Assembly: GCF_947623445.1 (NCBI RefSeq)
Contig: NC_135240.1
Coordinates: 10,912,001-10,976,000, forward strand
DNA: 64,000 nucleotides
Direction of reading: 5' to 3'
Source: Clavelina lepadiformis
Taxonomy: Eukaryota; Chordata; Ascidiacea; Aplousobranchia; Clavelinidae
Shown: piece after piece, positions 1 to 64,000 of the stretch
Layout of the letters: every line of letters begins with the position of its first letter
Position numbering within the stretch: position 1 is the first letter of the stretch
Program-made: the position numbers and the translations under genes
The notes under the pieces: generated by a model
What the model was told of the DNA's origin: nothing
What the model saw: only the letters and a program-made list of their open reading frames with translations
The model's database searches: none

Positions 1-708
1 CTGTAAGGGTATAATTCATTCCAGGGAAATAGTGACAGCCATGAAACTTTACATTTTATCTCAAAGTTAGGCTTAGAGATGTTGTTGACAACAGAATGCG
101 CAATATTGTAATTATTACATTGACCGTCACAATTTCTCCAATAATCATGCAATTACGTCCTATCGCTCAAAATACATTTCATACAACTTCTAACAATCTT
201 AGCTGTTATCTTCCAAGCATTTTACAGTATTTGCATGAAATCTTTTGACTAAAAATGAACCTAATTCATTCTACCAGCTATGAAAATTGCTCTCCATCCA
301 GTTTCACTGACCCACAACTAAATGATATGCTCGATTTATTTGTCTTTAATTCTTAATAATCGTTTTTGGAGAAAGAATTAGAAAGCTCTATATAATTTTC
401 ATTTTTAACTATTGTTGTGCACAAATACACTAAAATCTCTCTGTGAAATTAGTATGACAGCCAATAGTTATTATTAATCTACAGCTATTGTTATCACATA
501 CCTAAATCTAACTCAAATACATTTAAGCAAATTAAACCCTGAATTAAAAAATATAAAAACTAGCATTGTATACAAGTATTCTTTATCGTTATCTAACTGC
601 ACCCTTTTCTAACAATGAGCTTTGTTAAATGCTCTTGGTGAAGCAGTCACTTTTAAACAATAACCTTGCAGTTGCACAATGGTTCTGGCCTAAATTCTGT
701 ATTTACAG
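1..708. other. upstream intronic or flanking DNA, no gene seen
   Basis: AT-rich sequence with no exon I can support. It ends in a splice acceptor (pyrimidine-rich tract, then ATTTACAG ending at 708) that opens the first visible sarcalumenin exon, so at least its 3' part is an intron of that gene. The exon(s) with the start codon and signal peptide must lie here undetected or, more likely, beyond the left edge. Confidence 0.6.
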
Positions 709-2621
<1,913 letters not shown>

Positions 2622-3855
2622 CATCCAAAATCATATCATAGCAGTATTTTTATCTACATATATTTCAATTGATTGTGGGTGAAGTATCTCGTATTCTGTT
2701 GCACAAAAGCATAATTTTTAATGTACTGCGACTTACTGTGATAATGTGTTATAAAAGGTTGTGTTAAAATATATGTTTGTTCTATTTGAAAAGTTTTTGT
2801 CTTTTGTCTAACTAACACATTGTGAAAAACTATGTAAAGAATTAAGAAGAATATTCTCTATTGATTTCAGTTTGACAATTTTTCACATCACATATTATAT
2901 TGTGATTTGGCTTATATCAAAACATTCCCAAATGTTTCTAATTCTCAATAGTTTGAAGTGGTAGTTGGACCATCATGGTATGAAATTTTGTGCTGAGGTC
3001 AGCACACTAGTTCAGCTAAAACCGGGTAATATTGATTCTAGATTTCACACAATATTCACAACCATAGTGATGCCCCAACAAGGTGTTCTGTATATGCATT
3101 TGCATCATGTTGGTTGATTACACATGGTAAGATCGACATGTGAAAACGTGGGGCATTGATTTACTCCAGAATTGAAAATTTTTACAGGAAAATGTTGGTT
3201 GTAGTTTGAAAGTCCCAGTTGTGTTACTATTTCACAAGCACAAACATCTGCAGAAAATAGGCATTCTGGGACCGTTTTCAATTTTTGCATCCGTTTAAGT
3301 CCAATCTTAAACTTTGAGTTTTTATCAAAAAATGCATGTTTTGTTTCAGAATAATATGTTTTAATCAGTTGAAATCTCCAAGATTTTAAGGTTTCAATAT
3401 AAATCTGTCGTTTGACAAAATTAACCTCATAGTGGACTGTTTAGTTTAATATCATGTTTATTTCCCAAAATGTTATAGACTGTAAAACATGCCATCAATG
3501 CAACATCCTTAACTTTAAGTATAGATACATCCAAAAGTTGAATGTAACAATTTCTACTGTTTAATTGCAATTTGGAAATTTCCAGGGTTGCATAAGAGAA
3601 TGAGAGTTCCATAGAATGAGACAATAAACATGTAATTCATCCTACAGACAGTCCTTTAATATATGATACAAATGCAGAATACTGTAGAACATTCAAGCTA
3701 AAGATTCTTGTGGTGATTTATTTGTCTTTTGTGTTCTACATGTTAGAAATATGATATCAACTTAAATCTAACATAAAAAAATAGGAATAAAGTGAATTTT
3801 TCTACGCTTATACATGTTGGCGTTAGTACACTTTGTATATATTGATAGACTAGAA
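2622..3855. other. intergenic, nothing recognised
   Basis: 3' flank of the sarcalumenin gene. Only short noise reading frames occur. I searched the minus strand for the missing C-terminal exons of the ST13-like gene (charged region, STI1 domain) and saw none. Confidence 0.6.
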
Positions 3856-4560
3856 CAGCGTGGTCCAACTGCAGGCCCGCGGGCCAAAGTTGGCCCGCGA
3901 GCACCGATTTTTGGCCCGTGAACTGATAGTAAGCTTTGATTCAATCTGGCAACATAACTTCAATTTTTGTTTCTTTGTTATTGTGTAATAATATTGTTAT
4001 TGACAAAAACTTTGTGAATGATCCTTTGTAATGCGTAACAATACCACTTTGTCCAAAAAGTTCTCTTAGGTTTTAGTTACACGCCTTGTTGTCCTAGCCC
4101 AGCTTGGTCCAACTACAGCAGGCCCACGGGCCGCAAGTTTGTCTCAAAGGAGAGGTTTCCCCTTTTAAAAGATGCTGCTATGAAGCTGTACTCTATGTTT
4201 GGAAGTAGGTACATACATTTGTGAATGTACGTTTTCAGCAATGAACAATATTAAAACAAAAAATCGAAATCAACTTGGAAACGAGGCTCTTCAGGCTTGC
4301 CTTCGCATGGCCACAACTACGATTCCCGTGGATACCATCGCTATTGTCGACGAAGAACCTCGACCGCAGATGTCACATTGATCAGCATTTAATAGCTAAA
4401 TTTTGAACTATTCTAATTTCAGTTTTAATAAAAAGAGAACTTTTTTCAGTTCTAATATTAATGTCACATTGTTCTTCAGTTCTAATTTAAAAACATTGGC
4501 CCGCAAGATAAAAAAAATTTCTGATTTTGGCCCGCGATGAAAAGAAGTTGGACCACGCTG
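3856..4560 (+). mobile_element. internally deleted hAT element with transposase remnant
   Basis: Terminal inverted repeats start CAGCGTGGTCCAACT at both ends and continue into GGCCCGC-rich sequence. The element is flanked by a perfect 8-bp duplication GACTAGAA (3848-3855 and 4561-4568). Inside, 4199-4381 encodes the end of a hAT transposase dimerisation region (a CEC..FSAMNNIKTKNRNQL-type stretch followed by a short acidic tail), so it derives from an autonomous ZBED/GTF2IRD2-like hAT. A second terminus-like sequence lies inside at about 4098-4135. Confidence 0.9.
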
Positions 4561-5327
4561 GACTAGAAAATAAAAATACTTGAATTAATAAAGAACAAAA
4601 CTTTACTTGCATGTACAGCTGATCTGTAGCACAAAAAATCTGTGGAGTCCTAATATGTGCGAATTAATTTGAATACTTCGTTAAATTAAGTGTAGTGCCA
4701 AATGCCACCGTTTACAATTATATAAACTGGTATCCTGGTACATAACACTGCAGACGTTATCAACAATCCCGGATTCATACAATGCCAACTTTTAGAACTT
4801 GGAAGTATAGTATACTATAGATACAGTGATGGCTATATGGCTAACCTGTAGCGCTTTCGCCTAGCTAACAGGCCACAGTGTTATGTGCTCAGCCTTCCCA
4901 GTTTCCCAAATGGAACAACTAAAACGTCCACAACGAACCACAAAACATGCCAATATAGATCAATGACAAGCAGTCGATGGCATTGCCCTGATCTCAACTT
5001 ACAATTACATTCTTAGCATAAACTCTCCAAAGCAGGCTTTTTCTTTTTACGAAAACTAAAACTAGCATATTTCAAAGCCTCGGTACTTCCACAGACAAAA
5101 AATTCATTTTGGCTACTTATAATTTCCATTTACAGTACAATCATATATTGTTATGCTAAGAAATTATAGTCGTTAAAAAAGAGCATAAATCTACCATAAT
5201 TTTCTGACGTGACAGACAAATAGCTTAAACACTAAACCCTATATTGTATCTAAAATTTTGAGATAGCTTCATATTGGAACGACAACATGAAATGTAAAAG
5301 AACTGTTTAATCTCTTAAATATAAGAA
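4561..5327. other. intergenic, nothing recognised
   Basis: AT-rich, no coding signal or repeat that I can name. Confidence 0.5.
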
Positions 5328-5408
5328 TTCAATTGTCCGATTTTTGCTTATCCGCTCAAATTTCATAAAAAATTGCCACAACTTGACCGGATAATCAAGG
5401 AAGCACTG
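5328..5408 (+). mobile_element. Tigger/pogo-like terminal fragment
   Basis: Read on the minus strand, the sequence starts CAGTGCTTCCTTGATTATCC and continues with further TTATCCG-type motifs, the layout of Tigger/pogo terminal inverted repeats. It is followed outside by TA (5409-5410), the expected target dinucleotide. The opposite end was not found. It lies about 45 bp beyond the last visible exon of the ST13-like gene. Confidence 0.5.
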
Positions 5409-5459
5409 TATTGTGAAGTTAATTATTATTACATCACACCTGTTCAGATGTCTTCATAC

Positions 5460-7970
5460 CTTAGGCTTGATTTCACGTAGCAAGTCATGAATGTCATCAT
5501 CGTAATCAATCTTCTGTGCCACTTCAAAGTTATGACATGCTTCGTCCCAGTTGCCCAGAAGCCGTTCTGCCTTACCGAGTGTCTAAGAAATTTTCAAATA
5601 AATACCGTAATTATATTTATTAAATACTTACAAAATGCAATGTTAAAATTGCATCTTGTAATAAGCAAGGACCAACCAAAAATGTTTTCCAGTTTTACCT
5701 TGTAAGCTGCGGCTGAATCAGGGTTGATGTTTAGTGCTTTCCTTGCATCTCTAATACATGCATTAGGCTTTCCCAGTCTTAAGTAAGCTCTGTGGAATGC
5801 ATTTCACTATAGTATGACGTTGCATTATACTTGCTGCTAAAGTTACCTAAGCTTTATGAAAATGTTAACCATAAAAATGTGTCATAAAACTCATAAAAAG
5901 TTTTATGTTTTTTTTGGGGAAAGGATTATCAAACAACAAACAAATAGGTTTAACAGAACTACATAACTTCCCTGTAAAAGTATGCACCTTTGTATCACTA
6001 CACAATAGACACTCCTGTGTAAATTTTGATGTAAATTCATGTTTTGTGCTCAGTAAAATAGTATAAAGCCAAATGAACTTACGTAGCACGTTTCACAAAC
6101 AAGACGGTCCTAGTGTTGTCCAGCAATATGCCGGCAGTGAAATGCTTCACTGCACCTTCGTTATCTCCGTTGCTCAAAGCTTCCATGCCTAATTGTCTCA
6201 TTTTCATTGCCTGTAAATGAAATCAGCAAATTAAAGCAATGACAAAATATATTAGCTATGAGTCTGTGACAAGACATCACAACAATTCGCTGAGTAACTG
6301 AATTAAAATGCTATGATGCACTGATACTCATATCGCTACCTGTTCCTGTTCTTCCTCAGTTGGTTCTTTACCATCAGCTCCCATCTCCTGCGGTGGATCA
6401 GTGTCTCCAGGAATAACACCCTCCATGTCCAAGTCTGTAAGGCACAGACAACAAACCAGTTATCAAAACTGGCAAACTAATTCTAGCTTTTTCACTTGAA
6501 ACAGAACTGTCGCAGAAAGTTTTAGTAAACAATAAATACTAATGTCAATATTTACTGTCTTCAAAACCTGTATCCACAAATATGAAATATCATGAAACCT
6601 GTATGTATTTATATCAGCAGTCTAGTTAGATGTATACAAACTCGCACCAAATCTAATTTGTAAGGAAACTAAATAGATGACAAGACAATATTTGCAATTG
6701 CTATATACTTCATTGCAAAAAACACAATATTAGTACCTTGAACTTGTAAAGTTCTGTTACTACGTAAATAATTTTCCTGAGCATTATTAGTCAAAAAAAT
6801 ACAGGTTGCAAAAACTAAGCACTTATTAGCAAAATTTAATAATTTTTTGCACAGTAATTCATCTGATAACAACAATGGTTCTATAACGATGTAAGCAGAT
6901 TTCTTATTTTAAACCGACTGTGATGCTTTCACACAGCCATACTGCAAGATATAAAGGCGTAGCATTGCATTTAAAATCAGTAAAATATGAAATATATAAT
7001 CTAACTAAATCAAAACAACAGTTCTTTCACTTGTATGTATTGTAACTTTGCTCAAAATCGTACATACAAAATAAGTAAAACATTAAAAATACAGGGGAAC
7101 AATATATTTGACATAGAACAGTAGCATGAGTTTTCTTACCCAAATCACTTTCTTCAGATGATGAGGATTCTGCACTCGACTCTTCATCATCATCATCATC
7201 GTTTTTGGCCCAGGCAGTGCTACCTTCTGATGCAGCTTTAGCATAACTTTTAGATCCATCGCCATTCTCACTTGGTTTTTTTATTTCTGGTATAGTGCAA
7301 TTCAAGCTGTTAAACAAAATGGAGAACATAATATTAAGAAATGAGTATGAAGGCTTGAAACTATTAAGACTTTTTGTGTAAAGGTATGTTATTGTAGCCT
7401 ACATAATTTAGGTGCACATAATATAATGAAGGATTTTCTAATCTTTTTAGGCCACGGACCCCTATTCGTTAATCTGTTATTTCTCAGACCCCAGTCTTAT
7501 GTCGATTCAAATTTTTCTGCGAAACCAGCGTGAAAGGATAATACAAATTAAAAAATAAATAACACTGTTCAAATTAGGTTTACTAACAAAACTAATCACA
7601 TCAATGGGTTTGATAGTGTTGCTTATAAGAGTGCAAAAGCCTACAAAATCATTTCAATTACGAATAGATCACTGCAGCCATTATCTGTGTCCAACTTTTT
7701 GCATTTTTTCTCATATCGTCACGGACCCCCAGGGGTCCGCAAACCTTAGTTTGGGAAATCCTGGATAATAAATAACATAGCATGAAATAGTTTATAAATG
7801 TATTTGTACAGTATAAAACAATAGTCTTACTCTTGTTCCAACCAGTCTTTCATAAATTTCAACTGTGGTGCATGCAAAATGGATGAGTTAAATTTGCAGA
7901 GCTGAACAAAGTTCTTTAGCATTTCAAGCTTGTCTTCTGTGATTCCAAATGCTCCTAGACCCTCCATCAT
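5460..7970 (-). CDS. ST13: ST13/Hip-like Hsc70-interacting protein, C-terminal half not found
   Basis: Six minus-strand exons: 7970-7831, 7306-7140, 6434-6340, 6210-6083, 5789-5699 and 5582-5460 (248 codons, phases consistent). The product matches Hip: N-terminal dimerisation segment starting MMEGLGAFG, an Asp/Ser-rich stretch (poly-D at 7180-7200), the conserved EGVIPGDTDPPQEMG segment, then the TPR block with the hallmark INPDSAAAYK and the capping helix WDEACHNFEVAQKIDYDDD. Hip is a cytosolic co-chaperone that stabilises ADP-bound Hsc70 through its TPRs. The usual highly charged helix, GGMP repeats and STI1/DP domain (about 120-150 residues) are absent. A GTATGA donor follows the last exon; reading through it gives one Val and a TGA at 5454. 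Either 3' exons lie beyond the window, or the gene is truncated. A decayed hAT MITE sits in intron 1. Confidence 0.85.
7430..7763. mobile_element. decayed hAT MITE in ST13 intron 1
   Basis: The right end reads, inverted, CAGGATTTCCCAAACTAAGG followed by a GCGGACCCC motif; the left end is a diverged copy (AGGATTTTCTAATC... CACGGACCCC). Flanks TATAATGA and GATAATAA agree at 6 of 8 positions, consistent with an old 8-bp target duplication. No coding remnant seen. Confidence 0.7.
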
Positions 7971-8989
7971 TAACAGTAGCTCGAATATAATCAAATTATG
8001 CTCAATAAATGTTGCAATTAACTGTTATTCACTTCAGCTCTACAAAAGAAACACCAGTTTGCAAGTACAGAAAACAGACATTTTAATCAGGAAATTCATT
8101 TATGATAATATTCAAAATATCCGAATGTTTTCGCTAATCGTGATCTTCTGCAACAGCTTTTTTGAGCTTAAGTGAGGCCATGACATGTTTCACGATCGTC
8201 TCATAAAATTACATTTAACACAATTCCCGACGTCACTGACCACAATTTCCTTTTATAGTTTATTGTAATGTAACTTAAAATTCAAACGTTTGCGTTGTTC
8301 CTTTAGAACCTAAAACATTCCAGATTAGACTTCAGAATGTAAAAAGCATTTAGATTTTGAAAACTTAGATCTCTATCGTTCATCCAGTAAAACAGAAGTT
8401 GTTATATTGTGTATGTCTTTACATATTCCAAGGAAAATGCTGTTTTTGCTGGATCAGATGTGTTTGAAACATATGGTTACCTTACTATTTGGGAATAATA
8501 CAAAGTTAGGTAGCCATTGTGACATCATGCATTACAAATATGACAGGCAAGTGCTGGGCAGTTTGACATGCTCACACTATAGTTATAGCATGACATTGTC
8601 TACAGACAACAATTGAAATGTAAGTATCGTAAGCTGGATGTTCAAGACAATATTGCACCCAAAGACAAAATTTGTTGTGTGTAACTTTTAAAACTGGTTT
8701 TAAGTGGAACAATTATTTTTTAGGAAGTGACTATTTTACAAAAAGTACGTCATCCAGTCATTGATAAAGATGGAAGTTTTAGTTTAAAGAGATCTTTTTG
8801 GAGAGATTTTTTCAAAGATTAAATTGATATCCGTTTTAGATGAAAAATCAAATTAACACTATACTTAGTTTAGTATGGTAAATTCTGTCCTCGGACTGAG
8901 GAAAGTCTTTACCTGACTTAAACCCGACAATGATTCCTTCTCACACCAGCCCCAGATACTGAACTGGCCTTTCTGCTAGTTCTGATTGC
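7971..8989. other. intergenic, upstream of the ST13-like gene
   Basis: Presumably includes the ST13 promoter on the minus strand, but I see no distinctive element. Only noise reading frames. Confidence 0.4.
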
Positions 8990-9200
8990 CCCCATTTTTT
9001 ATTTGGTTATTGATTTTTTATTTTGTATAACCCGAGTTTAGAACTGTTCACGAAGTCCACTGAACAGCAGCAAATGTTGTTAGTGTCTTGCCCAAGGGCA
9101 TTCCAACGGTAGTGCCACTGAGTATCAAATACGAAACCCGAGCCGCATTATTGCACGGTAAGCAATCAAACCACTCAGTTACTGAGCCAATGTTATGATA
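8990..9200 (-). repeat. tRNA-derived SINE
   Basis: On the minus strand: a tRNA-like head (GGCTCAGTAACTGAGTGGTTTG type box A, then GCGGCTCGGGTTTCGTATTTG as a decayed box B), a body with CCCTTGGGCAAGACACTAAC and CTGTTCAGTGGACTTCGTGA, and an A-rich tail at about 8990-9030. The same head and body order recurs at 21.8 kb and 46.6 kb. Confidence 0.75.
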
Positions 9201-10082
9201 TAAACATACAAGCAAAAACGGCCAGCCTCTCCTAAAAAAATAGCGATGCAGCCTAAAGTAGCAAGCTCTTTTTGCTGTTGTTGCCACTTTTGTTTTGTTG
9301 GATTTATGCAAAGCCAAATCACTTAACACATTCTTAAATAATGATATCTGTAGTGAACTCTATTGAAAGTTATTTTTATAACTGAAAAATAGTTCAATTT
9401 AATTAATAAAATTACACAAGTTGGTCTAATTATTATTCTAAAAAATTCAATAAACATAACTAAAATCATACTAACATTGGACTTGTCAATATCTTTTGAA
9501 TTCAAACTCCAGTAAACTATTCGAATTGAAATATCACAAACATTTTTAGGGCCATAGAAATATCTCTGTATTGTCACAAAATTTACAGAAGAATAATGGC
9601 ATTGAAAGTGTAGTGAAAGATGTGAAAAAAGGTGTATGCTACACTATATATATCTGAAGAAATGTTTATATTTTAGGCTAAAAGTGGTTGAGTACATATT
9701 CATACCAAAACAATCTTCTTAAGAGCAGTTCACACAAAAAGAAAGCAACATGAACTGAAGACGATTTACATCCAGAAAAACAAGCAAGAAATAAATGAAT
9801 TGTTTCTGGGGGGTAAAACAAGGAATGTATCAAATGAAGTCAATAACCACTTGCTCTTGGCTATAATTATATAGCCTAAATAGCAATCACTTTTCACGAT
9901 AACACTGAACAATGAAAAAATAAGAGCACTCTCTTTGTTTGTTTGATTTGTTTGACTTTACAGTAAGATGCATCGTACTGCACTGCTGCCCAAATTCTGC
10001 TTTAAAGTTAGATCAACAAAAAGCAGCAATAATACTTTTAAATGGCCTGCTATTATTTATACTTATATTTATTAATTGTCAA

Positions 10083-10245
10083 CTCGATGGCGGAGTGATT
10101 AACATGCCTGGCTTGTAAATATGCAAGCCTGGTTCGATTCCCAGTTGCACTAGCCTACCTTTGAGATAGGCCTAGGTATGAATGATGCTTGCTGTTTCTG
10201 TTGTTAATTTATGCTGATCATCTTATAAAGTTTAAGTTGTGCAAC
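10083..10245 (+). repeat. tRNA-derived SINE, related head
   Basis: Box A-like GGCGGAGTGATTAACATGC and a good box B GGTTCGATTCC at tRNA spacing, followed by a short body ending in GATGCTTGCTGTTTCTGTTG, which resembles the body of the other SINE copies. The aminoacyl-stem halves do not pair, so this is not a functional tRNA gene. Confidence 0.6.
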
Positions 10246-13200
10246 AACTTTTCTTAGTCTGCTCAAGGATAAAGATTGTGATGCAAGCCTATACCATTAT
10301 TTGAAATTAAGATGAAGGTGTTTTCCAGTGGAGTGCGGACGCAAATTTTGCTCTGCAATTCCAATGCAGCACAATTTTGTAGATTAGCATGTTTCACTGC
10401 GCCAGAGCGGCCAGATCTTCATATATGCTGTTGTGACTATGAAGTATGAATTGAGATAGCGATTTTAGCATGGCATGTGTGTGGTGGAGCGCGCCACCTT
10501 TTTGGAACACTTGTGTATAAAATACTAGGAATTTTGCGCCTAGTGGCGCATGTAGTGTTCAGGGTTCAAGCTTCAGTCCAGAAGTCATCGTTGTTATTAG
10601 TGAGCTCCAAATTAACGGAAGACACTAGTTATGCGGGCAATTGGCCCCACTGTTTACTCCATTATGGGGTAAAAATGGTCCCAAATCATTGGTATGCCTA
10701 TCCTTTACAATGGAAAATACCTCGTTTTCGAACATAAATTAAAAGAAGAAAAACAACAATTTAGTTTAAATTTAAATTTAAACTAAAACATTGTTAGAGA
10801 AAAAAAATAGTCATCTTTTCAACGGCAAAAAGATTTTGTCAAACTGAGATCCAACTGTTTTTATTTGAAAATTAGTGAACCTATCTTGCCAGACATTTTG
10901 AATGATATGCCGCTGGTTAGAGTTAAAATAATGAAGTAGGTAGGCTACTTGTAGGCCTACATAGTTATGAAAACGTTGTATGACTACGCTTCTGATAAAA
11001 ATAACCAATTTAACTGAGAACAAATTATGTTTTACAAAGTTTAAGGCGATTTTCGTGTGTTTACTTGACAAACCATGTACCGAACGAGGATAACACTTGA
11101 AGTTTGAACGTTTACTTCAGTAGTTTAATGCGTGTGACGGAAGCGAGCCAATTGTTTTTATTTAGTTTGATACATATTGATAAAATAAGGCCTACAATCA
11201 CTAACTTTTTTTTGGCGGAGCAAGCCATTTTTCTTGCGATATCTTTATGTAGGCCAAAACTTACTTGCCACCAACCTAGCTATTGAATACCTAAAACCAA
11301 CCTATTGAATACGTTTTAAATGGCCGGTTTCACACAGGATGGTTTTGCATGTGTGTTGTAATAATACCACTCGCTCTTTTAGTTATGAACCCGACTCATG
11401 TGTTTTCTGATTCATGATTAACATTTATGATTTTGATAAAAGCTTAAAGTGATGATAGATATACTTGATTACTTGCTTTGAACTATTTCCTGTGAAAATC
11501 TTCGTCGTACTTTCCTATGTTCTGCAAATAGGCTATTGTGACAAGTGATCTTTGTTTTCTATTCTTTTTGATCTCGGTCGAACCAATTTTAGTATGTCGC
11601 ATTGTCTAAGCTATTTAGATATATATATGTAACTCTCATTCCGTTAGCATTCTTTTGCTGGATGCACCTCGGTGTACCAACCAGTCCGGTGCGTACGATT
11701 CAAACCACTAGGCAATATATAGGCTATGTTCATTTTTTTATCACACAAAAGAGTTCATATGCAACTCACCTGAACGAAGTCTTCACAATCCAAAACCTAG
11801 GAGCTCTTTTTCCGCGTTAACGAGGCCAATATACGACGGGTGCCTTCAAAATACACAGACTGGTATCAGATTTTGCGGTGTTATGCACACGCCGTGATCA
11901 TACTGATGTAGCGATTGGGCTTGCCTATCACTAGATGATATCCAAAAAAAGTTGCCAACTCACAATTCGGCAGTATTTACCAATGATCGAGTATATACAC
12001 TAATAAGTTGCGTAGATTTTGCTTTTATGATGCCTTAATTCTTGAAGTGGCAACAGCAAGCAAAACGCTACACTTAATTTAATTGACGGATTTTCTTAGT
12101 AGTGTTATGAAAAGAGTTTAAAACAACCTACTGTAATTTAACGCACAGCTTCAATGAAATTTCAAAGTTTTAATCCATCCACAAGCAATCGAAGTTGTCA
12201 AAATGATCTAAGCGGTCCAAGCGAACTTAGCCATCCAAACAAACATGTATATTTTGAGGTATCCAGTTAACGACAAAGCACATTTTACATCGGACAAAAA
12301 GAGGAAAAATAAACGATACGATGTGATACTGCGTTGCTGGTGGCACGCATAACCATGTTGACTCATGGGCCAATAAAATATGGTTCATGGTTGTGTGGTT
12401 TTATACAAGCGAGAATATAAAATAAAAAAATAAAGTTTTTTAAATTAATTTCTTGATATTTATTATTGGCTGATGTTCATGCACCCCAGGTTGGGAACTG
12501 GACAACCATGTAGCACAATTTTTTTTAATGCGCACACCTCCTAGGCAAGATTTCTCAGATCAATTGCTCGCTTTGCAAACTTTCCAGTTTGGGACAAAGT
12601 TGACCATGCGGTATATATCAATATATCACAGTTTTGAGTAGCGATGGCTGATGAGGTACAGTACGGTATCATATCTTTGGTCGTCTAAGTGTCAGGCTTT
12701 ATTACTTAGCTGGATTTGGTGGTGGACCTGGCCTTGCTAGTTTTTAACATTCTATCTTTCTCAGATTGCATTATCGTAATACACGTTATTGTCCTCGTGG
12801 CCTTGCCACATTTTCATGTCTTAGCTATGGATTATAGTATTTATCATCACCGCTAGGCTTAATACGTTCGTGAACACCTGCGTCAGCAGTTTTCCCTTTC
12901 CCATCAATTAGGACGAAATAAAACTGAATGATGAATGAATTGCTTAGGTTCATGCTACCATTTACAAAATGGATTTCCCTAAAACCTGGTGCTATTGCCA
13001 GTGTGCAGTTCTTGCGTAGTATGAGGGTAGGGTAGGTTCATACAGGTTTAAGGAAGGACTAGAGTGTAGAGGTGTGGTGTCCAGCTTTAGTTTGACACCA
13101 CACTGCTTTAGTTACTTTTTCAGGAAAGACAAAATGTATACTGTACTCCTTGTGATCTTATCAGTAGAAGAGAATTTGTTAAGAACTTAACAAAATATCT

Positions 13201-13293
13201 TGGTTTTACTTATACTGAATATTCTGTCTCAACTTCACATATTTTGAACTCATATTACCAGTCATTGTAAGCTTTACTATATTCAAGGACAAA
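10246..13293. other. intergenic, no gene recognised
   Basis: No family recognised. It contains a perfect 28-bp palindrome at 10760-10787 and a GC-richer patch at 10380-10640. A tRNA-like patch on the minus strand at about 11640-11715 may be a decayed SINE. The last few hundred bases must include the ACTL6A promoter; no TATA box stands out. Confidence 0.45.
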
Positions 13294-14979
13294 ATGAGTG
13301 GAGGGGTTTATGGTGGGGATGAGGTTGGAGCTCTTGTTTTCGATGCCGGATCACATTCATTTCGAGCAGGGTATGCTGGAGAAGATTGTCCAAAGGCAGA
13401 TTTTCCAAGTCGAATTGGTGTGGAGATGGTCGAAGTCATGGAAACTGACAATGCTGAAGAAAGCAAGCCAGACAAAAAGTTAAGCATAGATACAAGTCAA
13501 CTACTGTTTCCAAAGAAAGGAATGGAAGTTGTTACACCGATCAAAGACTGCATGATAGAAGACTGGGACACATTCGAAGCTTTGCTTAACCATGCCTACA
13601 AAAGGTATATCAGAAGTAGCCCAGAACAGCATCCAGTTCTTATGTCTGAACCAGCATGGAATGAAAGGAACAGGCGTGAAAAAATTGCGGAATTGATGTT
13701 TGAAAAATACAATGTACCTGCATTTTTTCTTTGCAAGTCTCCTGTACTATCAGCATTTGCAAATGGACGTTCTACTGGTGTGGTTTTGGACAGCGGTGCA
13801 ACCCATACAACTGCAGTTCCAGTCCATGACGGTTATGTACTGCAGCAAGGTATTGTCAAATCTCCACTAGGAGGCGACTTTGTGCTGATGCAGTGTAAAG
13901 AAATGCTTCAGTCATTAAACATTGATGTCATTCCTCACTACTTGGTTGCCTCAAAAGAAGAAGTGAAGCCTGAAGCTTCAGCTAAATGGACACAGAAGAA
14001 AAACCTTCCAGATGTAACAGATTCTTGGAAAAAGTTCATGATTAATCACACGTTAGAAGATTTTGCTGCTTCAGTACTACAAGTTTCTGACACAGAGTAT
14101 AATGAGCATGAATGTGTTAATTTACCAAAGGTAACCACTGTAATAATAGCGTAATCATAACTACCAGTTCGGAAAGGTGTACTTATAAGATTGTCCCATT
14201 GGCTTCCTAATGGCTCAGTGAAGCAGGCGTAGCGGTCTAGTGGATAAACACCCCACCAGTTTGAAGAAACATCTTTTAACTGCCTTGCTTAAACACATTA
14301 TAACAGTGTCAGTAGCATAGCATAGATCAAACTTGTGTCACACTGTTTTTTGTCTGGCGTATTAATATAATATTACTGCAATGAAAATCCACAGCAGTTG
14401 TTTTTTATTCAGGTACCATATTACTTTCCAAATGGTTACAATAGAGAATTTGGCCATGAAAGGCTTGCGGTGGTTGAAAACCTCTTTAATCCATCGAAAG
14501 TAAGGGGAGCAGCCCCAAGTTCCATGCTTGGTGTCCCTAGTGTTGTGTCATCCTCCATAAACATGTGCGATGTGGACATAAGACCAGGATTATACAGCAG
14601 CATCATCGTAACTGGAGGGAACACACTCTTGCAGGTTTTCTTTATAGCTAAATTGGCATTGATGGGAGGGATCTTATTTAATTGTTATGTATTTAAATAC
14701 ATTACAACTGTATAGGTGCTAATGTTTTGTTTAATATTCTGTTTTATTTTTAATATTTTACAGGGTTTCACGGATCGTTTGAATAGTGAGCTTGCTTCAA
14801 AAACCCCTCCGAGTATGAGGTTAAAGATTAATGCAAGTTCAAGTTCTGTTGAAAGAAAGTATTCTCCCTGGGTTGGTGGTTCTATTCTTGCTTCTTTGGG
14901 AACTTTTCAGCAAATGTGGATTTCAAAAATGGAATATGAAGATGGTGGAAAATCTTGTGTAGAAAGGAAATGCCCGTGA
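13294..14979 (+). CDS. ACTL6A: actin-like protein 6A (BAF53), chromatin-remodelling subunit
   Basis: Three exons: 13294-14130, 14413-14634, 14764-14979, giving 424 residues against about 429 in vertebrates. The start is chosen by the family-typical N-terminus [17 protein letters not shown]. The protein is an actin-related nuclear subunit of SWI/SNF (BAF), INO80 and TIP60/p400 complexes, working with the HSA helix of the ATPase subunit. Visible actin-fold landmarks: [15 protein letters not shown] (phosphate loop 1), [18 protein letters not shown] (phosphate loop 2), [10 protein letters not shown] / GFTDRLN (adenosine region) and the C-terminus [19 protein letters not shown]-like, ending VERKCP. 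Conservation is high throughout and no break is seen. A poly(A) signal follows at 15020. The TOMM5-like gene converges from the opposite strand about 470 bp downstream. Confidence 0.96.
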
Positions 14980-15019
14980 AAGCAGTATTGAGTCTTATCT
15001 ACGAGGTCTAGACATTTTA

Positions 15020-15025
15020 AATAAA
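15020..15025 (+). promoter_or_regulatory. poly(A) signal of ACTL6A
   Basis: AATAAA 41 bp after the ACTL6A stop codon. Confidence 0.7.
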
Positions 15026-15451
15026 AGTTCGAAATGCTGCATCATATTGCAACAAAACTCTGCATACATGCTCTTGAGCAAGCAAATCATCTGTTTTAAA
15101 TGATGATTTTCTCTGATGAAATTGAATCACTGGTTTCTACTTGGACTAAGACAAAAGCACTGCCAAATACATTTATTGACTTTTAACAGCTTTTTAAGTG
15201 TATATCTCTCAATTGACAACATTGTTGCAATTTGTGAAGCATATATATACTTAGTAAACAGATTTCACAGGTTTCATGCAATAGTGTTTACTACATTTCT
15301 TAACTCAAGTCCAGCTGAATTGTAATAATGCTTAAAACTTTTTTGCTGTTGAATACCAAGACTCCCTTTGAACTTTGTTAGGCAAACCATACAGATCACA
15401 GGAAATGGTAGTATAACATCTTGCATTGTCAAATTGATAAAAATATGTTCG

Positions 15452-15625
15452 CTATGCCAAAAAATAATCATATGCACATGAAAGACCTTTCAACGTTACA
15501 CATGTAAAGACAAAGAGTTTAAGACTGAATATGAGTTCTTTTTGCTCTTGTTCCTTGGCCTTTTCAATCTCTTCAGCTGAAGGTGCTGCATTCAATCCAC
15601 CAGCTGCTCCACCCAAGCGAAACAT
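15452..15625 (-). CDS. TOMM5: small mitochondrial outer-membrane translocase subunit, TOMM5-like
   Basis: Single minus-strand frame of 57 codons, starting at the second Met (MFRLGG) because family members begin MFR; the upstream in-frame Met at 15637 would add four residues. Layout is that of Tom5: short N-terminus, acidic/basic amphipathic helix (PSAEEIEKAKEQEQKE), then one C-terminal membrane segment (LIFSLKLFVFTCVTLKG). The IxS[LI][KR]xFxx pattern at the helix entry aligns with vertebrate TOMM5. The family's mid-membrane proline is not seen. Tom5 is a tail-anchored small subunit of the TOM import pore. The short length limits certainty; it could be an unrelated tail-anchored peptide. Confidence 0.55.
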   Translation of the reverse strand: MFRLGGAAGGLNAAPSAEEIEKAKEQEQKELIFSLKLFVFTCVTLKGLSCAYDYFLA

Positions 15626-15982
15626 GTTTTCATGCAATAAAGTAATTCAAAATTATTAATAGTCTTTAGTCTAAAAACAGAATTGAATTAAACACTGTTA
15701 AGAAATGAACTTGAGTCAAAAAAGCAGACATATGTATTGTCAGCAGTTGCATAGACAACATTGAAGGGCAAATATGCCTTTAAAATGTAGGTATACGTTC
15801 ATGTACCCTTCCAATATTATGATTTGCAACATTAGACTGCAAAAATTTCCAAATGAATTTACAAACACATCCATTTATCTTGTCCATAACACACGAACCT
15901 GCTAAAATTTTTACGAAGCGCAAGGTGTTGCTCTGTCTGTCTGCAAACTTATGCTGATTAACATTTTACAGAGCGTCTACAC

Positions 15983-16362
15983 CAGGGGTTCTTAACCTGT
16001 GGGTAATTACCCACTAGTGGGGAATTTGAGGATTTCAAGTGGGTAACGAAACACAATGTTAAATCTGGAATCAGATTTGCGTTGTGCAATCTCAAAAATA
16101 GAGCCTGACATTGACTCGATCGTCGCTGAAATGCAAGAACAAAAATCGCATTGACGTTGTTTGAAACTACGTAAACGTTCTTTAATGTTATTCTTCTCAT
16201 TGAAATTGTTCTTTTTGTTAAATACCATTGTGCTTTGGGATATGTCACACAGGTCACTAGGATTCATTTTGATTTTTCAGTCAGTTTTAAAAGTATGTGG
16301 GGAATATAGGTTTATTAAGTAGCGGAAGTGGGTAATGAAAAGAAAAAGATTAAGAACCCCTG
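15983..16362 (+). mobile_element. internally deleted hAT element (380 bp)
   Basis: Terminal repeats CAGGGGTTCTTAA at both ends and perfect 8-bp duplication GTCTACAC (15975-15982, 16363-16370). On the plus strand it keeps the very end of a transposase frame (...SKIEPDIDSIVAEMQEQKSH, stop), closely related to the C-terminus of the intact hAT 0.7 kb downstream (MQEQKSH). The terminal repeats differ from that element, so it belongs to a sister family. Confidence 0.92.
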
Positions 16363-16484
16363 GTCTACACCAAGATTAACTTTTTACATCTTGCAACTTT
16401 GGTTATCAACACTTGTCTTATAAGCCACAGGCTAACGTTTGTCCACCCTTGCTTTAGCCCGAATTGTTTAAACAAACAACAGAC

Positions 16485-16632
16485 CAGTGGTTTCCAGCTT
16501 TGGGTCGGTGAGTTACAATTTAAGTTCTTGTAAAGAGCCTAATAAGCAAATGATTAAAAGTGGGATTCTGCAAGAAAAAGATTATTGCAGCAAGGGGGCC
16601 ATTTGGAAGTCACTGCAATAAGCCTAAACAAC
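16485..16632 (+). mobile_element. possible hAT terminal remnant
   Basis: CAGTGGTTTCCAGCTTTGGG resembles a hAT terminus. No convincing partner end or duplication was found. Confidence 0.3.
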
Positions 16633-17049
16633 CTAAGTCAGTGTATATTGCAGATATGTTAATTATGTCATATTGACCATTTCAATATTGCTGTTGATAG
16701 CAAACTATTCCCTGTTTCTTTCATCATAATAATCAAACGTTCCATATCATAGTCTTTTTTTATGGCAAAGATAAGTAACCAAAGATAGATAAAATATGTC
16801 TACCAAGAAAGCGAATAAGCAATCAAGCAAATGTTAAACTGGTTTGTTCAATTGTAACTCTTCTTTCATGAACTGTCATAGCGGAGCAACCACTCTTTTT
16901 AAAAGAGCGTCCGTCGCTGAAAGAGTGTCGCTAACGCTTCTCGCTAAGAAAAAGCGCATTCTTTTTCGCAATTCAATAGCGAAAGAATATTCACGTGAAA
17001 GATCCGAACCACCATCACGTTAGGTGGTTACTTGTTAATTGCCTTAAGC

Positions 17050-19400
17050 CAGGGGTCGGCAACCTGCGGCTCTTATTAATTTTATTGCTACAGTAGAAAC
17101 AAACAGAAGAACACTCGCGTCTTTATCTCACTGAGCACATTATAGTAAATGAAAGCATAATCATTCTGGTTGTGACGTCATAATTAGTCGATTAACATAA
17201 AGGTTGTTTTTAGCAGTCTACTAGCAGCAGTTAGATTAGACTATTAGAGAGTGCGCAGGCTGTAACAGCCAACCAACTATGAGTAAATCTAAGAAAAGAA
17301 AAGTGTCTGAAGAAAACAAAACGTTCAACGATTCGTGGATAAATTCATTTGCTTTCATTGCTGATAAGACCGGTTTACCAGTGTGCTTAATATGTAACGA
17401 GAAATTAGCAAACAACCAAAAGTCAAATGTTGAAAGACATTTCGAAAATAAACATTTATCTTTTGCTCAAAAATATTCAGGAGATGCAAGAAAAAAAGCT
17501 GTTTTAGAACTAATGCGGAACGTTGATCGAAGCAAACATCAATTTAATAAGTGGATCAAGTCTGCAAATGCCACCACGTATGCCAGTTTTGTGGCCGCTC
17601 AGGAAATAGTAAAGCATGGTCAGCCATTTACTGATGGAGAATATATAAAAAATTCATTCATTAAGATATCTGAACATTTATTCACGGACTTTAGAAACAA
17701 GAGTGAAATTGTGCAAAAAATCCGTGACATGCCACTCTCTGCAAAAACTGTTCAAGACAGAACCTCAAGAATGGCAGAAGACATCTCCAAACAGCAAATA
17801 AAAGATATAAATTCCGCAGTAGCGTACTCTATTGCCTGTGATGAGTCTAAAGACAAAAGTGATATTGAACAAATAGCACTATTTTGCCGATATGTAAGCT
17901 CTGCTGGGCCACAAGAAGAATTAATTGAGTTGATACCTCTGAAAAGCCAAACGCGTGGGGAAGACATATGTGAGGCTGTTTTGGAATGTTTAAGAAAAAA
18001 GGGTATAAATACAAGCCATCTGGTGTCAGTAGCTACTGATGGGGCACCTAGCATGACAGGTGCAAACAAGGGTTTTGTAGCTTTACTGCAAAAGTCTTTG
18101 GGCAGAAAGCTGCTTACTTTTCATTGCATCTTACATCAAGAGGCCCTGTGTGCTAAAACTTTTCCTCCAGAATGCACGGAAGTAATGAATGTCGTCATGC
18201 AAATTATCAATAAAATAAGGGCAAGCCCTTTAAATCACCGTCAGTTCCGTATGCTATTGGACGAAGTGGATAGCATGTACTCTGATCTCTTGTTGTACAA
18301 TAAAGTACGGTGGCTATCCAGAGATGAAGTGTTGAAACGCTTTGTCATATGTTTGAAAGAAGTGAAAACGTTTTTGGACAGCAAAGAGCTTAATTATCCT
18401 CAACTGGAACAGGCGGAATGGCTGGAAAAACTACACTTTATGGTAGATATGACAGCTCACCTAAACGCGCTCAACACAACTCTTCAAGGGAAAGGATGCA
18501 CAGCCCTGCACATGCTGGAAGATGTTTTTGCATTCGAACGTAAGTTCATGGTATATGCCAGAGATTTACAGAGAGGTACATTATCTCACTTCTCTTGTTT
18601 GAGAGAGTTCAAACAAACTCACAGTGGCATTACAATAAATGTGGAATATTTGCAATCCGCAATCATAGCAATGCAATGTTCATTTGGGAAACGCTTCTGT
18701 GAGTTTAGAAAAGAAAAGAAGACTTTATCCTTCTCTGTTTCTCCCTTCAGCAGCGATCCATCGGAACTAAATATGATTGCATTATCAGGTGTGAGTCAAC
18801 CAGATTTTGAACTGGAATTGGCCGACATAGCCGACAAAGACATATGGATATCCAAGTTTAGACGCCTGACAGCTGACCTTGAGGATGTACCCCGTCAGAA
18901 GGCCGATCTTGCTCAGGGTCACAATTGGAGCAAAATTGAAAACCTCCCAAAACCAGACCAATTCATTTTCGAAACATGGAATGCTCTCCCTGATACGTAT
19001 GATAATATAAAAAAGTATGCTCTTGGGACCCTGTCGATATTTGGATCCACATACGTATGTGAGCAACTTTTCTCTAACATGAACTACATTAAAAACAGAT
19101 ACCGCACACGTCTCACAGATGACAGCTTACAATCATGTGTGAAGATGAAGATGACATCCTACAGCCCTCACGTACAGATGCTTTGCAATGAAATGCAAGA
19201 GCAAAAATCACATTAATTAAATCTTACTGAATTAACTGCTTTTATAAATGCGACACATGACAGTTTTGTTACAAAGTGTCGTTTTCGTTTTATTGTGAAA
19301 ATAGTTTTGCAGCTCCCAGTGATTTTTGTTTTGTGGAATATCGGTTAAAATGGCTCTTTAAGTGCAAAAGGTTGCCGGTTGCCCCAGCCGGTTGCCCCTG
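17050..19400 (+). mobile_element. complete hAT transposon (2351 bp)
   Basis: Begins CAGGGGTCGGCAACC and ends GGTTGCC...CCCCTG. Flanked by a perfect 8-bp duplication CCTTAAGC (17042-17049, 19401-19408). It contains one uninterrupted transposase frame. The right terminal repeat carries a 13-bp tandem duplication (GCCGGTTGCCCC units). Perfect duplication plus intact frame argue for recent insertion. Confidence 0.95.
17279..19216 (+). CDS. hAT transposase, ZBED/SCAND3-like, intact
   Basis: 645 codons without interruption. Order of parts: basic N-terminus (KSKKRKV, a likely nuclear signal); BED-type zinc finger with CLIC...ERHFENKH at about residues 38-60; RNase H-like core with first acidic motif ACDESKDKSD (Asp about residue 188) and second VATDGAPSMTG (Asp about 254); and the C-terminal dimerisation/insertion region with FGSTYVCEQLFSNMNYIKN and RTRLTDDSLQS. 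It would cut and paste its own element and possibly the related deleted copies. It belongs to the group from which vertebrate ZBED5/SCAND3/GTF2IRD2-type host genes arose. Since terminal repeats and target duplication are intact, I call it transposon-encoded rather than a domesticated gene. Confidence 0.95.
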   Translation: MSKSKKRKVSEENKTFNDSWINSFAFIADKTGLPVCLICNEKLANNQKSNVERHFENKHLSFAQKYSGDARKKAVLELMRNVDRSKHQFNKWIKSANATTYASFVAAQEIVKHGQPFTDGEYIKNSFIKISEHLFTDFRNKSEIVQKIRDMPLSAKTVQDRTSRMAEDISKQQIKDINSAVAYSIACDESKDKSDIEQIALFCRYVSSAGPQEELIELIPLKSQTRGEDICEAVLECLRKKGINTSHLVSVATDGAPSMTGANKGFVALLQKSLGRKLLTFHCILHQEALCAKTFPPECTEVMNVVMQIINKIRASPLNHRQFRMLLDEVDSMYSDLLLYNKVRWLSRDEVLKRFVICLKEVKTFLDSKELNYPQLEQAEWLEKLHFMVDMTAHLNALNTTLQGKGCTALHMLEDVFAFERKFMVYARDLQRGTLSHFSCLREFKQTHSGITINVEYLQSAIIAMQCSFGKRFCEFRKEKKTLSFSVSPFSSDPSELNMIALSGVSQPDFELELADIADKDIWISKFRRLTADLEDVPRQKADLAQGHNWSKIENLPKPDQFIFETWNALPDTYDNIKKYALGTLSIFGSTYVCEQLFSNMNYIKNRYRTRLTDDSLQSCVKMKMTSYSPHVQMLCNEMQEQKSH

Positions 19401-19408
19401 CCTTAAGC

Positions 19409-21824
19409 TATGCTCCAAGCAGTCAAAATTTTTTTCTCAATTTGAAAAAAGAGCGCGCACAAAAACGAGCGTGTTTGTGCCCATGTCTATGAATTGTTGT
19501 TACAAATAGATTATGTAATTATGCAAACATTCAAGCATCTTTTGATCAAAGTGACTGGAAAAAGTGGTTATAAAACATTTGAAAAAAATCCAACCAGCAT
19601 GCTGGTATAAATACAACAAAAGCAATACAACAATAAAATCAATTTATTTTTAGCACCACTCTGCCAACGGGCCATGGAATTGAGGCTTCGATGTACAATG
19701 GGGTGTTCTACTCTCTTTTTCCTTTGCACTGCTATATTAAAGTATTAAGGCAAGGGGGCAAATACTTCTCTTTTATTCCCCTCCCTCCTTCCTCTGCTTT
19801 CGTTTTCTATGTCTTTCTTTCCTTACGCGCCGTGTATTTTGTTTTCACTGACTGCAGACATGTCGTTCTTATGCCATGTGGGCCCTTTGGACATAAATAC
19901 TCGCTAACCGCACTTACCACTCCATAATCAGGCTGCCGAGCCTACACTTCTGTCTTCTCTGTTAGCATGACGAAAACAGAAAATGACTCTCGTCCTTTCT
20001 ACACTATATGTACAGTCACAGTGGGCTACAACAAAACTAAAACCGCAACACCTTCATAAATAAAATATAAAATTATAGACGCTAAACAGTACAAGCACCA
20101 GGCCTAAACAAAACATGTTTTTTGTCTGTTGTGTTCAATAAATCTCTTTTGTGTCAACGCAAAAAATTATCTCGTGTATTTTTGCATGCGATGTCTATGG
20201 ATTTTAGGCTATAGAAAACATATAAACAAATATTATGTTGTTGGTTGTCACATCCAGCATTTGACATCGTTTTGATAGTTGCTTGACTTCATCTTGAAAG
20301 TTGAAACACCTTAATTTTTTCATTTTGTCGTCGTAATTCTTGCAATTCTGCTGTTTGCTTGCTATAAAAAGTTCGTTGTAGCAACCGTTGTTTACTGGGC
20401 GTTGGAAGACGCTGTTTGCATTGTCTTCCAAGTTGTAATGTTATAATCACGTATCTGCTATTTACCACGCTATGATTGCATAACGTCATACTTGCCATAG
20501 GTTCATTCTCAGTTCACGACATAATTGTTATCCAATGGAAGAATAGTTGATTGACAACCTGTCTCGTAAACAGGTTATCTGCATTGCATAATGAACTCTC
20601 AGAGTTGTAAATAACCCTTGTGAGATCGACAACTTAATGGGTAAACATGTTTTTCTGCTCCATTGACCCCATAATAACCGCATTGTCATTCTAAAATATA
20701 GAGTGTTGATTGGTAATTAATTCCTTCATTAAAGATTCCCTTGTCAAAATTAACACTTAACCTATAAATCTTCGAGTCCAAAACATTTCCTGCTTCAATA
20801 TGCGCATTGTGTTTCTTTAATACTTCCTTTCAGTGTATATATGTACCTTTCCATGCTATAATTTTAGTTTTGTGATAGTGTGAATTTGAATGAATGAGAA
20901 AGAGATAGGCCTAGATCCTAACAGCTCTGAGTGCAATCTCCTTAAGTGATCTTGTAATGTAGAGAGATGCGCTTTGATTCCAATTGCGTTCTTAAAATCC
21001 TTTTTCTATGATCAGTAATATTGCTGTAGTTTCTCGTGTTTGTCCAAAGTAATGAAGAAGAGCATTAAAAAAGAAATTAATCAGATTTTCAGTATTTAAT
21101 ATTATATATATATAATCTATTGAACAGTTGTATAGGGAATTTCTAGACAGGATTCACAACCTTTTAATTGTTCTTAAGAGTCAGATTGCAATACAATAAG
21201 ATAACTGTGGAATGCACTAACCAGCGTATACCAGCTTCAAGGGGTCACCAATGTGGTGGTCGAATAGTTAAGAATCCAGATTACGAGTAAGGAAGGTTGC
21301 GTTTCTTTCCAGTGAGAGCGTGTTGTCTCAAGCGTAGATTACCTGAACAAATCAGACTCGTGAAAATCGAACTTGCACTGTTGATCTCGTCCGCTTGAAC
21401 GATAAGTACGCATGCAAACGATTAAATACCGCGCATACCACAAACATCAGCTCAGACCATAGATAATATACAAACACGTGTGCTCATACAATGTCCATAG
21501 CGCAGGCACAATCTAATGTATATGTCCAAGCGATGTCCGCAAAATCACTGAAGGGTGGTACCGTGGCCGCCACAGCGACTTCCATTATTATAGTTATCAA
21601 AATATTTCTACATCTATTTATTTTTATCAAAATATTTGGGTATGCATCAATTAACCCTAACCAGTATCTATTTTAGAAAATGCAGTGCAAATTGCAATTT
21701 TGACAACGTAAACATCTATTTCGGGTAATGATAAATCAAATGTGTTATATCCATTCTCTTACTGGAGAGCATTAAGCAAACCTAGATCCGTTTCGACTTT
21801 GTTACCCCGTAAAACACATATCGA
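19409..21824. other. intergenic, no gene recognised
   Basis: Only noise reading frames. A possible decayed tRNA-like SINE head lies at 21247-21320 (GGTCGAATAGTTAAGA then GGTTGCGTTTC). A short AT dinucleotide run occurs at 21103-21114. Confidence 0.45.
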
Positions 21825-22015
21825 CTGGATATCCGAGTGGTTTGAGCGCTGGCTAGTAAATGCGGCTCGTGTTCCTTGTTCGATTCCCAGTACCGACACA
21901 CCGTAGTTATGGCCTTAGACAAGGCATTAACGATTCTTTTTCTTATTCAGTTAGCCTGTTGAACAGTTTTAAACTCTAGAAAAATTAAATAACAAAATAA
22001 AAAAAATAAAAAAAT
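21825..22015 (+). repeat. tRNA-derived SINE
   Basis: Box A-like CCGAGTGGTTTGAGCG, box B TTGTTCGATTCCCAG, then body CCGACACACCGTAGTTATGG, GACAAGGCATTAACGA, CTGTTGAACAGTTTTAAACT and an A-rich tail (22000-22015). Same architecture as the 9.0 kb (minus) and 46.6 kb (plus) copies. Confidence 0.8.
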
Positions 22016-22439
22016 GTGCAACAATCGAAACTTGCACAAAGGCGAGCTCAGTAACCTTTGCTCAAGCGATGAAGGATCAATTTTATTATTTGGGATTTTT
22101 GTCCTTTATGCTCTTCCCTCTTGAATATAAAACTCAACAACAATTTTTACGGAAGGTATAATTTTGACAAAATAGGACCTAAGGTTACGAAAGAATTGCG
22201 GAAAAATTAGATCACAAGATATGCTTGCAAAAAGTTTTAAAGTTATTTAATTGGTGTTTTTTACAATATTGTAAGATGTTGAAAATGATATAAACTTTAC
22301 AATGTAAATCGAATAAATAACTACAAGGGCGCAAAATGCATTCCTTGGTCCTACAAACACAATCCCAATTTATCATTTTCAAGAAATATATTTTGGGTTT
22401 GGGACTGTCCCTTCGAAAACGACGACTGCGCTCGAGTCT

Positions 22440-22470
22440 AACAATCTTTCTTTTTTAGACTTCAACCAAC
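22440..22470 (+). promoter_or_regulatory. pyrimidine tract and AG before the RPS3A start
   Basis: CTTTCTTTTTTAG ends 14 bp before the ATG. This can be read as a 5' TOP start region, as expected of ribosomal protein genes, or as a (trans-)splice acceptor, as used by tunicates. The sequence alone does not decide. Confidence 0.45.
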
Positions 22471-25400
22471 ATGGCTGTGGGTAAGAATAAACGCCTTACA
22501 AAAGGAGGTAAAAAAGGTGGCAAAAAGAAGATGTAAGTGATATTGGCTTATGTTGGTATTATGCATACTCTTTTGTTTTATTAGGTGTACCGTATGCTTA
22601 CTATAAATGTCACATTTTACCGATGTTTGCGGATAAATATAACCATCCGTTTTCTTTCATTGAGAACCTGTTGTAAAACCATCTTCTCAAGCGTATATAT
22701 TCATGATGTAATTGCATTTTTAGTGTCGATCCATTTTCAAAGAAAGACTGGTATGATGTGAAAGCACCAGCTGTATTTAAGCACCGCCAGATTGGCAAAA
22801 CTTTGGTGTCAAGGACTGTTGGTACTAAGATTGCCTCTGATGGTTTAAAAGGACGAGTATTCGAGTGCAACCAGGTATGTTACTATTCGGTTTAATGTTT
22901 ATTATTAGCATTGGTAGCTACCAATATATTGCGCTGAATGAAGTTCTTAATTATACTGCATAATCAGATTAAATAGTTTGGGGTCATACCGGTATTTAAT
23001 CCACCAACTCCTTCCATCTATAACCTAGATTAAAGTGTAGCACAATACACATGAGACTTAACAATATGCGGCCCACTGAACTTATTTTATTTTATATTTG
23101 TTTATTAAATTTGAAACAAATTTGGTTGTTTCATTAATAAACCTTTTCTGAGTTACGGCCGCCCTCTTAATTTGCGTGGCAAGATTATTTCGCTCGCCTA
23201 TACATAACAATAGTAATTGTTAAACCACTTTCATTATTTTTTAAATTGCAAAGTTTCTGCGCATCGGCTTGCAAAAATTTCTCTCATGTACGTAGCCTAT
23301 GAATTTTGGGTCTAGTATACAAGTGCACAACCAGATGACGTCACAGTTTAAGGAGCTGAGGTGTAGCATGCAAAGGCATCCTGTGGTTGTGGCATTGTAT
23401 ACTGAATTTCTTTACACAGTTAAGAAAAAATATTGAAAAAAGGTTACCTAGTTCTTTTCCAGTGCTTTGAATCCTGTGCAAATGGTTTTGTTCGACATGA
23501 GTTTACGTTATTTGGTCAATGTGACATGCGTGGGAGATGTATAAAAGTTTGCATCATATTTTCCCCCTGTATGGAAAGAAAGCCGGACAAAGACAGCAGT
23601 AAATACGCTGAGTTACTTACAGTAAATGCGCCACAGATACCACGTAAACTTACGCATTTCACATCACATGCTGTACTGTTCACTAGGGCGATTATTTTTT
23701 GACCTGTCAAAAAAAGTCAAAAATTTGTCAAATTTACAGCGTTAGGTCAAAAATTGTCAAAATTGTTTACAAAGTCAAAATTTTTTACAAACTGCATTGT
23801 CGTGGTGTCATAGAGGTTGCAGGGTGGGTGAACTTGTCATTTTACATTGTACACCTTGTAGCCTACTTTATACTGTTGTAAATGGCCCCTTTTCTACTTA
23901 TTGTGAATCAGCTTTTGCTTCGGTTTTGCTTTAGATACTTCATGTATCTTTAGTTTAGACAAATGTATTGAACAGTTTTTGTTGTGTCTTAATTGCAGGT
24001 TTTTTGTCAGTGATTTGTAATTAGCTCATTTTCCTTTTCAGAATAGGCTAGGTCTGTGTTCACATTTTTGCCCTTCTTTACTACAATAAATTTTAACTTT
24101 TTATATAATTATGCGTAATTCAACTACTTGAGTTCTTCATATGTCAAAATTTGTCAAAAAAACGTTTTTTAATGTCAAAATTTTCAATTTTTAGGTCAGA
24201 AACTTTCATTTTTTAGGTCAAAAAATAATCGCCGTACTGATCACGTATCTAGACGTCATATTGAACAAGTCCAATTATGTAGGATTCTAAGCGCTGTAAA
24301 AAACAAAATAGGAAACATATCTTCAAAATTTTTTCTCTATCATGTATAATTTGTATGCTATTAACCTGAGTGAACTTGTTACATTCAGATGCCTAAAACG
24401 TATGCAATTTTTAAAAATCAAAGGAGGTTAAAAATTTCCATTTTTTAAGAACCAGAGATCGAAAAAAATCTTCCCACCCATGCAACTCGGAAAAGGTCAA
24501 AATCAGGGGTTCTTAAACTTTTTGGCACACGCCCCCCCCCCCCCCCCCCCCTTGACGGTACCTAAAAAATCCGCGCCCCACCTCATTGCAAAATAAAAAA
24601 GCATTAAACAAAACAACAATTTTATTTCAATTAACTTTCATTAATGTGAAGGATGTAGTTGTTTTTGGGAAACCAAACGATTTACTCGAGGCTTTGTAGA
24701 AGATAATTTACATTTTTAATGAAGAATGTAGAAGATAATGCACATTTGTCATCTCTCGCGCGCCCCTTATGAGTCTTACACGCCCCCCAGTTTAAGAACC
24801 ACTGGTCTAAATGCATTATGTTTTAAAAACAGCTGCACTTTCTAGCATGAATTTTAACCCTTGTTTGTGTCGTACTGTCAACGATGCTAAATTAGTGCAA
24901 TGCCTGCTTTTTTTATGCACTGACGGACCAAGTAAGAATCCTGTGAGCACATGTTTTATTCATATCATGTTAGACACAGTAATAAAACACTGCAGTGCTT
25001 GATCATAAACAAAGTTCATGAAACATGAACCATTGTTTTAAAATGAATCTGTCAACGCTTCTGATGCCATTGTTTAGAAACAAACTAGTCTACTCAATCT
25101 GTGGAAACCTTCGACTTTGTCTTTTCTGCACACTATGCGCAATTAATTGTGATATTTTTCCCCAAAATCAAGCAAACTTTCAAATCTAAGTTGTGTGGGA
25201 ACCTCTCCGAGAATTTAATTTATTAAAATTTACTGTAATAAGTTTAATTGTTTGTAGTCTGAAACAGTTAGCATAAAAATTCTAATTCATTTATGATGAT
25301 GCATGATAGAGATTTAATTACGCATAAAAATTCTAATTAGTTTATGATGATGCATGATAGAGGTTTAATTACGTCATAACTTTCATCTCGATTTAGGTTT

Positions 25401-28400
25401 TCAAGCACTCTCAAAAATTAGACCTATTAGTTACAAGGTTATAACAAAACTATGTGCAGATTTGGAGCAGAATGAGGATGCTTCTGAAATACCATATATA
25501 CTCTAGTATAGATCGACCCCTACTTTTTCACTGAATATCGGAGATATTTTTATTTTCTCGTGTATAAGTCTACTAGATTATTCCCAACACTACCATTCGG
25601 TGGGTCAACTAAGTATTAGTATCGACATACTGCAAGAAAATTTCAAGGATAGGTGAGAGTTCACCATTAAGTGACACTAACTAAAATTTTTCTATCAAAT
25701 ATTTAACTGGCTGTACCTCAGTCACTTACCCTCCCCCGCTCTTGACCTTCATTACAAACTTGTCTTCATAATGATCTTTTTAGCCTAGCTTTTCAGTACT
25801 TGTGTAGCAATTGCATAACTGTAAACTTCAGCAGCACTTCTTTAAGACAAGCCTACAAAGAAGTCGCGTGACACAAGTCAAATTCGTCTCGTGTAAACGG
25901 CAGGCGTACGAGTTGTTGTGAAGTTATTTATACGAAATGGCCAATAAGTACGGTAAATTCACAGCAAATTTTAAGTTAACCGTTGTTGAATTTACCGAAA
26001 AAACTAACAATTCTGCCGCTGCGCAGGAGTTGCGTCAGTCACTGTGCTGTCAGCTGGACTTGGAGGTTCTGCTCTGGCTTGCCCCGTGTATAGGTCGACC
26101 CCTGCTTTTTGAGGTGAAAATCAGTTGCGAAAATCTTGACCTATACTAGAGCAGGACTTCCCAAACTGTGGGTCGCGACCCCGTTCGGGGTCGTGAAACA
26201 AATTTAATTTTATAATTCGAATTGTTTAATTTTTTATTCGCTTTGCTGTTTCCAATATAAGATTCTTTTGTTACTGTAGGCTGCAGTTACTGTACTTCGG
26301 TGGACTGTGTACATTTGTATGATTTTGATTACCACTTGAGATCTGTAATTGGACGTTTATTGTTTTAACATCATTAATGTGCAGGCTACCCCTAAAGAGG
26401 TCGCATAGAAATTTCTTTTCCAAAATGGGGTCGTAGAACCAAAAGTTTAAAAAGCCCTGTACTAGAGTATATACGGAAAAAAGGTTTGCTTGGATCATTT
26501 GAAGATGTATTTTCATCATTTGTGAGCATTGGTCAACTTATGAATGCTATTAATGCCTCAAGTTAAAATTATAGCCAGCTACTATAGCAAAATAGTTGCA
26601 GTATGTACAACATAGGTGTTATTGGTAGCCCACTTTTTTAATAGTCAAGTTTGGATATTAGTTATCATCTGGGTCCTCTAAAAGTAACTGTTACCGAATT
26701 TTCCAAACTGGAAATAAATGAAACCTATGCAAACCACACGCAGTATTTTTGTAGTTTTGCTGAATTTTTGTAATGGAGTCCATCATACAAAAGCTTAACA
26801 GAACTATTAATGAAATTATTCTGTATTTTTTTATTACCACTGTTTTATCTGTGAAGCTGTAGGTTATGGCTACAACAGCAAAAGCCATAACCTACAGCTT
26901 TAAAGTGAGTTTCAAGCTGTCCTTAAATCATGTAAATCTACCAGTCCAAGTAAATTTATAGCAAACTCAGAGGTGGTCCAGGCAAACATACGTTTTGGTT
27001 GCATCCACACGGTGACTTGGATTTTGGCTGCACTATATTGTTGTCCATATTAACTTCCAAGTAAAACATCATTTTGACATGAGTACTAGGGCCCCATCAG
27101 GTTTATTTCAAACTATTTGTTTGTAAATTAGCTGTTAAAATGAGAAGAATGTTCAACATGGCAAGTTGTAGCTTTAGCACACCAATTGAAATCTGTTAAA
27201 TAAAATGTTTTCCATTGATTATACTTTTGGGGTGTCTTTACATTGTTGCTATTTGTCGACTAATGTAAAAATTTATTCGTTTTTGCAGGCTGATCTTCAT
27301 GGAGATGAATCAACTTATCGAAAAATGCGATTGATCGTTGAAGACGTCCAAGGCAAACACTGCTTGACCAACTTCCATGGAATGGAACTTACCAGGTACC
27401 ATTGCATGGTTCACCGCAATTTTGCCAATATTCAGGTTTTATTTCAACTGGTATATTTTTGAATAAATATGGTAAGGATCCTGGGAACTTAGTGAAACCA
27501 ACAAACTTTACGAGCGGTAAAGTGTGCTGTAGAAATAAAAAACACTCAATTTAATATTTCCAATATGATATAGCTTTTGTAATAAATTATTTATATCTGG
27601 GCTCTATTATTTCTTCAAAAGTTTGAAATTGTATAGTATGTTCTATATACAAGGGATGTCAGAAAAGTTCCAGCACTGGTGTCACAAAAAATTTATTTCA
27701 AACCCAAACTACAAGTTATCCCCTTCAAAGTAATCCCCCTGGAGTCTAATGCACTTTCCCATTCTTTTCTGCCACGCTTGCATGCACTTCTTCTGGGATT
27801 CTTCGTAGCTCTGTTGTCACGGCCTATTTAATGCTGTGCACATCTTCAAAACAGGTTTCCTTGCTGACCCTCTTGAGCTTGGGGAAGAGAAAAAAATCAC
27901 GTGGAGCCAGGTCGGGTAAGTAGGGAAGTTGCTCCAACACAGTGATGTTTTTCTGGTCCAGGAACTCTCAGATACTCAGGGCAGTGTGGGCAGGTGTGTT
28001 TTCATGGTGAAGCACCCATCAATTTTCCTGTTATAACTAATGTTAATCGCATTCTTCGATGTGAGGGCATCGTCCACTGTGAATTCCTGCCACAAGGCTC
28101 AGATGATCAATCAGCATGTCTACAAAGAGATACTGTGACGTTTGATTCGTTCAGTGCACGATAAGACATGAGAGTTGTGACAGAACAACTCTAGGGCGCT
28201 TCACCGTGACAACACCCCTGCCCACTCTACCAGAGTGTCGGAGAGTTCATGGCCCAGAAGAACATCACTGTTATGGAGCACCCTCCCTACTTGCCCGACC
28301 TGGCTCCGTATGATTTTTTCCTCTTCCCCATGCTCAAGGGAGTCGTCAAGAGAACCCGTTTTGAAAATGTACACTTCATCAAAAAGCTGTGACTACAGAG

Positions 28401-30932
28401 CTATGAAGAAACCCGGAAGAATCCTTCCAGGAATGCATGCAAGGATGGCAAAGTGCATTAGACTCCAGGGAGATTACTTTGAAGGAGATAACTTGTAGTC
28501 TGGATTTGAAATAAATCCTTTGTGACACTAGTCCTGGAACTTTTTTGACATACCTTATATATATATAGGCATGAGTGTGTATTGAGTGAGTGGTATTCAT
28601 TCACAATTAAAAAAAATAGTAATCTAACATCTCATTGCATTTTTGTCTACCAGAGATAAGCTGTGCTCCATGATCAAGAAGTGGCAAACTTTAATTGAAG
28701 CTTCAGTTGATGTTGCCACCACTGATGGTTATAAAGTGAGAATGTTTTGTATTGGTTTCACGCACAGGCGCAGCAACCAAATCAAGAAAACCTCGTATGC
28801 ACAACATATGCAGGTATTTCAGTTGTATTTATGAAATATACCATACATATCTTCTAAAATAGCTAGGACTTCAAACTGATGTATTGTAAAACAATATCAA
28901 TCAAAAATATCCACTTTTTTGAATATTTTCCATCTTAGATCAGTTGTTGTTATGAAATGTACCTCTGACTAAATGATGAATTTAGTCGTAGTGCTATTAC
29001 ATGCAGTTTTTCATGACTATTTTCACTTGTGATAATATGAGAAAAATGGCCTCTTACATTTCGTCTGTTGAGTTCTTGGAACATTGATACGGCTGAAATC
29101 GGTCAATTGCATACCGCTAAAATACATATATCCTTTTATTGCACACATATCTGGAATCTTAAACAAATTTCTATCTTGCATTAGGTAAAAAATCAATTAA
29201 TCACATACTGCTAAAAAATTATTAATAAGTTAAGTTAATGCATTGATAAACTTTTTTTGTTTTGTCTGTTTTACTTCATTTTTAATGATTTGATACCCTT
29301 GCAAATCTTTTTGCTGCACAATGTGGTCGTCCAAGTCAGATACTTTTCTACATGTCATAGGGGTGTTGCATTGCGTTGTGTTCATTTTATCTGTTATATT
29401 TATCTGAAGTCATCACGAAGTGTCATGGCACCACTTAGCAGCCAGTTCAATTAGATGAGACAGTGGCTTTGTGCAGAGAAAGATTTAACTTCTCTCCTGC
29501 TACTGCAAACCGTTGTCATCTGTACTAGTAGTAGGTGGACACAACCAACTTTCTTTCTAAACATTACACCAAGTTTGCAACCAACTTATCGTCAGGATAT
29601 CCTTACAGTCACGGCCCACGAGTGTTTCAGATAATAATCCGTATAAGAATATTCTCAAAGAAATTCAGCTAAGTTCTTTAATTTATTAGACGATTGTTGT
29701 TACAAAAATATATATTTAGTCTCAAGAAGCATCTCGGGTTGATTTGTATCTGAAATGATGTTTTTGGGGTGAAATATATTTTTGGCAAACAGGAACTTTC
29801 TGATATATTCTTTAACACACGGGTAAGCATTGAACAACATTTCAAGCGTCAAATTAGTTCCTGAAAAATGTACCACTAAAATATCACTGTATAATTAGAG
29901 TATATCACCAAACTAGTAGCTACTATACTAATACCGCTACAAACAATCAATCACAATTTGTTTTTAGAGCTTAATGTTCAAGGTACCACAAGTAAAAAAG
30001 TCAAGTGCAATTATTACTTTGTTTCGACTTTCATGCCAATAATGATGTTCAATGCATTATTGCAATTTGTGATGTTACGTTTAAGTATCCCGTATGAGAA
30101 TCAGAGAAAGCAACAAAGAGTTTCTATAGCATAATTTAATAGAGCAGAATTATTCCTTAACCACTGAAAATGTTTAAATTTTTAACATTGCTCTTTAATA
30201 CTACAAGGTTGTTGCTTGCCATTCACATAAAATTTTGTTAGCAATTGGTTAAAGTAATAATGGAATTTGTGTGGAAATGTCACTGGAATTAATAGACATT
30301 TGGCATAGTTTTTTCTTTGGCCTTTTCAATCACGGTTGTTAGAAGGCCGTCCTGTGGGAACACTACTGTATTTGTGCAATGTAGACATAAAGCAACACTT
30401 GAGCTAGCATTAAAAACCAATAATTTCACTAAGGTCTACAACATTCGTGCGAAAATGGTTGAAATCATGCAGAGAGAGGTGAGCATGGGAGACCTTCGTA
30501 TGTTGGTCAACAAGCTTATCCCGGATTCCATTGCCAAGGACATTGAAAAGGCATGCCAGGGCATTTATCCCCTTCATGACGTCCACGTCAGAAAAGTGAA
30601 GCTTCTCAAGAAGCCAAAACTGGATAGTAAGTGGCAGGGTTTTTTGTTACGGTAAAATAAATAGTGTTTGGTCAATGTCTTGTACAAGGACAGGTCCTTA
30701 TGTTGCAATATCATCAACAGTCTATCTTTAAACGTTAAACTTCGCACTGCTTGACATTAAAAAAGATCACCTAGGTCCTTTAAAACTATATTTTACATTT
30801 TTAGTCGGCCGTCTTATGGAAATGCATGGCGAGTCTAGCAGTTCTGGCGCTCAAAGCAAAGGTGGTGACACTGGCGCTAAAGTCGAAAGAACAGGCGACA
30901 ACTACGAGCCACCAGTTCAAGAATCCGTTTAA
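22471..30932 (+). CDS. RPS3A: 40S ribosomal protein S3a (eS1)
   Basis: Six exons: 22471-22532, 22724-22874, 27289-27395, 28654-28813, 30434-30626, 30805-30932; 266 residues against 264 in human, and all phases fit. The N-terminus [20 protein letters not shown] is near-identical to eS1 across animals, followed by [16 protein letters not shown], the [19 protein letters not shown] block, [30 protein letters not shown] and the C-terminus [19 protein letters not shown]. It is a structural protein of the small subunit near the mRNA exit channel. Introns 2 (4.4 kb), 3 (1.26 kb) and 4 (1.6 kb) are large for a ribosomal protein gene; introns 2 and 3 are swollen by transposons. No convincing intronic snoRNA was found, although vertebrate RPS3A hosts SNORD73. 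Confidence 0.97.
23684..24233. mobile_element. palindromic MITE in RPS3A intron 2
   Basis: Inverted ends GGCGATTATTTTTTGACCT (left) and its complement (right, ending AATCGCC at 24233). The interior repeats GTCAAAAATTTGTCAAA-type motifs near both ends. Near-identical direct repeats GTACTG(T/A)TCAC flank it (23673-23683, 24234-24244). The superfamily is not clear from the ends. Confidence 0.7.
24504..24804. mobile_element. hAT MITE (301 bp) with poly-C tract
   Basis: Ends CAGGGGTTCTTAAACT and AGTTTAAGAACCACTG. Flanks GTCAAAAT / GTCTAAAT match at 7 of 8. A run of 20 C occurs at 24532-24551 just inside the left end. Near the right end there is CGCGCGCCCC, mirroring the C-rich left. Confidence 0.88.
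25271..25372 (+). repeat. 51-bp tandem duplication
   Basis: Two adjacent units (25271-25321, 25322-25372), both beginning GCATAAAAATTCTAATT and ending TTTAATTAC, with only a few differences. Confidence 0.85.
25491..26475 (+). mobile_element. pogo/Tigger-like non-autonomous element, with a hAT MITE inserted in its right end
   Basis: Left end CC(A)TATATACTCTAGTATAG followed by ATCGACCCCTACTTTTT; the right end is the inverted copy (CCGTATATACTCTAGTATAG, GTCGACCCC...). TATATA abuts the ends, consistent with TA targeting. The interior 25937-26040 encodes the N-terminal helix-turn-helix of a pogo/CENP-B-type transposase (starting [19 protein letters not shown]), after which the frame runs straight into the right terminal region, so the catalytic domain is deleted. 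Confidence 0.8.
26152..26459. mobile_element. hAT MITE (308 bp) nested in the pogo element's terminal repeat
   Basis: Ends CAGGACTTCCCAAACTGTGG and TTTAAAAAGCCCTG, with GGTCGCGACCCCG near the left and GGGGTCGTAGAACC near the right. Perfect 8-bp duplication TACTAGAG (26144-26151, 26460-26467), which is itself part of the pogo-like terminal repeat. Confidence 0.92.
26854..26900. repeat. perfect 18-bp hairpin
   Basis: Arms 26854-26871 and 26883-26900 are perfectly complementary (left arm AAGCTGTAGGTTATGGCT), with an 11-nt loop, in RPS3A intron 2. No target duplication seen around it. Confidence 0.9.
27650..28556. mobile_element. fold-back mariner element made of two inverted transposase 3' ends
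   Basis: Left arm (27650 to about 28020, minus strand) and right arm (about 28195-28556, plus strand) are diverged inverted copies of the same 3' portion of a mariner transposase gene. Both translate with many breaks to the signature ...[15 protein letters not shown]...(minus arm: [13 protein letters not shown]) and end ...[11 protein letters not shown], stop. The centre (about 28031-28110) adds the [11 protein letters not shown] motif to the plus copy. Ends are AAGGGATGTCAGAAAAGTTCC and its diverged inverse, adjacent to TA-rich flanks. Both copies are dead. It sits in RPS3A intron 3. Confidence 0.85.
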
Positions 30933-30940
30933 GCTCGGCG

Positions 30941-30946
30941 AATAAA
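30941..30946 (+). promoter_or_regulatory. poly(A) signal of RPS3A
   Basis: AATAAA 9 bp after the RPS3A stop codon. Very short 3' UTR, common for ribosomal protein mRNAs. Confidence 0.75.
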
Positions 30947-31900
30947 AGATATATTTCACTGAACACGTAGTCCTACTGAAAAAGCAGCTTAGTTGGGAAG
31001 TTATCAGTAAAATTGAGCTGTTCATGCTAAATTTACTTTGTTTAATTATACTTAGTGAGGATTTAGGGCCATTAAAACCATCTGTAAGTAAGCGTCAAAA
31101 AGATTTTGTTTTTGATGAATGCGTTGGGCTAATCGCACACTTACCGATGGTTTTAGTTAAAGGTTAATGTAATCGTCGCAAAAGTTAAAGATTTCGTCTA
31201 CACATCCAGTAGGTAAGGTGTGTCGTGTTGTTTATATTTGGCAGGGATGTAAACAATAGCTTAAAAAACATTCGCGTGAGTAGTACCTGACCAGGTGGCA
31301 AGTACTTTATTACAATAAGTTATAAAAAAATGCGGAATAATTTTTTAATCACAATAGGCGGATATAATGATGAAAGGGAAACAGTTCAAAAAGAACTTCG
31401 GATAAATGACCGGTAATAGCGGACTGTCAAACAAGTAGCTTTAAAAAATCAATTAAGTACCCGGAGTACTGGAAAATTAGTACTCAAGTAAAGTAGTTCT
31501 GAATTTTGGTTTAAGCTGTAAGGTTTCCAAACCTTTATATGGATTACTGCCTTGGCGTGGCGGAGGCGCTTGAACTTTTATAAAGGCACATCGATACCCA
31601 TACCACTGATACCAGGTCGTGTCGAAAGTAAGAGGTCAGACTAAGGGTTTCTAAAGCAAAACATGAATACGCGCAAGAATGTCAAACATACCGCATCGGT
31701 CGTCGCTCGGGTTAATGAGGAACGAATTCGAGTTTTAGGCAGTGGAGCTCGTTCAAAAAGTAAGCAACATTGTCCTCAACAAACCGCTCGGATATCCGCC
31801 AATGCGTTCGTTACGTGTTTAAAGAAGTGACCGGGTATAGCGCAGCGTACTTTTACTCTTGAATATCTTACGCGTATTCGCTCACGCATCTGTCAAAGGC
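30947..31900. other. intergenic; possible hAT remnant
   Basis: At 31455-31500 a patch with AAGTACCCGGAGTACT and AGTACTCAAGTAAAGTA resembles the inner termini of the hAT family also present at 34.65 kb. Nothing else is recognised. The rightmost part may be 5' sequence of the LINE that follows. Confidence 0.4.
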
Positions 31901-34290
31901 TGATGGTATGAAACCGGAATGTCCTTCCTTTGACAGGAAAGGAGCAGGAACTAGTTGAAGAAGCGAAACGGTATCGCTTAGAATTAGATATTGCAGAAAA
32001 TTCTTCAACAAAACGCCGTAACTCCAAAACTGTTGAGCTGACTGGTGGGTGGACTGATCTTCTACGCTGGAGTCAATCCAACAGTCTCTGCCTATGCGAG
32101 TGTGGAAATACTCACAAGTCCCCGGCTCGCAGCTGATTGGATTCCTGTTGGCAACAGCGGTCTTTGATCGTTTCAGCCGACCTTTTTCTCCTGTGGTAGA
32201 CATTCGAGATAAACGGGAAGCTGAGCTATCCAACGTTCAGCTACCTGGTTGTCTGCAACCTGTATCTCTTGAAGCCTCTGGCAGCTCCAAGCTTTTGTAA
32301 AACCAACTGGTCTTGTTGAATCAAGTGAGAAATCTTAGCATACAATGATGTACAAAAAACTCTTGCTGGCAACATGCCAACCAAGTTTAAGGAATTTTCA
32401 GAATGCACGGAGGATATTGAGGTGGAATGGACGTTGTGTAAATTCGCAGCCCTAACAACTGCTACCAGTGCTTGTAGGCAGAAATGGCTCGAAATAGTGA
32501 GAAAGGAACCTCATGGTGGAACCAAGGGTCTAATGAAGCTATTCGGGCAAAGAAGGCGGCCAACAAAACCTGACTCCATAACAAGTGTTCATCTGCTTTG
32601 CGAGCTCGGTACACTGGGGCGCGAAAAGCTGCACCACATGCAATGAAACAGTCGAAACAGTAAGACCTGGAAGGAGTTTGGACAAAATTTAGAGACCGAT
32701 TTCGGAACGGTAAAACTTCCGCAAACTGCAGGGTAAAAAATCACCTGCTGCAAATGCTGTTAAAAACCAACAGGGCAGCTTCCAAACCAAAGAGGATGAT
32801 ATCCTTAGCAGATAAACAAAATACATCAAAGACCTATTGACCCTGTTGCAGAAATACCAGCTTACAGGCACACGAAATGTTTCGAAGAAGAAAGTAATCT
32901 CACTGAGGCCGAAGTTAACCAAACTGTAAGATCTCTGAAAGCTGGTATAAGACGGCTGGGTGTGATGAAATCCGACCTAAAATGTTGAAGGCCATGAACC
33001 GAGGAAGAATTTTCTGGCTGACCCGCGCGTGTCAAGTGACATGGAGTTTTGGTAAAACAATAAGACATTGGCAAATGTGTGTTATTATTCCAATAAACAA
33101 GGAGTGTTCTAAATATCGGGGCATTTCTCTGTTTAGTCTACCTTCTTAAGGTGTAGGCAGGCTATGCCAAATGTTATGAAAAACGATGCCGTGAAAGAGT
33201 TGAGACACTACGTGAGGACATACGGTGTGGTTTCTGTTCCAGTCGATGAACATCAGATCAAATTTTCACTCTTAAGCAAGTTCTCGAAAACTTTTGGTTA
33301 TACGCAAAATATGTCTATGCCTGTTTCGTTGACCTTGAAAAAACGTGTCACCGAGTCCCTCAAGATAAGGTCTGGAGAGTACTGCAAGAGTGCGATGTTG
33401 ATGGTTGCTTACTCGACATCATTAAATCAATGTATGATTGTCCTCAAGTTCGAGTCCGTTTGAACAGTGTTAAGTCAAAACCTTTCACTGTGGATATTGA
33501 AGTCCGCCAGGGGTTTGTGTCCTTTTTATAGTTTAAATGAACTGGATAGACACTAGACAGGCACGGCCTTGGCGAAGAGCGTGTCATAGTAGGAAGCAGT
33601 ACGATCAGTTATTTACTGTTGCAGATGACCTAGTCCTTCTGGCTTCTTTCGAACCTGATCTTCAACATGCACTCGATCGTTGTGCATCTGTTTGCAATCA
33701 ATCCGGGATAAAAATAAGCATAAAGCAACTGAGGTATTTTGCCTCTTAAGAAATTCTGATCAGTGCTCACTGCAAGTGTGCGGAGAAACACTGAAACAGG
33801 TAAAGAAGATTAAGTATCTGGAAGTGCAATTAACGAGTGACGGAAGGCAGAATACTAAATTATACCTATGGTAATACATCGTGGATAATAACTGAAAGAG
33901 TGCGCTCACAGGTTCACACTTCAGAAAAGAGATTTGTAAGAAGGTTTTATGGTGTAACGCTTCTAGATCAAATGCGTAGCACAAAAATTTGTAAATCTCT
34001 AGATGTTGAGCCCTACTTCTTCGTATTGAGATGTGCCGACTACGATGGTTTGGTTATGTCACCAGAATGAATCAGGAAAGACTTGCAAACGAAGTCATAC
34101 TTGCCACACCAACCGGTAAAAGGCCAACGGGTCGACCAAGAACTAAGCTGGACAATTATATCACTGACATGGCGTGGTCACGACTACGTACCCCTTTTGG
34201 CCGAACTAACAGACGTAGCGAAAGATCGCCAACTGTTCCGGGAGCTCCTAGAGCTGCTGCCCCCACGACCCACCTAAGAGGATAAAATGG
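31900..34290 (+). mobile_element. decayed LINE (non-LTR retrotransposon), endonuclease mostly deleted
   Basis: Plus-strand fragments in order: a 5' piece of the ORF (about 31930-32130), the linker (32374-32640), the reverse transcriptase fingers/palm (about 32870-33470), a corrupted catalytic box where YADD reads VADDLVLLASFEPDLQHALD (33621-33690), and the C-terminal region (33890-34275) with LRWFGYVTRMNQERL and TGKRPTGRPRTK, ending near LLPPRPT. Frames shift many times and stops are frequent, so this is a dead copy. The endonuclease stretch between about 32130 and 32370 is far shorter than in intact relatives. The exact clade is not assignable by eye. Confidence 0.8.
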
Positions 34291-34647
34291 ATTTCGAAAG
34301 GAGAAAGACAGGGTTTTGCTTAAATTCATAGAAAAACAAAAAAAGTGTAGTATATCGACCTATTTATTAACCTCAATGCAAAAAAATGTTGAAAGAGGTT
34401 CGTATTGCAACATTCTAAAGGAAAGATGTTATGACGTAATGGTCACAGTTATTGCTTACATAACTATTTATCTTCAGTCAAATTGTATTTTTAAAAGGAT
34501 TGTATCTCTGTCTTGATACACCTAATTTTTCCACAGTGAGGGATGTAATAATTCGTATTGATCACGCATATGTCGAGCTAATAAAACAACTGGAAAATTG
34601 ATACGGGTTTAATCCGATCGTATGTTAGTCATTCTTAGGACAACTTC

Positions 34648-35181
34648 CAGAGGTGGGTAGTCGGTACTTTGAAAGTACTGTCGGTAACGGTAACGGTACT
34701 TGGCAAAAATTGTTCCGACGATTCCGATATTCGGCACTATTTTTAAAAAGTAGTTCAGTACTTGGTCAGTACTCGGTACCGGTACTTTTTGTGTACAAGA
34801 TGCTGCTGCAAATGCAATGTTTGCCACTATTATGTTCCCGGTAAAGGGAACTCCAGATCAAAACATATGTGACGTTAATCGCTTGCAGTTTTGTTTGACA
34901 TTTCTTGAATTAAAAAGAACAACGGATGCTAAAATTGGTATTAAGGGTTAATTAACATGTATGTTTGAAAACAGACTGACAGTTGAAATAATCACGTAAA
35001 AAGTTTTAAGTAGACCAACCGGGACCGACTGAAATTCCTTGAAAAAAGTAATTCGGTAATTTTTCACAAAAGTACCGACAGTACTTGGTACCGGTAGGGT
35101 ACTTTCAAAAGTACTCAGTACTGAAAAAGTACCGAGGTACAGTAATTCGGTAATATAGTACCGCTGTATTGCTCACCTTTG
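34648..35181. mobile_element. hAT-like MITE rich in GGTACC/AGTACT motifs
   Basis: Ends CAGAGGTGGGTAGTCGGTAC and ...GCTCACCTTTG (inverse CAAAGGTGAGC). Subterminal runs of GGTACTT/ACCGGTACC occur at both sides. Flanks ACAACTTC and ACAACTAT match at 6 of 8 positions. Confidence 0.75.
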
Positions 35182-36983
35182 ACAACTATACTAACCAACA
35201 ATAATAAATAATTCACGCCTTGAGATGACATTCGTCAGTATCGAAGAATAGTCGCGAAACAGCATCAACTTCACCATTCATCTCGCTCGGCTAAGGAATG
35301 AAGCCGCAAGCCGGCATGTAACTTTGATGGATTTTATTGTTATACATCAAGTAGCGCAGTACACATCCAAAATTCTTTATAATGTGATGGCCCCTTTTAA
35401 CCAAAACATAACTACAATATTTTTAAACTGAGTCTGCAAAAATGATGTCAATGCAGCATTAGGTGATGCTGTTAAGCCATATTAACCTGAATTTTCAACA
35501 CCTAATAAAGCCGCACCGCATTCTAATAAAGCCTATAATTACTCAGCACCATAATTAAACGGGTGCGCATGGGCATCCCTCACTTACCTGTCTCATTTAA
35601 AGCGGGATGGCTATAATTAGTCTTAAGTGGTAGTCTAAGCTCAAATGGCCCATCTTGTTGCGTTGGCCTTTTTAAGAGATATTTTACAAGTCACCTTAAC
35701 AACAACTATGTTTAATTAAAGAGACAGACAAAGTGCTTTGAAAAAGTTTGGTTGCTACCGCCATAAATGAATTTTTAGAATTAGAATGCAGATTGACCAC
35801 AACAAGTCAATATGGAATGGCATTAATATCTATACCAGCAGCACAGTTGTGTTTAATAAAATGCTGCCACATTACCAAGGTTTTATGCAGAACATGCATG
35901 AAATTAGCCCTTGATCTGACATATAGCACGTTGCACTGTGGGAAACGAAAAGACAACAGGAAGTAACAGTTTAAAAAGAATGTGCGACGCAAGCATGTAT
36001 GGGCCCTATTGGATTGACTGTGCCTACATTGCGTTAGGAAATTAATCACTCAGGCATGTTTTCCTTTCATACATTATAGCCAGCATTGGGATAACGCTTT
36101 AAGAAAATCGATTTTCACAAATGTCCAAAAAATGTTTAATCGGATGAACCTTTTAGCCTACTGCAAAGCAGCCTTAGAGCAATGATACAGTTAATCAGTT
36201 ATGCTACGTCAGTCTGTCCATTTGTCCCAAAAAAGAACTACCAGCGCAGCACTTGCTCAGCTGTGTAATGTGATAAAGCATCGTTTTACGATATATCTTT
36301 GCCGAAAGAACTTAAACACGTGACCGCTGAGTTGGTCGAAGATAATTAATTATTTTATACCTGTACACGACATTGAGTAGTGATGTGAAATCTGCGTTAT
36401 TCAAACAAAATAACAATAAAATAACACATCCCGTTGTTGGAATTATAATAGAATTTGGAATATAGAATCGCTCGTGCAACACTTTCCGCAGTGGATGACA
36501 AATCAATTCAATCAAAAGCGAATGGGACTATACTAATCGTGTTATGAAAAAGATATTATACAGTTAGTCTACTCTATCACTAGCTTTGGTGTGGAAGATT
36601 AAGAAGGATGTTCTTATCTACCAGTACGCCATTACCTATACGTACCTCAGCAACTACAAGAATATGCGACAGAGTGCGTATCCGGACATAAGGAAGGCCT
36701 GAAGCCGACACAACCATTTAATTATTTATTTCGTTTTTTAACCCTCAGGCACAGCGTTGTACAAGACTGGAATTTTCTTTTTGCGCACTTGTCGAGATGG
36801 CAACCACGCCGCCCAAATCTTGTTAGCATAGATTATACCAACGAGCAGGGTGTATAGGGGAGTCTCACGGCTCCCTGTTGTGAACAGTTTCAGAAAATTA
36901 TGTGTTAGTAAGTAAATACTTGAAGAATGAATATGATTATTTTGTGTTGACTGTCTGGTTCTCCCACGACCATGTTTCTAAAA

Positions 36984-36999
36984 ACGTCATATGACGTCA
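36984..36999. promoter_or_regulatory. CRE-type palindrome
   Basis: ACGTCATATGACGTCA contains the full cAMP-response/ATF palindrome TGACGTCA (36992-36999) next to an inverted ACGTCA half-site. Function not shown. Confidence 0.4.
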
Positions 37000-37446
37000 T
37001 TTTGAGGAAGCGAAGTACTTGATTTCGTGTCATGATAAATGTGTCAATTCCGCAAACTTGGCGAGTAACATGATGTATATATGCACACGTGTCGTAGTGT
37101 AAGCACTGAACAGGAAGAGCTGTTTGACGATTTTCTGTTTATATTCGCTAACTAATAAGGCACATAACCTACAAACAGATAAGGGCGACGTCTGTGAACT
37201 ACAGTGGTAATCTATTGCTATCTGCTAAGATTGTAAGATAAACGATAGAAGTTCTATGTTCGGCATTATCATGTTGCTATAAACGCCTGGTGTAATTGGT
37301 TTTTGAAATAGGGAGTTGCAGTTCTACCGTAAAACCTTTTTGGCTATTCCGGGCATGAAATATTTATTACGCTTGGATCGTTTTCTGTTTGGAATTGCTT
37401 TGTTCTTTATATCTCTGTGAGACGAACTCCTCTTTCTCAAAAAATG

Positions 37447-37490
37447 TCACGTGATCTTTGGTGCGTCACGTTTTCTTTCCCGAATTACGT
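37447..37490. promoter_or_regulatory. E-box and CRE-like cluster
   Basis: GTCACGTGATC (CACGTG E-box), then GCGTCACG and ATTACGTCATC within about 40 bp, followed by a TTTTAAAAGG TATA-like element at about 37529. A plausible promoter for a downstream gene, possibly beta-thymosin. Confidence 0.4.
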
Positions 37491-39569
37491 CATCGTAAAT
37501 TCTGGGCTAGGTCTGCTAGGAAATGACTTTTAAAAGGAAAAGGGCGTACTGCTTGCTGATTTGACTAAAAGCTAATTCCACTGCATTGGCAGTTTAAACA
37601 GTAGTTTAAATACTCTGTGTGGTAAGTGGAGTTGGTGTGCAGCTGTACCAAAGTAAGCTACTAATACTCAATTAGCTGCGCTGTGTATTTCTAACGTTGC
37701 AACAATATATCGTTTATTAGGCATGAGTATTTTTATGAGAGAAAGTTGTTGTACGGAATGTGTAATAGACTGTAGAGCGTTGGTCATAAGCGTTTAACTT
37801 CATGACATTTGCTTACTGCTAATTAATTGTCGTTAAAGTTTGTGCAATATATGCCTTTGCAACTGCTTGCTTTTGTTTACGGAATCTGCTCCTACAACCA
37901 TAGGATGCCATAGCGTACAGAAGTTATTATTTTTGTCTGGATGGAATTCCTACACGTTTCTCGTAATAACGTATTCCTATGGGTAAATGTGTTCGACCGA
38001 CCGTATAATCACCAGCAATTCCTCAATCTTAAACTTCGTTTTAGAACGCGGCCTTAGTGATTTATAACTTTGCACCCTTGTGTCGTTAAGTTTCTCTCAC
38101 GAGAATTTACCTTTAAATGCGGTTGCTTGTAAATAACACAACTACTTTGAACGATTTTACGACTCTTAATAGGGTGAGGCCATAACCACATGACGGGGAA
38201 ACCAAAACCATTAAACCGAAAGCACTCTACGAGGTTATGCAAAGGAACGTAAACGTTTTCTTTAACATAAGGACAAAAGATAATTTTAATCAGAATCAGT
38301 ATAATTAATATTATTGTGACAAAATCGCAAAAGAAGTTTTTTTTGGCAAATCATTGGGTCAGTGATGTTCATCAACTACTTTAAGAGGTGACTGAACGCT
38401 ACTCTGAAAGCCTTTCGATCGAGAATTCATACCGAAGTAATTATATTTCTCCTACGAGTTGTTATTGCTTCCTTTGCAACTTGAAGTTTACAATCGATTG
38501 GACGGAGTGTTCTAAATTTAAGCTCGCATCGATTGGGCAAAAGCAAAAGTGAAATATGTCGCGCCGGATCTCCTGTACAAATATAGTGCTAGAAAAAAAT
38601 TACCGTATCGAAATAAGGTAACTAACTTCGCAGTCGTATTTCGGTGTAAAACTGTACTGATGGACAAATTGTAGCGGTAACCCTAAACAGCTATGCGTCA
38701 TACTGCGTGAACGAGGTAGGAAATGACATGGGTAGTGCTTCAATACACGATTGGTTGGTTTAGAATATCACGCCGGCAAAAGGCGGAAGTATGCAGTTTA
38801 CAGCACAAGGAAAACGAAAAGCGATCTCTCTCTTCGAGCTTTATTAGGAAGGTGCGGCCTACCGTCCGCGTTCTGATGGCACTTCCGCAAAACTTGTTCC
38901 AATCCTGCCACTTTATTTGCGATATAACGCTTTTTCGTAACAGCTGATGTCAGATAAAAACCTAATGAACTCAGGATGCTGTCGTCGTTAGAAGTGCTTA
39001 AGTATGCATTTTTAGAATGACAGACGAAGATAACCAGCACAGAACGTACTACTGATGGTTATGAGTGGAAACGTTGAGACAACGCATAGGATGTATAGAG
39101 TTATAGACCATAATGTATATGATTCATAAAAGGGCCATTCCCGATTTAAACATCAAACTTAAACTTTTGCGTTTTGGAATGAATCAGACAATAGCATTTG
39201 TCTATGTCTGGTCCCACAAATGTAGTCACTTACAAGAGTTCGATTTTTATGAGAGCAGGCTCATGAATTATTGACAGACACAAACGTTGCTCAATTGCAA
39301 CATGGCAACGTTAGATATCGAAGTTGTAACAGGATTCTAGACGTAAGTGCGAGTGCATTGATCTGCACAGCAAATGGTGTTGCAGATTGTTCTTATTATA
39401 GGCGTGACCGGCGTTGGTCCGATTTTAGAAACTAAGCTGCGTGACTTCGTGTGGCATACGAAACAGTTAGGGATCTCACTTTTCAATATTCTTTCAGAAA
39501 TATCAGATATAGACTTAGCTTTTCTCTACTTGCTGTTGTGAACATTGCGTTGTATTACGTTAATTCAAA

Positions 39570-40187
39570 ATGTCGGACCGACCAAACATGAACGCTGTCA
39601 TGGACTTTGACAAAAATTCTTTGAAGAAAACAGAAACCTGCGTAAAATCTGGTGTTGTCGAAGGTGGGTGTTTGCGATTTATTGCCTTGCGAACATTTGA
39701 ACGTATTCTGATAAAAACCGGCTAAGTCGCAAGTTCTTTATTATTATTCTACTAACTGCATTGTTTAGCAAAATGTATGGCAATAGGTAAAGAAATTCCA
39801 TATTCACGTAGTGCGATTGCTCAACCACTTTGGTCAAACAGTTTCGTTTTGCTATTAATTTTCGATCTTAGGTCAACAGTTTTGTTTACAGATGGCATGT
39901 AGCTAACTCAAGCTACTTTATTTTCTCTGCAGGTTATAGCCAAGAAAAAGCACTTCAAGAAGTAACTGCCTTTAAAAAGGAAAATCTTCAACACGTCCAA
40001 ACAGAAGAAAAAACCAAACTTCCCACAAAAGACGGTGAGCTTGTTCGAAGAGACTGAGTATAATTTCCTATGCTACGTTTCACTTTGAGAAGTTGATTTA
40101 GTTTGCGGGGAGATTTCGAAAGCAACAATTAAAAGGTTCACGTTTTCTTTTTCAGACATTGAGCTAGAAAAGAAGAGTGGATTTTAG
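39570..40187 (+). CDS. beta-thymosin, two-repeat form
   Basis: Three exons: 39570-39663, 39933-40034, 40156-40187; 75 residues. Repeat 1 starts MSDRPNMNAVMDFDKNSLKKTET, carrying the LKKTET actin-binding motif at residues 18-23. Repeat 2 has the matching helix (VTAFKKENLQHVQTEE) and the C-terminal capping helix LPTKDDIELEKKSG (61-74). Single-domain Tb4 is about 43 residues, so this is a two-repeat protein, as in several invertebrates. Repeat 1 lacks a clear LPSKETIEQEK-type second half, and repeat 2 reads LQHVQT in place of LKKTET. Beta-thymosins bind monomeric actin in the cytosol; multi-repeat forms may also promote filament assembly. Start chosen by the family N-terminus. A poly(A) signal lies at 40362. 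Confidence 0.9.
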
Positions 40188-40361
40188 CTCGGCCGAATTT
40201 GCATTTAGACCAACTAAAACCTTTAAAAAATATGACATATTTCAAAAACAGTCTAACTGCAATTTGTATATTGTATCATTATACTGTGGGTCGAGTCCTT
40301 TAACATTTCCCCATAAATATTTAGTAATCTGAATAGATTTTTGAATAAGGAAGTTGTGTAG

Positions 40362-40367
40362 AATAAA
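40362..40367 (+). promoter_or_regulatory. poly(A) signal of beta-thymosin
   Basis: AATAAA 175 bp after the stop codon. Confidence 0.55.
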
Positions 40368-40827
40368 TCTTGCGTAACTGTTCCAAATGAAACATTTCAT
40401 ATTGCAATCTTTCGACTTATGTAACATATGTGCAAAGTGAACATTTATTGCTCTTTAGTGCCACCTGACGGATGCTTAGAATGTAGTTGTTAAGGACGCC
40501 TTCACAACCTTGTCTTATACCCAGAACCAATTTGTGATGTAAATTTATATCCTGCCGGCTTGATTTGCTTTTCTTGTATGGGGTTGATAGCCATACAAAG
40601 TAAGCCTTTGTTACAGCATGTTTGTGTCAGTACTTGAATTAATTAGCATTGAAAAGTTGAGACGTATCCCAATGACAATTTCTACTTCTACTTCAATCAA
40701 GCTAAATGAACCGTAAGCCTTATCTTCGAGCAAAAATTAAAAAACAACTGCATTTTCGTGCCTTTGAATGTCTGCCACTGTTACCAAAAAGCAAGCATAT
40801 AGACCAAGATCACGCTTATCTCAAAGC
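40368..40827. other. short convergent intergenic region
   Basis: Between the beta-thymosin gene (+) and the TPR gene (-). No structure beyond poly(A) signals. Confidence 0.5.
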
Positions 40828-40942
40828 TTTATTGCTGATAGAAAAAATAAATGTTCAAACATAAACATTTTGGTAATAAAACAAAAAACTACAAAACAGA
40901 TAAAAATAACTTGGAAACAACAAACTAACGAAAACATTGCAG

Positions 40943-41665
40943 CTATTCTGACTTGGTTAGCGAAGAACTTTGGTGTTGTTGCATATTTGCACATGTGCCA
41001 CCAGATAATGATGAATTTGTACCAACCGAGTTGTAATCTATGTTTGAACCAGAAAGCAATTCAGGTGGTGGATTAAGTAAAATAGCTTTGCTTGAACGCT
41101 GGAATGATAAAATCAGGGAAGCTAAAAGATACCCTATGATAGGAAAACAAGTTAAAACTATTCCCCGTAACCATGGGTATCGAAAGAATGAAAACTGGGG
41201 TTGCCACATGTCACCAATGACAAGCAAACAACCAATAACTCCAGCAACAATTGTATAACGTCTTAAAGTTGCACGTCTCTGTGCAAAAATTTTCTGCTGC
41301 AATTTCTTTGCCTCTTCCAAGGATTTTAGAAGCATTTCATCACAAGGACATAACCTCAGTCCACTTTCATATGTTGCAATGGCCAAAGCATACATCTCAG
41401 CAGCCTGCTCTGCCTGTCCTTTCCTGTAATAGCCTTTTGCCCAATCTGGAACCAAACGAATTGTAGTTTCAGCATCTTTTAAAGCAAAAAAATACTGATC
41501 AACTTTTAGGAATGCTAGTGATCTGTTACTATATAGCACTGGGTTGGAAGGTTGCATTGCTATGCCCTCTGAGTATTCCATTATTGCTTCTAAGTACTTT
41601 CCACTCTTCATAAGAGCATTTGCTTTTGCTTTAGAAGAGCCAACAATATTTGTTTTATCAGTCAT
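40943..41665 (-). CDS. TPR-repeat protein with two C-terminal membrane segments
   Basis: Uninterrupted 240-codon frame. Three tandem TPR units occupy about residues 12-115: KANALMKSGKYLEAIMEYSE, then VLYSNRSLAFLKVDQYFFAL, then AKGYYRKGQAEQAAEMYALA, with the A8/G/Y/A20 pattern typical of clamp-type TPRs (SGT/STIP1/TTC-like). A basic linker (QRRATLRRY) precedes two hydrophobic segments, about 136-153 (TIVAGVIGCLLVIGD) and 169-190 (GIVLTCFPIIGYLLASLIL), and a Ser-rich tail of about 45 residues. This suggests a membrane-anchored co-chaperone-like adaptor with its TPRs in the cytosol; the actual partner is unknown and I do not assign an ortholog. The Met at 41665 is the first in frame. An AATAAA on the minus strand lies at 40833-40828. 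Confidence 0.85.
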   Translation of the reverse strand: MTDKTNIVGSSKAKANALMKSGKYLEAIMEYSEGIAMQPSNPVLYSNRSLAFLKVDQYFFALKDAETTIRLVPDWAKGYYRKGQAEQAAEMYALAIATYESGLRLCPCDEMLLKSLEEAKKLQQKIFAQRRATLRRYTIVAGVIGCLLVIGDMWQPQFSFFRYPWLRGIVLTCFPIIGYLLASLILSFQRSSKAILLNPPPELLSGSNIDYNSVGTNSSLSGGTCANMQQHQSSSLTKSE

Positions 41666-42991
41666 TTTCAGTGATCCTACTGCACTCGTTACTAAAGAAA
41701 CATTGCTAGTTATTTAAACCAAAACAGCTAAAATTATACATATATATGCAGTATGATTGGATTGGGTTTAAAAAGAATTCACACCATGATCTAACATAGC
41801 TAAATTAAACACAAATTTGTGCGACAGAGCACCAAAGCACTTCTAAACAAAACATTATTACAAAAGCATTACGATTAAATCAAAATTAAGATAGCACACA
41901 CTTTTTTAACTTTTACTGTTCTGAGGAAACTTATTATCAATGTAGATGAACCATCAGTAAGAATGCACATCCTAGAAGAACAAATCTTAAAAACAATAGC
42001 ATTAAACTTCACGGGTTTTCTTTCATAATTAAATGTTTTCATTGGCATGTGTATTTGACTTTGTTGCAGTTTGATTTTACATCATAATACACTGAATGTG
42101 TTAGTAGCTATGAATCAAACAGCATCAAGTTAATTGACAATTGTTATCCTATGATAAAACTTCACTTGTAATAAAATGATCAATTACCAAAAGGAATAAC
42201 ATTTGCATTACACAAACAATGTATCAGTTACAGGTCTTCTTAACATATTGACTGCTACAATGTTAAAACACAGGCTTAGGATACGAGCGATGAAATGGCA
42301 AATCTAACACAAGTTTTAAAATTATGTTCTGGACAAATTTGACCAAGCTGAAGTTTGAAACTTCTTCTGGTAAATAGTGAGAACTTTTGTTTCTTGCCAG
42401 ATGTCAAGAAATCGCTGTTTGCATTTAAAACACCGAGTAAACTGAGCGAGAATGCAAGAAATTCAAAACGATAACTAAAAATGTAGTTGTGGCAACATTA
42501 TTTTTGTTCCCTGCAGTAATAACCAACATAATTAAAGAAGACTTCCGACCAAGCATGGAATTTTTTGAAAACATTTGGTATAATTTGACAAGTATCGCTG
42601 AAATATATCATAGGTTTAGAACATATTTTGAAAATGCATGACTGCTGCACTTGTTGGTATTTTGGAACAAGTAGGCTACTCATATATACCAGCTCTGTCT
42701 GAGCAGCAACAATTTCGTTAAAGAATTAGTGTTGATTTCAAGAATAATACACAATGAGATGTTGGGGTTGCTTAAAAATGTTAGTGCTAAAAAGTGTCAA
42801 AGCCGAAGTTCAAATTATGAAAACCTGATCTAAAATATTTTAAAAAGAAAACTATGTTGCATATTTTTAGCACAAATGCATCATGAAAAATAATTATTTA
42901 AAACAAAACAAATGACAGCAGAAACATTATAAACTATCAATCCTTATAATTGCACAAAAACAATCCAAAAATTTTAATTTTCCTAATTATA
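41666..42991. other. intergenic, nothing recognised
   Basis: AT-rich sequence upstream of the TPR gene and downstream of the acetyltransferase. No family or repeat identified. Confidence 0.5.
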
Positions 42992-43486
42992 CTAAATTTC
43001 AGTTATTTTTGTCATTTCAGAAAGATCAAATCTGAAAAAAAGCAAGTTCTTTGTCTCAGTTTCATTTCTGAAACCAAGTTTTTTGTACAAACTCATGGCA
43101 GGAATGTTCCATTTCAAACAAGATAGCTTGCATTCTACGCAACCTTCAGACAAAGCAATTTGGTTTGCCATTTTAATAAACTCTTTTCCTATTCCTTCAC
43201 GCCTAAATTCTTTGAGAACCATAATGTCTTCAATATACACTTGACGTCCAAGTCTTGGTGAATACGCATAATTGAAAATTGAATATCCTATGATAGCACC
43301 ATCAGAGGATTCAGCAACAAGTGCATGATAAAGTGGATGATCACCAAATCCATCTTTTATGAGTTTTTCAAGGGTCATTTTGACCTGATTTTCCATTCTC
43401 TCATAAGCCGCCATCACTCTGATCATTTCATAAATATAGACAAAGTCTTCTTCTTTGGCTTTTCGAATAACATAATCCAGGGTCAT
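42992..43486 (-). CDS. diamine/thialysine N-acetyltransferase-like (SSAT, GNAT family), copy 1
   Basis: Single exon, 164 residues against about 170 for SAT1/SAT2. The whole length aligns with spermidine/spermine or thialysine acetyltransferases: VIRKAKEEDFVYIYEMI (beta1-alpha1), the LEKLIKDGFGDHPLYHALVAE block, YIEDIMVLKEFRREGIGKEF (beta4 and the acetyl-CoA pyrophosphate loop RREGIG) and NIPAMSLYKKLGF. The residues aligned with human SSAT1 Glu92 (in YIED) and Tyr140 (in LYKKLGF) are kept, so it should be catalytically able. It would acetylate a small amine (polyamine or thialysine) in the cytosol; the substrate cannot be told by eye. Copy 2 follows about 1.1 kb upstream on the same strand, with a MITE between. 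Confidence 0.88.
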   Translation of the reverse strand: MTLDYVIRKAKEEDFVYIYEMIRVMAAYERMENQVKMTLEKLIKDGFGDHPLYHALVAESSDGAIIGYSIFNYAYSPRLGRQVYIEDIMVLKEFRREGIGKEFIKMANQIALSEGCVECKLSCLKWNIPAMSLYKKLGFRNETETKNLLFFRFDLSEMTKITEI

Positions 43487-44065
43487 TGCTTAGCCCTCAA
43501 AACGCTAGAATGGCTAGATATTTCACAAAAATGTATTCTGGAACAAATGACACACCACACAGTTATGCAAAAAATAATTTTGCCAGTACTGTAATTATAA
43601 AAAGACAATTTAAAGCTATTTTAACACACAAAACAGAAGTAATCATGGACTCTGACATTCCATAGTAGAAAGAGTGGCAGACGCATGAACAAGATTCATG
43701 TATATGAACACCAATTCATAACAAACAAGGCAATTTTGGTTTTTTAACTGCTAATTAAAAATAAAATAACTAAAAAAAGCAAGAAGCTTCAGTTTACGTC
43801 ATCATGCCAAAAATTTAGTTTTTGCAAAATAAATACCTTTTTTCATCAAAAACTAATACCATATTTTCCAATCGAGTTAATGCATAAAACACCCATTAAG
43901 TAAGAAGAAAGTAAAGCAGTTTTTGATGAGAAATATTGCGTGCAAAGACGCAAACTTTGGAGCTTCAATTCTGTGTTTATTTTTATAAATTGACATGAAG
44001 ATAAAAAAGTTTAGCGTGCGCATTGATAAATATCCTGCAAGTAGATGCCATGCTTTCCACTATGA

Positions 44066-44395
44066 CAGGCATGTGCAACCTTTTTCACTGGAGGGCCAAA
44101 TACAAAATTTTGAATGACAACGCGGGCCACATGATTTTTTCAGAAAAAATTAGTATCGTAAAACAACTTTCCTATGCAGTTTATGTTGGGAAATTATGCA
44201 ACGCAGCATTGTTGCATCACAAAGGGCAATATTTCTATACACAGCGTGCGAAAATTTCCATTGTTTTGATGTAAACTGCATGAAATAGTGATGGCTAGTA
44301 TGAATTTCTAACATTTTGCTGAGCACCACGCGGGCCGCACGGAACAACCTGGCGGGCCGCAGTGCGGCCCGCGGGCCACTGGTTGCACATGTCTG
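44066..44395. mobile_element. hAT MITE (330 bp)
   Basis: Ends CAGGCATGTGCAACC and GGTTGCACATGTCTG; perfect 8-bp duplication CACTATGA (44058-44065, 44396-44403). GC-rich GCGGGCCGC motifs near the right end. It separates the two acetyltransferase genes. Confidence 0.93.
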
Positions 44396-44609
44396 CACTA
44401 TGACATAGCCAAATACTGATAGCAGAGCAACTCTACTGCCAGGTCACTGCAAAAAAACAACTTGCGTGTTGTACATACACAGAAAAAATGTCAGTACATA
44501 AAACAATGAATTACTTTTCACTTTTACACTCAATGCAGCACTTCATTTCAGATTATTATTCAATTCAAAACCCAATCAAATTCAAGACATATGGTAAAAT
44601 GACCATTGT

Positions 44610-45116
44610 TCAAATTTTAACTCGTGTAATCTGTTTCATTTTTGTACTATCAATCTGTAAAAAATCCCACTCTTCCAGTGCTGTTAAATTTTTCACAAAA
44701 AACTTTTCAAAAAATGCTATAGCATTTTTGTTTGATTCAAAGCAGCCAAGTCTACACTGTGTACATCCAAAGGCAAGTGATATTTTAGAGACATTTTTGA
44801 GCAAAGCTGATCCAATTCCTTTATTTCTAAAATTTTTTGTAACATATATGTCTTGTAAAAAAGAGATACATCCATTCCAAGTTGAATATGCGTAATTAAA
44901 AAATGCATAGCCAATAATTTGTTTATCTAATTTTTCAGCAACTACTGCTTGATAAAATGAATGTTCCCCAAAACCATCTTCTGCTAGTGTCTCGGAGGTT
45001 ATGGAAAGTTTGTCTTCCGAATCATTCAAGGTATGAAATTCTTTAATTAATTCATAGATATTTCTGCAATCCTCTTTTTGCGCTTTCCGCACAATGAAAT
45101 CATCTACTTTATCCAT
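44610..45116 (-). CDS. SSAT-like acetyltransferase, copy 2, with altered active-site residues
   Basis: Single exon. I place the start at the Met of MDKVDDFIVRKAQKED (45116) because this matches copy 1 spacing; an in-frame Met at 45128 would add MQVA. About 168 residues. It shares with copy 1 the pattern VRKAxKEDxxxIYELI, EDGFGEHSFYQAVVAE, IIGYxFFNYAYS and the acetyl-CoA loop RNKGIG. At the positions aligned with SSAT1 Glu92 and Tyr140 it reads Gln (FLQDIYV) and Phe (AFFEKFF). The cofactor site is kept, but the proton-transfer residues are not, so it may have changed chemistry, be a binding-only paralog, or be drifting. The tandem arrangement points to local duplication. Confidence 0.85.
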   Translation of the reverse strand: MDKVDDFIVRKAQKEDCRNIYELIKEFHTLNDSEDKLSITSETLAEDGFGEHSFYQAVVAEKLDKQIIGYAFFNYAYSTWNGCISFLQDIYVTKNFRNKGIGSALLKNVSKISLAFGCTQCRLGCFESNKNAIAFFEKFFVKNLTALEEWDFLQIDSTKMKQITRVKI

Positions 45117-45521
45117 CGCAACCTGCAATTACTCCAGTTACAAAAACGCATATGGTGCAAAAGCTGCAAAGTGATAATGTACCATTGTAGTGTCAAAACC
45201 TCTCCCATCCATTGTAATGAAAAATTATATATAAATTCAAATGCAATTATGGTTTTTATGCAGCAGAAACGAAGCAGTAGCCTGACTAGCATCTAGCGTA
45301 GTTGGAATAACTAGGCTAACACTTTATCGAAGACGTTATCCAAAATTTCAATTTTTATTCTTAATTTGGCTTAATATTTAAAATGCCAGTGTTCTAACTG
45401 TGCTAGCACTCGTTTTATGCAGATTCAAAACCACAATCAAAATTATATTTATGAAATCATAACAAGGCAACCGGTTTTGGCATTTCACCGTAACAGTATT
45501 AGCCTAGTGCATATTCTAGTA

Positions 45522-46118
45522 CAGTGCTCTTCAACCGGATATAGGCCTACTGTAAACCCAATTTTATACCGGATCAAATCTATAGGGTATACAATCGACG
45601 AATGGTATTCAGCTTAGGTCAGTGTTGGTGGGAGTCACAAGTGTGACAGTATATTGGCAAGTTTATTACGATTCACCACAGTTTGTAAACTTGTCACAGG
45701 ACCTACGTCACCTACTGTTGTGCTATTATCACTCGTCTGTAATGAACTGATGTAACTTCCAATAATCTGATGTAGTACGAGCTCACACAGAGCGTGTATA
45801 CACGACTGGTAGTTTTGGATACTCGATACACCTTGATTCTTTGATGCGAGGAGGAATTGAGAAAAAGCTAACAACGTGTTATGAACAAATTACCGAAACT
45901 ATGCAAGAACAACCACGCCACTAAATCAACTTACTTTTACACTTTCGCGTGCTTGATTGTCTGAGCCCAATACAAGACTCATTAATCACTTCATCAACCA
46001 CCTAGTTTTTAGTTTGTTTTATTTTCTGTGCGCAATTAAACATCGCTATTTAGGAGGAGTACAAAGTTCTTGAAAAATAGTATAAAGTGTACCACAGAAA
46101 AAAGGTTAAAGAGCACTG
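45522..46118. mobile_element. hAT non-autonomous element (597 bp)
   Basis: Ends CAGTGCTCTTCAACC and GGTTAAAGAGCACTG, perfect 8-bp duplication TTCTAGTA (45514-45521, 46119-46126). No transposase remnant recognised. Confidence 0.92.
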
Positions 46119-46126
46119 TTCTAGTA

Positions 46127-46649
46127 TATTCTAGCTATAGTGTAAGATTTGTGATGCACCTTATCCAAAGATCATAGATGTCATGTTGATATCTGCGAAT
46201 TTTGAAAGTATTTAAGAGGCTTTTCTGGTTGGCCGGTCACAGACAAGAAAATTTCAAATAGGATAACACGAAATTTTTTTTCTACAGATTTGCAATAATA
46301 AAGTTATTTAACAAAATACATTTGCTTAACAAAAAAGATTTGTGTTGACTTTTAACATACTTAACGAACAAATATTAATTAATTAATCTAAATCAGATTC
46401 TGTCTGCTGTTATTCAAATAAAAAGCGATATCAAGCGCTTGTGTTTAAGTAGCGTAACAGAGTCAGCTGTTTATATCAAAGAGGGAAATTCGAACTTTCG
46501 AAGTTCCTCTGAGCATAAGTCAGTGAACACAGAACAGACGCAAAGTTGATAAAAAAAATTGCCGTTATAAATGAGTACTCGGCTTGTGAAAACGCGAACG
46601 TACAAACAAAAACTGGGTTATCACTAATATATTTCACTTATATTAGTAA
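46127..46649. other. intergenic, nothing recognised
   Basis: AT-rich spacer between the element at 45.5 kb and the SINE at 46.65 kb. Confidence 0.5.
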
Positions 46650-46790
46650 TATATCATTCGGTTTGAGCGCTTGTCTTGTTTCGTGTTCGATTCCTAGTTG
46701 TAACACATCGTTGTAAAGCCCATGGGTAAGGCATTAACGACACTTGCTTTTGTTCAGTGGACCTGATGTACAGTTTTAAAATCAGGCAAT
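46650..46790 (+). repeat. tRNA-derived SINE, 5' truncated
   Basis: Begins within box A (CGGTTTGAGCGCTTGTC), has box B GTGTTCGATTCC, then body AACACATCGTTGTAAAGCCC, GGGTAAGGCATTAACGACAC and GTTCAGTGGACCTGATGTAC, as in the 9.0 and 21.8 kb copies. Confidence 0.75.
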
Positions 46791-47134
46791 ACAGTAGGTA
46801 AATACAGGCAAATAGGCAATACAGTAAAAACCATAGAAATCATAACTTTGAATACCTATGCATCCTAGAGCAATGTTGTGATTATTGACCTTTCTTACTA
46901 TTCCTGCAGAGTATAGAACTATAGATTATAGATTTTTTGTGATTACTTCAGCGGATTATTGACTTTGACTACTATTGCAGGTTATTTACTTTCCACTATA
47001 CAGGGTGAAGTGTTTTTGTGATTCTTGTAGCCCAATTAGAACTAACCACCTTTGTTGGGTAATCCTGTTCACCCATTAACAATACAAATCTTAGGATCAT
47101 ATTTTAATTCTTACTTGGGTTATTTGCATTCACA

Positions 47135-50100
47135 ATGGATGGTGAGTAACTTAACTCTTTGTGATGGTCTAAATTTCAGATATACCATATTTTAGAGTTA
47201 CAGTACATATAAACCCCTATTGTGGTATAAATATTTATAAATTAGGATCTTTGTAGGCTAAAGATTTGTTGCATTAGCCCATGTCATTTTTCATATAAAA
47301 ATCCATTTGCATATACAATAGCCACCAGCCCATCAACGTATTATGGGGATGGCGATGTTGATTGCTTTAGGTAGACCTAAAGCCAAAGGTTTTAGTCTTT
47401 CTTATAGAACTCCTGGACTATTGTATTTTTGACTCCATTGTTTATGCTATCTCTGATTGTTTCTTTAAGTCGGCGCAACGTTTATAAACTCTAAAATTTA
47501 GAGTCTAAATTCTTATATTTCAAAATATAGTCGTAATCATATCAGAAACAATTTCATATCCATTTTTAAATCCGAATAGAGCTAATCACTTGAATTGAAT
47601 GATGAATAAGTGAGAAGGGTAAAGAGAGAGAGGTCCTTTGAACAAAGCCTTAGTTTTTATATCACTATATGAGCCAATCAGCGAAAGACATCGCTATTTA
47701 CATCATGCTACGTGTACCAAATATTTCGTAGTAAATAACTAAAAGTCTAACATATTCTACGTCACCAAGCTTCTTTACCACAAGTACCATATAACTTGTA
47801 CACTCTAAATATATGACGCTACTTAAAACACTCATATATTGTGTCAAATATGTCGGTTTAGGAATTAAATGTTTAAATGACATGATTAACCAAAAACAAT
47901 ACAGCTTACTTAATGATACATTTCATCTAACTGGAGAACACACAATCGCTTATTAAGATGCCAATTATATAAATTACTACAATTCACTATTGCAATCGCC
48001 ATAGTATACTCTGCATTTTTTCACATACTTGTCAGTTCATAGCCTTGTAGCCTAATAAACAACCAAAGTAAACTTGGTTCTTGGAATAGCAAATTGATAA
48101 AACTGCCCTCACAGTTTGGAACAAACAATTTTCATGCATAACTTAAACTACTGTACCAGTAACATGATATGCAGTATTCAAACATTTAAATATTTGTTTC
48201 AGGAATTTGTTTTTTCTGCTTAGTAGTGCTATGGTCAGCTGTTCTAAAAGATGTCGTTTCGTTAATGGTTGTAACCAGTGTTGTTTTTCATAAAATAGGT
48301 ACAGAAAAGAGATCTCCAGCCATGATCTTTTTAAAAAATATTGTAGCTTGCACTCAAAATTCTACGACAACCTTCGATTCACACTCTGTTCAGTCATGCA
48401 AATATGTTGATTAAGCAAATTTAGTAGATGTTGCCGCTCAATGTATCCAATTCTTATTACCAATCAGAAATGTAAACAAGCTTGCTGTCATTTTCCCACA
48501 CCATTAGATATAAACAATCTGCTGAGGACTTCCTGCTTTTTGTGTCAGATGTTCTTCTACATAACTAACCTAGTCAATAATAGTTATTTAACTTATTTTA
48601 AAGGCATTTACTCCATTACATACAGGTGTAATGGCTTGCTTATATATTTTTTTCAGCGGCAAGACTTGAGAAACTCAATGCATATCTCATCTCAAAAGGT
48701 CGACCACCTAAGCATCTGCACCAAAACTTCGTTAAGCTGAATGCAAAAAATGTTAAGCAAACACCACTTTCTCATGAAATGGTGAATTTGCCACAGACCA
48801 CAAGTTAGTGTTTTGTGTAGTTGTGATTTGCAGGCTTGTAAAACTTCGGGCTAATATATATACAGTTGAAAGTCCATGACACGACTACCCTTGGGAACAA
48901 AACTGGTTTCATAACTGAGATTTGGTTTTTAAAGCAAGCCTTTTCAATCTGGGATTTCACAAACTTTAACCTGTTTAACCAAAAAACAGTAGGAATAGTG
49001 TGATCTTGTTAATCAAATCATTTTGTCCCCTGAGCATTGTGTTAGATAAATTAATTTCTGGAGTAATGGAGTGAGATACAAGGCATTAAAATTAACAGGT
49101 GTAAATCTGTTCATTGATAATTTTTATGGATACTGAGAGCTTTATTTTGAAGTGGGGCGGAGAGTTTCAACTAAGACAAGAAATGGTTTTGCTCTGAATA
49201 CTAAAGTATTTATTCCGACTCAACTGCATGTAAAAAGATAGGCTAATAGAACAGAAAAAAGTGCTTACATAATGAAGGTGGTCTCGTATTCAGGATAGGT
49301 GTCAACCAAGGTATTATATGTATGTATGTATAATTGTGATGACAAGTGGCTAGAGAAGGACTGTGTTGATTGTATTTCGTAAGTTAGTGTTTGTGTATTT
49401 GTCACACCAAATTCTTTTGTTCCAGTTTCTGCCACTCTAACGACCAGTCTTAAAGCGGTGAACTACCTCCTCAACATTAAGTCACCTCACAAGCCATGTT
49501 GTAAATAAAAACAATTTAATTAAACGACTTGAAAAATACAGTATAAAACAACTCGCATATCCAGTATGAAACAACCTCTAGGTGGCATGTGAGTCAGAAA
49601 AAAGTGCTAATTTCTTTGTTTATTTTTGTGTATAGTGAATTTACCAAAAACGCAATTTCTCAAAAAAGGCCGCATGAGGCTTCCAAAAATTTTGCATATG
49701 AATTAAGCATGTCTCAGCCTCTCAGGGTATATATTATATAATGTTGAAATATGAATAAATTTGTATTTCCTAAGTTCCTGCAACACATGCCTAAACTCGA
49801 AAGTAGAATTTCTGATCTAAAAACCCTAATTTTGTTTGTTTTCGAGCCAGGTTTTAGTTACAATCTGCACCCAATCTGGAAATTTGAAGCATGTCAGCTG
49901 TTAGGGGAATTCCCACACTAAACACAAACCAACCATAAAGCCCTCTGATTGATCAACATGGGATTTTTAAAGGCCTATGTAAGAATCTAATGGAATCAAT
50001 ATATCTCATTTTGTGACCCACATGCCTCCTATAGCCACACCATCAAAAATGAGAACCAGCTCATTCAAGCACCCATGACTTGTACCTTCTCTCAAGAGCC

Positions 50101-53100
50101 TATTAAGGTGGCAATCTTATAGGACACATGAAAACAATGTTGTACATCATATAAAAGTATATGGAAAAAAATTCAAACATCATACATGATAGATTACATA
50201 CAACTCAGTTCGTAGTCATCAAATACTCTGCTGACATCACAAATGTAACTTATTTGTTGAAACGTGTTTACCATACATAAAATGTCTAAATGGTGAATTA
50301 AAGTGAATACATAAAATTACTGCATGAAAAACATACGTTTAGTCACAAACGTCAAGTATTGTCAATTATTTGAGGTGGTTGATTCAGTAAGCTTGCAATA
50401 TAGGATTTGTTCTTCCAATGATTAATTGTTATTGATAAGTCATAAAATTATTATTTTCCTTTCATATGTATTTGTTATTTTTTATTTTTAGCTGTATTGA
50501 AAAAAGACTTGAAATGTGTAAAAGCCAGAATCAAGTGAGTGCTAGTGTTTCACTGATTATTGTGAAATGCTTATTGTTGTAGTAGAATCCTCTTAATGAA
50601 CCCAAAATCCAGCTACCTTTTACCGTATTTTCTTGAATAGAAACTGCACAATTTCATTAAAAATAAACAATAGAAGCCGTATACATGTAATAAAAATAGA
50701 AGCCGCACAAAACGTTCAAAAATAAAAAATAGTAGCCGCGGTTTCTATTCAAGAAAATACGATAATTCCAATTTACTGGGGGATAATCAGAGGCGGGCAA
50801 CTGCTCTTCACAAAGAGTGTCGCTTGTCAATGAGAAAAATAACGACACACATGCTTTCAGGCTTCTATAAAATAGAGTGCGCTCGTTACTTTGTTGTCTC
50901 GCTCTCACATTTTGAGCAATTAAAAAATGTTTTTACTCCAACATATTTTCGAAAACCAATCGCATTCGTATTTTGCAATTTTGCATTGTAAAATCAGTGT
51001 TTAACTGTAATCTAATAATTGCTTATCATTATTTATTATAAATCTTAGAAAATTTTATAAAATACAATGTTGAAAGGTTTTAATGGTTTTGGTCACACCT
51101 GACACAAGTGATTGATAGACAAGTGTTAAGAACCTTTTAGAATTGTAAATGCCAACGTTTTTTTCATTTTTCGCTTTCAACGCATTGGTTAAGCTAGAAA
51201 AGTAACGGCAATGTAAAGCAAATTACGACACCATAACAATAACTCGGCCATCTGTGTTAACCTCTCTGTCATTGACCGTTTTTAACAAAACGTTTATAGC
51301 GAACCATCGTCACGTGGTTCTGCTCTGCTTAGTGTTGCGTGTTGTATTGTTTACTTTTCGCCATTAACTTTGCGGAGCAAAAATTGTGCATGAAATTAAT
51401 CTCACAGCAGTCATTTTGTATTCAGTACATAAAATTATAGTCATGGCTTTCCACAAGCTTAAATATGTTTTATATCCAACTAAATATGTTCATTATGTGT
51501 TTTCGCTAGTTGTTTGTGCAAAAAAGAGCAACAAGCAAAAAACCCTTCAAAAAGAGCATGTTTGTGGTTTCATTCTTCCTTTGAACAAATAGTGTCGCTC
51601 TTGCGATCGCTTCTAAAAAAGGAGCTCGCTCAAAATTTAACGAGCTCGTACCCAGCTCTGGGGATAATGTGATTTTGGATGGTGCATTAGAAATGTTGTA
51701 GTTTTAAAATTGTTAGCAACTTTGAATAGCTACATCGATTGCAATCCTTCTTGGTAAAAACAATTGCTTCTTCAAAAGAGACAGCCACTTCCACGTATGT
51801 ATGTGAACTTCCACGTATGTATTTTTGTAAACAAAGATAACTCACGAGTAACGAGTCAACTCTGAACATTCAATCTCATTATTGTTAACGAGTGCCAGTC
51901 TTTTGCTTTATCTGTTTCTTTCCTAATGAATGACTGCTTTTCAGTATGTTAGTTTTGATTTAACAAAAACTGCAAACCATGCACACACATTGCAATGCTT
52001 TTTGCTTTTTTCTATCTGGACAAGATACATAAAATTTTACTGATGTAATTTTAGTTGTTTTGTTTTCTGCAAATATATTCAATGCACCAGCTATTAAATC
52101 TGCCACAAAATTCATTCATCAGCTGGAACCCAGTTGAATTTTTTCTTAAGCGGATTCTGCTATATAAAAATAATTAGTTGCAAGTGGAATGTTCAACTTT
52201 AAAATTTTCTTTCGGGCATTGTATTAATTGGTAAAACAGTTAATTATAAATGATATAGTTACTGTAAGTGATAATGATAACAATGCCTTTTTCATTCCAA
52301 GTAGATAATACTAGATTTAAGTTATTTACGAAGAACATTTAAAGTTGTAGTTGAGGTAGTTCTTAACTTGTTTTAGTAATTGATACTTGTTGAGCAAATG
52401 TGTTTTGTTTTTTTAGCAAACAGACTTCATTATGTCTGGCAAAAGAAAATCGTCCATCTGCCAGGTCTCATATAAAGTCATCATGCAAAAGCATTAAACC
52501 AAGTCTTAATAAAAACCATGACGTGCCAAAAAAGCGTATAACGTCAAACTTGCTCTTGAAAAAGGATATGGACAAGAAGCACACACCTTTGCTAAAACGA
52601 AGAAGTAAGCTGAACTCACAATCTATCGCACAAACGGCAACCTCGATTGTGGCAAAAAAGCTTCTGAGACGAAGCATAAATACCAGTCAATGCTCATCTG
52701 CCAAAAAAGCAAAAATCCAATCAGTTCTGCTGGCACAAGAAAATGAACTTATAAAAACTCCAAAAGTAGTGAACAAATCTTGTTATACAACACAATCGGC
52801 TAAGCTTTGCAAAAAGACTGAAAAAAGTTCCTTATTCAGGAGCACAACTCCAGGACCGAAGCCTAAAAAAAGAGCAACTCTGTTTGAAAAAAGCGAGCGA
52901 CTGTAAGTGTAATAGCAAGATTACCTACCAACAATAAAGAAAACTTTGTTCCTTTAACTAAGCAAACATTTCAATATTAAGGGAACAACTTCGGTCATGG
53001 ATGATATCTAAAGGAAAAGATCCAAATAAATTGTTTGGTTTTAAGCCCGTAAAAACGATGGTTACTCCTGTCAACTCTCCAGCGAGAAATAGTCCAGCTA

Positions 53101-56100
53101 GAAATAACGTCAATCAATCACAGTGGCCAGTATGTATAAGTTCTTGAAATGCAATGTCTGTGGAGTATGAAGTTGAGACTTTTTATAACGATTTTTCTAT
53201 GTCCTTAAAGACCCTCCGTGATGAAGACTACCATGATGAGCTCTCCGTATTGGTAAAACAAACGATGAAGGAAGCGCAAGATTGCCTGGAAAGGGTATAT
53301 ATATATTAATAAGCCATATTTTTGAAAACTCGTGTTTTTGGCCTTTTACTGAGTATTTTTCCTTAACACAGGGATGTGCAGTGGATGAAGTATATGCAGA
53401 ACTTATGGAGTTTCAAGAAAAAGTGCCAATAGCAGATCGACATGCATCGTTTTGGATTACACTTGCTCTGGTGTCAGATAAACTTGACAAAAAATCAGAA
53501 GAAGTGCTGGAGTTGTATGAAAAAGCTATCAAAAAGAACGCTGAGGTTCCGCAAGAGAAAAAAATTGACATTTTGTACTTGTTTAGGATATTTGATGTTT
53601 GAAAGCTAATTCCTACTTAATTTAATTAATAACTTTAAATATTGCATCATTCTATCAACACATTTGAATTATAGCCTACCCAAGACATCAAGGAGGCTCT
53701 CAGGACCTACATTTCATCTAGGATTGAAAAAAAACCTTATTGCAAAGGAAATGAAGTTCAAGGTACAGCTTAATGTTATTAAGTGATTATTAGCGAAGTT
53801 TGTTTTTGTACAGATTTTGAACTATTTAACTTGATAAAATGCATTGTTTTTTGACATAGCTTACTTGTGGAGTTAAATTAGTGGTCAGCAAACTTTATTC
53901 AATGGCCCAAATTCTCTCTTTAATAATAAAGACTCAAAATTACATGTGAAACATGCATTGTAATACATACTGCAATAACTATCATTAGCTAACTGATCAT
54001 TTCCATGTACTATTCTCTTTTTCGCAGCAGATTTCTTTTGTTGAATTTATTGGGATTTAACTTCGATTAACCTAATTATGCACTTTTCACTGGTTTTAGT
54101 GAGATTGCCTTCAATTAACAAACAGTTAACAAATGAAAATACACCTACATCACTAATGTTAAGTTGTAACAAGAAACCAAAATATGCCTCAGTTGGAGTT
54201 GGAATCCGACTAGGCTGCCCTAATCTTAACATCTCAATCATGAGATTTGAAATTCTGATTCAGCTTTCAAAGTTATTGGAAATCATCACTGATAAAATAA
54301 AGCTCTTCTATGTACACCTGTTTGTTGATAAGTTTAACATAGATATTCTTCATTCACCTTCTGTGAATGATTTAACTGTGCCATCATCATTAATTGTGCC
54401 ATCACAATTGGTAAAGATAAGGTGAAGTGAGAGACGGGCAGGGGTGCTCCTTTTGCTAGAAGCATAGACACCTTAAATAGAAGGACTAGTAACTCGCACT
54501 CTCGGGTTACGGAACTTGGGTCCCAATCACAGATACTAGTGCGCCGTCACAGATTCTCAGGTGTGCCGCGAATCTTTTGAATTTTGGAAAAGAACTGTAT
54601 AAATATTTAAAATAAGGCATGCAGACAAGCATATGTGACTTTAAAGCTTTCTAACTGCTTCAATAGCTGATAAATAAGCACATGTGACGATGAAACCAAT
54701 TATAGGCTATGGCAATGCCGATAGAGTAGGGTAATTTTTTAAAGCAACTTTTCTTTTTTTCTATTTCATAATCGGAACAAAGTTTTTTCAGGGGTCTCTG
54801 TTAATAACACACAATGCCTAAGAAATGTAATGTATATGGTTGTCGAGGCAATTACAGGGAGGAACCGTACTCTAAAGTGGTATCATTTCCAACTGATGAA
54901 GTAGAACGAAACCGCTGGATTGATGCCATGCCAAATGAACGTTCTAGTTTGCTACAGCTTAAGCAGATCTATGCTTGTGCTAATCATTTTGACTGTAAAT
55001 GGATTTCAGTTAAAGGTGGAAAAAGACCAAGCCAACCACCGTCCATTTTCCCTGGAGTTTTAAAGTCATGCTTAAAGCAGGTCTCCTCAGCACCCAGAAC
55101 TAGGCCTAGAACTGCTTCAGCAGAGGCGAGAGCTGAAAAGGAACGATTCCGTACTGAAGGCCTGGATAAGATAGCTGACTTTTCTTCTTTTTGTAATGAA
55201 ATCAAGCAGCATTTCTCAAAGGATCATCTTTTTTTTTGTGATAGTGATGACATTTACATTTCTAAAACTGATGCAAAAGGACGTTCTGTTATTCAATTTC
55301 TTCATTTTCAACGCGTTCAATCGTCATTTGGATTTTTGCATCTTAAATGTGTTGAGAAAAATGGAAAGGACATACCTAAAACATATTTTTTCAAAGCTGG
55401 TTGTCTGCAAAAGAATAGCCTTCTTAGTAAGTGGTCACAGTTAGACAAAATTCTGTCATGCATTACTGAGTATGAGTTCAAAGATACAGACTATCTAAAA
55501 AGTGCTGTAGAGGAATTGAATAGCATGAGCTGTTCTGATTCGCCTCATTTCCAGTTTATTTATGCTCAGTTACAGTTACTGCTCACTCCTCCAGAAGGTC
55601 GACGTTTTGACAAAAATCTTTATATTCTTGCTGCCGAACTTCATAACATTTCTCCAGCTGCATATAAAATGGTACGAAAGTCCGGTTCAATTGTTTTACC
55701 GAGAGTGGAACTGTTGAAAAAACTACTCTCCTGTAGTTTCCATGATGAAAACTTAGAGCAACTTTTCCAAAAGCTTCAACCTCAGCAGTGTCTCGTCAAC
55801 ATTCTTTTTGATGAAGTAAAGCTCACAGAAACACTTAGGTACTCAGGTGGTCGTGTTGTTGGTTATGCGCAAAATGGTTCTGGTGATACCGAAGTTCTTG
55901 CAACACATGCTTTGGTGATTGAAGTTGTCTGCCATTTTGGTGGCCCTAGATATATACTACGCATTTACCCTGTTGCAAAACTTAATTCAGATCAACTCAA
56001 GAAAATTCTATTGGAAGCTCTAGTAGCGGTAAAAAATGCTGGTGGTAGTATAATTTCTTGTGTAGGTGATAATTGCAATACAAATGTTGCAGTTTATGGT

Positions 56101-59100
56101 AAATTACATGGCCCTGGTAAAGTCTTTATTGACGCTATAAATTCTTATGCTTTCCTTGTTTTTGACTACGTTCATTCTTTTAAAAATATAAGAAATAACT
56201 GGATAACGGTGCATGATAAGGAACTTTCTTTCACAAAAGATGGAAACACATATATTGCACGATGGAAGGACATAGAAGCACTGTACAATGAAGACCGGAA
56301 AAACAGCATCCGTCTTACCAAGATCACATACACAGCTGTGTACCCAAAATCTTTGCAGAGACAAAGCGTGCCTTTTGTATGCCAGATCTTCAATGACAAG
56401 ACAGTTGCTGCTCTTTCAACTCTAAAGGATAAACTTGGCATTAACGAGGGCACCATCATTTTTGTCAAACTCATCACTGATTGGTTTCACATGATGAATG
56501 TGAAAGATCGATATTCTGGTATTAACATGCGTGATGAGTGTCGTCAACCATGGACCAAGAACTGCACTAGTTTCAAGAAACTTAATGAAACTTGTGACAT
56601 TATATCCTCTTGTGCATGGTCAGGTGGTCGAGGTCGGACGCAGAAGCTTACTAATCAAACTGCAGAAGCATTTGTAGTGTCTACAAGAGCCAACATCGAA
56701 GCCGCAGAGTTGCTACTGACTCAGCACAACTTCATCTACGTTCTACCTGGTGTGTTTGCTGATGAGGCCCTTGAAAAGTTCTTTGGTCAAGCCAGACAAC
56801 GCAGTGGAGGTAATTTCTATATTGACATTGTAGATATCAAGGCAGCTGCAAAAACCAAAAATCTCCATGCACTTTTAAAATATGAGTCAACTCCGTGCGA
56901 GTCTCATGATGTGCCTTGCACCTCTAACATTTGCATTGATGATGATCAATTTGACATCACCATTGCTGACACTGAAGACCTAGTGCAATCTAATGACAGT
57001 GTCAAGCATAAATGTATTTTTCTAGCTGGATATTTGGAACACAAATATCCAGCTAATATCTTGTGTATCGAAACTGAAAATGATGACGACCATCGGATTA
57101 ATTCGGAGTTTCTCACAAACTTAAATAGAGGTGGACTAACTGTACCTCTACTCTCAACAGTACATTTTGTACACTCAGCCTATAAACTGTTTGGTAAGTG
57201 CAACTTGCATTGCTGCCGAGCTCATCTCAGCCATGCTTTGCGTCGTATTGATAGTCCAATGGTTGTAATTCAAGGAGCATGTCTTACTTTATCAAACATT
57301 CTTTTGAAAGCATTTGTGCTTGACAACAGTGACAAAGAAAGACAACTCGGCTGTTTGAGAAGAAAAGAAAAACTCTCTACTAAAAACTGAACAAGTATCT
57401 TTAGTATGCCAACAAGTATTTTGATTACTCATTTCTACAAATTTCATTGTTGTTTGTTGTTGTTTTTCATAGTTGTTTCACAAATTTCATTGTTGTTTGT
57501 TGTTGTTTTTCATTGTTGTTTCACAAATTTCATTGTTCGTGTTGAAATATTCAGGCTAAACTGTCCATGAATACATTTTAATTCAGTCACAGGGGAACAT
57601 ACTGTGTGTTTCAGTTGTTTAAGTGGGAAAATATGCAATATTTTGAGTGATTTTGGACTATTTTTTCGTGATTTGACCTTTAGATGACCTTTAGATGACC
57701 TTCAGATGACCTTGTAGAAGGTTAAAAGTATGAAAAAGTAATTCCTCACCCTTCAAAACCCCCCAAGAGACACCAGAATGAAGGTTTTACCATGTATTTG
57801 ACACAAATTATGATGGGACCCAAGTTCCAACTTGGGACCCAAGTTCCAGATACCGAGCATAGAAGTTACCAGTCCTTCTATTTAAGGTGTCTATGGCTAG
57901 AAGTGACTTTAAGAACAACGCTCGATTTCAAATTAACTCTTTTTTAAGAGTAATTTGCTCTCTGCTTTTTTATTGCACAGACAAGGTCACAAGCACACAT
58001 AATAGATAAAAAACGGTTAGATTTAAAACAATTTAAGTTTCTGGACGATTTTAAGACTCTAATTTCACGTAGTGTACATAATAACTGCTTTGAGACTAAT
58101 TTCACGCACAATTTTTGCTTTGCAACGTTAAAAACAACTGTGAAAAACAAACAATGCATTACGCTAAGTCGAGTTGTCACCAAAGTTAATGTCATAATTT
58201 GGTTCACTTTGCCATTATTTTGTAAATTAACCAATGTATGCCTTGGAAGTGAAAAATATTAAATTATTTGTGGTAGGTGCCACCAAAACAAAACTCTTTA
58301 ACATTGCATTCATGAAATTTTGTAACATTGACAACAAATAACGATAAGCAATTATTAGGCTACAGTAAAAGACCCGTGTTACAATGCAAATCTGCAAAAT
58401 ACAAATACGATTAGGTTTTGAAAATGTGCGGGAGTGAAAGTATTTTTAATGGCCAAAAAGAACAGGAGCATGAGCAGCAAAATCAGTGCACTCTTTTTAA
58501 TAGAAGAGTGAAAGCATGAGTGACACTTTCTTTCCCAGCTCTGGATGCTGTATATGACAAGTATTATAAGTAGAAACGTACTTACATTCTCAATATGACA
58601 TAAGAATTGATGCTATGTAAGTGGGAGGTTACTGCTTACTTTTTACAGATGTTTGCAATTATGGCTGTAATTAACTACATAAATTGAAATGGACAAAAAT
58701 CATTAAGTAGTGGTCCTATTTAGTTGGACTTTAGAAAAAACACTGAAGCTCTCATATTGCCCTTAGTTTTTTATTACAGGGTATAGTGTGCGGACCATTA
58801 TATTTTGACACATTTGGGTCTTGGCTCACAATTTGCTGGCCACTCAGTTAAATTCTGCATCAGTTTGTTTTGGAAATAAAAAAATAATTTCTATTACCTT
58901 TGTAACCATGTTAAACTTTCTTCAGGTAACATCCACGTTGGTAATGAACAAATTGTTATACCTGAGTCAATACAAAATGAATGTCATCTTCCTGTGGCAC
59001 AATCTAAACCAGAAGCATTGCCTTCGTCTTGCAATATTATTGATACCAGAGAGGTCCTTAAGTCAGCATTGCCATTATCTCCAATGGTTGTTGCCTCTCC

Positions 59101-59603
59101 ATCCTCAGTTGTTAAGCTTAGGATGATACCAAAGTCATCACCAATTTTCAAAAAGTAACATCTTTTATCCAACATAGCTGTTATCTTGTTACCAAGTCCG
59201 AATGATCAACATATTTACTTAACATTCTTTCAATTTATAATGTTTGCCTTATTGAAATTTTGTTTCACAAATCAGTCCTTGGCTATGTTAGTTGAAATGA
59301 TTAGGTGTTATGTTACAGTGTAAGTATTATATATCTTGTTATGATTCCAGATTAATGACCCGGAAAGCATTACCAGCTGATGTCACTGCTATTGTGACTC
59401 CAGTTAGAAGGTCAAAGAGAATAGAGAAGTTTAATAAACATTATCCCAAAGCATTACTTGCCCATGATTCCTGTGTAACAACTCCAATGGAATTGATGGA
59501 AGCTGAAATGAATTCTGAAAATAAATCTTATGACTTTGCCTTTGATCGCAATAAAGCACTTGGTGATGGCTATGCAGATATTTCAACCATATTAAAGTTC
59601 TAG
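47135..59603 (+). CDS. CKAP2/CKAP2L-like mitotic spindle protein
   Basis: Ten exons: 47135-47141, 48657-48803, 50492-50534, 52417-52902, 52982-53129, 53211-53294, 53372-53545, 53675-53762, 58926-59154, 59351-59603; 552 residues, all phases consistent. Family landmarks: an N-terminal LEKLNAYLISKGRPPK motif, a long basic Ser/Lys-rich middle, the second RLEQLRSWMISKGKDPNKLFG motif (residues encoded around 52990), an alpha-helical block with HASFWITLALVSDKLDK and ELYEKAIKKNA, and the C-terminal TPVRRSKRIEKFNKHYPKAL ... FDRNKAL segment. CKAP2-family proteins bind and stabilise spindle microtubules in dividing cells. The donor at 53545 (GAG|GTTCCG) is non-optimal and the least certain junction. The 5.2-kb intron 53763-58925 holds three nested transposons. 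The first coding exon carries only 7 coding bases. Confidence 0.85.
50623..50761. mobile_element. short palindromic pogo-like MITE (139 bp)
   Basis: Inverted ends CCGTATTTTCTTGAATAGAA and its complement (TTCTATTCAAGAAAATACG). Interior repeats AATAGAAGCCG. TA precedes the left end. Lies in an intron of the CKAP2-like gene. Confidence 0.8.
50788..51660 (+). mobile_element. hAT-type non-autonomous element, copy A (873 bp)
   Basis: Ends CAGAGGCGGGCAACTGC and GTACCCAGCTCTG, perfect 8-bp duplication GGGATAAT (50780-50787, 51661-51668). AAGAGTGTCGC / GTGTCGCTCTT motifs lie near the ends. A diverged inverted copy (copy B) lies at 54.4-58.5 kb. No transposase homology seen in its frames. Confidence 0.88.
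54814..57390 (+). CDS. P-element transposase (THAP domain), intact
   Basis: 858 codons, single exon, similar in length to THAP9 (about 900). The N-terminal THAP zinc-binding domain occupies residues 1-82: Cys5, Cys10, Cys55, His58, Trp35 and the closing PSIFPG. Then a helical/coiled segment (95-130), the P-element transposase core with NILFDEVKLTETLR (Asp near 333), SCVGDNCNTN (Asp near 419), and VFADEALEKFFGQARQRSGGN (Glu near 654), which together look like a complete RNase H-like acidic triad; the region between the second Asp and the Glu corresponds to the GTP-binding insertion of the family. It catalyses cut-and-paste movement in the nucleus using GTP as cofactor. Intact termini mean it is a transposon gene, not a domesticated THAP gene. 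No introns were needed to keep the frame open. Confidence 0.95.
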   Translation: MPKKCNVYGCRGNYREEPYSKVVSFPTDEVERNRWIDAMPNERSSLLQLKQIYACANHFDCKWISVKGGKRPSQPPSIFPGVLKSCLKQVSSAPRTRPRTASAEARAEKERFRTEGLDKIADFSSFCNEIKQHFSKDHLFFCDSDDIYISKTDAKGRSVIQFLHFQRVQSSFGFLHLKCVEKNGKDIPKTYFFKAGCLQKNSLLSKWSQLDKILSCITEYEFKDTDYLKSAVEELNSMSCSDSPHFQFIYAQLQLLLTPPEGRRFDKNLYILAAELHNISPAAYKMVRKSGSIVLPRVELLKKLLSCSFHDENLEQLFQKLQPQQCLVNILFDEVKLTETLRYSGGRVVGYAQNGSGDTEVLATHALVIEVVCHFGGPRYILRIYPVAKLNSDQLKKILLEALVAVKNAGGSIISCVGDNCNTNVAVYGKLHGPGKVFIDAINSYAFLVFDYVHSFKNIRNNWITVHDKELSFTKDGNTYIARWKDIEALYNEDRKNSIRLTKITYTAVYPKSLQRQSVPFVCQIFNDKTVAALSTLKDKLGINEGTIIFVKLITDWFHMMNVKDRYSGINMRDECRQPWTKNCTSFKKLNETCDIISSCAWSGGRGRTQKLTNQTAEAFVVSTRANIEAAELLLTQHNFIYVLPGVFADEALEKFFGQARQRSGGNFYIDIVDIKAAAKTKNLHALLKYESTPCESHDVPCTSNICIDDDQFDITIADTEDLVQSNDSVKHKCIFLAGYLEHKYPANILCIETENDDDHRINSEFLTNLNRGGLTVPLLSTVHFVHSAYKLFGKCNLHCCRAHLSHALRRIDSPMVVIQGACLTLSNILLKAFVLDNSDKERQLGCLRRKEKLSTKN
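57438..57536 (+). repeat. 43-bp tandem repeat, about 2.3 copies
   Basis: ATTTCATTGTTGTTTGTTG... unit repeated with CACAAATTTC joints, just after the transposase stop and inside the P element. Confidence 0.85.
57674..57713 (+). repeat. 11-bp tandem repeat, 3.6 copies
   Basis: TGACCTTTAGA units, nearly exact, in the 3' part of the P element. Confidence 0.85.
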
Positions 59604-60358
59604 CTGCTATTTTGCACTTAACAAAGAATTGAACCAGCTCTGCTTAAAAGCTTTTATCCTGTGTATCGTAGTTATGAATCATACTTATAGCATGCACTGT
59701 TGACCCTAATGTCATAGAGGTGGAAGTTAATGATTTTTTTATTAATATGTTATCGTTAAGGATGTTCCATGTTGATTATTTCCGTGATGTATTGCCATTC
59801 TCCTATTATGCTGTCTTAACCTATTTACATATATGATGAATTTTATTATCGCTATTTTGGTTTAAGATTGCCAAAGGTGATCTTTTGATTTCTGCGAACT
59901 TGAAAAGAGTTTACCCTAATTGATCAAAAAACCAAGCGCATATATCATGTGGGAAGCAGTTTGATACTGGGATTTGTGATTAAAGGGAAACTAAAGCATA
60001 TTTACAGATGATTAAGTTTGTTAACACAGTACATGAAATGTAATGCATAAGATAAAAGGGCACATTCTGTCTCTCAGACATATTCTGGGTGGATTTTTTA
60101 TGAATTTCCAATAATCTGAAGATTAAGGCAAACTATTTTCAACTTTTTGTTTTTGTAACAGGATGGAAATTAATTGTATATTTGCAATAATGACAAGAAT
60201 TGGTGACAAATGACAAAAATGTAGAAATAGCATAGCAAGGTAAAATTAATATGTTGTGTTGTTTATATCAAAGATGTTTAAAATAAAAATTACCGACAAA
60301 AAATTGCACATATGTTAAAGACTGACAGCAGTTTACATGGTAATCCTTTAAACATCTT
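59604..60358. other. convergent intergenic region
   Basis: Between the CKAP2-like gene (+) and the C4orf33 gene (-). AT-rich, nothing recognised. Confidence 0.5.
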
Positions 60359-62403
60359 CTATTCCTGATTCCAAATTGAAGATACACATTTTTTCCAGTT
60401 TCCGTTGGGAAATACATCTTCTGGTTTAATATCTCTGAAATATTCCAATCTGTGGCTACAGAAAAATTGCACAAAAATTGGTTAGAAATCTTCGCCGACA
60501 CTACCGAAGACAAATTTTTAACTGAAATGTATGAATTATATAATTCTCATCCTTACAAATACTACAAGGAATGTTTAAAAGCATCCTGCGCCATGTAAGT
60601 TTTTAAAAATGTTATCAGTAACAAGATTTTGTACATGTAACTAATTTTAAAGCCCTCATCAAAAATACAACTCACTTATGTTATATGTGCTGCATTACCT
60701 AACTATTCTGAAACTTACAAATCTGGTGTTGTATATTTGTCTTTTGGAGCCGGTTGCAAGGATTCATAAGCTCGATTTGGATCAGTTCCATGAATTGCAT
60801 ACATGTTAAATTTATTCAAATTTTCTGGAAAGTAGTCCCATGGGATAACAGCATTTCCCTGCCATTCATTACCATGTATTTTAGCGGAATACTTTAGACT
60901 GAGATCCTTTTTCCACAAATTACGACAACCTTTAAACAGTAGTGCAAGGTACTGTCCATGCCTATTAAAGTTCAAAGGAACAATTTTCGCTGTCATTCAA
61001 AAAATATCAAATATTGGATGTCCTCTATTGAAAAGTTTGCTTCCAGTGCACCAGTAAGTGTAGTGTAATGCCAAAATTTGTGCCACACTAACAGAATGCT
61101 TATCATATAGAATACAGAGTGACTATTTCACTGTAAGTAGGTCACGCCACCTGTTGTTAAAGATAGGCGGTTAGGTTAGGGGAATGGGAACGCAAATAGT
61201 CAATTTAAGCTATGTAGGGTTTGATCGGAGTTAATTTAGATCAGAAAGTAGATTTAAGTTAGGTTTAGGTAACTACGTTATAACATAAATCTGAAACAAT
61301 GAAATATAGCTTCGAACGTAAATTTTTTAGTGACAACCTATAGCAGGGCTACTCAACTGGCGGACCGCGGTCCGAATGCGGACCTTTTCAGTGTTGAATC
61401 CGGACCTTATCTGTCTCAGTATTTACGAAATGAAATCGTTCATCATTAGTTTTGTTATTCCTGCTTATTCAATTATTCAGCGAGTGTGTAAGTGGTAGCT
61501 CAAACTTATCTTCTAGCGGTTTTTTGTTAATAGGTCGTTTGTCAATCGGGGCAGACGGTGTTTTGTGCCATCTTTTGTTAATAAAACTTTGTTTAAAAAA
61601 GTTTAATACCAAACCACTAAGCCTTAGAATTATGATTACTAAACCGTATTTTAGAAAAATTTGTATGACTGTAAATTATTTCATGAGAGTTATAACGGAC
61701 CTAAGCAAATTTTGAACTTTTGTAACTGGACCTTTGCTAAAAATAGTTGAGTAGCCCTGACCTATAGAATAAAGGACAAAGCCACAACTCTGTGCCAAAA
61801 TCTTTCCGCACAAAAGTTGGTGCACAAGCCAACTTTCTTCGCTAGGTTATAAGCTAAATTTTGCTTCATACAAACTTTGCAATAGATGACGTCAACTTTG
61901 CATAAATAGATTGATTAAATAAATCTGTATTCACTCGCGTATAAATAATGTAACAATTTAAGGTAAAATACAGCATTAAACTTGAATGCTGCAATAACCA
62001 AAATCAACAACTCACATAACATTAACTCTGCACTTACGGGCCAAATTCGAGTTCCAAATATTCTCCAGAGTCAGAGTTTAAGAAAAAAGCTTCAACAACT
62101 ATTAAATAATATATAAATTAATGTTTCTTAAAAATCTTTGCAAACTTAACAGGCCAATCAACTATCTTACCTGTATATTACAGTGATTAATTATTAACAA
62201 TTCAATTACAGTATCTCAAAAACACCTTCATAATCCCATAATTGCCACATAGATTGACCAGATTCTCCGGTTGGTTTGGGATCATGGAAATATGGAGCTT
62301 TAATCTCTATCTTCATTCCATCCTCACCTTCTTTTAACCACATTTTAACAGATGCATGGTCAATATCATCCCCATCCCATTGGTGTGCAATTGCAATTTC
62401 CAT
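60359..62403 (-). CDS. C4orf33: UPF0462 protein, C4orf33 homolog
   Basis: Four minus-strand exons: 62403-62226, 62098-62038, 60961-60719, 60455-60359; 192 residues against about 199 in human, phases consistent. Conserved stretches: HQWDGDDIDHASV, IEIKAPYFHDPKPTG, WQLWDYEVVEAFFLN (across the first junction), GEYLELEFGPHGQYLALLFKG (second junction), GNAVIPWDYFPENLNKFNMYAIHG and DFHRLEYFRDI. The biochemical function of the family is unknown; the beta-rich fold resembles carbohydrate-binding-like modules, but I would not assert an activity. Intron 2 (1.08 kb) contains a hAT MITE. The start Met is the first in frame and matches the family N-terminus. Confidence 0.92.
61344..61759. mobile_element. 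hAT MITE (416 bp) in C4orf33 intron 2
   Basis: Ends CAGGGCTACTCAACTGGC and AGTTGAGTAGCCCTG, perfect 8-bp duplication ACCTATAG (61336-61343, 61760-61767). GGACCGCGGTCC palindrome just inside the left end. Confidence 0.93.
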
Positions 62404-64000
62404 TTTAAATGAGATAGACCTAGCGCTATATTCGTTTTTAAAAAAATTATCTAAATGTAAGCCACAACAAGAAACATGCTAAACAAAAGCTGAAGTTAAA
62501 AGAAAATTCTTACTTTTCTCTGTACAGGGAAAACCCCAATTTAACTATGTTTGTTTTTAACCTTTTTATATTTAGATTAGAAGTTGAAACTATCTTGTAC
62601 TTAGTGTATAGACATCAAATTGGGCTTTTTGTTGCGCTCGATGTTTTCCGAAATTCAATTGTAGGTCTGTTCTAAGACATTCAATTATGATTATGTTTTC
62701 TCGTCATTCTAGCTTTTTTATATTGATGAAATATTGTCTTGTTGTTTCTTTCATAGTTTCGGATACAATTTTTGCAATTTACCAACTTGCGTTGGTTTTC
62801 TGTGTTTGGGCTCGCTTTCAGCCGATCCGCCGCACTTTGTAAAAGCATTTCCAAATTTTCAACAAATCAAGACAAGCCAAATGTGTCATTTCCAAGACTC
62901 ATCCGTTTTCACATTGTAATCTACTGTATTCCTTCACAGATTTCAGCCGAAACTTCCAATGCAACTTCGGTCAAATATACATCACTGGATTTGTTCAAAA
63001 AGAAAGCTACTTTATTGGTGACCGTAAATGTCATGTTTAATTGGTTAGTGAAAATCGTTGACCAATATTGAAACACCGTAAATCAGATTTTTGAATCTTG
63101 TAATGGTTTATAACCGATTTAAATGATAAGCATTCATTTTACCTAAGGTGGGAAGCGATTACATAGTTAATATATACCCTTCCAAAAATTTCCATGTATA
63201 ACCTTTCTTTCACAAAGATTGTACAAGACGTTATCAGACAAGTCTTCACATGCTGCGTTTCTATAACCTGGTATGGAAAGGAATCCCTTGTGTTACGTTT
63301 TGTTGTCCTCACTCTTAGATTTACAGATTTACAGGCACATCTTTTGTTTAAAAACAATTTAGTTAAGTTTCGTTGACCTAGCTCATTTCAGGAGCTCCAA
63401 TACAAAACTGACCGTGCGACTACCTGTCGGACACAAGACAAAAAAAGACACATGTGCTTAATTAAGCACGAAAAAACGTAATCGGCCGCAAGGGAGAAAC
63501 GCATTAAATATAAGGCAAAAACAGGTGTAACACTTCTTTCTATATAAAGACCAACTTATTGTTATTCTTTTTGCGCTGGTTTGACATTAGCAAACAATTA
63601 CTTTTATCTAATAATAAACTAATAATAACAATAATAATAACAATAATAATAACTAATAATAACAATAAACTAATAATAATCTTGGGTTATCTCGTATAGG
63701 CCTACATCATCACCAAATACTTCTTATTAAGCATATACATTTGATATTAACACCAGGCGATGAGCATAGAAATGTATTAAATCTTTTACGTATACTCACT
63801 TCGCTTACAAATTACCCCAACTTCAGGAAAAAACGTCAACATTCATACATTCGTAATTGATAATGAAGTTAGTCTCAAATATTTGTTTGTTTGGCTTGCA
63901 GTTCTTCGCTTTGTAACAATGGCTGATATTCACTTGAATTTTGTATATCTCGAACATATATATCCAAACAATTATTATTTTTATTACTCCTTTTGCTTGG
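62404..64000. other. intergenic, upstream of C4orf33; no firm gene
   Basis: Only noise frames. An acceptor-like TTTGGCTTGCAG precedes an ATG at 63919 whose frame stays open to the window edge (27 codons), too short to call a gene. Confidence 0.45.
63610..63682 (+). repeat. AAT/AAC trinucleotide microsatellite
   Basis: Irregular run of AATAATAAC and AATAATAAACT units. Confidence 0.85.

Follow-up and report, generated by a model that had tools for sequence, protein, structure and literature searches.

An intron of a CKAP2-type gene of Clavelina lepadiformis almost certainly carries three DNA transposons of the cut-and-paste kind, nested in an ordinary way: a non-autonomous hAT is interrupted by a second hAT-like element (copy B) that is itself split by a complete P element. 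The analysed stretch of 64,000 nt (C1:10912001-10976000) is called the window, and relatives of each layer were sought in the whole genome (209 Mb, 95 contigs). The three nested layers that an earlier note had read from the letters of the window were recovered: the target duplications of the outer hAT and of the P element match at 8/8 positions, and 28 of 42 distinct relatives of the outer element lack B. The assignment hAT > hAT > P within a CKAP2-like intron is supported by the exact duplications for the first and third layers, by the B-less relatives for the second, by Pfam matches, and by a predicted spliced frame that stays open across the intron. Feature coordinates are given in Table 1.

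Table 1. Features of the nested insertion and of copy A, with positions counted from the first letter of the window
Feature	Position	Strand	Remarks
Host intron of CKAP2_C-domain gene	53763..58925	+	GT..AG ends; flanking exons join in frame
Outer non-autonomous hAT, whole	53879-58845	+	Starts TAGTGGTCAGCAAACT, finishes ..TTTGCTGGCCACTC
Outer hAT, left target duplication AGTTAAAT	53871..53878	.	8/8 with 58846-58853; central TA as in the family pattern nnnTAnnn
Outer hAT, right target duplication AGTTAAAT	58846..58853	.	8/8 with 53871-53878
Outer hAT, left part, including left copy of the decayed duplication of B	53879..54428	+	82.6% to family consensus, 530 nt
Outer hAT, right part	58552..58845	+	80.3% to family consensus, 238 nt
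Copy B (hAT-like), putative left duplication GGTGAAGT	54421..54428	.	5/8 with 58544-58551
Copy B, short piece left of P, including left GCTAGAAG	54429..54462	-	Aligns near copy A end
Copy B, larger piece on the right side of P	57904..58543	-	Aligns to copy A and genomic relatives
Copy B, putative right duplication GATGCTGT	58544..58551	.	5/8 with 54421-54428
Complete P element, 3433 bp	54463..57895	+	Terminal inverted repeats 31/32 nt
P, left target duplication GCTAGAAG	54455..54462	.	8/8
P, right target duplication GCTAGAAG	57896..57903	.	8/8
P transposase frame, 858 codons	54814..57390	+	THAP, TNP-like RNase H N and TNP-like GTP-binding domains
P, subterminal repeat GGAACTTGGGTCCC	54511..54524	+	Also present in inverse orientation at 57815 and 57834
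Copy A, unsplit relative of B	50788..51660	+	CAGAG..CTCTG ends; exact 8-bp duplication GGGATAAT on both sides, 8/8

Host intron and outer hAT

The last four exons of the host gene (53372-53596, 53675-53762, 58926-59154, and 59351-59603) form a single open frame with a terminal stop, and the two that flank the intron (53675-53762 and 58926-59154) are predicted from their letters to join in frame; the earlier note had described the host exons as left intact. The first three exons, as bounded here, contain stops in all frames, and joining was seen for the last four only. Three exon translations from upstream of the nest, joined by hand as one query, matched CKAP2_C (PF15297) over the cut-off (E 2.6e-12), and the match of the final exon (8.5e-5) was below it. 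The donor at 53597 (GTTTGA) fits the consensus weakly. The intron measures 5163 bp, or 188 bp after subtraction of the outer element and one copy of its duplication. The nest would be removed by splicing along with the intron, and it may have been kept because an insertion in an intron is tolerated.

The terminal inverted repeat (TIR) of outer-family relatives elsewhere in the genome starts mostly with CAGTGGTCGGCAAACT. For the 15 copies with both ends placed, the duplications agreed at 8/8 positions in eight, 7/8 in four, and 6/8, 5/8, and 2/8 in one each, and the central TA was present in 14 of these copies. A coding partner was looked for by eye, using exact TIRs only, and no pair among the 42 sites was seen to bracket any of the best 150 of 666 Dimer_Tnp_hAT candidates. 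Five members of the family (L034, L037, L045, L057, and L065) have alignment gaps of hundreds of bases, which suggests more nested insertions or subfamilies.

Another hAT of the window, at 17042-19408, has an 8-bp duplication CCTTAAGC (17042-17049 and 19401-19408) and an open 645-aa frame (17279-19216) with a Dimer_Tnp_hAT match over the cut-off. Its outermost bases seem to differ from those of its family, because the relatives among the matches listed aligned only from base 16 to base 2328 of the 17050-19410 query.

Copy B and the order of insertion

Both halves of B align to the intact copy A, as had been claimed: with the P flanks joined, 499 of 621 aligned bp were identical in a gapped global alignment, and a local alignment gave 62.5% identity over 733 columns, gap columns included. 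The 24-nt piece left of the P element (54439-54462), whose failure to align with a copy A terminus the earlier note had named as a refutation, fell at its expected position near that end, with a score equalled or exceeded by 1 of 2000 shuffles. The piece itself thus stood and its boundary did not, the left terminus of B being placed about 10 bases away at 54429/54430, where gAGAGACGGGCA resembles the CAGAG..GGGCA end of the family. The ends of B (CAGAG..CTCTG type) are recognisable, one of them with an altered first base. Its duplication reaches a level of agreement found in 4.5% of random 8-mer pairs from the outer element; it is decayed and, taken alone, unconvincing. Among seven other loci of the A/B family (L002-L008), a duplication pair of 6/8 was found in two and none at that threshold in the other five.

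The case for the middle layer as an insertion is decided by outer relatives that exist without B. Forty-eight loci were examined, six were second cuts of the same place, and spanning was defined as at least 30 aligned bases on each side; under this definition, 28 of the 42 distinct relatives lack B and run unbroken across its site, with insertions of 0-11 bases and deletions of 0-22 bases at most 40 bases from the junction, and the remaining 14, which align piecemeal or partly, were left uncounted as uninformative on B. The reading that B is no insertion at all and belongs to the original interior of one outer subfamily would fit its poor duplication (5/8), but it is at odds with these relatives, with the presence of A/B-family sequences at many other places, and with copy A as an independent insertion that has its own duplication. 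On such comparisons it appears largely refuted, and we give it very little credence. Matched pieces of the A/B family, query included, number at least 48 and at least 57 (best 40 of 378 and best 40 of 177 candidates scored). Still more improbable is the joining of unrelated repeats by an assembly artefact; the basis is indeed a single assembly, but the duplications of layers 1 and 3 are exact at base level, layer 2 has empty-site relatives, and the accessible text of the genome note for the species gives 117-fold HiFi coverage and a QV of 67.4 (PMC10884593).

No clear coding partner of the A/B family was seen by eye among 100 of the 138 exact CAGAGCTGGGCA sites when these were compared with Dimer_Tnp_hAT hits; two sites (C2:494949 and C2:13062505) lie about 2 kb from such a hit, and the opposite end is absent among the sites listed. 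A short element with 28-nt inverted repeats that are 93% complementary (50620-50765) adjoins copy A upstream.

The favoured sequence of events begins with the insertion of a Buster-type non-autonomous hAT, which made its 8-bp duplication; copy B, a non-autonomous hAT-like element from a different family, would then have inserted into it, and a full-length P element would later have entered B. Transposase supplied in trans presumably moved both hATs, and the P element presumably used its own enzyme or that of a sister copy. Because of the nesting, P came after B, and B came after the outer element existed. The clear order that had been claimed earlier holds for these two steps and not for the presence of the outer element in the intron when B entered. 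Rough divergence parallels the nesting (outer element 17-20% from its consensus, B 14%, P 0.03-0.23% from its sisters). The outer copy of the window, at 82.6 and 80.3% identity to its consensus, lies below the range of the 28 relatives from which that consensus was made (83.2-94.6%), and B is 85.8% identical to the A/B consensus compared with 86.2-89.2% for the nine copies that built it. These figures are to be read knowing that builders are closer to a consensus by construction and that a subfamily can mimic age. The duplications run against age alone, with 5/8 for B and 8/8 for the older outer element.

It is this pairing of a perfect outer duplication with a decayed inner one that keeps another history in play, in which B joined the outer element elsewhere, the two reached the CKAP2 intron as a composite, and only P was added there. 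Nesting gives no date for arrival in the intron, and such a contrast is expected if B had aged inside the outer element before the latter arrived. The composite history is nevertheless unlikely in our judgement, as B is absent from all 28 spanning relatives and no sister composite was found among them (a weak point, since cut-and-paste movement need leave none), and the outer copy has diverged more than B.

The P element and its family

The innermost layer had been described as a complete P element that splits B and has a duplication, and it was recovered as such. All three Pfam matches of its frame were over the cut-off (THAP 3.1e-6, TNP-like_RNaseH_N 9.9e-14, and TNP-like_GBD 2e-7); the C-terminal RNase H part had no Pfam match in the frame. 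A phmmer search against solved structures, with E up to 1, returned no P transposase; its two hits were THAP2 (0.013) and a ribosomal protein (0.65). D333, D419, and E654 were picked by eye as candidate catalytic residues, and the subterminal repeat is a candidate transposase-binding site. The non-coding 3' part of the element contains direct repeats at 57437-57522 (two of 43 nt) and at 57674-57713 (three overlapping repeats of 18 nt, spacing 11 nt).

Five full-length copies were found, the window copy included, with 0, 1, 3, 4, and 8 differences from it over 3433 positions (99.77-99.97% identity for the four sisters), and the 858-codon frame is open in all five. The element thus appears to be young, with near-identical full-length sisters. 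A sixth copy of 3379 bp (97%) has two stops. Copy number is a lower bound, as the best 40 of 256 candidates were scored. Twenty loci were examined; four had an unplaced end, and exact 8-bp duplications were present in 15 of the other 16, with T at position 3 in 13/15 and A at position 6 in 10/15. Four of the five open copies have exact duplications; the exception, L012 (C5:23015572-23019004), has unmatched flanks (GCTCCACC / CTTGAAAC) and is perhaps a rearranged or aberrant insertion. In a protein search for further P families, in which the best 53 of 151 candidates were scored, the matches listed have 76-100% identity and are read as this one family. Among the 20 P loci, only that of the window (L009) matched the outer or A/B queries, so there is no sign of a nesting preference of P, with the proviso that diverged copies of these hosts may have been missed.

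Internally deleted copies that keep both ends are also present (e.g., L015, L017, L018, L020, L021, L023, L027, and L028). Two of these, L027 (C6:1370368) and L028 (C1:23300030), are identical 2734-bp elements with the same breakpoints and the same 20-nt filler. They lie on separate chromosomes, their 8-bp duplications differ, and their left flanks match at 28 of 100 bases, roughly the level of chance. A defective derivative has therefore transposed. The P family is recently mobile and may still be moving. That it is mobile now, with five near-identical copies still intact, a defective derivative carried in trans to two chromosomes, and an insertion in the window so young that it would be polymorphic in nature, is a proposition to which we assign slightly less than an even chance. 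Perhaps the family was acquired horizontally.

Comparison with known systems

The outer family resembles the Buster hATs and the MITEs of that group, such as Mar of Drosophila, in its 8-bp nnnTAnnn duplications and in being short and non-coding; the accessible text on the Buster group gives the same duplication consensus and includes Mar of Drosophila among its short non-coding elements (PMC3517528). It differs in its host and in its own TIR CAGTGGTCGGCAAACT, with no transposase sharing this TIR found among the sites compared, and it was assigned here from the duplication pattern, whereas placement in the Buster group normally follows transposase phylogeny.

The P element of Clavelina shares with animal P elements (Drosophila P and zebrafish Pdre2/THAP9) the 8-bp duplications, the terminal inverted repeats, a transposase with THAP, RNase H, and GTP-binding parts, and the coexistence of full-length and internally deleted copies, traits covered in the accessible parts of PMC7776569 and PMC10983969. 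Drosophila P has several joined frames, whereas the Clavelina element has a single frame; its terminal inverted repeats (31/32 nt) compare with 31 bp, perfect, in Drosophila and 13 bp in zebrafish, as stated in the portion of PMC7776569 available; and zebrafish has one full-length THAP9 gene, unlike the five near-identical open copies of Clavelina. P elements are on record in Ciona and zebrafish, and those of Ciona are mentioned in the accessible text of both sources (PMC7776569 and PMC1562414). Among the non-subscription papers listed on P elements, Ciona, tunicates, and THAP, which are reviews and studies of insects, zebrafish, or humans, no title or opening of an abstract names a P element of Clavelina.

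The nest is a clean record of insertion, yet such records are common; of most use is the P element at its centre, which gives evidence of a chordate P family that is young and was recently mobile. Whether P has moved of late or still moves in a tunicate can be tested directly by genotyping, given the five near-identical open copies, four of them with exact duplications. A paper on the P elements of Ciona is reportedly due to Kimbacher (2009). Neither nested transposons nor P elements of tunicates are new, and the nest is real but ordinary. Like nested transposons generally, it has the younger inside the older and can be used for ordering insertions; it differs in nothing essential, only in the combination hAT > hAT > P. 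If it is mobile now, the P family of Clavelina lepadiformis might be the natural equivalent, in a chordate, of the P system of Drosophila.
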